DNA of 64,000 bases from Mesoterricola sediminis (GTDB lineage: Bacteria; Acidobacteriota; Holophagae; Holophagales; Holophagaceae). Shown here one piece after another: positions 1 through 64,000 of this stretch. The stretch is taken from positions 4,360,001-4,424,000 of the forward strand of contig NZ_AP027081.1 in assembly GCF_030295425.1 (NCBI RefSeq), given 5' to 3'. The stretch's first letter is position 1. Every line of letters starts with the position of its first letter. A program made the translations under genes and the position numbers. The notes beneath the pieces were generated by a model. It made no database searches and had not been told where the DNA came from. It saw only the letters and a program-made list of their open reading frames with translations.

Positions 1-39
1 CGTCGCTGGGGGCGGCGTCGAGGGTGTGGTGCCAGACCT

Positions 40-990
40 TCACTGTCCCGCCTCCTTGTCCTTGGGCGGCCAGAGGAGGCTGGCGGCGATGCAGCCGGCG
101 AGGATGGCGGCGATGACGAGGAGGGAGACGCCGATGCCCACGTGCACCCAGTGGGAGAGGCACATCTTGATGCCGACGAGGGCGAGGATCACGGCCAGGC
201 CGGTGCCCAGGTGATGGAACTTGTCGATCATGCGCGCCAGCAGGAAGTAGAGGCTCCGCAGGCCGAGGATCGCGAACACGTTGGAGGTGTAGACGATGAA
301 GGGATCCCGGGTGACGGCCAGGACCGCGGGGATCGAATCCACCGCGAAGACCAGGTCGGTGATCTCCACCACCACGAGCACCAGCAGCATCGGGGTGGCG
401 TAGAACCTGTGGTTCCGGCGGTGGACCAGGTGGGAGAAGCCGCCCTCGGGATCGTAGGGGACCACCTTCCTGAAGACGCGGGCGGCGGCGCCGTTCCTGG
501 GATCGGCGGGCTCGTCGTCCTGGGTCAGCAGCATCTTGATGCCCGTGTAGAGGAGGAAGCCGCCGAACACGAAGGTCATCCATTCGAAGCGCCTGAGCAG
601 GGCGGTGCCGGCGAGGATCATCGCGGCACGCATGACGAGCGCCCCCAGCACGCCCCAGTAGAGGACGCGGTGCTGGTTCCGCCGGGGCACCTGGAAGGCG
701 CCGAAGACCAGGACGAAGACGAAGAGGTTGTCCACGCTCAGGGACTTCTCGAGGAGGTAGCCCGCCAGGTACTCCCCGGCCTTCACGGGGCCCATGTATT
801 TCCACACCGCCGCGTTGAAGGCGAGGGCGAGGAGGATCCACACGGCGGTCCAGGCCCCGGATTCCCGCATGCTCGGCTCATGTTCCTTGCGGTTGAAGAT
901 CCCCAGATCCAGCGCCAGCATGACGAAAACGATGAGGTGGAATCCCAGCCAGGCCCACCAGGGTGCGGAGTCGAGAAGCGCGTGGAACAA
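40..990 (-). CDS. TerC/Alx family integral membrane protein
   Basis: A 316-residue multi-span membrane protein of the TerC/Alx family. Characterised members export Mn(II) or are linked to tellurite and alkaline-pH responses, so a metal-efflux role is likely but inferred. The two acidic repeats typical of the family are visible: SVDNLFVFVLVF in the first half and EITDLVFAVDSIPA in the second. The start is a TTG at 990, chosen because GGAGG lies six bases upstream and the next in-frame ATG falls inside the first membrane helix. It is divergent from rsmE with a gap of only 38 bases. A second putative Mn exporter (Gdt1 type) lies 0.75 kb away. Confidence 0.9.
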   Translation of the reverse strand: MFHALLDSAPWWAWLGFHLIVFVMLALDLGIFNRKEHEPSMRESGAWTAVWILLALAFNAAVWKYMGPVKAGEYLAGYLLEKSLSVDNLFVFVLVFGAFQVPRRNQHRVLYWGVLGALVMRAAMILAGTALLRRFEWMTFVFGGFLLYTGIKMLLTQDDEPADPRNGAAARVFRKVVPYDPEGGFSHLVHRRNHRFYATPMLLVLVVVEITDLVFAVDSIPAVLAVTRDPFIVYTSNVFAILGLRSLYFLLARMIDKFHHLGTGLAVILALVGIKMCLSHWVHVGIGVSLLVIAAILAGCIAASLLWPPKDKEAGQ

Positions 991-1028
991 GTTGCCTCCA
1001 GAGCCTCAGTTTAGAGGAAGATTCAAGG

Positions 1029-1742
1029 ATGAGCCTCCCCCGCTTTTTCCTCGCCACCCCCGAGCCGGCCGCGGAGGGCGGCCTCGTGCGCCTCGACGCG
1101 GGCCAGGCCCGGCACCTCCGCGCCCTCCGCCTGGGCCCCGGGGCCGCCGTGGAGGTGGTGCTCCCCTCCGGGGCGTGGCTCGGCGACGTGGCCGAGGCCG
1201 GCCGGGACGCCGCCTCCATCAGGCTCGCGCGGCCCCTGGATGAGCCGCGGGAGGCGGCGGACCCCATCACCGTCTGGCTCCCGCTCACGGCCCAGCTCTC
1301 CCTCGTGGACGACATGCTGCCGCCCGTCGTGGAACTGGGGGCCGCCGAGATCCGGCTCGTGGCGTGGAGCCGCAGCGAGGACGATCCCAGGCGGACCCTG
1401 GCGCGCATGGAGCGCTGGCAGCGCATCATCCAGGGGGCCTGCGAGCAGAGCCACCGCAACCGGATCCCCGTCCTGGCGCCCCCGGTCCCCTTCCGCGCCC
1501 TCCTGGACGCGTCGCCGGCCCAGCGCTGGGTCGCCTATGAGGTCCCGGCGGGAACGCCCAACCCCGGCCTGGGCCCCGGCCCCATCGAGATCGCAAGCGG
1601 GCCGGAGGGCGGCATCTCGGACGCGGAGATCGGCGCCCTGAAGTCGGCGGGGTGGATTCCCGTCTCCCTCGGGGGCAGCGTCCTCCGGGCCGTCACCTGC
1701 CCCACCGCGCTCCTGGGCGCCCTCCGGTTCCTGAGGCCCTAG
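1029..1742 (+). CDS. rsmE: 16S rRNA m3U1498 methyltransferase RsmE
   Basis: A 237-residue SPOUT-class methyltransferase that modifies U1498 of 16S rRNA in the 30S subunit. It has the N-terminal PUA-like segment (SLPRFFLATP...ARHLRALRL) and the C-terminal knot with GPEGG followed by the LGGSVLRAVTCPTAL loop that binds SAM. The family loop usually reads LG-RILR-ETA, so this version is slightly divergent. ATG 1029 was chosen over an upstream in-frame start at 963 because the family begins at this MSLPRFF-like segment. The stop codon overlaps the stop of the convergent Gdt1-like gene by four bases. Confidence 0.93.
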   Translation: MSLPRFFLATPEPAAEGGLVRLDAGQARHLRALRLGPGAAVEVVLPSGAWLGDVAEAGRDAASIRLARPLDEPREAADPITVWLPLTAQLSLVDDMLPPVVELGAAEIRLVAWSRSEDDPRRTLARMERWQRIIQGACEQSHRNRIPVLAPPVPFRALLDASPAQRWVAYEVPAGTPNPGLGPGPIEIASGPEGGISDAEIGALKSAGWIPVSLGGSVLRAVTCPTALLGALRFLRP

Positions 1743-2008
1743 CCTTTCACGATCACCCAGAGGCCCACGGCCACGAAGGCGGCCCCGGCGACGTACTTCA
1801 CGACGGATTCCGGGATCACCTTGAAGAGGGCGCCCCCGACCAGGACCCCGATGGCGGTGGCGCACACCAGGGCGGCGCTGGCCGCCAGGAAGACCGTCAC
1901 CAGCGCGCCGGAACGGGCCGTGGCCGTCATGGCGGCGAGCTGCGTCTTGTCCCCGAGCTCCGCGAGGAACACTGTGACGAAAGTCGCCCAGAAGAGGGAT
2001 TTGTCCAT
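1739..2008 (-). CDS. half-size Gdt1/TMEM165 (UPF0016) cation transporter
   Basis: An 89-residue membrane protein carrying one copy of the UPF0016 signature, ELGDKTQLA (residues 17-25), with about three hydrophobic helices. Family members transport Mn2+ or Ca2+ and normally have two inverted copies of this domain. Single-domain versions are expected to act as homo- or hetero-dimers. No second half lies next to it here. ATG 2008 is preceded by a GGGAGCAGG ribosome site. It is convergent and overlapping with rsmE. Confidence 0.85.
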   Translation of the reverse strand: MDKSLFWATFVTVFLAELGDKTQLAAMTATARSGALVTVFLAASAALVCATAIGVLVGGALFKVIPESVVKYVAGAAFVAVGLWVIVKG

Positions 2009-2062
2009 GGCCTGCTCCCGTGACAGTCTAGAGTGCGACGGTTTTCAGGCACACTAGGAACC

Positions 2063-2950
2063 ATGGCACTCGCCCAATTCGATCTACCCACGGATTACGT
2101 CGACTCCCCGTCGACCCTGGCGGAGGCCCTGCCCCACTGGTTCGCCGCCAACATCCTGGCGGTGGACATCGAGTGCAGCCTCACCGGCTTCCACCACTGC
2201 GTGCTCGCGCTCCTCCAGGTCGCGACCCACGACCGGGCCTGGCTCGTGGACCCCCTGGCGATCCCCGACCTGATGCGCCCCACCCTGCGGGCCATGGCCG
2301 AGGTGCCCTGGATCGTCCACGACTTCTCCGGGGACGGCATCGTCTTCAAGCGCATCTACGACGTGCTGCCGGCCTCCGTGATGGACACCATGCTCCTGGC
2401 CCGGACCCTGGGCTACCCCCAGCCCGGCCTCAAGACCATGGCCAAGCTCAAGCTGGGCGTGGAGATTCCCAAGGAGGAGCAGGACTCCAACTGGATGTAC
2501 CGGCCCCTGCGGCCGGCCCAGGTCAGCTATGCGGCCCGGGACGCGGCGCTGCTGCTGCCCCTGCTCCGCGCGCTCGCGGCCGAGGCCGAGGCGCGCCGGG
2601 ACGATCCCGAGATCGGGCCCCGCCTGGCCCAGCTGCCCGGCGAGATGCGCCGGACCCTCCAGCGGGTGCGCACGTACCGCCCCCCCACGGATCACCCCGT
2701 CGTGGACAAGATCCGGCAGATGGGCCTCGGCGAAGCGGCCGTGGAGCGGGCCCGGAAGCTCACCCACCTGCGCAACGTGTGGGGCAACCAGGGGGATGTG
2801 GCGGCCGTCATGGAGCTGGGCAACCGCTGGATCCTGGCGCGCCTGGAGCACCCCCCCCGCACCCGGGAGGCCCTCGAGCGGTGCATCCCCAATCCCCGGT
2901 TCCGGCGGAACCGCCTCGACGCCCTCTGGGAGATCTTCAGCGGGAACTGA
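2063..2950 (+). CDS. RNase D-like DEDDy 3'-5' exonuclease
   Basis: A 295-residue exonuclease of the RNase D / DnaQ-like superfamily. The catalytic set of the DEDDy class is visible: D35 and E37 in VDIE, D91 in the HDFSGDG segment, and Y156/D160 in YAARD. About 110 residues follow that resemble a degenerate HRDC RNA-binding region. The likely role is trimming of structured RNA 3' ends in the cytoplasm. ATG 2063 follows AGGA at a suitable distance and was preferred over the in-frame start at 2033. The next gene (FliW) starts 45 bases downstream. Confidence 0.85.
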   Translation: MALAQFDLPTDYVDSPSTLAEALPHWFAANILAVDIECSLTGFHHCVLALLQVATHDRAWLVDPLAIPDLMRPTLRAMAEVPWIVHDFSGDGIVFKRIYDVLPASVMDTMLLARTLGYPQPGLKTMAKLKLGVEIPKEEQDSNWMYRPLRPAQVSYAARDAALLLPLLRALAAEAEARRDDPEIGPRLAQLPGEMRRTLQRVRTYRPPTDHPVVDKIRQMGLGEAAVERARKLTHLRNVWGNQGDVAAVMELGNRWILARLEHPPRTREALERCIPNPRFRRNRLDALWEIFSGN

Positions 2951-2995
2951 CCGTCCCCGTGAGACACTGCATCCAGCACGCAGCAGGAGCCTAGG

Positions 2996-3778
2996 ATGAG
3001 CCAGGAAGGACTGATCGTTCATTTCCCCAGCGCGCTGCCGGGCTTCCCCGACCTCCGGGACTTCCGCCTCCTGGAGCCGGAGGGGGGCTATCCGCTCAAG
3101 TTCCTCCAGGCCGTCGAGCGTCCCGAGATTTCCTTCACCTGCATGGACGCCGCCACGGTCAAGCTGGACTACGATGTGCCCCTGGGCGACGACGAAAGCC
3201 GCCTCCTGGGCCTGACGTCCCCCAGCGAGGCCCTGGTCCTCGCCATGGTCGTGGTGCCGGCGCAGGACCCCCGGCGGATGACGGCCAACCTCGCCGGTCC
3301 GCTCGTCATCAACACCCGCACCCGGGTGGGGTGCCAGGTCCGGCTGGACACGCGCGCCTTCCCCCTGGAATATCCGGTCCTCCTCCCCCCGGAACAGGAC
3401 GTGCTCACCTTCCAGGACGGCCTGGTGGGCTTCCCGGACCTGCACCGGTTCCAGCTGCTGGAACCCTCCGACGCCTATCCCTTGAAGTTCCTCCACCCCC
3501 TGGACCGGGAGGACATCCACTTCGTGTGCATCGATGTGGCGGCCATCAAGCCGGACTACCAGGTGCCCCTGAACGAGGAGGAGGCGGAGGCCCTGGCGAT
3601 CGAGCAGCCCTCCGACGCCCTCGTCCTGGCCCTCGTGGTCGTGCCCGAGGATCCCCGGCTCATGACAGCCAACCTGGCCGGCCCCATCCTCGTGAACCTC
3701 CGGACCCGCCAGGGCCGGCAGATCGTGCTCAGCAGCGAGAAGTTCCCCTTGAAATATCCCGTGATCGGCGACAACTAG
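2996..3778 (+). CDS. fliW: tandem-domain FliW (flagellar assembly factor, CsrA antagonist)
   Basis: FliW is normally about 150 residues, binds CsrA and relieves repression of flagellin translation. This 260-residue protein holds two complete FliW domains head to tail. Domain 1 is roughly residues 5-130 and domain 2 roughly 135-258. Each has GFPDL.., YPLKFL, a D.A..K.DY.VPL strand, a VVVP..DPR.MTANLAGP segment and an EYPV or KYPV end. The repeats are clearly homologous but diverged in sequence, so this is an old duplication. csrA follows after 14 bases. Family assignment is certain; why it is doubled is not. Confidence 0.93.
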   Translation: MSQEGLIVHFPSALPGFPDLRDFRLLEPEGGYPLKFLQAVERPEISFTCMDAATVKLDYDVPLGDDESRLLGLTSPSEALVLAMVVVPAQDPRRMTANLAGPLVINTRTRVGCQVRLDTRAFPLEYPVLLPPEQDVLTFQDGLVGFPDLHRFQLLEPSDAYPLKFLHPLDREDIHFVCIDVAAIKPDYQVPLNEEEAEALAIEQPSDALVLALVVVPEDPRLMTANLAGPILVNLRTRQGRQIVLSSEKFPLKYPVIGDN

Positions 3779-3792
3779 CCGGAAAGGGGACC

Positions 3793-4062
3793 ATGCTGGT
3801 CATCACCCGAAAGCTCAATCAGTCGCTCATCATCAATGGGAACATCGAGGTGTTCGTCGTCGGCCTCACGAAGGAAGGGGTGCGCCTGGGCATCAAGGCC
3901 CCCAAGGACGTCCAGGTCCACCGGCGCGAGGTCTTCGACGACATCGCCGCCCAGAACCGCGCCGCGACCACCCAGGCCAAGGAAGGCGGCCTGAGCCTCC
4001 AGGACGCCGCGGCCCTGCTGCGGTCCCGCCTGGCTAAAGCCAGGCCGGACCAGGACCGATAA
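3793..4062 (+). CDS. csrA: carbon storage / translational regulator CsrA
   Basis: An 89-residue RNA-binding translational regulator. The canonical core MLVITRKLNQSLIING and the GVRLGIKAPKDVQVHRREV segment are intact, including the C-proximal arginine used for GGA-motif RNA binding. A roughly 30-residue C-terminal tail (residues 60-89, A/Q/K-rich) extends beyond the usual 60-75 residue protein. It lies directly downstream of the tandem FliW, its expected protein antagonist. ATG 3793 is preceded by GGAAAGGGGA. Confidence 0.96.
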   Translation: MLVITRKLNQSLIINGNIEVFVVGLTKEGVRLGIKAPKDVQVHRREVFDDIAAQNRAATTQAKEGGLSLQDAAALLRSRLAKARPDQDR

Positions 4063-4082
4063 GCCAGGGGTAGGAGTCCGCC

Positions 4083-4265
4083 TTGGAGACCGCATCCCTT
4101 TCCACCGAATCCGTCCTCGCCGCCGCCATGGCCCCGGTGGCCGGCGCCTACAGCGTCGGCGTGGCCCGGAAGGCCCTGGACGTCACCCGCGCCGAGGGCG
4201 AGGCCCTGGTCCGCATGCTGGACGCCGCGGGCGGGATCGGCCAGAACGTGGACACCACCGCCTGA
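4083..4265 (+). CDS. YjfB-like putative motility protein
   Basis: A 60-residue protein resembling the YjfB motility family. It has the short N-terminal ALST-like segment, a VARKALDVTRAEGEALVRML helix and a GIGQNVD C-terminal tail. The molecular function of this family is not established. It starts with TTG at 4083, supported by TAGGAG eight bases upstream and by the family N terminus. The first ATG (4128) would remove the conserved beginning. It is 20 bases downstream of csrA and probably in the same transcript. Its last five residues (VDTTA) are identical to those of the next gene. Confidence 0.7.
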   Translation: METASLSTESVLAAAMAPVAGAYSVGVARKALDVTRAEGEALVRMLDAAGGIGQNVDTTA

Positions 4266-4285
4266 AACCCGGAGAGGAGAGCACC

Positions 4286-4471
4286 ATGAAAGTCGAATCG
4301 GCAGCCGCGTCTCAAGCGAAGGTTCAGAAGACCGAGCAGACCTCCACCCCTCAGCGGGCGGAGGCCCAGCAGCGGGCCCAGGCCCAGCAGCGCCTCCAGA
4401 CCCAGGCGGAAGCGCGCAAACAGCCTGCCAACCCGCCCCACCTGGGCTCGAAGGTGGACACCACGGCCTGA
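4286..4471 (+). CDS. small Q/A-rich protein with YjfB-like C terminus
   Basis: A 61-residue hydrophilic protein with a glutamine-, alanine- and arginine-rich middle (repeats of the type RAEAQQRAQAQQR) that is probably helical. It ends in PHLGSKVDTTA, which resembles the end of YjfB-family proteins and matches the end of the preceding gene. The N-terminal half has no recognisable family. ATG 4286 follows GGAGAGGAG, a strong ribosome site. It closes the fliW-csrA group ahead of a hairpin at 4490. Confidence 0.6.
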   Translation: MKVESAAASQAKVQKTEQTSTPQRAEAQQRAQAQQRLQTQAEARKQPANPPHLGSKVDTTA

Positions 4472-4489
4472 ACGGCCCCGGTAACGAGG

Positions 4490-4530
4490 AAAGCCGCCGG
4501 ACCGCCCCAGGGGCGGATTCCGGCGGCTTT
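4490..4530. terminator. bidirectional hairpin between motility group and uvrA
   Basis: A 12-bp perfect stem (4490-4501 with 4519-4530, AAAGCCGCCGGA with its complement) encloses a second stem CCGCCCC/GGGGCGG. The outer arm ends in AAA/TTT, so transcripts from either side finish the stem with a short U run. It lies between the small 4286 gene and the convergent uvrA stop, as expected for a shared intrinsic terminator. Confidence 0.75.
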
Positions 4531-4538
4531 CCTTGCGT

Positions 4539-7370
<2,832 letters not shown>

Positions 7371-7465
7371 CCTCACCTCGAATTCCGATCTTACGCCAAA
7401 TTTTCGCATGCGGCCAAGGGGACCTGCTTTTCCGCCCCGGGCGGACCCGGACATAGAATGGTCGG

Positions 7466-8371
7466 ATGCACGGCCTGGACATGAGCGTCCTGCTCCACCG
7501 CGCCCTCGAGGCGCGGCTGGGGCGTCTCATGGAGATCCTGGGCGGCCCCGCCTGGGCCGGGGACCCGGGGGCCCTCCACGACGCCCGGGTCGCCTCGCGG
7601 CGGGTCCGGGCCGTCCTGGACCTGGTCCGGCCGGACTGCTACCCCGGCCTCCAGCGCCACCGGCGCGCCCTGCGCCGCCTGACCCGCGCCCTGGGGACGC
7701 TCCGGGAGCTGGATGTCCACACCGCCTTCCTGGAGGACTTGGCCTGGCGCCTGCCCGGGGTGACCCCCGGGGCGGCCCTGGAGCATGCCCTCGAAGGCCT
7801 GGACCGCCAACGGAGGAAGCGGAGAGCTCACCTGGCCGCCGACCTGCCCCTGCGGGGCCTCCGTCGCCTGCCCGAGCTCCTGGAGGTGCCGAGCCTGCCG
7901 GAGCCCTTCCGGCCGAGTCGCCTCGCCGACGACGTCTGGGCCGCCCTCGGCCCCCGCTTCGACGAGGCCTTCGCCCTCCTCCCCGGGCTCCTGGAGCTGG
8001 AGGACCCGGAGGCCCTCCACCGGGCCCGGATCCGCCTCAAGCGCCTCCGCTACGCCCTGGAGGCCCTCGCCGGCGCCTGGCCGGAGCCCCCCGCCCCGGC
8101 CCTGGCGGGCCTGAAGGACCTGCAGGCCGCCCTGGGGGAGCACCACGACCTGGCCACCCTCGAGTCCGGGCTCCAGCGCCTCCTGGCGGGCCTCGAGGGC
8201 CGCGGGCGCCGGATCCTCGCCCAGGGCCTCGTCGAGCTCCTGGCCTGCGCGGGTGACGCCCGCCTGGCCGCGTTCCACCGGTTCCGGACCGCGGCGGCCG
8301 CCGCCCCGTCCCGGCCGCTCCGGTCCGGCCTGCGCCTGGGCCTGGGCCTTCCCGAGGAGGAGACCCCTTGA
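7466..8371 (+). CDS. CHAD domain protein
   Basis: A 301-residue, arginine/leucine-rich, all-helical CHAD protein. The hallmark [12 protein letters not shown] (about residues 38-49) and a second [15 protein letters not shown] motif in the C-terminal half give the positively charged pocket that binds polyphosphate in studied members. A -10-like TAGAAT at 7454 lies only seven bases before ATG 7466 and there is no good ribosome site, which suggests a very short or leaderless transcript. Its stop overlaps the start of the histidine kinase gene, so the two are probably co-translated. Confidence 0.85.
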
Positions 8372-9966
8372 CCTTCGCCCCGATGGCCTGGTTCCGCAGC
8401 CTCCACGCCAAGCTCTTCACGGTCACGGCCCTCGTGACCAGCCTGCTCACCATCGCCGTGGCCTATTCCATCACCCGGAACAGCCGCCGGGAGCTGGAGA
8501 ACTACACCCGCAACCTGGCCTTCGAGACGTCCTCCGTGGTCGAGACGGAGATCCTCCAGCGCTGGGACAAGGATTTCCACGACTTCAAGGACAAGCGCAA
8601 GATCGAGGAGCTCCTGGAGGGGCTGGCCGGGCCGGACCGGAGCATCTTCCGCATCGACGTCTTCAAGCGGGAGGAGGGGGACACCGTCTCCCTGGTGACG
8701 TCCTCGGGCGACGACGATGCGGTGGAGTGGGGCAAGGAGATCGGCAGCTACATGCGCGGCAAGCCCCAGGCGGAGATGGTCAACCTGAACACGGGGACCC
8801 GGGCCTGGAAGTTCTACCTGCCCATCCGCAACCCCGTGAAGGGACGCCCTCCCCTGGGCCTGATCCGGACCTACTGCGACCTGGAGCACTGGGAGACGGT
8901 CTGGGAGCACAACCTCAAGAACACCTACGTGCGCCTTCCCCTCGTCCTCCTCGGGGAGTTCATCCTCCTCTGGGTGATCCTGGCCACGGTGGTCACGGAG
9001 CCCATCCGGAGCATCACCGACGCCATGAGCCGCCTCCAGGCGGGGGATCCCAGCGCCCGCACCGACGTGCGATCCACGGACGAGCTGGGCATCATCGCCG
9101 ATCGCTTCAACCAGATGGCCGCCCAGCTCGAGCGGGCGGGACAGGAGCGGGAGGCCCTCATCGAGGAGATCCGGGGCTTCAACGCCACCCTCCAGTTCCG
9201 CATCGAGGAGGCGCTGTCGGCGCTCCAGGCCAAGAACCGCGAACTGGAGCAGCTGATGGAGGGCAACGCGCTCCTCCGGGAGGAGCTGGGACAGCAGGAG
9301 CGCCTGGCCATCGCCGGCCAGCTCACCGCGGCCTTCGCCCACGAGGTGGGCACGCCCCTCAACCTCGTGAACAGCCACCTCCAGCTCCTGGAGGCCCAGC
9401 CCGGGCTCGACGAGAAGACCAATGAGCGCGTGGCCGTCATCCGGGCCCAGATCGAGCGGGTGGGGGACATCGTGCGGCGGATGATGAGCGTCACCCGCCG
9501 CCCCCGCCTCCACACGGAGGCCGTGCCCTTCGGGCCGCTCCTGGCCGACCTCCAGCGCCTGTGGAACCCCACGCTGGCGGCCCACAACGTGACCTTCGAG
9601 ACCGAGGCGCCCGAGGGCTGCGTGCTCAGCGTGGACCGCAGGCAGATGGAGCAGCTCTTCCTCAACCTGGTGAACAACGCCGTCGACGCGATGCCCGAGG
9701 GCGGGCGCCTCGCCCTCGCGGTGAAGGCGGATCCGGAGGGGCCCCGGTGGCTCATCAGCCTCTCCGACACCGGCACGGGCATTCCGGAGGAGCTCCTGGC
9801 CAAGGTCTTCAAGCCCATGTTCACGACCAAGCCCGAGGGCAAGGGCACCGGCCTGGGCCTGGCCATCTGCCGGGAAATCGTGCGGGCGCACGGCGGCGAG
9901 ATCACCCTGGAAAGCCGGGAGGGCGAAGGCACAACCATCCGGTTCCCCTTGCCCGCCATGGCATAA
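8368..9966 (+). CDS. sensor histidine kinase (HAMP, HisKA, HATPase)
   Basis: A 532-residue membrane sensor kinase. It has TM1 at about 14-34, an extracytoplasmic region of about 150 residues, TM2 near 190-210, then HAMP (EPIRSITDAMSRLQAGD), a coiled coil, the dimerisation/phosphoacceptor box AFAHEVGTPLNLV with H325, and an ATPase domain (N-box NLVNNAVDAM, DTGTGIP, GTGLGLAI). The start is TTG 8368, supported by GAGGAG seven bases upstream. The ATG at 8383 lies too far from it. It overlaps the CHAD stop codon. No response regulator is adjacent, so its partner is unknown. Confidence 0.9.
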   Translation: MTFAPMAWFRSLHAKLFTVTALVTSLLTIAVAYSITRNSRRELENYTRNLAFETSSVVETEILQRWDKDFHDFKDKRKIEELLEGLAGPDRSIFRIDVFKREEGDTVSLVTSSGDDDAVEWGKEIGSYMRGKPQAEMVNLNTGTRAWKFYLPIRNPVKGRPPLGLIRTYCDLEHWETVWEHNLKNTYVRLPLVLLGEFILLWVILATVVTEPIRSITDAMSRLQAGDPSARTDVRSTDELGIIADRFNQMAAQLERAGQEREALIEEIRGFNATLQFRIEEALSALQAKNRELEQLMEGNALLREELGQQERLAIAGQLTAAFAHEVGTPLNLVNSHLQLLEAQPGLDEKTNERVAVIRAQIERVGDIVRRMMSVTRRPRLHTEAVPFGPLLADLQRLWNPTLAAHNVTFETEAPEGCVLSVDRRQMEQLFLNLVNNAVDAMPEGGRLALAVKADPEGPRWLISLSDTGTGIPEELLAKVFKPMFTTKPEGKGTGLGLAICREIVRAHGGEITLESREGEGTTIRFPLPAMA

Positions 9967-9972
9967 TGCCTC

Positions 9973-10851
9973 ATGAAAAAGATTCGGAAAGCTGTCATCC
10001 CCGTCGCGGGCCTCGGCACCCGCTTCCTCCCCGCCACCAAGGCCCAGCCCAAGGAGATGCTGCCCCTGGTGGACAAGCCCGTGATCCAGTACGTGGTCGA
10101 GGAGGCCATCCACCAGGGCATCGAGAACGTCGTCCTCATCACGGGCCGGGGCAAACAGGCCATCGAGAACCATTTCGATGTGGCCTACGAGCTCGAGGAG
10201 ACCCTCTCCCGCCGGGGCAAGACGCAGGACCTGAAGCTGGTCCAGGGGATCACCCACATGGGCCAGTTCTCCTACGTGCGCCAGGGCGAGCCCCTGGGCC
10301 TGGGCCACGCGGTGCTCTGCGCGCGCCACGCCGTGGGCGACGAGCCCTTCGCGCTCCTGCTGGGGGACGACGTCTTCGACGAGAAGGACCCGGCCCTCGG
10401 CGCCCTCATCGCCGCCTACGAGGCCACGGGCAAGTCCGTGGTCGGCGTGCAGGAGGTGCCCGAGGCCCACGTGAGCCGCTACGGGATCGTGAACCCTAGG
10501 CCCGCCGGCGGCGGGACCTGGTGGGACGTGGACCGCATCGTGGAGAAGCCCTCGCCGGACAAGGCCCCCAGCCGCTGGGCCGTGGTCGGGCGCTACGTGG
10601 TGCTGCCCGAGGTCTTCGATCACCTGGCGAAGCTCGAGCCCGGCGTGGGCGGGGAGTACCAGCTCACCGACGCCCTGATGAAGATGGCCGCCGAGGGCCG
10701 CCTCGTGGCCGCCCCCATCCCGGCCCTGCGCTACGACACCGGGGACAAGCTGGACTACCTGCGGGCCAACGTGGAGTTCGCCCTCAAGCGCGAGGACCTG
10801 GGCGGGCCCTTCCTGGCCTACCTGAAGGCCCTGGCGGCGTCCCGGGACTGA
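9973..10851 (+). CDS. galU: UTP-glucose-1-phosphate uridylyltransferase
   Basis: A 292-residue nucleotidyltransferase making UDP-glucose from UTP and glucose-1-phosphate for envelope glycans. The N-terminal AVIPVAGLGTRFLPATKAQPKEMLPLVDKP signature, the LLGDDV metal site, GRYVVLPEVFD and GEYQLTDAL are all intact. The length is normal for bacterial GalU. It starts seven bases after the kinase stop, and ATG 9973 is followed at once by the conserved KKIRKAVIP. Confidence 0.96.
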   Translation: MKKIRKAVIPVAGLGTRFLPATKAQPKEMLPLVDKPVIQYVVEEAIHQGIENVVLITGRGKQAIENHFDVAYELEETLSRRGKTQDLKLVQGITHMGQFSYVRQGEPLGLGHAVLCARHAVGDEPFALLLGDDVFDEKDPALGALIAAYEATGKSVVGVQEVPEAHVSRYGIVNPRPAGGGTWWDVDRIVEKPSPDKAPSRWAVVGRYVVLPEVFDHLAKLEPGVGGEYQLTDALMKMAAEGRLVAAPIPALRYDTGDKLDYLRANVEFALKREDLGGPFLAYLKALAASRD

Positions 10852-10857
10852 GGCCCC

Positions 10858-12735
10858 TCAGGCCTCCGGAGCCCCGCGCTCGATCAGGAGGTGGAGGAGG
10901 GTCACCGCGGCCGGGGTGATGCCCGGGATGCGGGAGGCCTGCCCGAGGGTCTCGGGCCGGTGGCGCTGGAGCTTCTCCTTCACCTCGTTGCTCAGGCCGG
11001 GCAGGTGCTCCACCCGGAAGTCGACGGGGATGCGCACGTGGTCCCAGGCGCGCTGGCCGGCCAGGATACGGGCCTCCCGGGCGTGGAAGTCCTGGTAGCG
11101 CGCCTCGAAGAGGAGGAGGTCCCGCTCGGCGGCGGGTTCCCAGCCGGGCTGGGGCGCGTCCCAGCCCTCGAGGAGGGCCAGGGCCGCGTCGGCCAGGTCC
11201 GGCGTGATCTGCTGGCGCTTGAGGAGGTCGAAGAGGCTCAGGCCCGCGGCCAGGCTCAGGCCGGCGGCCGCGGCCACCGGCCCGAAGGGGGAGGTCGGCG
11301 TCACCCAGGCCTCCCGGCACTGGTCGTGGAGCCGCGCGCGGCGCCCGGCCTTGGCCTCCGCCCGGGCCAGCTCCGCCGGGGCCAGGGCCCCCACCTCCCG
11401 GGCCACCGGCAGGAGGCGGGTGTCGGCGACGTCGCAGGCCAGGCCCAGGCGGTGCTCGGCCCGGGCCGTGAGCATGCGGTAGGGCTCATCCGTGCCCTTG
11501 GTGACGAGGTCGTCGATCATCACCCCGATGTAGGCCTGGTCCCGGCCCAGGATCACCGGCGCCTGGCCCCGGAGCCAGCGGGCGGCATTGATGCCCGCCA
11601 TCAGGCCCTGGCCGGCGGCCTCCTCGTACCCGGTGGTGCCGTTGATCTGGCCGGCGAACCAAAGGCCTGGCAGGCCGTCCACGGCCAGGCCCCGGGTGAG
11701 CTGGAGGGGATCGAAGCTGTCGTACTCGATGGCGTAGCCGGGGCGGAGGATCTCCGCGGCCTCGAACCCGGGGAGGCTCCGGACCATGCGCTCCTGCACG
11801 TCCACGGGCATGGAGGTGGAGAGGCCGGCCAGGTAGATCTCCTGGGTCTCCAGGGAATCCGGCTCCACGAAGATCTGGTGGGAGGTCTTGTCGGGGAACT
11901 TGACGAACTTGTCCTCGATGGACGGGCAGTACCGGGGCCCCACGCCCTCCACGTGGCCCCCGTACATGGAGGACCGGTCCAGGTTCTCCCGCACGGCCCG
12001 CTCCGTCTCGGGGGTGGTGTGCACGATGTGGCAGGGCACCTGGGGCAGGTGGATGCCCTCCCCGTAGAAGCTGAAGGGCCGCGGATCCGGGTCCCCGGCC
12101 TGGGCCTCGAGCCGGCTGAAGTCGATGGTGGCGCGGTTGATGCGGGGGCTGGTCCCGGTCTTGAGGCGCCGGCAGCGGAGACCCAGGGCCCGCAGCTGGT
12201 CCGCCAGCTGGGTCGAGGGGGGCTCCCCGGCCCGGCCCGCGTCCACCTTGCGGGCGCCGATGAGGATGCGGCCGTTGAGGAAGGTGCCCGACGTCAGCAC
12301 GGCGGCGTCGCAGGGGAGGAAGGAGCCGTCCTGGAGCTCCACCCCCTCCAGGCGCCCGCCCTCCCAGCGGAAACAAGCGGCCATCCCCTGGACCAGGCGA
12401 AGGCCGGGCGTGGCCTCCAGGGCGTTGCGGGCCGCGATGCGGTACTTGACCCGATCCGCCTGGGCGCGCGGTCCTCGGACCGCCATGCCCCGGCTGCCAT
12501 TGAGGATGCGGAAGTGGATGCCGGATCGATCGGCCAAACGACCCATCAGGCCGCCGAGGGCATCCAGCTCCCGCACCATGTGGCCCTTGCCCACGCCTCC
12601 GATGCTGGGGTTGCAGCTCATCTGGCCGATCTGGTCCAGATTCATGGTGAGCAGGGTGGTGGGAACGCCCATGCGCGCGGCGATGTGCGCCGCCTCAATG
12701 CCCGCATGTCCGCCACCGATGACCACCAGCCGCAT
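10858..12735 (-). CDS. mnmG: tRNA U34 carboxymethylaminomethyl synthase subunit MnmG
   Basis: A 625-residue FAD protein (GidA) that with MnmE modifies U34 in the anticodons of several tRNAs. It has the N-terminal FAD motif VVIGGGHAGIEAAHIAARMG, the MSCNPSIGGVGKGH family signature, LKTGTSPRI, and GYEEAAGQGLMAG near the middle. The length is normal. No mnmE is in the window. It is the last gene of a minus-strand group with two small membrane proteins upstream, 30 bases away. It is convergent with galU, with six bases between the stops. Confidence 0.97.
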   Translation of the reverse strand: MRLVVIGGGHAGIEAAHIAARMGVPTTLLTMNLDQIGQMSCNPSIGGVGKGHMVRELDALGGLMGRLADRSGIHFRILNGSRGMAVRGPRAQADRVKYRIAARNALEATPGLRLVQGMAACFRWEGGRLEGVELQDGSFLPCDAAVLTSGTFLNGRILIGARKVDAGRAGEPPSTQLADQLRALGLRCRRLKTGTSPRINRATIDFSRLEAQAGDPDPRPFSFYGEGIHLPQVPCHIVHTTPETERAVRENLDRSSMYGGHVEGVGPRYCPSIEDKFVKFPDKTSHQIFVEPDSLETQEIYLAGLSTSMPVDVQERMVRSLPGFEAAEILRPGYAIEYDSFDPLQLTRGLAVDGLPGLWFAGQINGTTGYEEAAGQGLMAGINAARWLRGQAPVILGRDQAYIGVMIDDLVTKGTDEPYRMLTARAEHRLGLACDVADTRLLPVAREVGALAPAELARAEAKAGRRARLHDQCREAWVTPTSPFGPVAAAAGLSLAAGLSLFDLLKRQQITPDLADAALALLEGWDAPQPGWEPAAERDLLLFEARYQDFHAREARILAGQRAWDHVRIPVDFRVEHLPGLSNEVKEKLQRHRPETLGQASRIPGITPAAVTLLHLLIERGAPEA

Positions 12736-12765
12736 GAAAACCCCTCGGAGGCAGTCTAAAGGAAA

Positions 12766-12975
12766 TCAGCCCCGGGTCACCCCGTCCGCCATCTCATCGG
12801 CGGTGGCGCACAGGTCCTGGCCCAGCCGCCGGGCCCGGTCCCGCACCCGGATGCCCAGGTCCTTGAGGTCCGAGCGGAGCTCGGGCCCCGACTTGGGGGT
12901 GGTCAGGGCGACCACGGCCGCGCCGAGGATGAAGAGCATCAGGCCTGAACCGGGGAAGTCGCGTGAGTCACTCAT
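12766..12975 (-). CDS. small membrane-anchored protein, YtxH-like
   Basis: A 69-residue protein with one N-terminal hydrophobic segment (LMLFILGAAVVALTT) followed by an amphipathic, charged tail (LRSDLKDLGIRVRDRARRLGQDL). This layout is seen in YtxH-type small envelope proteins, but the similarity is architectural only. It overlaps the end of the upstream gene by eight bases, so the two are translationally coupled. Function unknown. Confidence 0.6.
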   Translation of the reverse strand: MSDSRDFPGSGLMLFILGAAVVALTTPKSGPELRSDLKDLGIRVRDRARRLGQDLCATADEMADGVTRG

Positions 12976-13354
12976 CGTTTTTCTCCTTGCGATGGGCAGC
13001 GCGCCGGCGCCGCCTGATGAAATCTAGGCCAATCCGGAGCGCTGTCACGAGGCCTTCGACCAGGGATCCGGCCCCGCGCCCGAACAGGCCCATGACGCCG
13101 CGAAGAGCCGAGCTGGCCATCAAGCCGGCGGTAGCCGGCCCCTCGAGGGTGCGTTCCACCAGGGCCGCGGTCCGGTCCACCTGCAACCGGACCTGATGGA
13201 CGTCCTCGGTGATCTGGCGGGCATCCACCCGGAGACTCTCCGCCAGCGCCTGGACCGCCTGGGCGGTCTTTTGGAGCTGGAGGATCAGTGACACCAGGAA
13301 GGCGGCCACCACCGTGATCACGACGGTCAGCACGATCTGCAGGGCATGGTCCAT
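12968..13354 (-). CDS. DUF948-like membrane protein
   Basis: A 128-residue protein with an N-terminal membrane helix (IVLTVVITVVAAFLVSLIL), then a long coiled-coil-prone segment (LQKTAQAVQALAESLRVDARQITEDVHQVRLQVDRT) and a basic C terminus RRRRRAAHRKEK. This order matches DUF948-type proteins, whose role is not known. ATG 13354 has GGAGG upstream and was chosen over the in-frame start at 13375. It forms a coupled pair with the 69-residue protein and leads toward mnmG. Confidence 0.65.
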   Translation of the reverse strand: MDHALQIVLTVVITVVAAFLVSLILQLQKTAQAVQALAESLRVDARQITEDVHQVRLQVDRTAALVERTLEGPATAGLMASSALRGVMGLFGRGAGSLVEGLVTALRIGLDFIRRRRRAAHRKEKNDE

Positions 13355-13428
13355 GTCTGCCTCCGGAAAAGCCACCCCAATGTAGGTAGCCGCCCACCCG
13401 GGAGCCAGTTTTATGGGACAATCGCCCC

Positions 13429-14277
13429 ATGAGACAGCGGATGAACCCCGAGGAGCGCCGGGAACGCCGACGGCGGGTCGTGGCCCGTTCCAAGTTCGCC
13501 CTGCCTTCAGCCGTCACCCTCCTGTCAGTCCTGTGCGGCTTCTCCAGCGTCGTGATGTCCATCAACGCCGCCGGGGGCCATCCGGGCGTCTACTTCCTGT
13601 GGAGCGCCGGCCTCCTCCTGGCGGCGGGCGTCTTCGACGGCCTCGACGGCCGCATCGCCCGGGCCACGAACACGGCCACCGAGTTCGGGGTCCAGCTGGA
13701 CTCCCTGGCGGACGTCCTCAGCTTCGGCATGGCGCCGGCCATCCTGGCCTACCGCTACGGCTTCTTCCAGCTGGGCCTGACGGACCCGACCCTCCGGGCC
13801 GTGGGCTGGGGGGCGAGCTTCTTTTTCGTGGCCTGCGGGGCCCTGCGCCTGGCCCGGTTCAATGTCCAGGTGGGCAGCGTGGACTCCCGGTTCTTCGTGG
13901 GCATGCCCATTCCCGCCGGCGCCGCCTGCGTGGCCGCGGTCATCCTCTGCTGGCCCCACAGCCCCGCCGAGGCCTGGGTGGCCTACGCCTTCGCGGCGGA
14001 ACTCTTCCTGGTGGGCCTGCTGATGGTGTCCACCGTGCGGTTCCCCAGCTTCAAGAAGCGGAGCCAGACCCGCAACGGGGCCCGCCTCGCCACCCTCACG
14101 GTGCTGCTGGTGCTGGCCTCCATCCCCCTGCTCCGGGAGCGGTTCTTCGTCGTCTTCTTCGCGGCCTTCATCACCGGGTCCCTGCTCATGAACCTCGCCT
14201 GGCGCTTCGGCTGGCGAGGCGTCGAGCCCCCCCTCCGGGAGCACCGGCGGGCCGAGGACGGCCCCGAAGCCAGCTAG
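13429..14277 (+). CDS. pssA: CDP-diacylglycerol-serine O-phosphatidyltransferase
   Basis: A 282-residue integral membrane enzyme of phospholipid synthesis that joins CDP-diacylglycerol and serine. The CDP-alcohol phosphotransferase signature (D-G-x2-D-G-R-x-A-R ... G-x3-D-S-x-A-D) lies at about residues 69-96, followed by several hydrophobic helices. The C terminus is soluble and charged. Its stop codon TAG (14275-14277) is part of the 4-base CTAG target duplication of the IS element that begins at the next base, so the reading frame was preserved by the insertion. Confidence 0.92.
   Translation: MRQRMNPEERRERRRRVVARSKFALPSAVTLLSVLCGFSSVVMSINAAGGHPGVYFLWSAGLLLAAGVFDGLDGRIARATNTATEFGVQLDSLADVLSFGMAPAILAYRYGFFQLGLTDPTLRAVGWGASFFFVACGALRLARFNVQVGSVDSRFFVGMPIPAGAACVAAVILCWPHSPAEAWVAYAFAAELFLVGLLMVSTVRFPSFKKRSQTRNGARLATLTVLLVLASIPLLRERFFVVFFAAFITGSLLMNLAWRFGWRGVEPPLREHRRAEDGPEAS
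14274..14277. repeat. left target-site duplication CTAG of the IS
   Basis: CTAG directly outside the left inverted repeat; it is matched by CTAG at 15644-15647 outside the right repeat. The last three bases are the pssA stop codon. Confidence 0.8.
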
Positions 14278-14365
14278 GCTGTGTTCGGAATCTATAGATT
14301 GGATAAATAGTTAACTTGTACTCATACGTAAAGGCTCGTACACCACGAATTTTCCTGGGGTAACG

Positions 14366-15119
14366 ATGCCGAGACGTTTCCTGACCGATGCCATGTGGGC
14401 AAAGCTTGAACCGCTCCTTCCGCCAGAGCGTGGAGGGATGGGGCGATCCCGTCACCCCAACCGTCCCATGGTGGAGGCGATCCTGTGGAGGCACAGGACT
14501 GGGGCGCCGTGGAGGGACCTGCCGGAGGAATTTGGACCTTGGACAAGCGTGTACGCGCGATTTGAGGCCTGGACCAAGCGCGGCGTGTGGCAAAGGATCC
14601 TGGAGTTCCTGCGCAAGGAAGCCGACCTGGAGTGGGTCATGCCGGATGGCACCATCCTTCGCGCTCATCAACATTCAGCAGGCAAAAGGGGGGCTCTGGA
14701 ACCAGGCGCTCGGACGATCTCGGGGTGGATGCTCGACCAAGATCCATTTGATCTGCGATGCCCACGGTAATCCTTTGGATTTCCTGGTCACTCCGGGGCA
14801 AGCCCATGAAAGCCGGTCTGCTGAAGGATTGCTGTGCGGTTGGCAGGCAGAGTACGTGTTCGGAGATCGGGCCTACGATGGGAACCCGGTAAGGAAGGCG
14901 ATCGAGGCCATGGGTGCGACAGCCGTCATCCCACCTCATCCCCGGCGCAAGAATCCGGCGGCCTGGGACTCACACCTATACAAGGCCCGCCATGCCATCG
15001 AGCATGGGTTCGCCAAGCTCAAACAGTTCAGGGCGCTGGCCACCAGGTTCGACAAAACGGCGCGAAGTTTCTCAGCCCAGGTGGCTTTGGCCTGCATCGT
15101 GATCTGGCTGAGGCTATGA
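14366..15119 (+). CDS. IS5/IS427-type DDE transposase, two frames joined by frameshift
   Basis: The transposase is encoded in two overlapping frames. Frame A (from ATG 14366, open to 14770) gives the N-terminal domain (DAMWAKLEPLLPP, RPMVEAILW, DLPEEFGPW) and the first catalytic D in MPDGTILRAHQH. The downstream frame, open to 15119, gives NQALGRSRGGCSTKIHL, the second D in FGDRAYD and the E in RHAIEHGFAKLKQF. The frames must join near the A4G6 run at 14684-14693 by a +1 (or -2) shift, as in related elements that use slippage. All three catalytic residues are present, so it may be active. Confidence 0.82.
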
Positions 15120-15152
15120 GCGGAGGGTGACAAGCGTTCCGGATCCTCATTG

Positions 15153-15206
15153 ATCCTATGAAACGCGGAGGCGCGGAGGATCTCGCAGAGGGTCGCGGAG
15201 GAAAGC
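15153..15206 (+). repeat. left arm of inverted repeat flanking the GxxExxxY fragment
   Basis: A purine-rich repeat built from GCGGAGG-type units. Its core ACGCGGAGGCGCGGAGGATC recurs in inverse orientation at 15474-15530. The arms match over about 50 bases with few mismatches. The 14-mer ACGCGGAGGCGCGG (15163-15176) is also found in a hairpin at 44629-44672. Confidence 0.8.
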
Positions 15207-15255
15207 GCTCCTGGAACCTGCCACCTCCCAATGACACGTCCCAACGGGAGGCGTG

Positions 15256-15475
15256 ATGGGAAGGCATTGGGGAGAGGTCGACGGGGAGGATCATCCGCAC
15301 AAGGAGATCACCCAGGCCATCATCGGGGAGGCCATCGAGATCCAGAAGGCTCTGGGGCACGGACTCCTGGAAGATCCCTACAAGGTCTGTCTGGCGCACT
15401 CCCTGAGACTGGCCGGCCATAAGGTGAAGCGGGAGGTTTTCCTGGATATCGAGTGGAGGGGGCTTGTGGGCTTGA
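15256..15475 (+). pseudogene. truncated GxxExxxY-family (PD-(D/E)XK-like) protein gene
   Basis: About 70 codons matching the N-terminal half of the GxxExxxY family, recognisable from HKEITQAIIGEAIEIQKALG and GLLEDPYKVCLAHSL. Homology stops at about IEWRGL, where the frame runs into the inverted repeat at 15474 (LSPRASARSSAPP). The C-terminal half, which carries the acidic and lysine residues of the presumed nuclease core, is missing, so the product is probably inactive. ATG 15256 or the GTG just before it could start it. It lies wholly inside the IS boundaries as a passenger. Confidence 0.7.
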
Positions 15476-15530
15476 TCCTTTCTCCGCGAGCCTCAGCGAG
15501 ATCCTCCGCGCCTCCGCGTTCCAATAGGAT
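15474..15530 (-). repeat. right arm of inverted repeat flanking the GxxExxxY fragment
   Basis: Inverse copy of 15153-15206. Read on the minus strand it gives ATCCTATTGGAACGCGGAGG followed by the same GCGCGGAGGATCTCGC series. It cuts off the GxxExxxY reading frame. Confidence 0.8.
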
Positions 15531-15643
15531 GCTGCGAATGCGCGGCGCCATCAGGCACTGCAGCACAGACTCACTATTCCAGCTCCTCCATGCTCCGGCA
15601 CGGATGGGTATTAGCCATTACTATCCTAGATGACGAACACACC

Positions 15644-15647
15644 CTAG
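15644..15647. repeat. right target-site duplication CTAG of the IS
   Basis: The second copy of the duplication. Joining the flanks through one CTAG restores a gap of only seven bases between the convergent pssA and DUF192 stop codons. Confidence 0.8.
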
Positions 15648-15654
15648 GTTCGGG

Positions 15655-16167
15655 CTACTTCCGGGTGCGCTTCTTCGCGGGCCTGGCCTTGGCGCCCTCG
15701 GCGGGGACCTTGGCGCCGCCTTCGACGGCCGTACCATCGGCCAGACGGAGGTTCCACCCGATGCGGTCGCCCTTCTTCAGGCCCAGGCGCTTCAAGGTGC
15801 CGGCGGGGAACTCCACGAAGTGGCGGGCGGGAACGGTGCCGCCGTAGCTGGGGCAGTCATCGCCCTTCATGGGGGAGCAGGGGGGCACGTTGTCGGCGGT
15901 CTCCACCACGGTCCCGTCGGCGGTGATCCAGACCACGTCGAGGGAGATGCGGCAGTTCTTCATCCAGATGCTGTGGTACCCGTCCTCGGGGTAGATGAAG
16001 ATCATGCAGCGGTCCGGGGCGAGCCGGTCCCGGAACATGAGGCCCCTTGCCTGCTCCCTCGGATTGCTGGCCACCTCGGCGAGGAAGGCCTTGCCTTTGG
16101 CGACGACGGTCCCCCCATCCGGGGTCCCGGTCGCGGCGAGGAGGAGGCTGAGGAGGAGAGGGGTCAT
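15655..16167 (-). CDS. DUF192 family exported protein
   Basis: A 170-residue protein with an N-terminal signal-like segment (MTPLLLSLLLAATGTP) and a DUF192 domain. The domain shows ARGLMFRDRL, MIFIYPEDG..SIWMKNC and a basic GLKKGDRI strand. DUF192 proteins are small periplasmic beta proteins of unknown function. A lysine/arginine/alanine tail (AKARPAKKRTRK) ends the protein. It is convergent with pssA. The IS right end lies 11 bases past its stop and leaves it intact. Confidence 0.85.
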   Translation of the reverse strand: MTPLLLSLLLAATGTPDGGTVVAKGKAFLAEVASNPREQARGLMFRDRLAPDRCMIFIYPEDGYHSIWMKNCRISLDVVWITADGTVVETADNVPPCSPMKGDDCPSYGGTVPARHFVEFPAGTLKRLGLKKGDRIGWNLRLADGTAVEGGAKVPAEGAKARPAKKRTRK

Positions 16168-16229
16168 GGGCGCTCCAGACGTCGACTTTCATCCTAAAGG
16201 AACCGGCCCTTCATCCCAGCCGGAATTGT

Positions 16230-16248
16230 GGCGGGCCCGGGGCCCGCC
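16230..16248. terminator. GC-rich palindrome between two minus-strand genes
   Basis: GGCGGGCCCGGGGCCCGCC forms a near-perfect short hairpin in the 134-base gap between the aminotransferase stop (16302) and the DUF192 start (16167). There is no T run, so termination is possible but unproven. Confidence 0.35.
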
Positions 16249-16301
16249 CCCCTTGGACCCCGCCGGCCCGCCCCGCGTTGAACGGGCCCGGGCGGTCGGG
16301 T

Positions 16302-17510
16302 TCAGCCCGCCAGCCAGTCCACGATCCGGGCCAGGTCGGCGACCTCGTGCCAGCCGTGGAAGGCGAGGCGCAGGTAGCCCTCCCGCACCGAAACGTAGAT
16401 GCCCCGGCGCATGCCCAGGGCCAGGACCTCGCCCAGGCCTTCGGGGCCCCGGTCCCCGTGGTGCAGGGAGAGGAAGGAGCCGACGCGCCCCGCCTCCAGC
16501 AGGTCCCGAAGGCGCAGCGACTCGGCCCGCCAGGCGGGAACGTCCCCGAGGGCGTCCAGGAGGCGGACCTGGAGGCGCCGCACATGGGCCTGGATCTCGG
16601 GCACGCCGGCCCCGTTCACGGTGCGGAAGGATTCCAGGGCCCCCGCGCAGCTGATGAGGCTGAGGGTCCCGGGCTCCATGCGGCGCCCGTCCTGGAGCCA
16701 GGCCCGGCGGTGGTCGGTGGAGGGGCGGTCGAACTCGGTGCCCCCTTCCACGGAGAGCCAGGAGCCCGTGGGCACCAGCTGCTCCCGGAAGGCGGGGTCG
16801 GTCCAGAGGAAGCCCATGCCCTGGGGGCCCAGCAGGCCCTTGTGGCCGCCCGCGGCGAAGGCGGCGACCCCCGTCAGGTCCGGCACGGCGGTGCCGGCGC
16901 CCTGGATGCCGTCCACCACCAGGTGGACGCCTCGGCCACGACAGGCGGCGGCCAGGGTGGGCAGGTCCAGGACGAGGCCGTCCTGGAAGCGGACCCAGGA
17001 CACAGCCAGGACACGGGTGGAGGGGCCCAGGGCCGCGATCAGCCGGTCCTCGGGCCGATCCCCGGCGGTGGGGGGACGGGTGGCCCAGGCCTCCTCCCCG
17101 GCCCGGTGCCCCTCCCACAGCGGCACCTCCCGGAAGCGCACGCCCCGGGCCTCGAGGGCCTTCCAGGGCCAGATGTTGCTGGGGAACTCGCCCAGGGGGG
17201 CGACGACCTCGTCCCCCCGGCTCCAGCGCAGGGCCTGGGCGACGGTGACCAGGCCGGAGGAGGTGGAGGGGGTGAGGGTGATGTCGGAGGCTTCCCCGCC
17301 CACGAGCCGCGCGGCTTCCGCCCGCAGGGCGTCGGGGATCCCCAGGAAGTCCTCCCGCCACTGGCATTCCCAGGGCCAGAGCTCCTTGTGGAGGTGGGCG
17401 CGCACGGCCCGGACCACGGACCGCGGGACGGGCCCCTCCGAGCAGTGCATGAGCCAGAGGTGGTCGGGGTCCAGGTGGAGGAGGGCGGGGTTGAGGGGCG
17501 GCAGAGTCAC
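16302..17510 (-). CDS. class-V (PLP-dependent) aminotransferase family protein
   Basis: A 402-residue fold-type-I PLP enzyme of the class-V aminotransferase / cysteine-desulfurase superfamily. The cofactor aspartate lies in [10 protein letters not shown] and the Schiff-base lysine in [14 protein letters not shown]. There is no conserved C-terminal catalytic cysteine as in desulfurases, so an isopenicillin-N-epimerase-like or aminotransferase activity is more likely; the substrate is unknown. GTG 17510 was chosen because it overlaps the thyX stop (GTGA) and begins the conserved part. An in-frame extension to 17600 would run far into thyX. Confidence 0.8.
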
Positions 17511-19426
17511 GGCCGGACCCGGAGCAGGGCCTGGAGGGACCGGGGATAGACGCCTTCGACGATCCCGCGCACGGCGTGGGCGTACTGCTGGATCTCCCAC
17601 TGGGCGTGGCTGTCGGTGCGGAGGCGGATGAAGTGGGCGGCGGCCTGGAGGCTCACGGTCCAGTAGACCTCGGAGTAGAGGCCCAGGGGCAGGACGCAGC
17701 GGGCCTGCTCCCGGCAGACCCCCAGGGCGATCAGCTGCTTGTACTGGGCGACGGCGTTGCGGCAGGTGGCCAGGAAGACCTCGTGGGCTTGGTCCCCGTC
17801 GGGACCATCCACCCGCCCCTCCGACCCCTGTTTGTTGACCTTGGCCTGGCGGCGGAAGGTTTCGGGGACGAAGAATTCGTCCTCGGGGAACTCTACGTAC
17901 CGGCCGCTGATCTCGTTGAATTCGCTGTTATGGACGACGATCCCGTTGGCCACGAAATTATGCCAGGGGCCTTCGACGCACAGGTCATAGGTGGGCTGGA
18001 CCCCCAGGAAGGCCACCGTCGAAACAGCTACCGGGTGGGCCAGAAGACGATGATCTCCCGTTCTCCTGGGCTTCTGTTCCAGTTCGGGGGGCAGGGTCCC
18101 CACGCATGTGCGGGCAAAGGCCACCTCCGCGTCCCGGTTCCGATGGATCGTCCGATGGCAGGTCGAACAGACCGATGCCAGGTTCCCAGCATCAAAAGCC
18201 CGCGATGGATCCATCCAGACGGGGATGATGTGATGGGCATGGAGGGCCTCGGACCTTTCCCCGCAGGCCTGGCAAATTCCGCCGTTGTTCGCGTGGAGGA
18301 CCTTGGCCTGGCGCGCCGTCCAGGCTCCGATCTTCTCCCGTTCGCTTGAAAGTCCCCCGCGCCACCAGTTGGAGGCCTTTCCCGAGCGGTGGAGTCTTCT
18401 CTTGGCCCGCTGGGCCTCGGTAAGGTCCATTGGACCAGAGGAATAGCTCCGACCCCGGTTCCAGGATTCATGGCCGCGACCGAACCGCGTCTCCTCGGGC
18501 GAGAAGGAAAGGTCATGGACCTTCAGCCATTTCCGGATGGTGTGGGGGGAACAGCCCGCCAATTCCGCCATCTCGGCGAGGCCCCGGCCCAGGCTCCGCT
18601 GCTCCCGCAGCCAATGCGCGTCGCGGTGCGCTTCGACCCCGTTGACCATCAGCGAGCATGGCCTCGTCATCCGGGGTTCCTCCCCTTCCGGGTGCTCCAG
18701 TCCCGTGGCCTCTCCCATCCGCATCCACCCTTGGGAGGTCAGGACGCGATGATTGGTCGTCATGGTGAGCTGTTTGCCGTCCGCGAGGGTCAGCCGGTAA
18801 ACGGGCTGGGGCCCCCGTTCGACGATCCCGGCGATGTGTCCGGTCTCGAAGGTGTTATCGCGCTCGTTGAGAACCCTGAGGTTCATGTTCCGGATCCGGC
18901 TTCTCGCTGAACCCTTCGTGCTGAAGGTGCCCTGGCGGATCTTCCTGACGGTGGCGCGGTCGACACCCGTCTGGCGCTGGATTTCCCGGTCCGAAATCCC
19001 TTGCCTGGCCATGTCCCGGACCAGGGCCACCCGTGCCTCGTCCGGCGCCGTTCCATTACCCTGCCCCGCGGACCAGGCCGTCCACAGTTCATCCATGGTC
19101 TTCCGCAACCTCGGGTTGGCGACCCCATTCGTGTTCACGAAGGTCACGACGGCATCGCCGGTCAAGCAGGCGATGCGGTGTTTCATCCATTGCCGGAAGA
19201 CGAAGATGGGGGCCTTCACGTGGAAGGTCATGGAGGTGTGGCGGAAGGGGGAGGTGTGGTCGTGGGCGGCCAGGTAGTCGATGAGCTTTTCGTCCGCCTC
19301 ATCGAACGTCTCCTTTCGCTTGCCGAAGCTGACCCGGGCGGCGTTGACCACGCTCAGGTCGGACCCCATGTGGTCCACCAGCTTCACGAATCCTCGGTCC
19401 AGGACGGTCTGTTCCAGCAGGGGCAT
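17507..19426 (-). CDS. thyX: flavin-dependent thymidylate synthase ThyX containing an intein
   Basis: A 639-codon gene encoding ThyX, which makes dTMP from dUMP with FAD and methylenetetrahydrofolate, interrupted in frame by an intein (residues 87-500). The exteins are residues 1-86 and 501-639, giving a 225-residue mature enzyme of normal size. The insertion splits the ThyX signature: KHRIA before the intein and [13 protein letters not shown] after it, so the unspliced precursor should be inactive. The first residue of the usual RHR is K here. ATG 19426 is preceded by CCGGAGATCCC. The downstream aminotransferase overlaps by four bases. Confidence 0.95.
17927..19168 (-). other. ThyX intein with HNH homing endonuclease (coding segment)
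   Basis: A 414-residue intein. Block A is [10 protein letters not shown] with Cys87 at the N-terminal splice junction, block B includes [10 protein letters not shown] (H226), and block F is [21 protein letters not shown] ending in His499-Asn500, with Ser501 as the first C-extein residue. All splicing residues are intact. The endonuclease portion has an HNH domain at 385-428 (CQACG ... [10 protein letters not shown] ... [10 protein letters not shown]). It also has two helix-turn-helix segments, at about 140-166 ([18 protein letters not shown]) and 281-303 ([19 protein letters not shown]). Codon use is less GC-biased than in the exteins. Confidence 0.93.
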
Positions 19427-19587
19427 GGGATCTCCGGTCGGGCCATTGTAACCCGGGTCATCGTCCGCTTCCGGCCCCGGCGCCGACCTGCGATGATGGA
19501 AGGGCTTGGCAGGCAGCCCCGCGCGGACGACGGGCCCCCCGTCCGGAGTCGCCCGGTCCGCGCGCCCCTGCCGCCCATGGAGACGCT

Positions 19588-20235
19588 ATGAAATTCTTCA
19601 TCGACACCGCCAACGTGGCCGAAATCAAGCGGATCAACGAGTGGGGGATCCTCGACGGGGTCACCACGAACCCGAGCCTGATCGCCAAGGAATCCGGCAA
19701 GCCCTTCGAGACCATCATCGAGGAGATCTGCGCCATCGTGGACGGCCCCATCTCCGCCGAGGTGATCGCCCTGGACGCCCCGGGCATGATCGCCGAGGGC
19801 CGCAAGCTGGCCAAGATCCACAAGAACGTCGTGGTCAAGGTGCCCCTGACCGCCGAGGGCCTCAAGGCCACCCACGCCTTCCACGCCGAGGGCATCAAGA
19901 CCAACGTCACCCTCTGCTTCTCCGCCACCCAGGGCCTCCTGGCCGCGAAGGCCGGCGCCACCTACGTGTCCCCCTTCGTGGGCCGCCTGGACGACATCAA
20001 CGCCATCGGCATGGAGCTCATCGAGGACCTCGTCCAGATCTTCGGCAACTACGACCTGGACACCCAGGTGCTCTCCGCCTCCATCCGCGGCCCCCGCCAC
20101 GTGACCGAGTCCGCCCTGGCCGGCGCCCACGTCGCGACCATCCCCACCAAGGTCTTCGACCAGATGCTGGCCCACCCCCTCACCGACCGGGGCATCGAGC
20201 AGTTCATGGCCGACTGGAAAAAGAGCGGCCGCTGA
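19588..20235 (+). CDS. tal: transaldolase (TalC/fructose-6-phosphate aldolase-like subfamily)
   Basis: A 215-residue short-form transaldolase. It has the N-terminal [25 protein letters not shown], and the Schiff-base lysine in VVVKVPLT, with ANVTLCFS-like and [11 protein letters not shown] segments downstream. Members of this size act either as transaldolases of the pentose phosphate pathway or as fructose-6-phosphate aldolases. The sequence here does not decide between these, though transaldolase is the usual function. It lies divergent from thyX with 161 bases between. The selenium operon follows after 90 bases. Confidence 0.92.
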
Positions 20236-20243
20236 AGGGCCTG

Positions 20244-20262
20244 AAAATTTTTTCCGTTGACC
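20244..20262 (+). promoter_or_regulatory. A4T6 palindrome plus -35-like TTGACC upstream of the selenium operon
   Basis: AAAATTTTTT (20244-20253), CCG, then TTGACC (20257-20262). The same order and spacing (AAAATTTTTT-A-TTGA) occurs upstream of ygeY (31694) and of the permease (36782). No convincing -10 is seen 16-18 bases downstream. Proposed operator and promoter for xdh. Confidence 0.5.
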
Positions 20263-20325
20263 GACAAATTATTTCAATGATGCGGTAACCTGTCTGCCGG
20301 TTGCCCCCATTTGAAAGGTGTCACG

Positions 20326-22890
20326 ATGGCCACGTTCCAGGTCAACGGCCGGACAGTAGAGACGTCCCGTGATATGAACCTCCTGGATTTCCTCCGGGAG
20401 GAGCTGGACATCACGTCGGTGAAGAACGGCTGCTCCGAGGGGGCCTGCGGCGCCTGCATGGTCCTCCTGGACGGCAAGGCCTCGCGGGCCTGCCTCTTCA
20501 ACACCGCCAAGCTGGAAGGCCGCAAGGTGGTCACCGTCGAAGGCCTCACCGACCGGGAGAAGGACGTCTTCTCCTGGTCGTACGCCAACGCCGGGGCCGT
20601 GCAGTGCGGCTTCTGCATGCCGGGCATGGTCATCAGCACGAAGGCCATCCTCGACGCCAATCCGGACCCGCGCCCCGAGGAGATCTCCAAGGCGCTGGGC
20701 CTGAACGTCTGCCGCTGCACCGGCTACGTGAAGATCGAGAAGGCCGTCCTGGACGCCGGGCGCATGCTCCGCGAGGGCGCGCCGGTCCCCTCCGGGGAGG
20801 AGACGCAGCTGGCCGTGGGCGAGCGCATCTGCCGCACCGACGCCCGGGAGAAGGCCCTGGGCGAGGGCAAGTACGTGGACGACATGAAGGTGCCGGGCAT
20901 GCTGCACGGCGCCGTGCTCCGGCCCCCCAAGGCCCGGGTCAAGGTGCTGGGCATCGACGCCTCGGAGGCGCTGGCCATGCCGGGGGTCGTCAAGGTGATC
21001 ACGGCCGCGGACGTGCCCGGCGATCGCCACCAGGGCCACATCATCCACGACTGGCCCGCCATGATCGCCGTGGGCGAGGAGACCCGCTACGTGGGCGACG
21101 CCCTCGCCCTGGTGGCGGCCGAGAGCCGGGCCATCGCCCGCGAGGCGGTCAAGAAGATCAAGCTGGACTGCGAGGTCCTCCCGCCCCTCGTGGATCCCCG
21201 GAAGGCCCTGCTGGACGACGCGCCCCGGCTGCACCCCAAGGGCAACCTCCTGGCGCGGACGGTCCTGCGCCGCGGCGACCCGGAGAAGGCCATCGCGGAG
21301 GCCGCCCACGTCATCCGCCACACCTTCACCACGCCCGAGACGGAGCACGCCTTCATGGAGCCCGAGAGCGCCCTGGCCGTGCCCGGCGAGGACGGGACCA
21401 TGACGTTGTACACGGGCACCCAGAGCATCTACGACGACCACAAGGGCATCGTCGGCGTCCTGGGCGTCCCGCCCGAGAAGGTCAAGGTCGTCAGCGCCTA
21501 CGTGGGCGGCGGCTTCGGCGGCAAGGAGGACCTGATCGTCCAGCACCACGCCGCCCTCCTGGCCAACGCCACGGGCAGGCCCGTCAAGGTGACCCTGGCC
21601 CGCCAGGAGTCCATCAAGGTCCACCCCAAGCGGCACGCGTTCGAGATGGCCTACACGGTGGCCGCGGACGCCGAAGGGCGCATCACGGCCGTGAAGGCGG
21701 AGCTCCTGGAGGACACCGGCGCCTACGCGAGCCTCGGCGGCCCCGTGCTCCAGCGCGCCTGCACCCACGCGGCGGGCCCCTACCGGATCCCCAACATCGA
21801 CATCGTGGGCACCGGGGTCTACACCAACAACCCGCCGGGGGGCGCCTTCCGCGGCTTCGGCGTGACCCAGTCCTGCTTCGCCATGGAGAGCTGCATCAAC
21901 GAGCTCGCCGGGAAGGTGGGCCTCACCCCCTGGCAGATCCGCTGGCTGAACGCGGTCGAGCCCGGCGACGTCCTCCCCAACGGGCAGATCTGCGACGCGG
22001 GCACGGCCTTCAAGGAGACCCTCCTGGCCGTGAAGGACCTCTGCGAGGCGCGCCCCGACGCCGGGGTCGCCAGCGCCATGAAGAACGCCGGCATCGGCGT
22101 CGGGCTCTCGGACGTGGGCCGGGTGCGCATCCGCGTGAAGGGCGGCAAGGCCGTCATCTACACCAGCGCCGCCTGCATCGGCCAGGGCCTGGCCTCCGTG
22201 CTCATGCAGTACGTGGCCGACGCCTCGGGCCTGGGCTGGGGCCAGATCGAGGTGGCGGTGCCCGACACGAGCACCTCCCCCAACGGCGGGACCACCACCG
22301 CCAGCCGCCAGACCGTGTTCAACGGCGAGGCCGCCCGCCTCGCGGCCGAGGACCTGAAGCGGGACCTGGCCACGGCCACCCTCGCCGACCTGGAGGGCCG
22401 CGAGTACTACCGGGAGTATTCGGGCGTCACGGATCCCTTCGGGTCCGACAAGCCCAACCCGGTCAGCCATGTCGCCTACTCCTTCGCCACCCAGGTGGTG
22501 CTCCTGGACGCCGAGGGCCGGCTGGAGAAGGTCGTCGCGGCCCACGACGTGGGCCGGGCCGTGAACCCGGCCCAGGTGGAGGCCCAGATCGAGGGCGGCG
22601 TGGTCATGGGCCTGGGCTACGCCCTGACGGAGGACTTCCCCCTGAAGGACGGCGAGCCCCAGGTGAAGTACGGCACCCTCGGCCTCTTCAAGGCCGCCCA
22701 GGTGCCGCCCATCGAGCCGGTCATCGTCGAGAAGAACCCCTCGGACCTGGCCTACGGAGCCAAGGGCCTGGGCGAGATCACCACGATCCCCACGGCCCCG
22801 GCGGTCGCCTGCGCCTACCTCCTTCGGGACGGCGGGTTCCGCACGGACCTGCCCCTGGCCGGGACCCCCTACAGCCGGAAGAAGGGATGA
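20326..22890 (+). CDS. selenium-dependent xanthine dehydrogenase (fused FeS and Mo subunits)
   Basis: An 854-residue molybdenum hydroxylase that oxidises xanthine or related purines at the Mo centre. The N-terminal plant-type [2Fe-2S] domain has C36, C41, C44 and C56. The second [2Fe-2S] domain has C94, C97, C129 and C131. They are fused directly to the Mo-binding domain (VGGGFGGKED, and GLGE with the catalytic Glu near residue 816). There is no FAD domain. This FeS-Mo fusion is the layout of the selenium-dependent XDH family, which needs a labile Se ligand. ATG 20326 follows GAAAGGTG. It heads a run of eight coupled genes. Confidence 0.92.
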   Translation: MATFQVNGRTVETSRDMNLLDFLREELDITSVKNGCSEGACGACMVLLDGKASRACLFNTAKLEGRKVVTVEGLTDREKDVFSWSYANAGAVQCGFCMPGMVISTKAILDANPDPRPEEISKALGLNVCRCTGYVKIEKAVLDAGRMLREGAPVPSGEETQLAVGERICRTDAREKALGEGKYVDDMKVPGMLHGAVLRPPKARVKVLGIDASEALAMPGVVKVITAADVPGDRHQGHIIHDWPAMIAVGEETRYVGDALALVAAESRAIAREAVKKIKLDCEVLPPLVDPRKALLDDAPRLHPKGNLLARTVLRRGDPEKAIAEAAHVIRHTFTTPETEHAFMEPESALAVPGEDGTMTLYTGTQSIYDDHKGIVGVLGVPPEKVKVVSAYVGGGFGGKEDLIVQHHAALLANATGRPVKVTLARQESIKVHPKRHAFEMAYTVAADAEGRITAVKAELLEDTGAYASLGGPVLQRACTHAAGPYRIPNIDIVGTGVYTNNPPGGAFRGFGVTQSCFAMESCINELAGKVGLTPWQIRWLNAVEPGDVLPNGQICDAGTAFKETLLAVKDLCEARPDAGVASAMKNAGIGVGLSDVGRVRIRVKGGKAVIYTSAACIGQGLASVLMQYVADASGLGWGQIEVAVPDTSTSPNGGTTTASRQTVFNGEAARLAAEDLKRDLATATLADLEGREYYREYSGVTDPFGSDKPNPVSHVAYSFATQVVLLDAEGRLEKVVAAHDVGRAVNPAQVEAQIEGGVVMGLGYALTEDFPLKDGEPQVKYGTLGLFKAAQVPPIEPVIVEKNPSDLAYGAKGLGEITTIPTAPAVACAYLLRDGGFRTDLPLAGTPYSRKKG

Positions 22891-23927
22891 GCCAGGAACT
22901 GGTCCGGATCCTCGCCGAGGGCGGCCCGGGCCGCTCCCTCAGCACCGTGGTGCGGGTCCAGGGCTCGGCGCCCCGGCACGCGGGATCCATGATGATCGCG
23001 GGTCCCGGAGGCCTCGTCGCGGGCTCCGTGGGCGGCGGCCGGGGCGAGGCCCGGGTGCTGGCCGAGGCCGCGGCCGCCGCCGCCGAGGGCCGGCCCCGCC
23101 TGGTGGAGATCGACATGCAGGGCCAGGACGCCCAGGGCCCCGACATGGTCTGCGGCGGCACCAGCCGCATCCTGGTCCAGCCCGCCTCGGACCCCGCCCC
23201 CTTCGCGGCGGCCCTGGACCGGCTCGCCCGGGGGGAGCGCGCGCTCCTGGCCACCCGGATCGGCGCGGGCACCACGCACGTGATGGCCGCCGACGGGACC
23301 TGGATCCACGGGGGCGACCCCGGCGCGGACCCGGACCTGGCCCAGCGCGCCCTGGAGTGCGGCCACCCCGCGGCGGATGCCGGCGGGGACCTGCATCTCC
23401 TGCCCCTGCTCCCCAGGGAGAAGCTCCTGATCCTGGGCGCGGGCCACGTGGGGCGCGCCCTGGCGGCGCTGGCCCCCGGGCTCTGCTTCGACGTGACCCT
23501 GGGCGACGACCGGAGCGCCTTCCTGGAGGCGGACCGCCTGCCCCCGGGCGTGGCGGCGGCCCACGGCACCTTCACGGAGATCGTGGAGGCCTTCCCCTTC
23601 GACGCCTCGACCTACGCGGTCGTGGTGTCCCGGGGGCATCTCTCCGACCTGGAGTGCGTGCGCGCGCTGCTGAAGCGCCCCTGGCGCTACGCCGGCTTCA
23701 TGGGCAGCGTCCGGAAGGTGCGGCTCGTGCTGGACCAGGCCCTCGCCGACGGCCTGGACCCGGCCCGGATCGCCGCCCTGTGCGCCCCCATCGGCCTCGA
23801 CATCGAGGCGGAGACGCCGGAGGAGCTCGCGGTGGCCATCGCGGGCGAACTCATCGCCGTCCGCCGCCGGGCCCCGGCCCTGGAGCCCATCCAGGCCGCG
23901 CGCAGGGCCCGCCGCGGGAAGCCGTGA
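22887..23927 (+). CDS. xdhC: XdhC family molybdenum-cofactor insertion chaperone
   Basis: A 346-residue XdhC/CoxI-type protein, a chaperone that binds Mo cofactor and delivers it in active form to molybdenum hydroxylases. The N-terminal XdhC domain shows STVVRVQGSAPRHAGSMMI and the C-terminal Rossmann domain LLILGAGHVGRALAALA, followed by YAVVVSRGHLSDLE and CAPIGLDIEAETPEELAVAIAGELI. Its ATG overlaps the xdh stop (ATGA), so the two are coupled. A second XdhC paralogue lies at 46096. Confidence 0.93.
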   Translation: MSQELVRILAEGGPGRSLSTVVRVQGSAPRHAGSMMIAGPGGLVAGSVGGGRGEARVLAEAAAAAAEGRPRLVEIDMQGQDAQGPDMVCGGTSRILVQPASDPAPFAAALDRLARGERALLATRIGAGTTHVMAADGTWIHGGDPGADPDLAQRALECGHPAADAGGDLHLLPLLPREKLLILGAGHVGRALAALAPGLCFDVTLGDDRSAFLEADRLPPGVAAAHGTFTEIVEAFPFDASTYAVVVSRGHLSDLECVRALLKRPWRYAGFMGSVRKVRLVLDQALADGLDPARIAALCAPIGLDIEAETPEELAVAIAGELIAVRRRAPALEPIQAARRARRGKP

Positions 23928-24679
23928 ACCTGGCCGGGGCCCTCCTGCCCCGGATCCCCGCGGGCGGCTCCGTGGCCTTCGTGGGCGGGGGCGGCAAGAC
24001 CACGGCCATGCTGACCCTGGGCCTGGCCCTGGGCGCGGCGGGGCGGAGCGTCCTGATGACCACCACGACCCACCTGGCCGAGCCGGGCCCCGGGCCCCTG
24101 CCCTACGACGTCCTCGTCCGGCCGGAACTGGCGGAGGCCGGCGGCGGCGGCCCCCTGCCCCGCCCCGGGGGGCGCCCCGCGCTGCTGGTCACCGGCCCGG
24201 GCCGGGAGGCGCGCAAGGTGGCCGGGGTCCATCCCGCCTGGATCCCCCGCCTGCGGACCGCCTGGGACGTGGTGCTCGTGGAGGCCGACGGCTCCCGCCG
24301 CCTCCCGGTCAAGGCCCCCGCCCCCCACGAACCCCGCCTGCCCGAGGGGCCCTGCCTCGTGGTGGGCCTGGTGGGCCTCAGCTGCCTGGGCCGGCCCCTG
24401 GACGCCGGGACCGTCCATCGCCCGGACCGCTTCGCGGCCGTGACGGGGTGCGCCCCCGGCGCCCCGATCACGGCGACCCACCTGGCGAACCTCGTCCGCC
24501 ACCCGGAGGGCCTGTTCAAGGGCGCGGGACCGGACCGGGTGCTGGTGCTGAACCAGGCCGACCGGTGCGCCGCGCCGCCCGGGGGCCGCTGGGCCCGGGC
24601 CCTCGCCCCCCTCCCCGTCCTCCTAGGGTCGCTGGAAGCCGGGGATGGCGGTATCGTCTGGCTGGAGGAGGTTCCATGA
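23924..24679 (+). CDS. yqeC: YqeC, selenium-dependent hydroxylase accessory protein
   Basis: A 251-residue P-loop protein. The Walker A-like segment VGGGGKTTAMLTL lies near residues 20-32, followed by MTTTTH and the VVLVEADGSRRLPVKAPAPHEP segment typical of YqeC. This family is found with selD and molybdenum hydroxylases and is thought to help form or insert the Se-Mo cofactor; the reaction is not known. The GTG start at 23924 overlaps the xdhC stop (GTGA) and fits the family N terminus. Confidence 0.9.
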   Translation: MNLAGALLPRIPAGGSVAFVGGGGKTTAMLTLGLALGAAGRSVLMTTTTHLAEPGPGPLPYDVLVRPELAEAGGGGPLPRPGGRPALLVTGPGREARKVAGVHPAWIPRLRTAWDVVLVEADGSRRLPVKAPAPHEPRLPEGPCLVVGLVGLSCLGRPLDAGTVHRPDRFAAVTGCAPGAPITATHLANLVRHPEGLFKGAGPDRVLVLNQADRCAAPPGGRWARALAPLPVLLGSLEAGDGGIVWLEEVP

Positions 24680-25473
24680 CACGCATTCCCGGCGACCTGG
24701 TCCTGGTGCGGGGTGCGGGCGACTTGGCCACCGGGGTCATCGTGCGCCTGGTCCACGCCGGCTACCGCGTCGTCGCCGTCGAGACCCCGGCGCCCAGCGC
24801 CATCCGCCGCACCGTGGCCCTGTCCGAGGCCGTCTACGCGGGGGAGGCGGAGGTGGAGGGGGTCCGGGCCGTGCGCTGCGCGGCGGTGCCCGCGGCCTGG
24901 GCGCCGGGGGACCCCGTCCCCGTGCTCGTGGACCCGGACCTGGCCTGCCTGGATTCCCTGCGGCCCGCGGCCCTGGTGGACGCCATCCTCGCCAAGCGCA
25001 ACCTCGGGACCCGCCTCGCCATGGCCCCCTTGGTGGTGGCCCTCGGCCCCGGCTTCACGGCCGGGGTGGACGCCCACGCGGTGGTGGAGACCAACCGCGG
25101 GCACGACCTGGGCCGGGTGCTCCTCACCGGCCAGGCGGAGCCCAACACCGGGATCCCCGGCCTGATCGCCGGCCAGGGCGCCACGCGGGTGCTGCACGCG
25201 CCCCGGGACGGCCGGGTGGAAACCTGCTGCGCCATCGGCGATACGGTCCGGGCGGGGGACCCCCTCCTCACGGTCGGCGGCGAGCCGGTGGCCTCCGCCC
25301 TCGACGGGGTGGTCCGGGGCCTCATCCGCCCCGGCTACCCAGCGCACCGGGGGCTCAAGATCGCCGACGTGGATCCCCGCTGCGTGCGCGCCCACTGCTT
25401 CACCATCTCCGACAAGGCCCGGGCCATCGCGGGCGGGGTGCTGGAGGCCCTGCTCAGGCTGGGGGCGCCGTGA
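24676..25473 (+). CDS. yqeB: YqeB, selenium-dependent molybdenum hydroxylase maturation protein
   Basis: A 265-residue protein of the YqeB family, restricted to genomes with selenium-dependent molybdenum hydroxylases and believed to act in Se-cofactor maturation. It has an N-terminal Rossmann-like start (LVLVRGAGDLATGVIVRLVHAGYRVVAVE), then LVDAILAKRN, VVALGPGFTAG, VETNRGHDLGRV and a C-terminal lipoyl-like beta region (RVLHAPRDGRVE ... VRGLIRPG). ATG 24676 overlaps the yqeC stop (ATGA). Confidence 0.9.
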   Translation: MTRIPGDLVLVRGAGDLATGVIVRLVHAGYRVVAVETPAPSAIRRTVALSEAVYAGEAEVEGVRAVRCAAVPAAWAPGDPVPVLVDPDLACLDSLRPAALVDAILAKRNLGTRLAMAPLVVALGPGFTAGVDAHAVVETNRGHDLGRVLLTGQAEPNTGIPGLIAGQGATRVLHAPRDGRVETCCAIGDTVRAGDPLLTVGGEPVASALDGVVRGLIRPGYPAHRGLKIADVDPRCVRAHCFTISDKARAIAGGVLEALLRLGAP

Positions 25474-26588
25474 TCTACCTGGACAACGCCGCCACCAGCC
25501 ACCCCAAGGCCCCGGGCGTGCCGGAGGCGGTGGCGGCCTGCCTGGCCTCGGGAGCGGGCAGCCCTGGCCGGGCCACCCACGGGCCGGCCCTGGAAGCCGC
25601 CCGCACGGTCTTCGGGGCGCGCACGGCCTGCGCCCGGCTCCTGGGCCTGCCGGACCCCGCCCGCCTCGTCTTCACCAAGAACGCCACGGAGGCCCTGAAC
25701 CTGGCCATCCTGGGCGCCGTGCCCCCGGGCGGGACGGTCGCCGTCTCCTCCCTCGAGCACAACGCGGTGATGCGGCCCGTGCGCCACCTGGAGGCGACCC
25801 TGGGCGCGCGGGTGCTCGTCGTGCCCTTCGACGCGTGCGGCCGGCCGGATCCCGGCGCCCTGGCCGGGGCGCTGGAGGCCCGTCCGGATCTTTTCGTCCT
25901 CACCGCCGCCAGCAACGTCACGGGGGCCCTGCCACCGGTGGAGGAGGTGGCCGCGGCCTGCGCCCGGCACGGGGTCCCCCTCTGCGTGGATGCCAGCCAA
26001 GCGGCGGGGCACCTGCCCCTGCCCACCGGCTGCGCCTACCTGGCCTTCCCGGGGCACAAGGGCCTGCTGGGGCCCGGCGGCACCGGCGGCCTGGCGCTCG
26101 GCCCCGGGGTCCTGCCCCCGCCCCTCCTCCGGGGGGGCACGGGGAGCGCCTCGGAGCTGGAGACCCAGCCGGAGATGCTGCCCGACCGCTACGAGGCCGG
26201 CACCCCCAATGTGCCGGGCCTGGCCGGGCTCGCCCGGGCCGTGACCTACCTGGCCGAAGCCGGGCCGGGCCCGGAAGGCGCCTTGGCCGCGCAGCTGGCG
26301 GAGGGCCTCGCGGCCCTGCCCGGGGCGGCCCTCGTGGGCCCCGGGCCCCGGGCGCCCCGGGCCCCGGTCGTCTCCGTGGCCCTGCCGGACCGGGACCTGG
26401 GCGAGGTGGCCCTGGCCCTGGACCGCCGGGGCATTTGCGCCCGGGCCGGCCTCCATTGCGCGCCGGCGGCGCACCGGAGCCTGGGCACCTTCGGGGCGGG
26501 GGGGACCCTCCGCTTCTCCCCGGGGCGGTTCACGACCCCCGCGGACCTGGAAACGGCCCTGGCGGCCCTGGCGGAGATCCTGGCATGA
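25470..26588 (+). CDS. cysteine desulfurase / selenocysteine lyase-like protein
   Basis: A 372-residue class-V PLP enzyme. It has IYLDNAATSHPK, a cofactor Asp in LCVDASQAAGHL, the Schiff-base lysine in [10 protein letters not shown], and the active-site cysteine in RAGLHCAPAAHR, so a persulfide or perselenide mechanism is possible. Sitting between yqeB and selD, it most likely supplies reduced sulfur or selenium to the selenium cofactor pathway; this is inferred from context. It starts with GTG 25470 overlapping the yqeB stop (GTGA). Confidence 0.88.
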   Translation: MIYLDNAATSHPKAPGVPEAVAACLASGAGSPGRATHGPALEAARTVFGARTACARLLGLPDPARLVFTKNATEALNLAILGAVPPGGTVAVSSLEHNAVMRPVRHLEATLGARVLVVPFDACGRPDPGALAGALEARPDLFVLTAASNVTGALPPVEEVAAACARHGVPLCVDASQAAGHLPLPTGCAYLAFPGHKGLLGPGGTGGLALGPGVLPPPLLRGGTGSASELETQPEMLPDRYEAGTPNVPGLAGLARAVTYLAEAGPGPEGALAAQLAEGLAALPGAALVGPGPRAPRAPVVSVALPDRDLGEVALALDRRGICARAGLHCAPAAHRSLGTFGAGGTLRFSPGRFTTPADLETALAALAEILA

Positions 26589-27604
26589 AGCTGACCGAGC
26601 ACACCCGATTTTCCGGCTGCGGGGCCAAGCTGGGCCCCGGCGTCCTGGACAAGGCCCTCTGCGGCCTCTCCCAGCCCGCCTACCCCGGGCTGGTGGCGGA
26701 CTTCGCCGGGGGGGAGGACGCGGGGGTGTTCCGCCTCGCGCCGGGCCTCGCCCTCGTCCAGACCGTGGACTTCTTCCCGCCCATCGTGGACGATCCCCGC
26801 CTCTTCGGGCGCATCGCCGCGGCCAACGCCCTGTCCGACGTCTACGCCATGGGGGGCCGGCCCGTCACCGCCCTCGCCCTGGTGTGCCACCCCCTGAAGG
26901 CCCTGGGCCTGGAGCCGCTCCGGGCCATGCTGGAGGGCGGCCTGGAGGCCCTCGTGGAGGCGGGGTGCGCCCTCCTCGGCGGCCACAGCGTGGAGGACGC
27001 GGAGCCGAAGCTGGGCTACGCGGTGACGGGCCTCGTGGATCCGGACCGGGCCTGGCGGAACAACACCCTCGAGCCGGGCTGCGCCCTCCTCCTCACCAAG
27101 CCCCTGGGCACGGGCCTCGTGAACATGGCCGTGCGGGCCGGCCTCGCCTCGCCGGAGGCGGTGGAGGCCTCCCAGGCGTCCATGGCCACCCTCAACCGCG
27201 CGGCGGCCGAGGTGCTCGCGGCCTTCCCCGTGAAGGCCTGCACCGACGTGACGGGCTTCGGCCTGGCGGGCCACGCCGCCGAGATGGCCGCGGGCCCCCG
27301 CTGCGGCGTCGTGCTCCATGCGGACGCCCTGCCCTTCCTGCCCGGGGTGGCCGAGTACGCCGCCATGGGGCTGGTCCCCGAAGGCACCTACCGCAACCGG
27401 GAGGGCCGCGGCCACGTCCTGGCGGGAACGGCGCCGGAGGGCCTGCTGGACCTGGTCTTCGACCCCCAGACCAGCGGCGGCCTCCTGGCGGCGGTGCCGG
27501 AGGCCGCGGCCGGCGACGCCCTGGCCGCCCTGCGCGCCGCGGGCGTCACCGCCTGGGCCGTGGGCGAAGCCGGGGGCGAACCCGGCTCGGTGCGCCTGGC
27601 CTGA
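26585..27604 (+). CDS. selD: selenide, water dikinase (selenophosphate synthetase)
   Basis: A 339-residue enzyme that makes selenophosphate from selenide and ATP. The active-site Cys12 and Lys15 lie in RFSGCGAK. ATP/Mg residues are seen in QTVDFFPPIVDDP and AANALSDVYAMGG, with GGHSVED and DPQTSGG downstream. It is the cysteine form and needs no recoding. No selA, selB or tRNA-Sec is in the window. Its place among hydroxylase maturation genes argues that selenophosphate here feeds the labile Se cofactor. ATG 26585 overlaps the preceding stop. Confidence 0.95.
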   Translation: MKLTEHTRFSGCGAKLGPGVLDKALCGLSQPAYPGLVADFAGGEDAGVFRLAPGLALVQTVDFFPPIVDDPRLFGRIAAANALSDVYAMGGRPVTALALVCHPLKALGLEPLRAMLEGGLEALVEAGCALLGGHSVEDAEPKLGYAVTGLVDPDRAWRNNTLEPGCALLLTKPLGTGLVNMAVRAGLASPEAVEASQASMATLNRAAAEVLAAFPVKACTDVTGFGLAGHAAEMAAGPRCGVVLHADALPFLPGVAEYAAMGLVPEGTYRNREGRGHVLAGTAPEGLLDLVFDPQTSGGLLAAVPEAAAGDALAALRAAGVTAWAVGEAGGEPGSVRLA

Positions 27605-27606
27605 CC

Positions 27607-27852
27607 ATGGACCTGCTGGCCACCTTCCCCTCCACCCACGCCGTCCTGGCCGCCGAGGCGCGCCTGAGGGCGGCGGGCCTGGAGGTGGAACTCATCCCCG
27701 TCCCCCGCCAGATCCGCAGCAGCTGCGGGTTCTGCCTGCTCGCCCAGGCGTCGGCGGAGGCCCCCCTGCTCGCCCAGGGCCCGGAGCGCCTCTGGCGCGT
27801 CCTCGAACCCGGTCCCGGCCATCCCCGGAGGCGCTATGAGCCCTGCCCCTGA
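27607..27852 (+). CDS. DUF3343 protein (putative Se/S carrier-like)
   Basis: An 81-residue protein with the DUF3343 pattern: LLATFPSTHAVLAAEARLRAAG, then ELIPVPRQIRSSCGFCLL with a CGFC pair. Members sit next to yedF and selD in many genomes and are suspected Se or S carriers, but no activity is proven. It begins two bases after the selD stop and overlaps the start of yedF by 17 bases. Confidence 0.8.
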   Translation: MDLLATFPSTHAVLAAEARLRAAGLEVELIPVPRQIRSSCGFCLLAQASAEAPLLAQGPERLWRVLEPGPGHPRRRYEPCP

Positions 27853-28429
27853 GACCCTCGACACCCGCGGCCTGGCCTGCCCCCAGCCGGTGATCCTCGT
27901 CCGGAAGGCCCTGGCGGAACGCGGCCGGGTCCCCCTGGAGGTGCTCGCCGACGCGGGGGCGGCCCGGGAGAACCTCCTCAAGTTCGCCGCCTGGGCCCAG
28001 GTCGGCGCCGAGGTCACGGAGGAGGACGGCTGGGTCCGAATCCGCCTCACCCCCGCCGGGGCCCCCGGGGAGGCCCCCGCGCCGGCCCCGGCGCCGTCCG
28101 CCGGCGGGGCCACGGTCCTGGTGGCCTCCGACGCGGTGGGCCAGGGCGACGAGACCCTGGGGCGGCTCCTCATGCGCGGGTTCCTCTACACCCTCACCGA
28201 GGCGGAGCTCCCCCCGGCCCGGGTGATCCTCATGAACGCCGGGGTCAAGCTGGCCGTGGATGGCTCCGAGAGCCTGGCCAGCCTCCGGCGCCTGGAGGAG
28301 CTGGGGGTGGAGGTCCTGGCCTGCGGCACCTGCCTGGACTTCTACAAGCTCACGCCCGCCGTGGGCCGGGTGACCAACATGTACGAGATCGCGGGCCACC
28401 TCCTGCAGGGGCCGGCGGTCCGGGTCTGA
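27836..28429 (+). CDS. yedF: selenium metabolism protein YedF
   Basis: A 197-residue two-domain protein. The N-terminal TusA/SirA-like domain (TLDTRGLACPQPVILVRKAL) has the conserved cysteine in ACPQP, and the C-terminal DsrE-like domain (ATVLVASDAVGQGDETLGRLLMRGFLYTL ... EVLACGTCLDFYKL) has the paired cysteines ACGTC. They are joined by an Ala/Pro linker. TusA and DsrE domains relay persulfide sulfur, so it is a plausible perselenide carrier. It is the last gene of the eight-gene selenium operon. Confidence 0.9.
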   Translation: MSPAPETLDTRGLACPQPVILVRKALAERGRVPLEVLADAGAARENLLKFAAWAQVGAEVTEEDGWVRIRLTPAGAPGEAPAPAPAPSAGGATVLVASDAVGQGDETLGRLLMRGFLYTLTEAELPPARVILMNAGVKLAVDGSESLASLRRLEELGVEVLACGTCLDFYKLTPAVGRVTNMYEIAGHLLQGPAVRV

Positions 28430-28490
28430 GCCCGGCCCTCCCGCCTTTCCTCCCCGTCCCTCCGGGTGTACAAGGGACGCGGAGGTGCCC

Positions 28491-28973
28491 ATGAACCCCG
28501 AGGCCCGCGCCGCCCTGCTCATGTCCTTCGCCACCGGTCCCCGGCGCCTCGCGGCGGCCCTGGAGGCCGTGCCCGCCGCCGCCCTCGACTTCTCCCCCGG
28601 GCCCGGCAAGTGGAGCATCCGCTCCATCGTGCTGCACCTGGCCGAGAGCGAGATCCACGCCTACGTCCGCGCGCGAACCATCATCGCGGAGCCCGGCAAC
28701 CCCGTGCAGGCCTACGACCAGGACGCCTGGGCCGCCTCCCTGGACGAGGGGTCCCAGCCCGTGGAGGAGGCCCTGGACCTGTTCCGCCTGCTCCGGGAAA
28801 TGATCGCCCGCCAGCTTCGCGCCCTGCCCGAGGCCGCCTGGACCCAGTGCATGCGCCACCCCCAGCGGGGCGACGTGACCCTGGAACAGTGGCTCTCCAT
28901 CTACGACGGCCACCTCGCCACCCACCTGGGCCAGATCGACCGGACCCTCAAGGCCTTCCAGGCCTGCTCCTGA
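28491..28973 (+). CDS. DinB family protein
   Basis: A 160-residue four-helix DinB/YfiT-like protein. Conserved histidines that would bind a metal are visible in VLHLAESE and DGHLATHLGQIDRTL, along with PGKWSIRSIVLHL. Members include thiol transferases and hydrolases, and the substrate here is unknown. ATG 28491 was chosen because GGAGG ends five bases upstream; the in-frame GTG at 28485 is part of that site. Confidence 0.82.
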   Translation: MNPEARAALLMSFATGPRRLAAALEAVPAAALDFSPGPGKWSIRSIVLHLAESEIHAYVRARTIIAEPGNPVQAYDQDAWAASLDEGSQPVEEALDLFRLLREMIARQLRALPEAAWTQCMRHPQRGDVTLEQWLSIYDGHLATHLGQIDRTLKAFQACS

Positions 28974-28996
28974 GACGCGCTCGCAGCAATTAGACA

Positions 28997-29026
28997 TTGG
29001 CCGGGGACGCTGCTGAAAGTTACAAT
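28997..29026 (+). promoter_or_regulatory. putative sigma-70 promoter
   Basis: TTGGCC (28997-29002), an 18-base spacer, and TACAAT (29021-29026) lie in the gap after the DinB gene, 29 bases before the small 29055 gene. Likely drives that gene and the acyl-CoA carboxylase. Confidence 0.45.
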
Positions 29027-29054
29027 GACAGGTTTGTGTTTTGGAGTTGGAACG

Positions 29055-29291
29055 ATGCTCGGGCCCAGCCTTTCCTTGCTGCTCGCCGCCGTCCCCGCCG
29101 GCCCCGCCGGCGTTCCCGCCCCGGATCCCGCCGACCTCCGGCTGCATCCGGCCGTGATCCTGGTCCAGGATCCACGGGGCGCGGGGGGCTGGGAGGCCGC
29201 TGACGACCTGTCGGTCGACCAGGAGGCGCCGGTGGTGCCCCTCCGCAAGGCATCCGTCCTCTCCGCCCCTGAGCCGATCAAGGAGCATTGA
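29055..29291 (+). CDS. small protein with N-terminal signal/anchor segment
   Basis: A 78-residue protein starting with a hydrophobic segment ([22 protein letters not shown]) that could be a signal peptide, then an acidic, proline-rich tail. It resembles no family I recognise. It is not like the OadG gamma subunits that accompany some carboxyltransferases. ATG 29055 is preceded by a weak GGAG and the stop overlaps the next start codon by one base, which supports translation as the first gene of the carboxyltransferase operon. Confidence 0.45.
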
Positions 29292-30829
29292 TGTCCCTGC
29301 AGGAGAAGTTCAACACCCTCCAATCGCGCTACGCCGAGGCCATGAAGGGCGGCGGCGCCGCGCGCATCGACAAGCAGCACCAGGGCGGCAAGCTGACCGC
29401 CCGCGAGCGCGTTTCCGCCTTCCTGGACGAAGGGTCCTTCGAGGAGGTGGACGCCCTGGCCCTCAACCCCACCCCCGGCACCGAGCCCATGCCCGGCGAC
29501 GGCGTGGTGACCGGCTTCGGCCGGGTGGATGGCCGTCCCGTGGCCCTCTTCGCCCAGGACTTCACCGTCATCGGCGGCTCCCTCTCCCTGACCCATGCCC
29601 GGAAGATCTGCAAGATCATGGACATGGCCCTCAAAGTGGGCTGCCCGGTGATCGGCTTCAACGATTCGGGCGGCGCCCGCATCCAGGAGGGCGTCAACTC
29701 CCTGGCCGGCTACGCGGAGATCTTCCTCCGCAACACCATGGCCTCGGGCGTCATCCCCCAGATCTCCCTGATCATGGGCCCCTGCGCCGGCGGCGCGGTG
29801 TACAGCCCGGCCATCACGGACTTCATCACGATGGTGCGGAACACCAGCTACATGTTCGTGACCGGCCCCGAGGTCATCAAGGCGGTCACCCACGAGGACG
29901 TGACCAAGGAGGAGCTGGGCGGGGCCTCGGCCCACGGCTACAAGTCCGGCGTGGCCCACTTCGTGGTGCCCTCCGACCTGGCCGCCATGGCCCACACCCG
30001 GGAGCTCCTCAGCTTCCTGCCGTCCAACAACCTCCAGGAGGCCCCCCGCCGGGCCCCGCTCATGGAGATGCCGCTGGAGAACCCGGCCCTGGACGCCATC
30101 ATCCCCGAGGACCCCAGCAAGCCCTACGACGTCCGCCAGATCATCAAGGGCGTGGTGGACGACGAGCACTTCTTCGAGGTCATGGAGGCCTACGCGGGCA
30201 ACATCGTCGTCGGCTTCGCGCGCCTCGAGGGCCGCAGCGTGGGCATCGTGGCCAACCAGCCCGCGCACCTCGCGGGCGTGCTGGACATCGCCTCCAGCGA
30301 GAAGGGCGCCCGGTTCGTGCGCTTCTGCGACGCCTTCAACATCCCCCTCATCGTCTTCGAGGACGTGCCGGGCTTCCTGCCGGGCGTGAACCAGGAGCAC
30401 GGCGGCCTGATCAAGAACGGCGCCAAGCTCCTCTACGCCTTCTGCGAGGCCACCGTCCCCAAGCTGACCATCATCACCCGCAAGGCCTACGGCGGCGCCT
30501 ACATCGTGATGGCCTCCAAGCACATCCGCGCCGACTTCAACTTCGCCTACCCCACGGCCGAGATCGCCGTGATGGGTGCGGACGGCGCCGCCAACGTCCT
30601 CTACGCCAAGGAGATCGCGAAGGCGGAAGACCCGGTCGCCAAGCGCGCCGAGATCGTGGCCGACTACAACGACAAGTTCGCGAACCCCTACGTGGCCGCG
30701 GGCCTCGGCTACGTGGACGAGGTGATCATGCCCCGCGAGACCCGCAAGAAGCTCCTGCGGGCCCTGAACCTGCTCGAGGGCAAGCGGGAATCGATGCCGC
30801 CCAAGAAGCACGGCAACATCCCCCTGTAG
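29291..30829 (+). CDS. acyl-CoA carboxylase beta subunit (carboxyltransferase)
   Basis: A 512-residue carboxyltransferase of the propionyl-CoA carboxylase beta / methylmalonyl-CoA decarboxylase alpha family. It has the acyl-CoA domain ([37 protein letters not shown]) and the carboxybiotin domain ([41 protein letters not shown]). The biotin carboxylase and biotin carrier subunits are not nearby, so it cannot be assigned as a carboxylase or a decarboxylase. ATG 29291 has AGGAG five bases upstream and was preferred to TTG 29288. Confidence 0.92.
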
Positions 30830-30830
30830 C

Positions 30831-31673
30831 ATGGATCCCCAGGCGCCTGGGCAGCGGAGCCTCCTCCCGGATCTCGGGATGGCCCTGCTGTTCCAGGCGT
30901 CGGCGCGTCTCGCCTTCGGCCTGGCCGTGCTCCTGGTCCCCGGTTTCCGGCCGGCCTGGCCCCTCGTCCTGCTCGTCCTCCTGCTGCTCCTGTCGCGCCT
31001 CTTCCTCGCCCTGGAGGGCCGGAAGCTGGCCTCCCTGGGTCTGGCCCTCGGGCGGCCCTGGTTCCGGTCCCTGGGCGCGGGCCTGGGCATCGGGGCGGGG
31101 GTCATCGGCGCGTCGGCCCTCCTGCTCTGGGCGGCGGGGGGCTGCCGGCCCGCCTTCAACGCCGGGGCCAGCCCCGGCGCGGTCGCGGGGGGCCTCCTCT
31201 TCCTCCTCGTGCCGGGCATCAACGAGGAACTGACCTACCGCGGCTACAGCTTCCAGCGGGTGCTCCGCCGGCTGGGACGATGGCCGGCCCTCCTCCTGCT
31301 CAGCGCCCTCTTCGCCCTGGATCACCGGGCCAACCCCAACCTGGCCCCCGGCGCGACCTGGCTGCCCCTGGTGAACATCGGCCTGGCCGGGCTCCTCCTG
31401 GGCCTGGCCTACCTGCGCACCGGCAGCCTGGCCATGCCCATCGGCATCCACCTGGGCTGGAACTGGGCCCAGGGGCCCCTGCTCGGCTTCGCCGTGAGCG
31501 GCCAGGACGCGGCCGGCCTGCTCCTGCCCCGCCTCCAGCCCAAGCCCGCCTGGCTCACCGGAGGGGGCTTCGGCCTGGAGGGGAGCGTGCTCTGCACCAT
31601 TGCCTGTTTGGCAGCTTGTGTCCTGGTGGCGCGTGCCCGAAAAGCCGTCTGCAACCAGGCGCTTGCGTCATAG
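30831..31673 (+). CDS. CPBP family intramembrane glutamic protease
   Basis: A 280-residue membrane protein with about eight hydrophobic helices and the CPBP/Abi signature. Motif 1 is NEELTYRGY (E132, E133, R137), the second motif region holds SALFALDHRANPN (His), and the last contains GIHLGWNWAQG (His and Asn). Relatives process prenylated proteins or act in bacteriocin immunity; the substrate here is unknown. It starts one base after the carboxyltransferase stop. The regulatory motif for ygeY begins immediately after its end. Confidence 0.85.
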   Translation: MDPQAPGQRSLLPDLGMALLFQASARLAFGLAVLLVPGFRPAWPLVLLVLLLLLSRLFLALEGRKLASLGLALGRPWFRSLGAGLGIGAGVIGASALLLWAAGGCRPAFNAGASPGAVAGGLLFLLVPGINEELTYRGYSFQRVLRRLGRWPALLLLSALFALDHRANPNLAPGATWLPLVNIGLAGLLLGLAYLRTGSLAMPIGIHLGWNWAQGPLLGFAVSGQDAAGLLLPRLQPKPAWLTGGGFGLEGSVLCTIACLAACVLVARARKAVCNQALAS

Positions 31674-31675
31674 TC

Positions 31676-31710
31676 AAAAATTTTTCTTGAATGAAAATTT
31701 TTTATTGATC
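31676..31710 (+). promoter_or_regulatory. double A/T palindrome and -35-like TTGATC upstream of ygeY
   Basis: AAAAATTTTT (31676-31685) and AAAATTTTTT (31694-31703), with centres 17 bp apart, then A and TTGATC (31705-31710). Followed by CCGGGGTCCT, nearly the same as CCGGGTCCT at the permease promoter. The -10 is unclear. The 178-base leader to ygeY holds nothing else I recognise. Confidence 0.6.
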
Positions 31711-31888
31711 CCGGGGTCCTTTTATCTCACCATGATGGTTGTCCGCGCCAGCTTCGTTTGAAATCCCACCCCGAGCCCGGCCTGCGGGCGCCGCGGGACC
31801 CGCCAGGCCCGCCGTCCGGGCTTTCCTCATCCACGCCGGAAGGCCGGCAGGTGCGCCGCCCAACCGCTCCATTCCCTCCGGAGGACCC

Positions 31889-33439
31889 ATGTCCAACTCA
31901 GGCGTCTTGACCTCGCTCGACGCGCGCATCGCCGAACTGGCGGAGAAGTATCTCCCGCTGGCCGCCGAGATGCTCAAGGAAGCCATCCGCATCCCCGCCG
32001 ATTACGTCGACAAGCCCGCCGACCAGGGCGGTGACCCGGCCTGCGGCACCTCCAACCACGAGTTCCCCCGCCTGGACTACCTCCGGAAGAAGATCGTGGC
32101 GATCAAGGCCGTGCGCCGGGACGAGGACGCCTTCTTCGACGAGTTCGGCAACCTGGTCTGGTGGGTGGACGATCCCAACGACGGCATCGCCCCCGCCGAC
32201 AAGAAGGTGATCTTCATCGACGGCCACACCGACACCGTGAAGCCCCTGCGCGCCCAGTGGCGCGAGAAGGTGGGCGGCGTCGACTGCTTCGACGGCCTCA
32301 TCGACGCCGGGAAGGTCAACAAGGCCTTCCTGAAGAAGGAGCTGGGCTACCTGCCTCCCGAAAGCGAATGGAACCGCCTCATCTTCGGCCGCGGCTCCGC
32401 GGACCAGCTGGGCGGCGTCGTCGCCGCCGCCATCGCCACCAAGATCCTCCTGGAGCTCGAGGGCGAGGGCGCGCTGAAGGGCGTCATCGTGCGCTCCTAC
32501 GGCACGGCCTGCGAGGAGGACAACGACGGCGCCGGCCCGATGTACCTCGTCCGGAAGGTCTTCCCCACCGCCGCCCCCGAGCTGGTCCCGGACGTCGTGA
32601 TCCTCACCGACGGCACCGGCTGCTCCAAGAACGGCGCCCTCGGCATCTACCGCGGCCAGCGCGGCCGCATGCAGATCGAGGTCACCGTCACCGGCAAGTC
32701 CTGCCACGGCTCCATGCCCTGGGAGGGCAAGAACCCCCTGGAGTTCGGCGGCGCCATCGTCAAGGAGGCCGCGGAGAAGTACGACAAGCGCATCGGCTTC
32801 AAGGACGACAAGTTCCTCGGCCACGGCACCCGCACCGCCAGCTGGGCCCGCCTCGACACGCCCAGCGACTGCGCCGTCCCCGAGAAGTTCACGTTCCGCT
32901 TCGACCGCCGCCTGACCATCGGCGAGACCCCCGAGCAGTCCTGCGCCGACGTGGAGGCGCTGGACGCCGTCGCGGCCGCGCGCGCCGCGGGCCTCCAGGT
33001 GGACGTCTCCATCCCCACCTACACCGAGGCCAGCTGGAAGGGCTACGTCCTCAACAACCCCCAGGTCTACCTGGGCTGGCTCACCCCCGAGGAGCACCCC
33101 GCGGTCCAGGCCGCCGTGGAGGCCTACGAGAAGGTCATCACCCCCCACGTGGACGGCCAGATCGGCACCGGCGGCTGCATCACCAAGGCGCCCCGCGTCG
33201 ACCGCTGGGTCTTCTCCACCGACGGCGTGGGCTTCCCCGTCCCCAAGGACGCGGCCATCCCCGGCGCGGCCCGCAAGAACTGGGTGGTGAACGAGGTGTA
33301 CAAGCACCCCGCCATGATCGGCTTCGGCCCCGGCATCGAGCAGAACACCCACAAGATCGGGGAGTGCATCGACGAGCGCGAGCTGCAGCACGCCGCGGCC
33401 TTCCTCGCCCGCTTCCCCACCGTCTACGCGGCCAAGTAG
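31889..33439 (+). CDS. ygeY: YgeY-type M20 family metallohydrolase (selenium-purine cluster)
   Basis: A 516-residue zinc-dependent M20/DapE-like hydrolase, clearly a YgeY by IYRGQRGRMQIEV, SCHGSMPWEGKN, GHGTRTASW and VDRWVFSTDGVGFP. Metal ligands are visible in IDGHTDTV, RGSADQLGG, CEEDNDG and the late IGFGPGIEQNTH. E. coli YgeY is about 400 residues. This one has roughly 110 extra residues, mainly in the N-terminal third (around DKPADQGGDPACGTSNHEF and KPLRAQWREK..ESEWNRL). In the purine pathway it is proposed to hydrolyse a ureido amino acid. ATG 31889 follows CCGGAGGA. Confidence 0.9.
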   Translation: MSNSGVLTSLDARIAELAEKYLPLAAEMLKEAIRIPADYVDKPADQGGDPACGTSNHEFPRLDYLRKKIVAIKAVRRDEDAFFDEFGNLVWWVDDPNDGIAPADKKVIFIDGHTDTVKPLRAQWREKVGGVDCFDGLIDAGKVNKAFLKKELGYLPPESEWNRLIFGRGSADQLGGVVAAAIATKILLELEGEGALKGVIVRSYGTACEEDNDGAGPMYLVRKVFPTAAPELVPDVVILTDGTGCSKNGALGIYRGQRGRMQIEVTVTGKSCHGSMPWEGKNPLEFGGAIVKEAAEKYDKRIGFKDDKFLGHGTRTASWARLDTPSDCAVPEKFTFRFDRRLTIGETPEQSCADVEALDAVAAARAAGLQVDVSIPTYTEASWKGYVLNNPQVYLGWLTPEEHPAVQAAVEAYEKVITPHVDGQIGTGGCITKAPRVDRWVFSTDGVGFPVPKDAAIPGAARKNWVVNEVYKHPAMIGFGPGIEQNTHKIGECIDERELQHAAAFLARFPTVYAAK

Positions 33440-33478
33440 CGGCCCCGGCCCCGGAATCCCAAGGCAGACAGGTTTCAC

Positions 33479-36400
33479 ATGGAAAAAGCGTTCCGCCCCA
33501 TCGACCTCGAACGGCTCGCGTCCTGGATCTTCCGGGACCTCGACGCCCGCGAGACCGTCCTCGGGATTCCCAAGGCCAACATCCAGCTGCCGACCCCCCG
33601 GATGGCGGCGCGCGTCCTCGGGCACACCGTGGCCGCCCCCCTGGGGGTGGCCGCGGGTCCCCACACCCAGCTGGCCCAGAACATCGTGGCCAGCTGGCTG
33701 TGCGGCGCCCGGTTCATCGAACTGAAGACCGTCCAGATCCTGGACGAGCTCACCATCAGCCGGCCCTGCATCGACAGCGCCGACGAGACCTACAACTGCG
33801 AGTGGAGCCAGGAACTCAAGCTGGAGCAGAGCTTCGAGGAGTACCTGAACGCCTGGGTCCTCGTCCACGCCCTCGCCCACCGCCTGGGGGTCGAGCCGGG
33901 CACCCACTTCGCCATGAGCGTCGGCTACAACCTGGAAGGCATCCAGAGCGACCGGGTGCAGGCCTTCATCGCCCGCATGCGGGACGCGGGGCCGGCCCTC
34001 GACGCCGCCGTGGAGCGGGTCGCCAAGGCCTATCCCGCCGTGCGCGACCTGGCCATCCCCCGCCAGCTCTCCAACCACATCACCCTGTCCACCATGCACG
34101 GGTGCCCGCCCGTCGAGATCGAGCGGATCGCGGCCTTCCTGATCAAGGACCTGGGCGTGGACACCTGGGTGAAGCTGAACCCCACCCTGCTCGGCCCCGA
34201 GCGCCTGCGCGGGATCCTCAACGACACCCTGGGCTTCGACATCGAGGTGCCCGACGAGGCCTTCGGCCACGACCCCAAGTTCGACGACGCCATGGCCATG
34301 GTCCGCAGCCTGGCCCGCACCGCCGAGGGCCGTCCCAACGCCTTCGGTCTCAAGCTCAGCAACACCCTCGAGGTGGTGAACCACCGGCCCGTCTTCCCCG
34401 CCGCGGAGAAGATGATGTACATGTCGGGCCGGAGCCTCCACCCGCTCACCCTGACCCTGGCCCACCTGGTGACCGAGGAGCTCGACGGGCAGGTGCCCAT
34501 CAGCTTCTGCGGCGGCGCCAACGCCAGCAACTTCCCCGACCTCGTCGCCGACGGCCTCGGGCCCGTCACCGTGTGCACGGACCTGCTCAAGCCCGGCGGC
34601 TACGCGCGGCTCCAGCAGTACCTGGTCAACCTGGAGGAGGCCATGGCCTCCACCGGCGCCCGGGACCTGGACGCCTTCGCCCAGGCGGTCTCGGGCGGCC
34701 ACGGCCCCCGCTTCAATCTGGCCCGCCACGCCATCCGCGCGGCCGGGGACGACGCCTACACGCGCCGGGCCAGGCCCCTGGTCTTCAAGGGGGACCGCCC
34801 CCTGGGGTCCTTCGACTGCGTCGCGGCGCCCTGCGCCGACGCCTGCCCCACTCACCAGAACATCCCCGACTACATGTGGCTCGTGGCCCACGGCCGGCCC
34901 GGGGAGGCCATGGAGGTCATCCTCCGCACCAACCCGCAGCCCGGCGTCACCGGCAGCGTCTGCGACCACGTGTGCACGGAGCGCTGCGTCCGCAACTTCT
35001 ACGACTCCCCCCTGGCGATCCGCGAGATCAAGCGCTTCGCCTTCGAGAACGCGACCCCGGAGAAGCCCCAGCCCGGACCCTCCAACGGGATCCAGGTCGC
35101 CGTCGTCGGGGCCGGCCCCGCCGGGCTCTCCGCGGCCTACTTCCTCGCCCGGATGGGCTTCAGGCCCGTCGTGTTCGAAGCCCGCTCCGAGCCCGGGGGC
35201 ATGGTGAGCGGGGTCATCCCCGGCTACCGCCTGACCCGCGAGACCCTGGAGGCGGACCTGGACCGGCTGCGCGCCCTGGGCGTGGAGATCCGCTTCGGGC
35301 AGGCCCTGGGCCGGGACCTCACCCTGGCCGGCCTGCGCCGCGACTTCCCCTACGTGTTCCTCGGCGTCGGCGCCCAGCGCGGGAAGCGCCTGGGCATCCC
35401 CGGCGAGGACGCCGCCGGCGTCATGGACGCCCTGGTCTTCCTGGACAAGGTCCGGTCGGGCGCGTCCCTGGACCTGGGCCGCAACGTGCTCGTCATCGGC
35501 GGCGGCAACTCCGCCATGGACGCCGCCCGCAGCGCCCGCCGCCTTGCCGGCGAGGGCGCGGTGGACCTCGTCTACCGGCGCACCCGGGCCCAGATGCCCG
35601 CCGATCCCGCCGAGGTGGAGGACTGCGTCCTCGAAGGCATCGGCCTGCGGGACCTCCTCGCCCCCGTCGAGGTCGAGACGCGGGACGGCCGGGCCACCGG
35701 CCTCGTCTGCCAGCGCATGGCGCTGGGCGAGCGGGACGCCTCCGGCCGGCCCCGGCCCGTGCCCGTGGAGGGCGCCTTCGTCACCCTCCCCGCCGACACG
35801 ATCATTCCCGCCATCAGCCAGGAGCCCGTGCTGGACTTCCTGGAGGGCCTCGATGTCCGGCGGCGCCGGGACGGCTCCCTCGAGGCCGACCCCCGCACCC
35901 GGGAGACCAGCGTCCCCGGCCTCTTCGCGGGCGGCGACGCCGTCCACGGTCCCGCCTCCGTCATCCAGGCCATCGCCGACGGCCGCGCCGCAGCCGAGGC
36001 CATCGGCCGCCGCCACGGCCTCGTCCCCGCCCCCGAGCCCGCCCTGGACAAGGGCAATCCTGCGGCCCGGGCCATGGAGAAGAAGAGCCGCGTCACCCGG
36101 CCGCAGACCGTGCCCGTCCTGCCCGTGACGGAGCGGGAGGGCTTCGCGGAGGTCATCCAGGCCTTCGGCGCCGAGGCCGCCGCCCTCGAGGCCAGCCGCT
36201 GCCTGGACTGCGACGATCTCTGCAGCCTCTGCGTCACCGTGTGCCCCAACCGCGCCAACGTGGCCTACGCCGTCGAGCCCTTCAGCCTGCGCCTGCCCAG
36301 CCTGGTCGCGCGGGAGGGCCGCCTCGTCGCCGAGGGTTCCTGGGTCTTCGAGGTCGCCCAGCCGGTCCAGACCTGCAACATCGGGGACTTCTGCAACGCG

Positions 36401-36760
36401 TGCGGCAACTGCGACACCTTCTGCCCCGCCGCCGGGGCCCCCTACCGCGACAAGCCCCAGTTCTGGATCGACGCGGCGGGCTACCGGGAATCCCCGGCCG
36501 ACGCCTTCAGGTTCGAGCCCCTGGACGGCGGTGTCAGGCTCCATGCCCGTCTGGGCGGCGTCGAACACACCCTCACGGTGGCCCAGGGCCTCGCCGACTA
36601 CCGCTCGCCCCTGCTCCACGCCCGCTTCAAGGCGCCGGGGTGGGAGCTGATCGAGGTCGAAGCCGTGGGGCCCCTCGCCGAAGGCCAGCAGGCGGACCTG
36701 GCGGAATGCGGCCAGATGCTCGCGCTGCTCTACGCCCAACCCGAACTGCCCGGGCAATAA
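33479..36760 (+). CDS. ygfK: YgfK, FeS-flavin oxidoreductase of the selenium-purine cluster
   Basis: A 1093-residue multidomain oxidoreductase. Residues 1-430 form a dihydroorotate dehydrogenase-like TIM barrel (LGVAAGPHTQLAQN, LSTMHGCPP). Near 447 begins a GltD-like iron-sulfur domain (CVAAPCADACPTHQNIPDY, CDHVCTERC). An FAD motif VVGAGPAGLSAAYF lies near 541 and an NAD(P) motif VIGGGNSAMDAA near 669. Two cysteine clusters sit near 907 (CLDCDDLCSLCVTVCP) and 966 (CNIGDFCNACGNCDTFCP). The family was once called a selenate reductase; work on anaerobic urate catabolism places it at the urate step. It may serve as the electron partner of the FAD-less XDH. Confidence 0.92.
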   Translation: MEKAFRPIDLERLASWIFRDLDARETVLGIPKANIQLPTPRMAARVLGHTVAAPLGVAAGPHTQLAQNIVASWLCGARFIELKTVQILDELTISRPCIDSADETYNCEWSQELKLEQSFEEYLNAWVLVHALAHRLGVEPGTHFAMSVGYNLEGIQSDRVQAFIARMRDAGPALDAAVERVAKAYPAVRDLAIPRQLSNHITLSTMHGCPPVEIERIAAFLIKDLGVDTWVKLNPTLLGPERLRGILNDTLGFDIEVPDEAFGHDPKFDDAMAMVRSLARTAEGRPNAFGLKLSNTLEVVNHRPVFPAAEKMMYMSGRSLHPLTLTLAHLVTEELDGQVPISFCGGANASNFPDLVADGLGPVTVCTDLLKPGGYARLQQYLVNLEEAMASTGARDLDAFAQAVSGGHGPRFNLARHAIRAAGDDAYTRRARPLVFKGDRPLGSFDCVAAPCADACPTHQNIPDYMWLVAHGRPGEAMEVILRTNPQPGVTGSVCDHVCTERCVRNFYDSPLAIREIKRFAFENATPEKPQPGPSNGIQVAVVGAGPAGLSAAYFLARMGFRPVVFEARSEPGGMVSGVIPGYRLTRETLEADLDRLRALGVEIRFGQALGRDLTLAGLRRDFPYVFLGVGAQRGKRLGIPGEDAAGVMDALVFLDKVRSGASLDLGRNVLVIGGGNSAMDAARSARRLAGEGAVDLVYRRTRAQMPADPAEVEDCVLEGIGLRDLLAPVEVETRDGRATGLVCQRMALGERDASGRPRPVPVEGAFVTLPADTIIPAISQEPVLDFLEGLDVRRRRDGSLEADPRTRETSVPGLFAGGDAVHGPASVIQAIADGRAAAEAIGRRHGLVPAPEPALDKGNPAARAMEKKSRVTRPQTVPVLPVTEREGFAEVIQAFGAEAAALEASRCLDCDDLCSLCVTVCPNRANVAYAVEPFSLRLPSLVAREGRLVAEGSWVFEVAQPVQTCNIGDFCNACGNCDTFCPAAGAPYRDKPQFWIDAAGYRESPADAFRFEPLDGGVRLHARLGGVEHTLTVAQGLADYRSPLLHARFKAPGWELIEVEAVGPLAEGQQADLAECGQMLALLYAQPELPGQ

Positions 36761-36762
36761 AT

Positions 36763-36820
36763 AAAAATTTTCCTGGATGTGAAAATTTTTTATTGACGCC
36801 CGGGTCCTCAATTATAGAAT
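36763..36820 (+). promoter_or_regulatory. sigma-70 promoter with double A/T palindrome upstream of the permease
   Basis: AAAAATTTT (36763-36771) and AAAATTTTTT (36782-36791), with centres 18 bp apart, abut TTGACG (36793-36798). A 16-base spacer leads to TAGAAT (36815-36820). This is the best-formed of the three copies of the shared motif. It lies in the 131-base gap after ygfK. Confidence 0.7.
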
Positions 36821-36891
36821 CCAAGGAAACTCAGACGTTTCTCCTTCCCACTCCCCTGCCGCCCCCCAAGGGCTGAATGACCGGAGGTGAT

Positions 36892-38289
36892 ATGAGCACC
36901 ACGCAAGGGATCCATCCCGTGGACGAGGTTCTGCCCCTGGGCAAGCTCTCCCTGCTGGGGATCCAGCATGTGCTGGTCATGTACGCCGGCGCCGTCGCCG
37001 TCCCGCTGATCGTGGGCGGGGCCCTCAAGCTCCCCAAGGAGCAGCTGGCCCTGCTGATCAACGCGGACCTCTTCGCCTGCGGCATCGTCACCCTCATCCA
37101 GGCCCTGGGGATCTGGCGCTTCGGCATCCGCCTCCCGGTGATGATGGGCGTGACCTTCGCGGCCGTGAGCCCCATGGTCGTCATGGCCGCCGACCCCACC
37201 ATCGGCATCACGGGCATCTTCGGCGCGGTCATCGCGGCCGGCATCTTCGGCATCCTCGTGGCGCCGGTCATCAGCTGGCTGCTGCCGCTCTTCCCGCCGG
37301 TGGTGACGGGCAGCATCATCTCCATCATCGGCATCTCGCTCATGCGCATCGGCATCAACTGGGCCGCCGGCGCCCCGGGCCCCATGATGCGCGACGCCGC
37401 GTCGGGCCTCATGGTGCCGAATCCCGCCTACGGCGCCCCGGTCCACCTGGCCGTGGCCGGCATCGTCCTGGCGGCCATCCTCCTCATCATCCGCTTCGTG
37501 AAGGGCTTCTTCGCCAACATCGCGGTCCTGCTGGGGATCATCCTCGGCATGGCCATCGCCATCGGCCTCCACAAGGTGAATTTCACCGGCCTCGCGGCCC
37601 AGCCCTGGTTCGCCGTCGTCCGCCCCTTCCAGTTCGGCATGCCCACCTTCCGCACGGGCGCCGTCCTCACCATGTGCCTGGTCATGATCGTGGTGATGGT
37701 GGAGAGCCTGGGCATGTTCCTGGCCCTCTCGGAGATCACCGGCAAGCCCCTCAGCCAGAAGCAGCTGTCGGACGGCCTCCGGGTGGACGGCCTGGGCACC
37801 CTCATCGGCGGCATCTTCAACACCTTCCCCTACACCTCGTTCTCGCAGAACGTGGGGCTCGTGGGCGTGACCGGCGTCCGCAGCCGCTTCGTCTGCGTCA
37901 TGGGCGGCGGGATCCTCCTCGCCCTGGGCCTGGTCCCCAAGCTCGCCTTCGTCGTCGCTTCCGTCCCCCTCTTCGTCCTGGGCGGCGCCGGGATCGTGAT
38001 GTTCGGCATGGTCGCCGCCACCGGCATCCGGATCCTCGGGGGCGTGGACTTCCAGCGGAACCGCCAGAACCTCTACATCGTGGCGATCAGCATCGGCTTC
38101 GGCATGATCCCCCTGGTCGCGGACAAGTTCTTCCAGCGCATGCCCAAGTCCATGGAGCCCCTCCTGGGCAGCGGCATCCTCCTGGCCTCCCTCACGGCCA
38201 TCGTCCTCAACCTCTACTTCAACCAGCTCAAGCGCGGCGATGAGGCCCGGCAGGACTCCGCCGGCGCGACGCACGGCAGCGAAGCCTGA
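36892..38289 (+). CDS. uracil-xanthine permease family (NCS2) transporter
   Basis: A 465-residue inner-membrane nucleobase:cation symporter with about 12-14 hydrophobic helices. It has the NCS2 layout: an N-terminal LSLLGIQHVLVMYAGAVAVPLIVGGAL, a TGSIISIIGISL segment, the substrate-site ESLGMFLALSEITGKPLS, and FPYTSFSQNVGLVGVTGVRSR. The surrounding genes point to xanthine or urate as substrate. ATG 36892 has CCGGAGGTGAT just upstream. It is the first gene after a strong promoter and is followed by a Tsx-like porin, so the pair would cover both membranes. Confidence 0.92.
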   Translation: MSTTQGIHPVDEVLPLGKLSLLGIQHVLVMYAGAVAVPLIVGGALKLPKEQLALLINADLFACGIVTLIQALGIWRFGIRLPVMMGVTFAAVSPMVVMAADPTIGITGIFGAVIAAGIFGILVAPVISWLLPLFPPVVTGSIISIIGISLMRIGINWAAGAPGPMMRDAASGLMVPNPAYGAPVHLAVAGIVLAAILLIIRFVKGFFANIAVLLGIILGMAIAIGLHKVNFTGLAAQPWFAVVRPFQFGMPTFRTGAVLTMCLVMIVVMVESLGMFLALSEITGKPLSQKQLSDGLRVDGLGTLIGGIFNTFPYTSFSQNVGLVGVTGVRSRFVCVMGGGILLALGLVPKLAFVVASVPLFVLGGAGIVMFGMVAATGIRILGGVDFQRNRQNLYIVAISIGFGMIPLVADKFFQRMPKSMEPLLGSGILLASLTAIVLNLYFNQLKRGDEARQDSAGATHGSEA

Positions 38290-38389
38290 ACCGCCCGGAA
38301 TAGGCGACAATCGAGTCAGCAATCCTGCAGTTCCCCCCCCACCCATGGCCTCCCTCACAGGACCGGGCCATCCAGAAAGGAGAAGTTGC

Positions 38390-39283
38390 ATGAAGAAGCT
38401 CACCCTCGCCGCCCTGGCCCTCGCGGCCCTGGCCTCCCCCGCGTCCGCCGCCATCTGGAGCGATACCTGCATCGGCTTCCGGACGGGCAACGACTTCCAG
38501 GAGCCCGGGATCGACAAGAAGATCGCCAAGAGCATCATCTTCCTCAACCACGTGTCCGGCTACACCTACGGCAGCAACTTCTTCAACGTGGACATGCTGA
38601 AGTCGGACAAGAACGATCCGATGAACTCGGCCGAGCCCGGCGCGAGCTCCGGCGGCGCCCAGGAGGTCTACGTCGCCTACCGGCACAACCTCAGCCTCTC
38701 CAAGGTCTTCAACACCAAGCTGGAGTTCGGCCCCGTCACCGACATCGAGTTCACGGCCGGCTTCGACTACAACTCCAAGAACACGACCTTCGCGCCGTCC
38801 GTCTTCAAGGTCGTCGCGGGCCCCACCTTCTCCTTCAAGGTCCCCGGCTTCCTGACCCTCAGCGCCCTGTACTACAAGGAGAAGAACCACAACGCGTTCG
38901 GCAGCTACTCCAAGTCCATCGGCGGCTGGAACGACGTCTCCTTCGATCCCGCCTTCCGCGTCGCCGCGGCGTGGGGCATCAAGATCCCCCTCGGCGCCGT
39001 GAACACCACCTTCAAGGGCTTCGGCACCTACACCACGGCCAAGGGCATCGACGGCTCCGGCGTCCCCACCGCCCCCGAGACCCTGATCGACACCACCTGG
39101 ATGTTCGACATCAGCCCCGTCTTCCGCGCCAAGGCCGGCACGTGGCAGCTGGGCCCCGGCTACCAGTACTGGAACAACAAGTTCCGCAACCCCACCTACG
39201 CGACCTGGGCCGAGACCCCCGCCGGCCGCGTCGTCAACCCGCGGACCTCCACCTTCCAGGTGGCCATCGAATACCACTTCTGA
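38390..39283 (+). CDS. Tsx-like nucleoside-specific outer-membrane channel
   Basis: A 297-residue outer-membrane protein. A signal peptide (MKKLTLAALALAALASPASA) is followed by IWSDTCIGFRTGNDFQEPG, which resembles the start of mature Tsx. Alternating strands end in FQVAIEYHF, with the terminal Phe typical of beta-barrels. Tsx proteins pass nucleosides, and purine uptake would fit the neighbours. ATG 38390 follows AAAGGAG. It lies 100 bases after the permease gene; a -10-like GACAAT is present in the gap but is not convincing. Confidence 0.82.
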   Translation: MKKLTLAALALAALASPASAAIWSDTCIGFRTGNDFQEPGIDKKIAKSIIFLNHVSGYTYGSNFFNVDMLKSDKNDPMNSAEPGASSGGAQEVYVAYRHNLSLSKVFNTKLEFGPVTDIEFTAGFDYNSKNTTFAPSVFKVVAGPTFSFKVPGFLTLSALYYKEKNHNAFGSYSKSIGGWNDVSFDPAFRVAAAWGIKIPLGAVNTTFKGFGTYTTAKGIDGSGVPTAPETLIDTTWMFDISPVFRAKAGTWQLGPGYQYWNNKFRNPTYATWAETPAGRVVNPRTSTFQVAIEYHF

Positions 39284-39335
39284 CCTGAACCCGGGCGCGG
39301 GGCCCCGCCCCGCGCCCTCCCATCCGAGGATCCCC

Positions 39336-40550
39336 ATGACGCCATTCGTTTACCGGTGCACGGACTGCGGGCGCACGTATTCCCGCGACGAGGTCCGCTA
39401 CCTGTGCCCGACGTGCGGGGAATCCTACCGTCCCGGCATCCCCCTGACGGGGGTGCTGGAGGCCGTCTTCGACTACCCGGCCATCCACGGCCGCTTCCAG
39501 CCCGGGCGCCCCGACTGGGGGCTCTTCTGCGCCGTGGAGGACCGCTACCATCCCCCCCTGCCCGTGGGCAACACGCCCATGGCCCGGCTTGACCGGACGG
39601 CCGCCGAGCTGGGCCTCGGCACCCTCTGGGTCAAGAACGACGGGCTGAACCCCAGCGGCAGCCTCAAGGACCGGGCCTCCTTCCTGGTGGCCGCCGAGGC
39701 CGCCCGCCTGGGCATCGACCTGATCGTGGCCGCCTCCACGGGCAACGCCGCCTCGGCCCTGGCCGCCGTCTGCGCCTCCACGGGCCAGAAGGCCCTCATC
39801 TTCGTCCCGGAGAAGGCCCCCAAGGCCAAGCTGGTCCAGATGGTCCTCTACGGGGCGACGGTGGTGCCCGTCAAGGGCACCTACGACGACGCTTTCCGGC
39901 TCTCCCTGGACTACACGGCGAAGCGCGGCGGGCTCAACCGGAACACGGCCTACCATCCCCTCACCCTCGAGGGGAAGAAGACCGCCGGGCTCGAGATCTG
40001 GGCCCAGGCGGGCTTCCGGGTGCCCGACGCCATCTTCGTGTCCGTGGGCGACGGGGTGATCCTGGGCGGCGTGGCCAAGGCCTTCCTGGACCTCAACCGC
40101 GCGGGCCTCATCGACCGCCTCCCCCGCCTCATCGGGGTCCAGGCCGACACCTCGGACGCGATCCACCGGTACGTGGAAACGGGCGTATACTCCGACGCGG
40201 CCAACCCCACCACCCGGGCCGACTCCATCTCCGTGACCTGCCCCAGCAACGCCCACGGCGCACGGCGCGCCATCCTCGAGAGCGGCGGCCTCACCCTCAC
40301 GGTCACCGACGAGGAGATCCTGTCCGCGCAGGCGACCCTCGCCTCCCGCTCGGGCATCTTCACGGAACCCGCGGGCGCCACGGCCTTCGCCGGGCTCCTC
40401 AAGCTCCAGGCCTCCTCCCGCGCCCTGCCGGCGGACGCTTCCGCGGTCATCCTGGCCACGGGGAACGGCCTCAAGGACGTGGAGGCCCCCCTCTCCCGCA
40501 TCAGCATCCCGCCGGCGGTGGAGCCGGTCCTGGAGGCCCTCTCCCTGTGA
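39336..40550 (+). CDS. threonine synthase-like PLP enzyme with N-terminal zinc ribbon
   Basis: A 404-residue fold-type-II PLP protein. An N-terminal zinc ribbon (C8, C11, C24, C27) precedes the catalytic domain. The Schiff-base lysine lies in NPSGSLKDRAS and the phosphate loop in AASTGNAASALAA, with GVQADTSDAIHRY downstream. It looks like a threonine synthase, but its place inside the purine cluster, coupled to hydA (GTGA overlap), suggests a cluster-specific lyase acting on an amino-acid product. It is not a recognisable DpaL/YgeX. Confidence 0.8.
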   Translation: MTPFVYRCTDCGRTYSRDEVRYLCPTCGESYRPGIPLTGVLEAVFDYPAIHGRFQPGRPDWGLFCAVEDRYHPPLPVGNTPMARLDRTAAELGLGTLWVKNDGLNPSGSLKDRASFLVAAEAARLGIDLIVAASTGNAASALAAVCASTGQKALIFVPEKAPKAKLVQMVLYGATVVPVKGTYDDAFRLSLDYTAKRGGLNRNTAYHPLTLEGKKTAGLEIWAQAGFRVPDAIFVSVGDGVILGGVAKAFLDLNRAGLIDRLPRLIGVQADTSDAIHRYVETGVYSDAANPTTRADSISVTCPSNAHGARRAILESGGLTLTVTDEEILSAQATLASRSGIFTEPAGATAFAGLLKLQASSRALPADASAVILATGNGLKDVEAPLSRISIPPAVEPVLEALSL

Positions 40551-41908
40551 AGACCGTCATCCGCAACGGCCGCGTGGCCATGGGCGACCGCCTCGTCGAC
40601 GCCGACCTCCTCCTCGTGGACGGCCGGGTCGCCGCCGTGGGCGGGACCGGGCCCGCCGACCGGGAGCTGGACGCCTCCGGCTGCTACGTCCTGCCCGGCT
40701 TCATGGACTTCCACACCCACGTGGACGACCGCATCGGACGGCACTACCTGGCCGACACCTACGCCACGGCGACCCGCACCGCGGTGGAGAACGGCATCAC
40801 CACCCTCTGCACCTTCGTGACCCAGGGCCCCGGGGGCACCCTCCGCTCGGCCATGGCCGAGGCCCGCGCCAAGGCGGCCGGGAGGTCCTACGCCGACGTG
40901 CTCTGGCACCTGACGCCCACCACCTTCTCCGGGGCGGACCTGGCCTCCCTGGAGGTCCTCGTGGCCGCGGGCTACCGGACCCTGAAGCTCTACACCACGT
41001 ACAAGCCGGCCGGACTCTACGCCAGCTACGAGGTCCTGGAGACCCTCTTCCGCCGCCTGGGCCCCAAGGGCGCCACCTTCCTCGTCCACTGCGAGGACGA
41101 CGCCCTCATCGCGGCCGTGGACCGCGCCGGGCTGGACCTCTCCCGGGCCTCCTCCCATCCCCGCATGCGTCCCGAGGCCGCCGAGATCGAGGCGGTGCGC
41201 CGGGTCGCGGACCTCGCCGCGGCGACGGGCGCGCCGGCCCACGTCGTCCACGTGTCCACCGTGGGGGCGGCCCGGCTCATCGCCGAGGCCCGGTCCCGCG
41301 CGGACCTCACCTGCGAGACCTGCCCCCAGTACCTGGTCCTGGACGAGGGCTGGCTGGCGCGCCCCGACGGCCACCGCTGGCTCTGCTCGCCGCCCCTGCG
41401 CGGGGACCGGGAGGCCTTCCGCGCCCTCGCCCGGGACGGCGTCTTCGACATGGTCGCCACGGACCACTGCCCCTTCCGGCCCGAGGACAAGGACGCCTGG
41501 GACGGCAGCGACATCCGCCAGGTCCCCAACGGCCTCGCCGGCCTGGGGGCCTTGCCCCACATCACCTGGAAGATCTGGGAGGATGATCCGGACCGCTCCG
41601 CCCTGGGCCTGGCGGCGCACCTCGCCGCCCATCCCGCCCGCCGGGCAGGGGTCGCCCACCGCAAGGGCGCCCTCCTTCCCGGCCTGGACGGGGATGTCGT
41701 CGTGCTGGATCCCTCGGGCCCCGAGCGCCCCGTCCGCTCCGCGGACGTCCCGACCCCCGAGGCCTTCCCCCGCGAGACCACCCGCCTCCGCTTCCGCCAT
41801 GTCCTGCTCCGGGGCGTCCCGGTCGTGCAGGACGGCGCGCTCCTGGACCCCGGCGCCCCGGCCGGACTGCCCCTTCAACCCGACCCCGAAACCCTTCCCC
41901 AATCCTGA
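40547..41908 (+). CDS. hydA: HydA, dihydropyrimidinase/hydantoinase-like amidohydrolase
   Basis: A 453-residue cyclic amidohydrolase with a binuclear metal site. It has DFHTHVD (first His pair), the carboxylated-lysine segment TLKLYTTYK, LVHCEDD, HVVHVST and the catalytic Asp in MVATDHCPF. It opens cyclic ureides and is a regular member of selenium-linked purine clusters, where it is proposed to open a ring intermediate. GTG 40547 overlaps the previous stop. The usual N-terminal IRNGRV strand follows at once. Confidence 0.9.
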   Translation: MKTVIRNGRVAMGDRLVDADLLLVDGRVAAVGGTGPADRELDASGCYVLPGFMDFHTHVDDRIGRHYLADTYATATRTAVENGITTLCTFVTQGPGGTLRSAMAEARAKAAGRSYADVLWHLTPTTFSGADLASLEVLVAAGYRTLKLYTTYKPAGLYASYEVLETLFRRLGPKGATFLVHCEDDALIAAVDRAGLDLSRASSHPRMRPEAAEIEAVRRVADLAAATGAPAHVVHVSTVGAARLIAEARSRADLTCETCPQYLVLDEGWLARPDGHRWLCSPPLRGDREAFRALARDGVFDMVATDHCPFRPEDKDAWDGSDIRQVPNGLAGLGALPHITWKIWEDDPDRSALGLAAHLAAHPARRAGVAHRKGALLPGLDGDVVVLDPSGPERPVRSADVPTPEAFPRETTRLRFRHVLLRGVPVVQDGALLDPGAPAGLPLQPDPETLPQS

Positions 41909-41924
41909 TCCAGAGGAGGATCCC

Positions 41925-43136
41925 ATGACCGCAGGCATCGAGACCCAGCGCGCGACCATCACCGAGAACCTGAAGGCCTTCCAGGCCCTCAAGACCGACC
42001 TCTTCCACAAGGACTTCCTCCTCACCTGGGACCACCCCGAGGAGACCATCCGCGCGGTCGTCACCCTCGCGGACACCCTCAAGCAGCTCCACAAGGCGGG
42101 CCAGTCCTACCGCTGCTTCGACACGGGCCTGGCGATCTCCATCTTCCGCGACAACTCCACCCGCACCCGCTTCAGCTTCGCCAGCGCCGCCAACGCCATG
42201 GGCCTGGGCCTCTCCGACCTGGACGAGACCAAGAGCCAGATCGCGCACGGCGAGACCGTCCGCGAGACCGCGAACATGATCAGCTTCCTGACCGAGGTCA
42301 TCGGCATCCGGGACGACATGTTCCTGGGCGAGGGCCACACCTACATGAAGGAGGTGGGCGACGCCCTGACGGACGGCACCAGCCAGGGCGTGCTCCACCG
42401 CCGCCCCAGCATCGTCAACCTGCAGTGCGACGTGGACCACCCGACCCAGTCCCTGGCCGACCTCGCCTGGCTCCGCCAGCACTTCGGCAGCCTCGAGAAC
42501 CTCAAGGGCAAGAAGATCGCCATGACCTGGGCCTACAGCCCCAGCTACGGCAAGCCCCTCTCCGTCCCCCAGGGCATCATCGGCCTCATGACCCGCTTCG
42601 GCATGGACGTGCGGCTGGCCCACCCCGAGGGCTACGGCCTGATCCAGGACGTGGTCGACATGGCCGGCCGCCAGGCCCAGGCCGCCGGCGGCAGGTTCTC
42701 CGTCAGCAACAGCATGGAAGAGGCCTTCGACGGCGCCGACATCGTCTACCCCAAGAGCTGGGCCCCGTTCCAGGTCATGGAGCGCCGCACCGAGATGCTG
42801 AAGAACGCCGACAAGGAAGGGCTCCGCGAGCTGGAGAAGGAGTGCCTCGCCAACAACGCCCGCTACCAGAACTGGGAGTGCACCCGGGCCATGATGGACC
42901 GCACCAGCGGCAAGAAGGCCCTCTACATGCACTGCCTGCCCGCGGACATCACCGACGTCAGCTGCAAGGCCGGCGAGGTCTCCGCCGAGGTCTTCGAGCA
43001 GTACCGCATCCCCACCTACCATGAGGCGAGCTACAAGCCCTTCGTGATCAGCGCCCTGATGTTCCTCACCCGCATCAAGGATCCCGGCGCCAAGCTCGAG
43101 CAGATCGTCCGCCGCGCCCAGAGCCTGAGCCTGTAG
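41925..43136 (+). CDS. ygeW: YgeW, knotted carbamoyltransferase family protein
   Basis: A 403-residue aspartate/ornithine carbamoyltransferase homologue of the YgeW type. The carbamoyl-phosphate loop is FRDNSTRTRFSFASA. HCLPADITD is the catalytic HCLP-type motif, and the DVDHPTQSLADL segment is present. In the anaerobic purine pathway it is proposed to run in reverse, releasing carbamoyl phosphate from a ureido intermediate, which could yield ATP through carbamate kinase (none is in the window). ATG 41925 is preceded by GAGGAGGA. Confidence 0.93.
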   Translation: MTAGIETQRATITENLKAFQALKTDLFHKDFLLTWDHPEETIRAVVTLADTLKQLHKAGQSYRCFDTGLAISIFRDNSTRTRFSFASAANAMGLGLSDLDETKSQIAHGETVRETANMISFLTEVIGIRDDMFLGEGHTYMKEVGDALTDGTSQGVLHRRPSIVNLQCDVDHPTQSLADLAWLRQHFGSLENLKGKKIAMTWAYSPSYGKPLSVPQGIIGLMTRFGMDVRLAHPEGYGLIQDVVDMAGRQAQAAGGRFSVSNSMEEAFDGADIVYPKSWAPFQVMERRTEMLKNADKEGLRELEKECLANNARYQNWECTRAMMDRTSGKKALYMHCLPADITDVSCKAGEVSAEVFEQYRIPTYHEASYKPFVISALMFLTRIKDPGAKLEQIVRRAQSLSL

Positions 43137-43151
43137 GCCGAAGGAGAACCC

Positions 43152-44609
43152 ATGTCCAGGATCATCAAGACCTACAACGAAGAAGTGGTCAAGCGCACCG
43201 CCAAGCGCTGCAAGGACCGGGGGATCATCATCCCCACCTTCGAGCAGATGCGGCACCCCGGCACCGCCCCCGAGGCCGTGAAGGCCCGGCTGAAGACCGT
43301 CGGCCTCTGGGACGTCGATCCCGCGAACCTCTTCCGCATCACCTGGAAGAACGACCACGCCACCGGCCTCTTCGGCGGCCCCAACCACCTGGAGATCCCC
43401 TCGGTGATCACGGGGGTCAAGGCCCGGATCATCGGCATGGTCGGCAAGTACTTCCCCACCGGCGCCCACAAGGTCGGCGCCGCCTTCGCCTGCCTCGTGC
43501 CCCGCCTCGTCAGCGGCGAGTTCGACCCCGACCGCCACAAGGCCGTCTGGCCCTCCACCGGCAACTACTGCCGCGGCGGCGCCTTCGACTCGGCCGTCCT
43601 CGGCTGCACCGCGGTGGCCATCCTGCCCGAGAACATGAGCAAGGAGCGCTTCACCTGGCTCGCCGAGATCGGCTCTGAAGTGATCGCGACCCCCGGCTGC
43701 GAGAGCAACGTGAAGGAGATCTACGACAAGTGCTGGGAGCTCAAGGCCGACCCCAAGCACATGATCTTCAACCAGTTCGAGGAGTTCGGAAACCCGGTCT
43801 GGCACTACAACGTGACGGGCCCGGCCATCGAGGAGGTCTTCAACGCCATCCGCACCCCGAAGACCCGCCTCGCCGCCTACGCCAGCGCCACCGGCAGCGC
43901 CGGGACGATCGCCGCGGGCGACTACCTGAAGGCGCACCACCCCGGCGCCAAGGTCATCGCCACCGAGGCCCTCCAGTGCCCCACCCTGCTCATGAACGGC
44001 TTCGGCGACCACCGCATCGAGGGCATCGGCGACAAGCACGTGCCCTGGGTCCACAACGTGCGCAACACGGACGCCATCGCCGCCATCGACGACGAGGACT
44101 GCATGCGCATCCTCCGGCTCTTCAACGAGCCCGAGGGCCAGGCCTACCTCGCCTCCCTGGGGGTGTCCGAGGCCGTGCTGAAGCAGCTGCCCCTCCTGGG
44201 CATCAGCGGCATCTGCAACATGCTGGCCGCCATCAAGGCCGCCAAGTACTGGGAGCTGGACGAGAACGACGTGGTCTTCACCATCTTCACGGACAGCTGC
44301 GACATGTACCGCAGCCGCCTGGAGGAGCAGACGGCCGAGCATGGCGCCTTCACGGCCATGGACGCGGCCCGCAGCCACACCGGCAGCCTCGAGCGCCAGG
44401 CCGTGGACCACTTCAAGGAACTCACCTTCCCCGAGCGCAAGGCCGTGCACAACCTCAAGTACTACACGTGGGTCGAGCAGCAGGGGAAGACCTACGAGGA
44501 GATCTGCGCCCAGTGGGATCCCGAGTACTGGCGCCAGCTCTTCACGGAGGAGGCCGCCGAGTTCGACAAGCTCATCGTGAAGTTCAACGAGGAAGTGAGC
44601 CGGGCCTGA
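43152..44609 (+). CDS. cysteine synthase-like fold-type-II PLP enzyme
   Basis: A 485-residue PLP enzyme. The Schiff-base lysine is K107 in PTGAHKVGAAFACL and the phosphate loop is likely ASATGSAGTIAAG. GNPVWHYNVTGPA and the long C-terminal region (TYEEICAQWDPEYW) mark a group of large beta-family enzymes that are not typical cysteine synthases. It sits where E. coli has ygeX (2,3-diaminopropionate ammonia-lyase) but is not similar to it. A role in eliminating ammonia from the pathway's amino-acid product is possible and unproven. ATG 43152 follows GAAGGAG. Confidence 0.82.
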   Translation: MSRIIKTYNEEVVKRTAKRCKDRGIIIPTFEQMRHPGTAPEAVKARLKTVGLWDVDPANLFRITWKNDHATGLFGGPNHLEIPSVITGVKARIIGMVGKYFPTGAHKVGAAFACLVPRLVSGEFDPDRHKAVWPSTGNYCRGGAFDSAVLGCTAVAILPENMSKERFTWLAEIGSEVIATPGCESNVKEIYDKCWELKADPKHMIFNQFEEFGNPVWHYNVTGPAIEEVFNAIRTPKTRLAAYASATGSAGTIAAGDYLKAHHPGAKVIATEALQCPTLLMNGFGDHRIEGIGDKHVPWVHNVRNTDAIAAIDDEDCMRILRLFNEPEGQAYLASLGVSEAVLKQLPLLGISGICNMLAAIKAAKYWELDENDVVFTIFTDSCDMYRSRLEEQTAEHGAFTAMDAARSHTGSLERQAVDHFKELTFPERKAVHNLKYYTWVEQQGKTYEEICAQWDPEYWRQLFTEEAAEFDKLIVKFNEEVSRA

Positions 44610-44628
44610 CGGGCGCCCCCGCCCTCCA

Positions 44629-44672
44629 CCGCGCCTCCGCGTCCATCTCCCGGGAGGGACGCGGAGGCGCGG
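44629..44672. repeat. 16-bp perfect inverted repeat (hairpin) sharing the IS passenger repeat core
   Basis: CCGCGCCTCCGCGTCC (44629-44644) pairs perfectly with 44657-44672 around a 12-base loop that is itself nearly palindromic (CTCCCGGGAG). It lies in the 147-base gap between the PLP enzyme and ssnA. The 14-mer ACGCGGAGGCGCGG equals the core of the inverted repeats at 15163 and 15506. It could terminate transcription, but there is no U run. Confidence 0.7.
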
Positions 44673-44756
44673 GTGTTCCCGGCGGGCGCGGCCCCGGTCC
44701 CTTCCCGCCCCCGCCGGGCGGGCCTTTGTCCTAGAATCCAATTCCAGGGAAATTCC

Positions 44757-46088
44757 ATGCCCAACCGCATCCTCATCGAGAACGGCACGATCCTCACGTT
44801 CGGCTCCCCCTGCCGGGTGCTCGAAGGCCAGGCCCTGCTCATCGAAGACGGTGTCATCCGCACCCTCGCGCCCAAGGGCGCCATCGCCGGGCCCTTCGAC
44901 AAGGTGCTCGACGCGACGGGCCAGGTGGTCATGCCCGGCCTCGTGAACGCCCACATGCACTTCTACTCCACCCTGGTCCGGGGGCTGGGCAAGGCCGCCC
45001 CCAGCCGGAACTTCCAGGAGGTCCTGGACAACCTGTGGTGGCGGCTGGACCGCAAGCTGGGCCTGGACGACGTGGAGGTCAGCGCCGAGGTCATCCTGGC
45101 CGACGCCGTCCGCAAGGGCACCACGACCCTGGTGGACCACCACGCGAGCCCCTTCGCCGTCACGGGTTCCCTGGACCGCATCGCCGCCGCCGTGAAGCGC
45201 GCCGGCGTCCGCGCCTGCCTCTGCTACGAGGTGTCGGACCGGGACGGGGCCGCCATTTCCGAGGAGGGCCTGCAGGAGAACGCCGCCTTCGCGCGCCGCT
45301 GCGCGTCCGAGCGCGATCCCCAGCTCCGCGCCCTGTTCGGCCTCCACGCCGCCTTCACCCTCGAGGACGCCACCCTGGACCGCGCCGCGGCCCTGGGCCG
45401 GGAGGTGGGCACGGGCTTCCACGTGCACGTGGCCGAGGCCGCCTCCGACGTGGCCGCCAACCTGGAGCGCCACGGCCTCACGCCCGTCGCGCGGCTCCAC
45501 GCCCACGGCCTCCTCGGGCCGGACTCCATCGCCGCCCACTGCGTCCACGCCACCCCCGCCGACCAGGAGCTGCTGGCCGCCGCCGGCACCTTCGTGGCCC
45601 ACAATCCCCAGTCCAACCTCAACAACGCCGTGGGCATCGCCGACGTCCTCGGCATGTGCGCCCGGGGCGTGCGGGTCGGCCTGGGCACCGACGCGATGAC
45701 GGTCGGCATGCTCGAGGAGATCCGGGTCGCCTTGTGGGCCCAGCACCTGCGCCAGGACAACCCCTCCTGCGCCTTCATGGAGATCGCGGGCACCCTCTTC
45801 GCGCGGAACCCCGAGCTGGCCACCCGCCTCTGGGGCTTCCCCCTGGGCACCCTGGAGGAGGGCGCGGCCGCGGACGTCATCCTCGTCGACTACCATCCCC
45901 CCACGCGCCTGGACGGGAACACCGTCCTTGGCCACCTGATCTTCGGCCTCTCCCAGGCCGCGGTGGACACCACGGTGTGCGGAGGCCGGATCCTCATGGA
46001 GCGCAAGGTCCTGGTGAACGGCCTGGACGAGGCGCGGCTCGCGGCCCGCAGCCGGGAGCTGGCCGACGCGCTCTGGGACCGGTTCTGA
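44757..46088 (+). CDS. ssnA: SsnA, putative aminohydrolase of the selenium-purine cluster
   Basis: A 443-residue amidohydrolase-superfamily protein of the SsnA/guanine deaminase-like group. It has the metal-binding GLVNAHMHFYSTLVRG, FHVHVAEA, HCVHATPADQELLA and the Asp in VGLGTDAMT. SsnA is placed in anaerobic urate/xanthine degradation as a ring-opening or deaminating hydrolase. ATG 44757 has CCAGGGA upstream, and a -10-like TAGAAT lies at 44732-44737 without a clear -35. The second xdhC follows after seven bases. Confidence 0.9.
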   Translation: MPNRILIENGTILTFGSPCRVLEGQALLIEDGVIRTLAPKGAIAGPFDKVLDATGQVVMPGLVNAHMHFYSTLVRGLGKAAPSRNFQEVLDNLWWRLDRKLGLDDVEVSAEVILADAVRKGTTTLVDHHASPFAVTGSLDRIAAAVKRAGVRACLCYEVSDRDGAAISEEGLQENAAFARRCASERDPQLRALFGLHAAFTLEDATLDRAAALGREVGTGFHVHVAEAASDVAANLERHGLTPVARLHAHGLLGPDSIAAHCVHATPADQELLAAAGTFVAHNPQSNLNNAVGIADVLGMCARGVRVGLGTDAMTVGMLEEIRVALWAQHLRQDNPSCAFMEIAGTLFARNPELATRLWGFPLGTLEEGAAADVILVDYHPPTRLDGNTVLGHLIFGLSQAAVDTTVCGGRILMERKVLVNGLDEARLAARSRELADALWDRF

Positions 46089-46095
46089 GGCGCCC

Positions 46096-47172
46096 GTGAA
46101 AGGCCTGCGGGAGCTCGCCGCCGCCATCCGGTCCCTGGAGGGGCCGGCGGCGCTGTCGACCCTCGTCCGGGCCCGGGGCAGCTCGTACCGCAAGCCCGGG
46201 GCCCGCATGGTGCACGCCCCCGGAGGGGTCCGCGCCGGCGGCATCAGCGCCGGCTGCCTGGAGACGGATGTCCTGGAGCGCGTCGAGCGGGTCCTGGCGG
46301 CCGGCGTCCCCGCCCTGGCCACCTACGACATGGGCAGTGACCTGGACCTGGTCTGGGGCACGGGCATGGGCTGCCAGGGCCGCGCGGACGTGCTGATGGA
46401 ACCCCTGGAGCCGGGCCGCCTCCCCTGGTGGATGACCTGGTGCCTGGACCTCATGGAGACCCGCGGCCGGGGCGCCCTGGCCACGGTCTGGGCCGCGGAG
46501 GCCGGCGCCTTCGCCGGCCCCGGGGACCGGTTCATCCTGACGGAGGACGAGACCCAGGCCCCGGCCGCCCTGGCGGAGGCCCTGCGGGCCGTGGAGGCGT
46601 CGGGGGAGCCCGCCGACTTCGAGGCCGAGGGGGTCCGGGCCCTCCTGGAACCGGTGCTCCCCCCCACCGCCCTCTGGATCGTGGGCGCCGGGGACCACGC
46701 CCGGCCCCTCTTCCGGATCGCCCGGAACCTGGGCTGGTACCTGGGCCTGGCGGATCACCGGCCCGCCCTCGCCACCGCGGCCCGCTTCCCGGAGGCGGAC
46801 CGCATCCTCGTGGGCCGGGCGGGGGACGTCCTGGCCCGCGTCCCCTTCGACGCCCGCACCGGGGCCCTGGTGGTGAGCCACGTCTTCGAGGAGGACAAGG
46901 CCGCCCTGGACGCCCTCCTCCGCGCGCCGCTGGGCTACCTGGGGCTCCAGGGCAACCGCCGGCGCTCGGAGCGCCTCCTCCAGGAGCTGGAGGCGGAGCG
47001 GGGGCCCCTGCCCGCCTCCGGCCTGGCCGCCCTCCACTTCCCGGCGGGCCTGGACCTGGGCGCGGAATCCCCCGAGGCCATCGCCCTCTCCATGATCGCC
47101 GAGGCCCAGGCCGTGCTGTCGGGCCGGAAGGGCGGCCCCCTGCGGGACCGGAAGCTGCCCATCCACGGGTGA
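46096..47172 (+). CDS. second XdhC/CoxI family protein
   Basis: A 358-residue paralogue of the XdhC at 22887. The N-terminal domain has STLVRARGSSYRKPGARM, ISAGCLETDVLE and ATYDMGSDLDLVWGTGMGCQG, and a Rossmann segment LWIVGAGDHARPLFRIA follows. GSSYRKPGA and GCLE fit the canonical XdhC pattern better than the first copy does. It is presumably a Mo-cofactor chaperone for a hydroxylase. It starts at GTG 46096, seven bases after ssnA, and ends the catabolic arm. Confidence 0.88.
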   Translation: MKGLRELAAAIRSLEGPAALSTLVRARGSSYRKPGARMVHAPGGVRAGGISAGCLETDVLERVERVLAAGVPALATYDMGSDLDLVWGTGMGCQGRADVLMEPLEPGRLPWWMTWCLDLMETRGRGALATVWAAEAGAFAGPGDRFILTEDETQAPAALAEALRAVEASGEPADFEAEGVRALLEPVLPPTALWIVGAGDHARPLFRIARNLGWYLGLADHRPALATAARFPEADRILVGRAGDVLARVPFDARTGALVVSHVFEEDKAALDALLRAPLGYLGLQGNRRRSERLLQELEAERGPLPASGLAALHFPAGLDLGAESPEAIALSMIAEAQAVLSGRKGGPLRDRKLPIHG

Positions 47173-47185
47173 GGCCGGACAGGAA

Positions 47186-47228
47186 GACGGTGCATGAGGC
47201 GCGCATCCCGCGCGCCGCATGCACCGTC
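47186..47228. terminator. 19-bp hairpin between convergent xdhC2 and nrfA
   Basis: GACGGTGCATGAGGCGCGC (47186-47204) pairs with 47210-47228 with one mismatch and a 5-base loop ATCCC. It is placed 13 bases after the xdhC2 stop and 30 bases before the nrfA stop. No U run follows on either strand. Likely a bidirectional transcription barrier. Confidence 0.55.
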
Positions 47229-47258
47229 CCGCAGCCCCGACGGGGCGATCCGGAGCGC

Positions 47259-48770
47259 CTACTTCCGGGCGGCCACCTTCACCGGCGCCGGCCTGACCTT
47301 GTCCTTCAGCTCGCGGAGGGCCAGCTGGCCCTGGCGGGCGAAGTCGATGGCCTCGCCCAGGATGCGGGCCACCTCCTGCGGGGCGTGGAAGCCCATGGAG
47401 TTCTCGGCGTTGATGAAGTCGGAGCGCCACTGCGCCTTGCGCTGGTACTCGAAGACGTCCTTGAGCTGGGCCTCGTCATAGCCTTCGGCCCGGGCCTTCT
47501 GGAGGTCGTTGATGAGGGCGACGACGGCGTCCTCGGCCCGCAGCATGAGGGTGTGGGTGCGGTCCTGGATGGCCTCCACGCGGGCCTTCAGCTCGCCCTC
47601 GGGGAAGCGGTGGCAGGTCTGGCAGGCGCGGTTCACGTTGAGGAGGGGGCTGGCCACCCGGTGGTCGCTGATCTTGAGGGCGCCCTCGCGCTGGTAGGGC
47701 ATGTGGCAGTCCGCGCAGGAGACGCCGGAACGGGCATGGACGCCCTGGCTCCAGATCTCGAATTCGGGGTGCTGGGCCTTGAGGACCTCGGCGCCGGTCC
47801 GGGCGTGCTTCCAGTCGAAGAACCGGTGGCCGTCGGCGAACTTGTAGTTGTCGTAGGTGGCCTCGATCTCCTCGACCTTGAGGCCGCGGTCCCAGGGGAA
47901 GAAGAGGGTGGTCTTGGGGCCGCAGTAGTACTCGACGTGGCACTGGCCGCACACGAAGGACCGCATCTCCTGCCGGGTGGCGTCCCGGTTCGGGTCGTAG
48001 GCCTCCTTGCGGTCGCCCTTGCGCCACTTCTCCACGGAGGGCAGGTGCGGCACGGGGGAATCGGACTTGGCCAGGGCGACGATGCCGCGCAGGAAGCCGG
48101 GCTTGGTCACGCGGAGCTGCATGGTCTTGGGATCGTGGCAGTCGGCGCAGACGACGGGGTGCTTCACGAGCTTGGTGGCCTCGGCGTAGGGCAGCTTGCA
48201 CACGGCCTCGAAGCCGGCCATGAGCTGGGCCTGGCCCTTCTCGCTGAGGAAGGGATCGTCCAGGGAGCCCGCCGCGCCGGCCTTGAGGCCCGCCTCGCGG
48301 TAGGGGATGGTCGTGGCGCCGTGGCAATGGAGGCAGGCGCCGCTCTGGGGACGCTCGGTGACGCGCTTGGTGGCGCGCTGGTCGTCCAGCATGAAGGCGT
48401 GGCCCCGCCGGTTGCGGTAGTCGATGGCGAAGGCGTAGCCGTCGAAGATCACCGGCAGGCGCGGGTCCTCCACGATCTTTTCGGGCGGGAGGGCCTCGCT
48501 GCCGCCGCCGCCGTACTTGGTGCCGTAGCGCTCCGAGGTGCGGAGGTAGCCGTCGTACTGGCGGGGGAAGTTCTTGCCCCAGAGCGCGGGGTCCAGCGTC
48601 TTCTCGTCCAGGTCGACGAGGCGCACGGAAGTCTGGAGGGCCTCCATCTTGTGGCGGGTGACGCTCGCGTTCAGGGCCAGGACGAGGATCGTCCCGACCG
48701 CCGCGGCCGCGGCGATGAGGCCTAGGCGGAACACCGGGCGGGTGTGGAGGGGGGGCTTGGGATCGTTCAT
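47259..48770 (-). CDS. nrfA: pentaheme cytochrome c nitrite reductase (ammonia-forming)
   Basis: A 503-residue periplasmic enzyme reducing nitrite to ammonium with six electrons. After an N-terminal membrane segment (LIAAAAAVGTILVLAL), five heme sites are present: CLHCH at 146-150, CADCH, CGQCH (followed by VEYYC), CADCH and CQTCH. LKAQHPEFE, near the calcium site, is conserved. The first, catalytic heme normally uses CxxCK in E. coli-type NrfA. Here it reads CLHCH, as in a minority of NrfAs, so histidine would be the proximal ligand. It lies 33 bases downstream of nrfH. Confidence 0.93.
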   Translation of the reverse strand: MNDPKPPLHTRPVFRLGLIAAAAAVGTILVLALNASVTRHKMEALQTSVRLVDLDEKTLDPALWGKNFPRQYDGYLRTSERYGTKYGGGGSEALPPEKIVEDPRLPVIFDGYAFAIDYRNRRGHAFMLDDQRATKRVTERPQSGACLHCHGATTIPYREAGLKAGAAGSLDDPFLSEKGQAQLMAGFEAVCKLPYAEATKLVKHPVVCADCHDPKTMQLRVTKPGFLRGIVALAKSDSPVPHLPSVEKWRKGDRKEAYDPNRDATRQEMRSFVCGQCHVEYYCGPKTTLFFPWDRGLKVEEIEATYDNYKFADGHRFFDWKHARTGAEVLKAQHPEFEIWSQGVHARSGVSCADCHMPYQREGALKISDHRVASPLLNVNRACQTCHRFPEGELKARVEAIQDRTHTLMLRAEDAVVALINDLQKARAEGYDEAQLKDVFEYQRKAQWRSDFINAENSMGFHAPQEVARILGEAIDFARQGQLALRELKDKVRPAPVKVAARK

Positions 48771-48803
48771 GGGTGGCCTCGAGAAGGGATCTGGGATCTG
48801 GGG

Positions 48804-49310
48804 CTAGCGTCCGTGGCCCACGCCGGGGTGGCATTTCACGCAGCCGTAGAGGCCCCCGCGGGGCTCCGCGGAAAGCCCCCCGTGGGCGGTGATGTCGTTG
48901 ACGAGCGCGGCGTGGCAGCGGATGCAGTTGGCTTCCAGCACCTCCGCGTTGCCGGGCTTGATCTGGATCGGATCGTGGAAGTCCATGAGGGTGAAGGCGC
49001 GGCTGTGGTGGTAGCCGTTGCTGGCCTTCACGTAGAGCTTGCCGATGGCGCTCTCGTGGGGCAGGTGGCAGTCGTTGCAGACCGCGGCGGCGTGGTGGGA
49101 GCTGTGCAGCCAGCCCTCGTACTGCTCGCGCATCACGTGGCAGTTCACGCAGACGGCGGGGTCGTTGGAGAGGTACGAGGTGCCGTGGGCCGAGACGAAG
49201 GTGAAGAGCCCCGAACCCAGGAACGCGCCGACGAGGATCGGGATGGCGATGCCCAGGGCCCAGAGCGCGCCGCGGGGCTTCACCTGCCGACCGCCAAGTC
49301 CTCCTGCCAT
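48804..49310 (-). CDS. nrfH: NrfH, tetraheme quinol dehydrogenase subunit
   Basis: A 168-residue membrane-anchored NapC/NirT-type cytochrome that passes electrons from menaquinol to NrfA. It has one N-terminal transmembrane helix (residues 15-38) and four heme sites: CVNCH (54-58, followed by the Met60 ligand candidate), CNDCH, CIRCH and CVKCH. ATG 49310 has CGGAGGAAG upstream and was chosen over an in-frame extension to 49391. It is the first gene of nrfHA, with an FNR/HcpR-like palindrome 67 bases before its start. Confidence 0.93.
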   Translation of the reverse strand: MAGGLGGRQVKPRGALWALGIAIPILVGAFLGSGLFTFVSAHGTSYLSNDPAVCVNCHVMREQYEGWLHSSHHAAAVCNDCHLPHESAIGKLYVKASNGYHHSRAFTLMDFHDPIQIKPGNAEVLEANCIRCHAALVNDITAHGGLSAEPRGGLYGCVKCHPGVGHGR

Positions 49311-49376
49311 GGCTTCCTCCGAATCCGTCCTAAATACGGCTATGCAACTAGGCTGCACGCGAAGCCTAGAATCTTC

Positions 49377-49392
49377 CTTGACGGAAATCAAG
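49377..49392 (-). promoter_or_regulatory. FNR/HcpR-like palindrome upstream of nrfHA
   Basis: On the minus strand CTTGATTTCCGTCAAG: half-sites TTGAT and GTCAA with a 4-base spacer, one mismatch from perfect symmetry. CRP/FNR-family regulators including FNR and HcpR bind sites of this shape, and nrf genes are common targets. A second short palindrome, CTAGGCT/AGCCTAG (49348-49369), lies between it and the gene. Confidence 0.55.
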
Positions 49393-49425
49393 ACGTGAAA
49401 CTTTTCTCGAAAAGAATCTAACTGT

Positions 49426-49935
49426 TTATTTATAAATTGGTTGCCCGGGGTTCCAGGCGAGGATGAAGTCCGCCACGGCCTCCGGATCGTCCAGGTCCAG
49501 GCGGGGCACCGGCAGGTCCGGGAGGGCCTCGTCCGACGCCACGGCCACGATGTGGGGGTCGCCGCCGACCAGCAGGGGCTTCCCTTCGGACCGCCGGTGC
49601 ACCTCGATCTTGGGGTGGGGATGGGTCTTGAAGCCCTCGATCAGGAGCAGGTCCACGGGCGTCATGCGCTCGATGAGCGATTCGATGGAGGGTTCGGGCG
49701 CCTCCCGGTTCTCGTGCATGAGGACCCACCGGTGGGCGGCCACGACGAGCACCTCGGAGGCCCCGGCCTCCCGGTGCTTCCAGGAGTCCTTGCCCTCGGT
49801 GTCCAGGTCGAACCGGTGGTGGGTGTGCTTCATGGTGGAGACCTGGAGCCCGCGGCGGCGCAGGACCGGGAGGAGGGCGGTCACCAGGCTCGTCTTGCCG
49901 CTGCCGCTCCAGCCCACGATGCCCATGATCCGCAT
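49426..49935 (-). CDS. mobB: MobB, molybdopterin-guanine dinucleotide biosynthesis adaptor
   Basis: A 169-residue P-loop GTP-binding protein. The Walker A GIVGWSGSGKTSLV is at the N terminus, then STMKHTHHRFDLDTEGKDSWKHREAGA and VDLLLIEGFKTHPHPKIEVHR, all typical of MobB, which assists MobA in forming the guanine-dinucleotide Mo cofactor. ATG 49935 follows GAAGGGGTGAGG. It begins four bases after the rpiR stop, so the two form an operon. No mobA is in the window. Confidence 0.92.
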   Translation of the reverse strand: MRIMGIVGWSGSGKTSLVTALLPVLRRRGLQVSTMKHTHHRFDLDTEGKDSWKHREAGASEVLVVAAHRWVLMHENREAPEPSIESLIERMTPVDLLLIEGFKTHPHPKIEVHRRSEGKPLLVGGDPHIVAVASDEALPDLPVPRLDLDDPEAVADFILAWNPGQPIYK

Positions 49936-49939
49936 GGCC

Positions 49940-50839
49940 TCACCCCTTCCGTCCACCTTTCACCGCGCCGGGGCGCATGGGCAGCCAGTGGTCCACGAAG
50001 AGGGGCTGGGCCACCTTGTCCGCCGCCTTGAGGCGGTGCAGGGTGCCGGTGTGGTCCTGGCTGGCCGCGACGATGGCGAAGGCATGGGCCAGCGCCGCGA
50101 ACGTTGTCATGCTGCAGCTGAAGAGCAGGTCCTCGCTGGGCACGGGGATGTGGATGTCCGCGTAGGGCGCCAGGGGCGAATCCGCGCGCTCGGAGAAGGC
50201 GAGGACCGGCACCCCGGACTCCTTGGCGAAGACGGCGGCGTCCACCGTCTCGCGGCTGTAGGGCGCGAAGCTGAGGACGATCAGCAGGTCGTGTTCCCCC
50301 AGGTTGGCGACCTGGTTGGAGAAGTCGGAGGGGATGGCCCCGATGCAGGGCAGGCCGGCCTGGGTGAGGTAGAAGGCCAGGATCAGGCTCATCACGTGGG
50401 AGACGCCCCGGCCCAGGATCACCCGGTGGCGGGACTGGGTGATGAGGGCCACCGCCTCCTCGAGGGTGCCGTGGTCCACCATCTGGATGAGCCGGTTGAG
50501 GTTCTCCCCGTCCCGCCGGGTCACTTCGGCCAGGGTGCCGAAGACGTCGGTGGGGGCCTCCATCATCTCCAGGTCCGTGTCGCCGCTGCGGGCGTGGCAG
50601 GCCGCGCGGAGGGCGTCGCGGAACTCGCTGAAGCCCTTGTAGTCCAGGCGCTTGGCGAACCGGACGACGGTTCCGACGCTCACGTTCGCCCGGTGCGCCA
50701 TGGACTCGATGCCCCAGAGGGCGCCCAGGAGGTGATCGGACATGAGCACGTCCGCGATGCGGCGCATGGCGTCCGGAAGGTCGCGGTACGCCTCCGCGAG
50801 GCGCGCCTGGATGGGGGTATCGGACGTTTGGGCGTTCAT
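49940..50839 (-). CDS. RpiR/MurR family transcriptional regulator
   Basis: A 299-residue regulator. The N-terminal HTH_6 domain (YRDLPDAMRRIADVLMSD ... VSVGTVVRFAKRLDYKGFSEFRDAL) is followed by a SIS domain (RVILGRGVSHVMSLILAFYLTQAGLP ... DLLIVLSFAPYSRETVDAA). The SIS domain normally binds a phosphosugar-like ligand. ATG 50839 starts MNAQTSDTPIQ, and the upstream in-frame extension to 51259 lies antisense to the next gene and was rejected. It is in an operon with mobB. RpiR proteins regulate purine or allantoin genes in some bacteria, so it is a candidate local regulator. Confidence 0.88.
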   Translation of the reverse strand: MNAQTSDTPIQARLAEAYRDLPDAMRRIADVLMSDHLLGALWGIESMAHRANVSVGTVVRFAKRLDYKGFSEFRDALRAACHARSGDTDLEMMEAPTDVFGTLAEVTRRDGENLNRLIQMVDHGTLEEAVALITQSRHRVILGRGVSHVMSLILAFYLTQAGLPCIGAIPSDFSNQVANLGEHDLLIVLSFAPYSRETVDAAVFAKESGVPVLAFSERADSPLAPYADIHIPVPSEDLLFSCSMTTFAALAHAFAIVAASQDHTGTLHRLKAADKVAQPLFVDHWLPMRPGAVKGGRKG

Positions 50840-50903
50840 GGGTGATGAAAAGTGTAGCACCAGGGGCGGGGGGCAGGGGCCCGGCGCCGGGTATCCTGTC
50901 CCC

Positions 50904-51683
50904 ATGATGTACGCCGCCCTCGCCTCCGGCTCCAAGGGGAACTGCCATGTCTTCTCCCGCCCCGGGTCGACCCTCCTGGTGGACGCCGGCATCTCCCTCA
51001 AGCAGATCCGCCTGCGCATGGCCGCGGTGGGGCTGGAGGAGGGGGCCGAGGTGGCCGTGGCCCTCACCCACGAGCACTCGGACCACATCGGGGCGGTGCC
51101 CGTCCTCCTGAGACGGACCCCCTGGCTGTTCATGGGCACGCCGGACACCTTGGCGGCCGTGGAGGCCGCGACGGGGGTGGAGATCCCCCCCAGCCGCCGG
51201 ATCCCCCTGCGCGCCGGTTCGCCCGAGCGATGGAACGGTTTCGAGGTGCTCCCCTTCACGACCCCCCACGACGCGGCCGATTCGGTGGCCTACCGGGTCT
51301 CCGCGGACGGCCTGCGGGCCGCCGTGGTGACGGACCTGGGGCACCCCACGGCCCTGGTGGAGGACCACTGCCGGGACCTGGACCTGCTCGTCCTGGAGGC
51401 CAACCACGACGTGGTGATGCTCCGGGAGGGGGACTACCCCCCCGCCCTGAAGGCCCGGATCCTCAGCCGCGTCGGCCACCTCAGCAACGAGGCCATGGCC
51501 GACCTGCTGGCCCGGGTGAACGCCCCCGCCCTGCGCACGGTGGTGCTCGCCCATCTGAGTGAACACAACAACCTGCCGGACCTGGCCCGGCTCGCCGCCG
51601 AGGCGGTCCTGGCGGGCAGCGGCACCCGCCTCCTGGTGGCCAGCCAAACCGTTCCCCTCCAGGTTGCGGACCCCGCCGTTTAG
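50904..51683 (+). CDS. MBL-fold metallohydrolase, YycJ/WalJ-like
   Basis: A 259-residue metallo-beta-lactamase-fold protein similar to YycJ/WalJ: ALASGSKGNCHVF, the metal motif THEHSDHIG (HxHxDH), VVTDLGHPT, LEANHD and HLSNEAMADLL. The family includes 5'-3' DNA exonucleases linked to mismatch repair in Bacillus, so a nuclease role is plausible. A -10-like TATCCT lies seven bases before the ATGATG start, suggesting a leaderless or very short leader transcript. Divergent from rpiR. Confidence 0.85.
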   Translation: MMYAALASGSKGNCHVFSRPGSTLLVDAGISLKQIRLRMAAVGLEEGAEVAVALTHEHSDHIGAVPVLLRRTPWLFMGTPDTLAAVEAATGVEIPPSRRIPLRAGSPERWNGFEVLPFTTPHDAADSVAYRVSADGLRAAVVTDLGHPTALVEDHCRDLDLLVLEANHDVVMLREGDYPPALKARILSRVGHLSNEAMADLLARVNAPALRTVVLAHLSEHNNLPDLARLAAEAVLAGSGTRLLVASQTVPLQVADPAV

Positions 51684-51698
51684 GACGAGGATGGATCC

Positions 51699-52757
51699 AT
51701 GAACCTCCTGAAGCCCTCCCGTCTGGCCTTCGTGGCCCTTTCCCTTCCCCTGGCGGCCCAGACCCCCCTCTTCAACGACGGGACCGCCTTCGGCGGCTCC
51801 CGGGTCTTCTCGGACGGCCTGAGCCCCCTGGGCAACCCGGCCCGGTACGACCGGGCGGCCCCGGGCTGGCACCTCTCGTGGGTCGACGGGGACCAGCGGG
51901 CCTCGGACAACAAGGCCATCCTCGGGGACACCCTGGCCACCGATCCCACGGTGGTGGACGGGGCCCTCCGGCGCCTGGCCGACAACCCCTGGGCCCTGCG
52001 CACCCGCGCCTACGGCCTCGCCATGGCCCGGGACGCGGCCGGCTTCGGCTTCACCCGGGAGGAGTTCCGCAGCAGCTTCGCCGCCGTGGACCTGACCAAC
52101 CTGGGCGCCGGCCTCGCGGCCAACACCACCGTCCTGGACGGGCGGCGCGCCATCGTGAACCGCATCCACGTCGGCGGCGGCTCCCTCGCCGGGGGCACCG
52201 CGGCCGGTTTCAGTTTCCGGGCCGAGCAGTGGCAGCTGGGCGGCATCGCCCCCCTGCTGGCCCAGGGGGGGACCTTCCCCTACACCCTCCGCGCCGACGA
52301 CCTGGTCATGTCCGCCAACCCCGCCTCGGTGAAGGCCACCAACTGGGCCCTGGACGCCGGGTTCACCCGGGACCTGGCCGAGGGCCTCCGCCTGGGGGTG
52401 ATGGTGGACCAGCTCAACCGCAAGCGCCTGTGGGACGTGGACATGAAGCCCCAGTTCCGGGCGGCCCTCCAGCTCGACCTGGGCCCCAGCACGCTGCTGA
52501 CCCTGGAAAGCGACCTCAACCGCACGGCCCGCATGCCCTTCCCCCAGAAGCAGCGGACCGCCGCCGCCTCCCTCCGCTACCAGGTCAGCGCCTCGGTCAC
52601 CTTCCGGGTGGGCGGCGAGCGCCGGGAGATCGGGGACGCCTCCGTCACCCGCGTCGGCGGCACCCTGGACCTCCGCATGCCTTCCCTCCTGCTCTCCTTC
52701 GGGTTCCAGGCGGGCCCCGACCGGCCCCTCAAGGGCCTCGCCGCGATGGTGAACTGA
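51699..52757 (+). CDS. predicted outer-membrane beta-barrel protein (TraF/PorV-like)
   Basis: A 352-residue exported protein. A signal peptide (KPSRLAFVALSLPLAAQ) is followed by FGGSRVFSDGLSPLGNPARYDR, a start typical of TraF_2/PorV-like barrels, then many alternating strands (GLRLGVMVDQLNRKRLWDVDMKPQFRAALQ, STLLTLESDLNRTARMPFP). No enzymatic motif is visible. Translation continues into the LolA-like gene with a one-base stop/start overlap, suggesting a shared envelope role. Confidence 0.6.
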   Translation: MNLLKPSRLAFVALSLPLAAQTPLFNDGTAFGGSRVFSDGLSPLGNPARYDRAAPGWHLSWVDGDQRASDNKAILGDTLATDPTVVDGALRRLADNPWALRTRAYGLAMARDAAGFGFTREEFRSSFAAVDLTNLGAGLAANTTVLDGRRAIVNRIHVGGGSLAGGTAAGFSFRAEQWQLGGIAPLLAQGGTFPYTLRADDLVMSANPASVKATNWALDAGFTRDLAEGLRLGVMVDQLNRKRLWDVDMKPQFRAALQLDLGPSTLLTLESDLNRTARMPFPQKQRTAAASLRYQVSASVTFRVGGERREIGDASVTRVGGTLDLRMPSLLLSFGFQAGPDRPLKGLAAMVN

Positions 52758-53437
52758 TGGTCACCCGGTTCCGCGCGGCCGCCCTGGCGGCCCTCGCCGC
52801 CCTGGCCATGTCCGCCCAGCCCCCCCTCAAGGAAGTGGTGGAGCGCTTCGACGCCGCCCAGGCCAAGGTCTCCACCCTCCAGGCCCCGTTCACCCTCACC
52901 ATCCGGCGGGCCCTCCTGAAGACGCCCACCGTGACCAAGGGGACCCTCTGGCTCCAGGAGTCGGACTTCGTCCACTTCGCCTTCGCCCCGCCCGAGGACC
53001 TGGTCATCCACATCACCCCCAAGGCCCTCGTCTCCTACAGCCCCGGGGAAGGGGCGGCGGAGGTCATGAAGATCGGCCTCATCAAGAACACCAACCGCCG
53101 CTTCCTGGGCCTGGGCCAGCGCCTCAGCTACCTGTCGGACTACTTCCGCATCAGCGTCGGCGAGACCCGGGAGCCCGCGGGCACCTGGCTCCTGACCCTC
53201 GAGCCCCGGAGCCTCTCCGTCAAGAAGCGCATGCAGGTCCTCCAGATCTGGGTGGACCGGGAGACCTGGCTGCCCCGGCAGATGAACTGGGTGGAGCGCA
53301 GCGGCGACAGCTGGCTCCTGGAACTGGGCCCCCTCGGCCTCAACCAGCCCGTCCCCGCCCAGGTCACCGGCTTCAAGGTCCCGGCCGGCGTCCCGGTCCG
53401 CAACGAGTTCAGCTTTTTTGCAACCAGAAGGAAGTAG
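52757..53437 (+). CDS. LolA-like outer-membrane lipoprotein carrier protein
   Basis: A 226-residue periplasmic protein. A signal peptide (RAAALAALAALAMSA) is followed by a LolA-like fold: PLKEVVERFDAAQAKVSTLQAPFTL, KGTLWLQESDFVHFAF, and RMQVLQIWVDRETWLPRQMNW. LolA ferries lipoproteins to the outer membrane. Close relatives act in other lipid-export systems, so the cargo is uncertain. ATG 52757 shares its first base with the previous stop codon. Confidence 0.8.
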   Translation: MVTRFRAAALAALAALAMSAQPPLKEVVERFDAAQAKVSTLQAPFTLTIRRALLKTPTVTKGTLWLQESDFVHFAFAPPEDLVIHITPKALVSYSPGEGAAEVMKIGLIKNTNRRFLGLGQRLSYLSDYFRISVGETREPAGTWLLTLEPRSLSVKKRMQVLQIWVDRETWLPRQMNWVERSGDSWLLELGPLGLNQPVPAQVTGFKVPAGVPVRNEFSFFATRRK

Positions 53438-53464
53438 AATGAAGGCGGCTGCAACGAGGCACGC

Positions 53465-54040
53465 ATGATCGTCACCTGTCCATCCTGCGAATCCCGCTTC
53501 CAGTACGGGGACGAGCGGTTCATGGGAGCCCCTTCCAAGCGCTTCCGATGCCCCAAGTGCGGCCACACCTTCGAGGTCCGGAACCCCGCCCTGGCGGCCC
53601 CGGCGCCCCTCGCGCCGCCGCCGCCCCCGCCGCCGCCCAAGGCCACCGAAACGAGCCGGCGCAAGGGACGGGACGCCATGCTCTCCCTGGCCAACCTGAA
53701 GCACGACGGCATGCCGCCGGGCATGCGCTACAGCCTCGCCTTCCTCACCGGGCCCCTGGCCTCCACCGTGAAAGTGCTGGAGGGGCCCATCACGGTCATC
53801 GGGCGGGAGGAGGGGGACGTGGTCATCAACGACCCGGAGATCTCCCGCCGGCACGCCCGGGTGGAAATCCATCCGGACGGCACGGTCTGGCTCTCCGACC
53901 TGGGAAGCACCAACGGCACCTTCCTGGACACCACCCCCATCACCGAGCCCGTCAAGCTCTCCGATCGCCAGGAATTCTCCTGCGGCCGGAGCACCTTCAT
54001 GCTCCTGGTCCGGGACACCAACGCCCTCGGCCTGGACTGA
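53465..54040 (+). CDS. zinc-ribbon and FHA domain protein
   Basis: A 191-residue cytoplasmic protein. The N-terminal MJ0042-type zinc ribbon (CPSCESRF ... RFRCPKCGHTFEV) is followed by a proline-rich linker and a C-terminal FHA domain at about 95-185 (TVIGREEGDVVINDPEISRRHARVEI ... LGSTNGTFLD). The FHA phosphothreonine-binding residues GRE, SRRHA and STNGT are intact. It should bind a phosphorylated partner; no kinase is in the window. The TPR gene follows three bases later. Confidence 0.88.
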   Translation: MIVTCPSCESRFQYGDERFMGAPSKRFRCPKCGHTFEVRNPALAAPAPLAPPPPPPPPKATETSRRKGRDAMLSLANLKHDGMPPGMRYSLAFLTGPLASTVKVLEGPITVIGREEGDVVINDPEISRRHARVEIHPDGTVWLSDLGSTNGTFLDTTPITEPVKLSDRQEFSCGRSTFMLLVRDTNALGLD

Positions 54041-54043
54041 GCC

Positions 54044-55930
54044 ATGGGCAGTCCCTACGATCCCTACCTGACCCAGGCGGAGGCGCTCTTCCAGGCCGGT
54101 GACGTCGTGAAGGCCGGCCAGATCTGGCAGGCCATCCTGAAGAAGGACCCCACCTGCCAGGCCGCCCGCTCCGGCCTCTACCGGGTCAAGGCCCACTTCG
54201 ACGCCCGGGCGACCCAGGACGGCCTGGAGGCGCCCCCTTTGCCGGGCGCCCCTGTGCCGGGCGCCCCTAGGCCGGGCGCCCCTGAGCCGGGTGCCCCCGA
54301 CCGCCAGACCCACACCCCCCCGCCCACGGAGGTGAACAGCCTCCTGGAGGCGGGCTGCGCCCTGTACGACGCCGGCAAGCCCGAGCGCGCCATCGCCACC
54401 TGGGAGCTCGCCCTCAAGCAGGATCCGGAAAACGCCCTGGCCCGCGGCTACATCGACGGCGCGCGCCGGGAGCTGGAGCTCCGGGCCGCCCCCCCCGAGG
54501 CCCCCGCCGAGGCGCCGGACGCGGACCGCCTGGTCCGGGACGGCTGCACCCTCTACGACATGGGCCAGACCGAGGACGCCCTCGCCAAGTGGGAGCGGGC
54601 CCTGGAGGCCGATCCCGGCAACGCCCTCGTCCGCACCTACATCAACGGGGCCCGCCGGGACCTGGGCCTCCCCCCCCTGGCCGGGGCCGCCGAGGGTCCT
54701 TCGGCCTCCCCGGCGCCGGAGGCCGGCTCCCGGACCGGCGCGGACGAGGCCGAGCGCCTCGTGCGGGAGGGCATCCAGATCTACGAGCTCGGCATGGCGG
54801 ACGAAGCCATCGAGAAGTGGCGGCGGGCCCTGGACGCGGATCCTGGACAGCCGGACGCCCAGGCCTACCTGGACATGGCCATGCGCGAGCGGGGCACGGG
54901 CCCCACGCCCACCCTGCCCGCGGTCCCCGCCCCCCCCGAACCCGCCCACCCGGTGGCGGAACCCGGCGAGGACCGCATCCTCGCGGCCGAGCGCCTCCTC
55001 CGGACCCGGCGGATCGAAGAGGCCGCGTATTCCTTCCAGCAGCTGCTCGAGGCCGGCTCCCGGGATCCCCGGGTGATCCTCGGCTACCAGCAGTGCCGGA
55101 CCCTCCTGGGCGCCCAGGCGGCGCCCGAGGCCCCCCCGGCCCACCCCGTGGCCAGCCCGGAGCCGGCGCCCGTGGAGGCCGCCCCCGTGCCCGCCATGCC
55201 CCGGACCGTGACCACCCGCGCCACCACCCGCGGCGGCCCCCGCCCCCCCCGCGTGGCCCGGGACCTGCCCGTGCCGGAATGGCTCCTCACCCCCCGGAAC
55301 GTGACCATCGCCGGCCTGGCCGTCGTCGTCCTCCTGACCCTCTCCATCATCTTCCGCTCCTACCAGCGCGATGTGGCCCTCCGCGAGGCGGTGGCCGCGG
55401 CCCGGAACAGCGCGGCCGCCCCCGCGGCCCGCAAGACCCAGGCCCCCGTGCTGGGCGAGACCCCGGCCGCGATCCGGGCCGAGGCGGACAAGGCCGTCTC
55501 CGACGATCCGCTGACCGCCTACTACCGGGCCCAGGAATGCCTGCGGCTGGACCCCGGCGACGCCGCCGCCGCCCAGATCCTGGACCGGGCCAAGGCGGGC
55601 CTGGCCGCCCTGCCCCCGCTCCCCGAATCGCCCGACCTGGACAAGAGCCTGCGGGACGGGGACCTGGACACCGCGCGAAGCACCCTCCTCAACCGCCTGC
55701 GCCAGGCCCCCGACGACGCCGAGCTGAAGGGCCGGGCGAAGACCGTGTGGCTGGCCCTCGTCCAGGCCCGGGCCGGCGCCGAGCACTACGGCGACGCCCG
55801 GGACCTGCTCCTCCAGGGCCGGGCCATGTTCCCCCAGGACCGCACCTGGCTGGCCCGGCTCCGCCTCCTCGAGCAGATCCAGGCCCTCCCCAAGGGCCAG
55901 CGGGCCCCCTGGATCCCCCTTCTCGGCTGA
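54044..55930 (+). CDS. TPR-repeat protein with one transmembrane helix
   Basis: A 628-residue protein. An N-terminal TPR-like unit (YLTQAEALFQAGDVVKAGQIWQAIL) and three later repeats of about 70-90 residues each contain AGCALYDAGKPERAIATWELAL-type helices (near 100-150, 160-215 and 225-280). Proline-rich linkers separate them. A transmembrane helix at about 420-438 (VTIAGLAVVVLLTLSIIF) is followed by a second helical-repeat region. The protein is thus anchored with repeats on both sides. Together with the FHA gene it looks like a signalling or assembly scaffold; the partner is unknown. Confidence 0.75.
   Translation: MGSPYDPYLTQAEALFQAGDVVKAGQIWQAILKKDPTCQAARSGLYRVKAHFDARATQDGLEAPPLPGAPVPGAPRPGAPEPGAPDRQTHTPPPTEVNSLLEAGCALYDAGKPERAIATWELALKQDPENALARGYIDGARRELELRAAPPEAPAEAPDADRLVRDGCTLYDMGQTEDALAKWERALEADPGNALVRTYINGARRDLGLPPLAGAAEGPSASPAPEAGSRTGADEAERLVREGIQIYELGMADEAIEKWRRALDADPGQPDAQAYLDMAMRERGTGPTPTLPAVPAPPEPAHPVAEPGEDRILAAERLLRTRRIEEAAYSFQQLLEAGSRDPRVILGYQQCRTLLGAQAAPEAPPAHPVASPEPAPVEAAPVPAMPRTVTTRATTRGGPRPPRVARDLPVPEWLLTPRNVTIAGLAVVVLLTLSIIFRSYQRDVALREAVAAARNSAAAPAARKTQAPVLGETPAAIRAEADKAVSDDPLTAYYRAQECLRLDPGDAAAAQILDRAKAGLAALPPLPESPDLDKSLRDGDLDTARSTLLNRLRQAPDDAELKGRAKTVWLALVQARAGAEHYGDARDLLLQGRAMFPQDRTWLARLRLLEQIQALPKGQRAPWIPLLG
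54241..54300 (+). repeat. four 15-bp tandem repeats encoding PGAPx
   Basis: Four units of GCCGGGCGCCCCTxx (the last is diverged) in frame within the TPR gene, encoding PGAPV, PGAPR, PGAPE and PGAPD in a disordered linker. Prone to slippage-driven length change without breaking the frame. Confidence 0.85.
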
Positions 55931-55934
55931 CCGG

Positions 55935-56642
55935 ATGACCCGCCCCCCCTGCCCCAGCTGCCACGCCCGGGTGACGCCCCTGGCCCTGGAATGCCCGGTG
56001 TGCGGGTTGGCCCTGCCGCGCCGCCCCCTGCCCCGGCCCCTCCTGTTCCAGGCGAGCGCCCTCCGCGCGCCGGCCCCCGCCCCCAAGGGCGAGCGGCAGA
56101 GCCTGTCCGTCCCTGCCCTGGGCCGGGTCGAGCCCCTGCCCCTCGTCGAGCCCCCGCCCGGCGATCCCCTGGCCCTTCCGCCCATCCCCGCGGTCGAACT
56201 CCGGACCCCCGCGGCCCCGGAGTCCGATCTCCTGGACGCCTTTTGGCCCGTGGTCCGCATGGAGGCCGGCGAGCTGGCCTGCCTCCTGGCCCTCAACCTC
56301 ATCGCCGCGATGGCGGCCTGCCTGGCTTCCGGCGTCTTCCCCGCCCGCCTTTACGGGGAGATGTGGGCCTACCTGGTCCCCCTGCACCTGACCCTCTCCT
56401 GGGCCTACCTCATGGTGCCCCTGGTCCTCGTGGGCCAGTCGCCGATGATGGCCCTCCTCCGCCTGGCCGTGGACGCGGACCAGCCGGAGCGCCGCATGGC
56501 CTTCAGCCTGCTGCACCTCGTCTCCAGCGCCGCTTTCCCCGTCTCCTTCCTCTGCATGGTGCTCACGCCGGATCACCGGACCCTGGCCGAGCTGCTCAGC
56601 GGCCAGGAGATCCTCCAGGTGCCCTCGGCCCGCCTGCGCTGA
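55935..56642 (+). CDS. zinc-ribbon RDD family membrane protein
   Basis: A 235-residue protein. An N-terminal zinc ribbon (CPSCHARV ... CPVCGLAL, cysteines at 6, 9, 20 and 23) is followed by a long proline-rich linker and a membrane domain from about residue 110 with three or four helices. The end, LTPDHRTLAELLSGQEILQV, is like the RDD family closing segment. Function unknown. It starts four bases after the TPR gene, so it closes the FHA-TPR operon, and its stop nearly touches the kimA stop on the other strand. Confidence 0.7.
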   Translation: MTRPPCPSCHARVTPLALECPVCGLALPRRPLPRPLLFQASALRAPAPAPKGERQSLSVPALGRVEPLPLVEPPPGDPLALPPIPAVELRTPAAPESDLLDAFWPVVRMEAGELACLLALNLIAAMAACLASGVFPARLYGEMWAYLVPLHLTLSWAYLMVPLVLVGQSPMMALLRLAVDADQPERRMAFSLLHLVSSAAFPVSFLCMVLTPDHRTLAELLSGQEILQVPSARLR

Positions 56643-56643
56643 T

Positions 56644-58587
56644 TCAGTCCGGCAGGTGCATGCGCACCGAGGTGACGATCACCCCCGGCTTGAGCATGAG
56701 GGAGGCCTTGATGCGGAAGGCCATCTGGTTGTGGAGCACCCGCTGCCACCACTTGGGCGTCACGTACTCGGGCAGGATCATGGTGAGGCACACCTCGGGC
56801 TCCGCCAGGCGGAAGCGGGTGACCTCCTCCAGGATCGGCTCGACGACCTTGCGGTAGGGGCTGGGCACGCTGCGCAGGGGCACGCCCATGCCGTAGTAGG
56901 CCCAGTCGGCGCGCAGCTTCTGGATGGCGGGGCTCTCGTGGAACCCGTCCGAGCCGAGGTCCACCGTCAGGGCCTCCACGCGGTTGCCGGAGATCAGGCG
57001 CGCGTAGGAGAGGGCCTGGACCACCCCGGCGTGGAGCCCGGACACGAGCACGATGGCGTGGTGCTTGCTGGGCAGGAAGGCGTCGGTGCGGCTCGCCGCC
57101 AGCGTCGACTTCACCTTGATGTAGTGCCGGTGGATGTTGAAGAAGGTCGTCACCAGGATGGGGACGAGCACGATGACGATCCAGGCGCCGCCGACGAACT
57201 TCGTGATGGCGATGTCCAGCATGACGATGGCCGAGGCGCAGGCGCCGATCCCGTTCACCACGGCCTTCACCTTCCAGTGCGGCCCCTGCTTGCGGCGCCA
57301 GTGCACGACCATTCCGGTCTGGCTGATGGTGAAGCCCAGGAACACGCCCAGGGCGTAGAGGGGCAGCAGCACGTCCGTGTTGGCGTGGAAGAGCACAACC
57401 AGGAAGCCCGCGAAGACGGAGAGGATCAGGATGCCGTTGGAGAACACGAGCCGGTCGCCCATGCTCGCGAACTGGTTGGGCAGGAAGCCGTCCTTGGCCT
57501 GGAGGGCCGCGAGCCGCGGGAAGTCCGCGTAGGCCGTGTTGGCGGCGACGACCAGGATGGCGAAGGTGAAGCCCTGGATCACGTAGTAGTAGACCTTGCC
57601 GAGGCCGGTGACCACGCCGTTGTGCCCCAGCACGTGGCGGGTCAGGTTGGAGAGCAGCGTCTCCTGCACCACCCGCGGGTCGGTGCTGTGGTGGTAGACC
57701 ACGCCGTAGTGGTGGGCCAGCAGGGTGATGCCGAGGAACATCGTGCCCAGCAGGAGCACCATGGCGATCATGGTCTTGGCGGCGTTGGGGCCCGAGGGTT
57801 CCTTGAAGGCCGTGACGCCGTTGGAGATGGCCTCCACCCCGGTGAGCGCGGTGCAGCCCGCCGAGTAGGCCCGCATGAAGACCCAGATGAGGGCGAGGCC
57901 CGCGAGGTTGTGCGCGTTGCCGACGGCGGCCTCCACCTGGTGGGCCTGGACGCCCGCGGGCACCCCGGCGATCCACTTGGCGAACCCGATGAAGATCATC
58001 ACCAGGATGCTGACGAGGAAACCGTAGGTCGGGATGGAGAAGAGCGCGCCGCTCTCCTTGACGCCGCGGAGGTTCGCCATCGCGATGAACGCGATGGCCA
58101 GCAGCGTCAGCGCCACGTTGTGGTCCTGGAGGACCGGAGCGGCCGCGGTGATGGCGGCGATGCCGGAGGAGACGGACACGGCCACGGTCAGGATGTAGTC
58201 GACCAGGAGGGAGGCTCCGGCGGTCTGGGCCGCCGTCTCGCCCAGGTTCTCCTTGGCGACGATGTAGGCGCCGCCGCCGCTGGGATACTCCAGGATCGTC
58301 TGGCGGTAGCTGAAGGCGAGGATCAGGAGCAGGAGGGTGATGCCGATGGCGACGGGGACGGAGAGCCCGAACACGAAGGCCGCGGCGCCGCCCGCGGCCG
58401 CCGCCGCGGCCCCGCCGTGGCCGATGGCCGTGGACAGCGAGGCCATGATCTCCTGCGTGGCGTAAGCGACGGAGGAGAGGGCGTCCGAGGAGAAAACGGC
58501 CAGGGCGACGGGGTTGCTGATCTTGGTAGCGTGGGTTTCGTCGCTCGCCAGGCGGCGACCCAAAAGAAGACGTCGAAAATCAGCCAT
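56644..58587 (-). CDS. kimA: KimA-like APC family potassium transporter
   Basis: A 647-residue APC-superfamily permease with about 12 helices followed by a 150-residue cytoplasmic domain (HHAIVLVSGLHAGVVQALSYARLI). It matches the KimA (YdaO) pattern: LLLGRRLASDETHATKISNPVALAVFSSDALSSVAYATQEI, YPSGGGAYIVAKENLGE, and a C-terminal SVPSPYRKVVEPILEEV. KimA imports K+ with protons and is often controlled by c-di-AMP. ATG 58587 was chosen because the family starts near this ADFRRLLLG segment. An in-frame extension to 58671 adds unrelated sequence. I found no c-di-AMP riboswitch in the 148-base leader. Confidence 0.88.
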   Translation of the reverse strand: MADFRRLLLGRRLASDETHATKISNPVALAVFSSDALSSVAYATQEIMASLSTAIGHGGAAAAAAGGAAAFVFGLSVPVAIGITLLLLILAFSYRQTILEYPSGGGAYIVAKENLGETAAQTAGASLLVDYILTVAVSVSSGIAAITAAAPVLQDHNVALTLLAIAFIAMANLRGVKESGALFSIPTYGFLVSILVMIFIGFAKWIAGVPAGVQAHQVEAAVGNAHNLAGLALIWVFMRAYSAGCTALTGVEAISNGVTAFKEPSGPNAAKTMIAMVLLLGTMFLGITLLAHHYGVVYHHSTDPRVVQETLLSNLTRHVLGHNGVVTGLGKVYYYVIQGFTFAILVVAANTAYADFPRLAALQAKDGFLPNQFASMGDRLVFSNGILILSVFAGFLVVLFHANTDVLLPLYALGVFLGFTISQTGMVVHWRRKQGPHWKVKAVVNGIGACASAIVMLDIAITKFVGGAWIVIVLVPILVTTFFNIHRHYIKVKSTLAASRTDAFLPSKHHAIVLVSGLHAGVVQALSYARLISGNRVEALTVDLGSDGFHESPAIQKLRADWAYYGMGVPLRSVPSPYRKVVEPILEEVTRFRLAEPEVCLTMILPEYVTPKWWQRVLHNQMAFRIKASLMLKPGVIVTSVRMHLPD

Positions 58588-58735
58588 ATGGCCCCGTGGG
58601 AAATAGCCCGAGGTTGGATCATAACCTAGGAATGCACCATTGGAAGCCCCGCCCGTGGCGAAGTGATCCAAGTCCGGGGACCCTCGTTCCCGCTAGGAGC
58701 CCCCGGAAAGGCGGGCGCCGGTTTTCATGGGCAAA

Positions 58736-59626
58736 TCATTGCCCATCCACCCGCAGCGCTTCCACCACATGGACCTGCCCCGGCCCCACCGGCCAGAGCC
58801 AGCGGACCGGTTCGGCCACGCGCCGACCCGGGAAAGCCCGCGCCACGTCCACGCCGCACAGGGGGTCGTCGGCCTCCAGGGCTTCCGTGGCGCGAAGCTG
58901 GGCGGTCCAGGGTTCGGCCGGAGGCCCCAGCTCCACCCGGGCGGACCCGAAGAGGACGCCCCGGTCGTGGAGCAGCCACAGGGGCGCCCCGCTCTCGGCC
59001 AGCCGCGCCAGGAAGGCCGTCACGGCGCGGGCCGTCCAGGCCCGGAGGGCCGGATCCAGGGGATCGTCCTCCTCCCCCCAGTCGGGCAGGTGGCCGCCGA
59101 AGGCCGAGGTGACGGCCCGTTCGGCCATCACGCCGAACTGGCCCATGACATTGGCGGCCAGGATCGCCGCGGGCCGATGCGCCCGGATCCAGGCGCCCAG
59201 GGGCGCCGCCTCCGGCCGCAGGGAGGCCATGAGGCCCGCCAGGCGGCGTGCCGAACTTCGCGTGCCGCGCACCCGCCCCGACCAGGGCTGGCGCGCGGAA
59301 CGGCGCGCCGCCGCCGCCAGGTCGGCCATGCCCCCCGTCAGGTCGGCCTGGACCCAGGGGACCCAGCGGCCGTGGCGCAGCAGGGTGCGGATCCGGCTGG
59401 TGGGGTCCGCGTCCCAGCCCGTGGTGCCCCGCGGGGCCAGGGACCAGGGCACCTCGAGGCCGGAGCCGGCCCCCAGCACCAGGGCGGGGCCGGTGGCCCC
59501 CCGCAGGCCCTCGCCCAGGAAGGCCCGGGCGCGGGCGAGGTGATCGGCCCAGGCGCCCCGGTCCCGGCGCAGGAAGGCGAACTGCTCCCGGGCGAGCAGC
59601 GCGGGCAGACCCGGGCCCGCGCCCAT
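58736..59626 (-). CDS. putative SAM-dependent methyltransferase-like protein
   Basis: A 296-residue protein with a motif I-like ALVLGAGSGLEVPWSLAPRG (about residues 48-67) and an acidic residue after the next strand (GWDADP), consistent with a Rossmann SAM-binding fold. The rest (AHRPAAILAANVMGQFGVMAERAVTSAFGG, LWLLHDRGVLFG) has no recognised family. The start codon overlaps the stop of the patatin gene by one base, so it is the last gene of the rpiB-rph-patatin group. The substrate is unknown. Confidence 0.6.
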   Translation of the reverse strand: MGAGPGLPALLAREQFAFLRRDRGAWADHLARARAFLGEGLRGATGPALVLGAGSGLEVPWSLAPRGTTGWDADPTSRIRTLLRHGRWVPWVQADLTGGMADLAAAARRSARQPWSGRVRGTRSSARRLAGLMASLRPEAAPLGAWIRAHRPAAILAANVMGQFGVMAERAVTSAFGGHLPDWGEEDDPLDPALRAWTARAVTAFLARLAESGAPLWLLHDRGVLFGSARVELGPPAEPWTAQLRATEALEADDPLCGVDVARAFPGRRVAEPVRWLWPVGPGQVHVVEALRVDGQ

Positions 59627-62331
59627 CAGCGCCGCCAGATGTCGAAGGGCTGGGTCCCGATCAGCGCGTTGAAGCTGCCGCTCGAGGGACCCCAACCGCC
59701 GGGGCCCCCCTGGCGGAGGAACCCGTAGGCCAGTTCGACGTAGAACCGGGAGAAGACGGTCCGGACCACGAGGCCGGTGCCCAGCATGCGCCGGTCCGAG
59801 AAGAGCCCCCCGGCCGTGGCGGCGGTGACGGCGTAGTCCACCCGCGGCACCACCTGGAGGGAGAGGGCGAAGGGGCCCCGCATCCGCACGGGCACCCCGA
59901 ACCGCGCGACCGCGAACTGGGGGGCCTGGAGGGCCAGGGCCTGGGAGCCCACCAGGAACGCCGGGCCGCCCAGGTTCCAGAACCGGTCCAGGGGCAGGTT
60001 CCGGCCGTATCCGTACTCCACGTCCAGGTCCAGGCCCAGGTTCGTGGTGGCCCGCAGGGAGCCGAACGTGGTCAGGCCGCGCAGGCGCAGGTAGGCGAAG
60101 CGGAAGGCCCCCTGGGGATCCAGGTCGGGCAGGGCGTCCCCGATGGCGTAGCGGCTGCGCACCAGCAGGCCCTCCCGGGGGAAGGTGTGGCGGTCGAAGT
60201 TGTCCCACTCGAAGCTCAGCTCCGCGGTCCGCTCGTGGCGGACGCGGCGGGGATCCACGCCCAGGGAGAAGGCCGCCTGGCGCCACGTCCCGGCCAGCTC
60301 GAGCTTGCCCTTGCCGAAACCGCCGACCCGCACATAACCCCCCACCCCCACGTCCTGGGTGGTGATCACCGTCCGGCTTGCGTCCGCGCGGACCTCGGGC
60401 GAAGGGTAGACGAGGGCGTTCTCCACGTACTGGCGGAAGGCCGAGGCCCAGAACTCCATGGCGAAGCCCGGGAAGCGGAAGAACACGGGCCCCTGGATGG
60501 CGAGGAGGGCCTGCTGCTGGAGGCGGTTGCTGGCGGCGCTCAGCTCCCCCTCCAGGCCGAAGCCCCCGAGGTTCTCGGTGCGGTACTTCACGCCCAGGGC
60601 CGAGCCCAGGTTCGTCTCGTAGCCGACGCTGAGATCCACCGCCATCGCCTGCTGGTGGACGGGGGTGAGCTCCAGGTCGGCGTCCGGCGTCCCTTCGGCG
60701 GCCACGATCCGGGCCCGGAGTTCCGCGAGGTGGAGCCGGCGCTGGGCCAGGTCCAGGAGCTGGCGCAGGTCGCCGGTGTGGACCACGTGCCCGCGGGCCC
60801 GCGCCATGAGGGTCTCCAGGTAGACGCTCTCGTATTCGCCCCGGGCCCCCTTCACGATGACGGTGCGGATCGTCGGCTCCTGGAGGCGGATGACCAGCTC
60901 CCCCGTCGCCTCCTGGAACCCCGAGCCCCGCACGTCCACCAGGGGCGTCCCCTCCACGGCGAGGTCGTGCACGAAGGCGCTGAGGTAGACGCCGAAGGCC
61001 GCGGGATTGAACGGCTCCCCCGCGGGGAAGCGGGAGCGGACGTCGCGCTCGATCCGGCGCACCAGACGCGGCCGGCCCTCCACGCGGATCGCCGCCACCC
61101 GGCCGAAGGGCACCACCTCCAGGTGGACCGCCCCGCCCGCCACCCGGGCCCGGGCCTGCTTCGCCCAGCCGTGGAGGAGGAGCTGCTGGAGGGCCACGAG
61201 GACGTCCCGGCGCTTCACAGGCGCGCCCTGGGGCAGCACCCGCCCCAGCATGGCCTGGGCCTCCGGGTCCAGGGGGCGGACGCAGTCCACCGCGACGCGG
61301 TCGGCGGGGAGGGTCTCGTCGGGAACGTTCGCGAGCAGGAGCTCGCGCAGGGCCGGGAGGTTCGCGTCGAAGGCGTCCCGGCCGGCCTTGACCAGGGACC
61401 CCAGGCTCCGGCCGTAGTCGAGGAAGTCCGCCGTCTCGATCTCGGGCCGGATGACGATGCTCGCCGCGGCGCGGCTCTCCCACTGGCGGCGCTCCACCAC
61501 CAGGTCGAGGCTGCGCGCCGCGAGGGAGAAGAAGTTCGAGACCGGCGCCTTCTGGAAGGGGGTGCTCACGTCCACCGCCACCGTGACCTCGGCGTCGAAG
61601 GCCCGCTTGGCGGCGAGGACCGGGAGGTTCTCCACCAGGGCCCCGTCCACGTAGGGCTGGCCGTCGATGACGACGGGACGGAAGGCCCCGGGCACGGCCA
61701 TGGAGGCCCGGAGGACCTCCACCAGGTCGCCCCGGTCGAACACCTTCCCGTGCCCGGTGTCCAGGTTCGTGGCCACGACCCGCAGGGGGTACTTGAGGCC
61801 ATCGAAGGTCGCCGAGCTGAAGTAGGCCCCCCGCGTCATCAGGCCCTCGAGGGCCCTCCGGATCTCGACGCCCTCCCGGAGGGAGAGGGCGAAGGAAGGT
61901 CCGCCGGCCTCGAACCGGAGGCTGAGCAGCGTGCCGTTCTCCGCCTCGTCCTCCGTGAGGGTCCGCCCCAGGCTCCGCCCGAGGGGATCCAGGAAGGAGC
62001 GGTTGAAGTCGACCCGGGCGAAGAGGTCCTCGATCTCCTTGCCGGAGAAGCCGCCCGCCATGAGGGCGCCCATCAGGGAGCCGGCGCTGGTCCCCGCGAC
62101 CCCGTCGATGGAGAGGCCCACCTCCTCCATGCGCTGGAGGACGCCGATGTGGGCCACGCCGCGGGCCCCGCCCCCGGAGAGGGCGAGGACCACCTTCGGC
62201 CTGCCGGGAACCTCCACCCGCGGCGAGAAGGTGAACACCATGTCCGGCGGGATCACCGTCACGTCGATGCAGGGCGCGGGCTCCTGCGCGGCGAGGGCGG
62301 CCGCCGCGAGCAGGGCCGCGAGGAACCTCAT
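59626..62331 (-). CDS. patatin-like phospholipase with POTRA and beta-barrel (PlpD-like, type Vd)
   Basis: A 901-residue exported protein. The signal peptide (MRFLAALLAAAALAAQ) leads to a patatin domain at about 45-340 with the oxyanion GGGARG, the nucleophile Ser82 in GTSAGS and Asp229 in VDGALVENLP. A POTRA-like region follows (about 420-500, VVPFGRVAAIRVEGRP). A BamA/Omp85-type 16-strand barrel fills the rest (HTFPREGLLVRSRYAIGD, FWNLGGPAFLVGSQ). This is the type Vd autotransporter layout of PlpD, which puts a phospholipase A at the surface. ATG 62331 overlaps the rph stop (ATGA). Confidence 0.92.
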   Translation of the reverse strand: MRFLAALLAAAALAAQEPAPCIDVTVIPPDMVFTFSPRVEVPGRPKVVLALSGGGARGVAHIGVLQRMEEVGLSIDGVAGTSAGSLMGALMAGGFSGKEIEDLFARVDFNRSFLDPLGRSLGRTLTEDEAENGTLLSLRFEAGGPSFALSLREGVEIRRALEGLMTRGAYFSSATFDGLKYPLRVVATNLDTGHGKVFDRGDLVEVLRASMAVPGAFRPVVIDGQPYVDGALVENLPVLAAKRAFDAEVTVAVDVSTPFQKAPVSNFFSLAARSLDLVVERRQWESRAAASIVIRPEIETADFLDYGRSLGSLVKAGRDAFDANLPALRELLLANVPDETLPADRVAVDCVRPLDPEAQAMLGRVLPQGAPVKRRDVLVALQQLLLHGWAKQARARVAGGAVHLEVVPFGRVAAIRVEGRPRLVRRIERDVRSRFPAGEPFNPAAFGVYLSAFVHDLAVEGTPLVDVRGSGFQEATGELVIRLQEPTIRTVIVKGARGEYESVYLETLMARARGHVVHTGDLRQLLDLAQRRLHLAELRARIVAAEGTPDADLELTPVHQQAMAVDLSVGYETNLGSALGVKYRTENLGGFGLEGELSAASNRLQQQALLAIQGPVFFRFPGFAMEFWASAFRQYVENALVYPSPEVRADASRTVITTQDVGVGGYVRVGGFGKGKLELAGTWRQAAFSLGVDPRRVRHERTAELSFEWDNFDRHTFPREGLLVRSRYAIGDALPDLDPQGAFRFAYLRLRGLTTFGSLRATTNLGLDLDVEYGYGRNLPLDRFWNLGGPAFLVGSQALALQAPQFAVARFGVPVRMRGPFALSLQVVPRVDYAVTAATAGGLFSDRRMLGTGLVVRTVFSRFYVELAYGFLRQGGPGGWGPSSGSFNALIGTQPFDIWRR

Positions 62332-63059
62332 GCGCGGGCGATCGCCTCGAGCTGGGCGTCCATGAAGGAGGCGCATCCGGTCAACCCCAGGTCCAGGAGG
62401 TCCAGGGCCTCGGCCCGGGTGAAGCTGCGCCCCTCCCCCGTGGACTGGAACTCCACGATGTCGGGGACGTCCTCCACCCGGCCCGCGGGCCGGGACGCGA
62501 CCAGGTTGCAATCCACCGCGGCACGGTGGTCCTCCTCGTATTCCAGATCCAGGATGAGGCCCTGGCGAAGGCCGGGGCCTGCCTCCAGGATACCCACGCT
62601 CACGGCCGAGACCTGGTTCTTCAGCGCACTTTCCAGCCCGCGGGCCTTGAGGGCCAGGGCCAGGGCCACCCAGGCCCCGGTGATGGAGGCGCAGCGGGTG
62701 CCGCCGTCCGCGTTCAGGACGTCGCAGTCGAGGGTGAGCTGGCGCTCCCCGAGCCGGGCCAGGTCCACGGCCTGGCGCAGGCTCCGGCCGATGAGGCGCT
62801 GGATCTCCACGGTGCGCCCCTGCTGGCGGCCCTTGGCGGCCTCGCGCGCGTTGCGGGTGTGGGTGCTGCGGGGCAGCATCCCGTACTCGGACGTGATCCA
62901 GCCCGTGCCCCGGCCCTTCATCCAGTCGGGCACACGATCCTCCAGGCTCGCCGAGCAGAGCACGTGGGTGTTCCCGAGGCGGACGAGGCAGGAGCCCTCC
63001 GCATGGACCTGCACACCGGTCTCGAAGGCGATCCGCCTTGTTTCTCCCTGAAGTCTCAT
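62328..63059 (-). CDS. rph: ribonuclease PH
   Basis: A 243-residue phosphorolytic 3'-5' exoribonuclease that trims tRNA 3' ends. It has GTGWITSEYGMLPRSTHTRN, GRTVEIQRLIGRSLRQAVDL, LTLDCDVLNADGGTRCASITGA and DLEYEEDHRAAVDCN, all canonical, with the phosphate-binding arginine in the RSLRQ region. The length is normal. It starts four bases after the rpiB stop on the same strand and is coupled to the patatin gene. Confidence 0.96.
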   Translation of the reverse strand: MRLQGETRRIAFETGVQVHAEGSCLVRLGNTHVLCSASLEDRVPDWMKGRGTGWITSEYGMLPRSTHTRNAREAAKGRQQGRTVEIQRLIGRSLRQAVDLARLGERQLTLDCDVLNADGGTRCASITGAWVALALALKARGLESALKNQVSAVSVGILEAGPGLRQGLILDLEYEEDHRAAVDCNLVASRPAGRVEDVPDIVEFQSTGEGRSFTRAEALDLLDLGLTGCASFMDAQLEAIARA

Positions 63060-63063
63060 GGTC

Positions 63064-63492
63064 TCAGGCCTCCGGTTCGATCTTTTTCACCCGATTTTCG
63101 TGCCGCCCCCCTTCGAAGGGGGTTTCCAGGAAGATTTTGAGGTAGTATTCAGCTTGTAGCGGATCCGTCAGCCGCTGGCCGAAAGCGATGGCGTTAGCGT
63201 CATTGTGCATCCTGGCGAGGCTGGCGTGCTCTGGTGAAGTCACCAGGGCGCAACGGACGCCCCTGTGGCGATTGGCTGCGATGCTGATGCCGATGCCCGA
63301 TCCGCATACGAGAACGAGGCGCTCCCACTTGTCCATACCTTCCGCAGCCCGGTGCGCGAAATCCGGATAATCCACAGAGGCGTGGCCATCGGTGCCAAAG
63401 TCCACCGCTTCGTGACCCTGGGCCTGGGCCCAAGCCTTCAGGCGCTCCTTGAGGTCGTAACCTGCATGATCGCTACCAAAGCCGATTTTCAT
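63064..63492 (-). CDS. rpiB: ribose-5-phosphate isomerase B
   Basis: A 142-residue RpiB/LacAB-type isomerase interconverting ribulose-5-P and ribose-5-P. It has the phosphate-binding IGFGSDHAGYDLKE, the active-site VLVCGSGIGISIAANR with the catalytic cysteine, and ARMHNDANAIAFGQR. The length is typical. Its GC content and codon use are lower than in its neighbours. It heads the rpiB-rph-patatin-methyltransferase group and is divergent from the helicase gene with only 30 bases between. Confidence 0.95.
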   Translation of the reverse strand: MKIGFGSDHAGYDLKERLKAWAQAQGHEAVDFGTDGHASVDYPDFAHRAAEGMDKWERLVLVCGSGIGISIAANRHRGVRCALVTSPEHASLARMHNDANAIAFGQRLTDPLQAEYYLKIFLETPFEGGRHENRVKKIEPEA

Positions 63493-63522
63493 AAATTCAC
63501 TCCCTTACAAGAGGGTAACTGA

Positions 63523-64000
63523 ATGGCCCGGCCCATCCTCCAGTATCGTCCCCTGGACCGGGGATTCCTCCTTTGCCTGCCCGGTGAGGGGGGAAGCCAC
63601 GCGTGGCAGCGGACGCTGCGGAGCCTTCCCGGCAACCTCCACGGCCGGGACCGCCTGACGCCGGCCCGGGCCCGGCTCTTCCTGCCCGACTCGACCCTGG
63701 TCGACACCCACACGGTGCCCCTCCGCTGGCAGCGGGCCCTGCCCTGGCTGGCCTCCATGCCCACCGACCCGGAGCGGGTGGGGGGCAGCCTCGCCTTCTG
63801 GGCCTCGGCCCTGCGCCTCCTCCAGTCCCTCGTCCTCCGCGGCGCCCTCCTGCCCCAGCTCGACACCCGGGGCAACCCGTGGCGCGCCACGTGGGGCATC
63901 AGCCTCACGAGCCCCGCGGACCGCCAGGCCCTGGACGCGCTCCTCAAGGCCATGCCCCCGTCCGTCCTCGCCTTCCCCGAGGCCGACGGCTGGATCTTCA
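63523..64000 (+). CDS. N terminus of a SNF2-type DEAD/DEAH helicase (cut by window end)
   Basis: An open frame of at least 159 codons beginning at ATG 63523 (GAGGG ribosome site) and running off the window. The visible part (ILQYRPLDRGFLLCLPGEG, ARLFLPDS, VGGSLAFWASALRLLQSLVLRG, QLDTRGNPWRATWGI, LLKAMPPSVLAF) resembles the N-terminal region of bacterial SNF2-family helicases. The ATPase motifs would lie beyond position 64000, so the assignment rests on this N-terminal similarity only. Confidence 0.55.
   Translation, partial: MARPILQYRPLDRGFLLCLPGEGGSHAWQRTLRSLPGNLHGRDRLTPARARLFLPDSTLVDTHTVPLRWQRALPWLASMPTDPERVGGSLAFWASALRLLQSLVLRGALLPQLDTRGNPWRATWGISLTSPADRQALDALLKAMPPSVLAFPEADGWIF

Follow-up and report, generated by a model that had tools for sequence, protein, structure and literature searches.

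ThyX inteins that carry an HNH domain are already known from mycobacteriophages (PMC5050341), and for the cyanobacterial Ter ThyX intein an engineered mini-version was found to splice almost completely in E. coli (PMC3620165). For VMA inteins it is known that the DNA recognition region of PI-SceI (the SceVMA intein) is inserted in the HINT domain and that HTH-like accessory domains alter which sites get cut; whether accessory domains drive target change is a question that has been posed for the archaeal VMA inteins (PMC8966425). Here we analyse a ThyX intein from Mesoterricola sediminis (Acidobacteriota), encoded within a stretch of 64,000 nucleotides (positions 4,360,001 to 4,424,000 of contig NZ_AP027081.1, hereafter the window). 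As ThyX inteins at this motif had been described before (PMC5050341; PMC3620165), the case is less novel than the initial annotation of the window had implied: an HNH intein in ThyX is a known kind of element, while the version found here, which carries an HTH in the region that joins splicing blocks A and B (the A-B region), is uncommon, and a literature search of limited extent returned no description of an acidobacterial ThyX intein or of an HNH intein with an HTH in that region.

Results

The window encodes a ThyX precursor (Table 1) in which matches to the Pfam Thy1 model flank an insert on both sides, leaving a gap of 414 residues between the two ThyX-matching ends. The insert (precursor residues 87-500) is 1242 bp long, in frame and free of stop codons, and joining its flanks restores the 15-residue ThyX signature motif, with a spliced product of 225 residues as calculated from the coordinates. 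Family searches and alignment thus agree with the initial annotation that the insertion lies inside the signature motif, and the coordinates that it gave for the intein were right to the base.

Table 1. Features of the thyX locus, in coordinates of the window (residue numbers are those of the intein unless stated otherwise).
Feature	Position	Strand	Basis
thyX precursor gene (ThyX exteins and intein)	17507..19426	-	ORF, 639 aa; Pfam Thy1 171.7 bits (cut-off 24.8); NCBIfam thyX 174 bits (cut-off 87.9)
N-extein, ThyX residues 1-86, last letters KHRIA	19169..19426	-	translation and extein comparison
C-extein, 139 residues and stop	17507..17926	-	translation and extein comparison
Intein, 414 residues, Cys1 to His413-Asn414	17927..19168	-	sequence, alignment, predicted model
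Splicing block A (Cys1, CLTGD...)	19130..19168	-	alignment
Accessory HTH between blocks A and B; helices 44-55, 60-67, 71-78	18935..19039	-	Pfam, predicted models
N-terminal HINT strands and block B	18737..18880	-	alignment, predicted model
Catalytic His140 (protein His226)	18749-18751	-	block B
Second HTH, endonuclease module, residues 184-217	18518..18619	-	Pfam, predicted model; common to relatives
HNH nuclease domain, residues 299-343	18140..18274	-	PF01844 32.3 bits (cut-off 21.4)
C-terminal HINT part, blocks F and G, residues 375-414	17927..18046	-	TIGR01443 25.5 bits (cut-off 15.6)

All splicing residues reported by the initial annotation were indeed found: Cys87, His226 (in block B, TTNHRV), His499-Asn500 and Ser501, along with block F (HNFVANG). 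A Cys at position 1, the TxxH of block B, a C-terminal His-Asn, Ser at +1 and an in-frame insertion together place the element among the class 1 inteins. Its C-terminal end is recognized by TIGR01443 above the cut-off, and PF14890 scored 33.5 bits, slightly below its cut-off of 35.8. An AlphaFold2 model of the intein reached a mean pLDDT of 88, and the HINT part of this model matched the Ssp DnaB mini-intein (1mi8) with a Z score of 21.4 and 1.4 Å over 137 residues spanning model residues 1 to 414, the superposition on solved mini-inteins being good in spite of both inserts (HTH and endonuclease). In the alignment nearly all members share one layout, in which block A is followed by a helix (KTMDELW in the window copy), a variable stretch, a shared segment of 11 residues and block B. 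These matches and intact residues of ThyX and intein are far beyond chance.

The endonuclease module consists of the HNH domain, whose motif with its metal and zinc ligands is intact in the window copy, and the second HTH, which matches HTH models weakly (protein residues 284-306). Across 17 full-length inteins the cysteines, H312, N329, H338 and H342 are invariant and H313 is nearly so. The initial annotation had counted two HTH segments and an HNH domain in the intein and called this build unusual. Family searches, comparative alignment and structure prediction all agree with the count; the adjective holds for the HTH between blocks A and B, but not for the second HTH, which relatives commonly have in their HNH module.

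The M. sediminis genome is complete (a single contig of 4,524,604 bases), and neither ThyA nor a second ThyX was found in these 4.52 Mb, so that the intein-split thyX is the sole source of de novo dTMP found and is not made dispensable by a second thymidylate synthase, a circumstance that the initial annotation had named as one that would speak against its reading. One thymidine kinase is encoded, and thymidine salvage could therefore bypass ThyX. The Pfam splicing model returned no other intein in the genome, a weak test given that this model barely detects the ThyX intein itself. Elsewhere in the window, an ORF at 20311-22890 (+) encodes an aldehyde/xanthine dehydrogenase-type molybdenum enzyme with the [2Fe-2S] domain and the molybdopterin-binding subunit fused, and the GC content at 23001-28000 is ~77-79%, compared to a window mean of 71%.

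The alleles are filled sporadically, as would be expected of a homing element, which is how the initial annotation had described the intein. Among 77 genomes of the family (Holophagaceae), 69 had a ThyX match, and in two of these 69, the genome of the window and G033, thyX is split by an intein; these two are also the only carriers in a phylum-wide sample of 396 genomes. By contrast, the thyX of all five sampled congeners (G066-G070) is uninterrupted and matches the joined flanks of the window at 25-27 of the 30 bases that surround the site, and the intein has thus not reached fixation in the genus. No co-conversion footprint was visible around the insertion site against these five congeners.

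Scanning the GTDB species genomes gave 80 loci, and the reading frames of these were inspected. The closest named carrier is a Geothrix metagenome-assembled genome (MAG) (L042, apparently the same genome as G033), with an intein 60% identical to that of the window. In this MAG and in three actinobacterial MAGs (L043-L045) the insertion lies before the first Ser of RHRxx^SxNExSxRY, as in the window, and Ca. Cyanaurora (L051) has an intein at the equivalent place. The remaining readable matches, dozens of cyanobacterial ThyX proteins, carry a homologous intein at a site distinct from that of the window, namely in front of the second Ser (SFDVQ^SFRY). In the cyanobacteria, full-length ThyX inteins bearing one HTH or two in tandem occur alongside inteins of ~180-295 residues (L100-L121) from which the HNH domain has mostly disappeared, forming a decay series. 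A fourth actinobacterial copy (G683; L214 and L217) retains the A-B HTH and has a frameshift between the second HTH and the HNH, owing to assembly error or decay.

Viral and phage ThyX inteins were found at the first site (L124, L125, L207, L208, Norm, StAugustine), two residues downstream of it (L206, vir335), at the second site (L204, L205, LR756500) and past the RY of the motif (L126-L129). At the last of these positions, just after RY, L126, L128 and L129 (around 2178-3861) have Cys at +1; LR756500.1 is a 462-kb uncultured phage whose thyX HNH intein (L010, ORF 2713-4431), at the cyanobacterial second-Ser position, is distantly related. The ThyX signature motif has thus been entered at about four closely spaced positions.

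The initial annotation had singled out an HTH lying between blocks A and B as unusual, and a three-helix unit is indeed predicted there. The window copy, L042 and L043-L045 share a stretch of ~50 residues in this place that matches HTH models in Pfam, in the window at protein residues 132-165 and below each individual cut-off (HTH_28, 24.3 bits); L042 scored 20.0 bits with HTH_17, L043 24.0 bits with HTH_38 and L044 35.7 bits with HTH_38 over two stretches, while L045 matched very weakly. AlphaFold2 placed three helices there in the window protein, with block means of pLDDT above 90, and put them at the same residues in L045. The distance from Cys1 to the His of block B is 139-140 residues in the five HTH copies, compared to 79-112 in all others measured except L206. 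On the basis of these models the A-B HTH is confidently predicted to be a real three-helix unit inserted into an intact HINT fold. Within the same loop, the viral ThyX intein of L206 (3001-3918) has an AP2-like domain (24.6 bits against a cut-off of 33.3), apparently a second, independent insertion.

Among the ThyX inteins examined, the A-B HTH is confined to one acidobacterial-actinobacterial clade. In a tree from which the HTH columns were omitted, and from which very long viral branches and the mini-intein L208 were excluded, its five carriers make up one clade (support 100/98), to which the HTH-free L051 is the closest outgroup (94/90, not decisive). As the carriers group together and this outgroup has no HTH, the HTH was most likely acquired a single time in this lineage, either once the first insertion site was already in use or independently of site choice. 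The idea that the HTH caused the site shift is unsupported: L051 and the viral L124 and L125 use the site of the window without it. The same version of the HTH was found neither on a phage nor on a plasmid, whether among the matches listed from IMG/VR (short peptide patterns) or in INPHARED and PLSDB, at the sensitivity used.

The HTH is 63% identical between the two acidobacterial copies (whole intein, 60%) and 24-27% identical between acidobacterial and actinobacterial copies, so that it may be under weak or changing constraint; the endonuclease HTH is 54-61% identical across the same two phyla. This pattern of divergence fits a DNA-contacting part that tracks changes of its target, or a replaceable module, and is proof of neither. 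A profile comparison matched the A-B HTH to the endonuclease HTH with 92% probability and 22% identity, values that are within reach of unrelated HTHs.

Between phyla, the intein shows higher identity than the ThyX that hosts it: against the window, actinobacterial copies are ~51-53% identical in the intein and 38-46% in the extein, and cyanobacterial copies ~44-49% and 24-26%, respectively. These identities point to horizontal movement of the intein between bacterial phyla. Intein and extein also differ in GC3 (0.79 and 0.92, respectively). The window extein is nearest to those of its congeners (84.6-87.3%, three compared), which fits a resident gene that was invaded. Between the window and G033 the inteins are 60% and the exteins 76% identical, and this lower identity of the inteins could reflect either separate arrivals or faster evolution of the intein.

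Discussion

Taken together, these results favour, with a probability of roughly 0.8, a class 1 intein that is mobile by means of an HNH homing endonuclease, has acquired an accessory DNA-binding HTH and resides in the only thyX of its host; splicing and cleavage are what we infer from sequence and models. The HINT domain would excise itself after translation through an acyl shift at Cys1, transfer to Ser+1 and cyclisation of Asn414, to yield a 225-residue active ThyX and a free intein protein of 414 residues. Since the engineered mini Ter ThyX spliced near completely in E. coli (PMC3620165), splicing is likely here as well. The free intein, or the precursor, could then use its HTH parts to bind the motif of an intein-less thyX, which the HNH domain would nick or cut, and the intein would be copied in by recombination. 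In such a scheme the A-B HTH would serve as an accessory DNA-binding domain that adds target contacts, much as the DNA recognition region does that PI-SceI carries in its HINT domain; we lean slightly towards the HTH supplying DNA contacts on the homing target.

The intein might instead splice with an inactive endonuclease, as a fixed and decaying passenger, the fate suggested by the many cyanobacterial copies of ~180-295 residues without HNH and by the frameshift in one HTH-bearing actinobacterial copy. This is quite improbable for the window copy, in which the HNH and zinc-ligand residues are intact; moreover, the HNH is the best conserved segment (70%) between the two Holophagaceae copies, and congeners with empty sites show that the intein is unfixed in the genus. 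The intein is probably still mobile.

For the A-B HTH, two further explanations were weighed. Its position within the splicing domain, adjoining the block B region, and its similarity to HTHs of repressors and transposases would suit a regulatory role, whether autorepression by the excised intein at a site close to thyX or a change in splicing when DNA is bound beside block B. However, the HTH occurs only in copies with a full endonuclease or its remains, and its rapid divergence between hosts fits target tracking at least equally, and we give regulation little credence. The HTH could also be a functionless, passively tolerated insertion, derived from a transposase-type HTH by capture or from the endonuclease HTH by copying; the low Pfam scores, matches like those of IS21/IS5376 transposases, the profile similarity to the endonuclease HTH and the low identity between the acidobacterial and actinobacterial versions would all agree with such an origin. 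Yet the three-helix unit is intact in all five full-length members of the clade, from two phyla, and is conserved between the two acidobacterial copies as well as the rest of the intein, which makes a functionless insertion rather unlikely. An accessory DNA-binding domain of a mobile intein thus remains the reading that we prefer.

More tentatively, the A-B loop may be a recurrent docking place for interchangeable DNA-binding modules (the acidobacterial-actinobacterial HTH, the viral AP2-like domain) that tune target recognition by ThyX HNH inteins and so aid the crossing of phyla and homing into diverging versions of one motif; we hold this to be possible rather than probable. Within one catalytic motif, related inteins occupy two sites that are separated by five to six codons, with more distant ones at further positions, and ThyX inteins with and without an added DNA-binding module offer a natural test set for target change of the endonuclease and for the role of accessory domains. 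The locus also records an Acidobacteriota intein that stands between its host and the only thymidylate synthase of that host.

Among known systems, the ThyX inteins of mycobacteriophage cluster C (Norm, StAugustine; PMC5050341) share with the window the insertion before the first Ser, the HNH and the splicing blocks, but they are 255-257 aa long, have an HTH in neither place, reach ~27-36% identity in local matches and form a separate clade in the tree. The cyanobacterial ThyX inteins are homologous over the full length and share the HTH and HNH endonuclease module; unlike the window copy, they sit five residues downstream, have a short linker in place of the A-B HTH, often have tandem endonuclease HTHs and include many minis (for Ter ThyX (PMC3620165), the site is inferred from the sequences of cyanobacterial relatives). 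The viral L206 (IMGVR_UViG_2563367078_000003) likewise has a DNA-binding-type domain in the A-B loop of a ThyX HNH intein, whereas this domain is AP2-like, the insertion site is shifted and the intein belongs to the mycobacteriophage-type clade. PI-SceI, TliVMA and PI-TkoII (PMC8966425) also combine HINT and endonuclease with an accessory DNA-binding domain, an HTH in TliVMA and PI-TkoII, although their endonuclease is of the LAGLIDADG type rather than HNH, and in the archaeal TliVMA and PI-TkoII the accessory domain lies between the endonuclease and the C-terminal HINT part instead of between blocks A and B. In PI-SceI the accessory domain lies inside HINT, a position that is also predicted for the HTH of the window intein.
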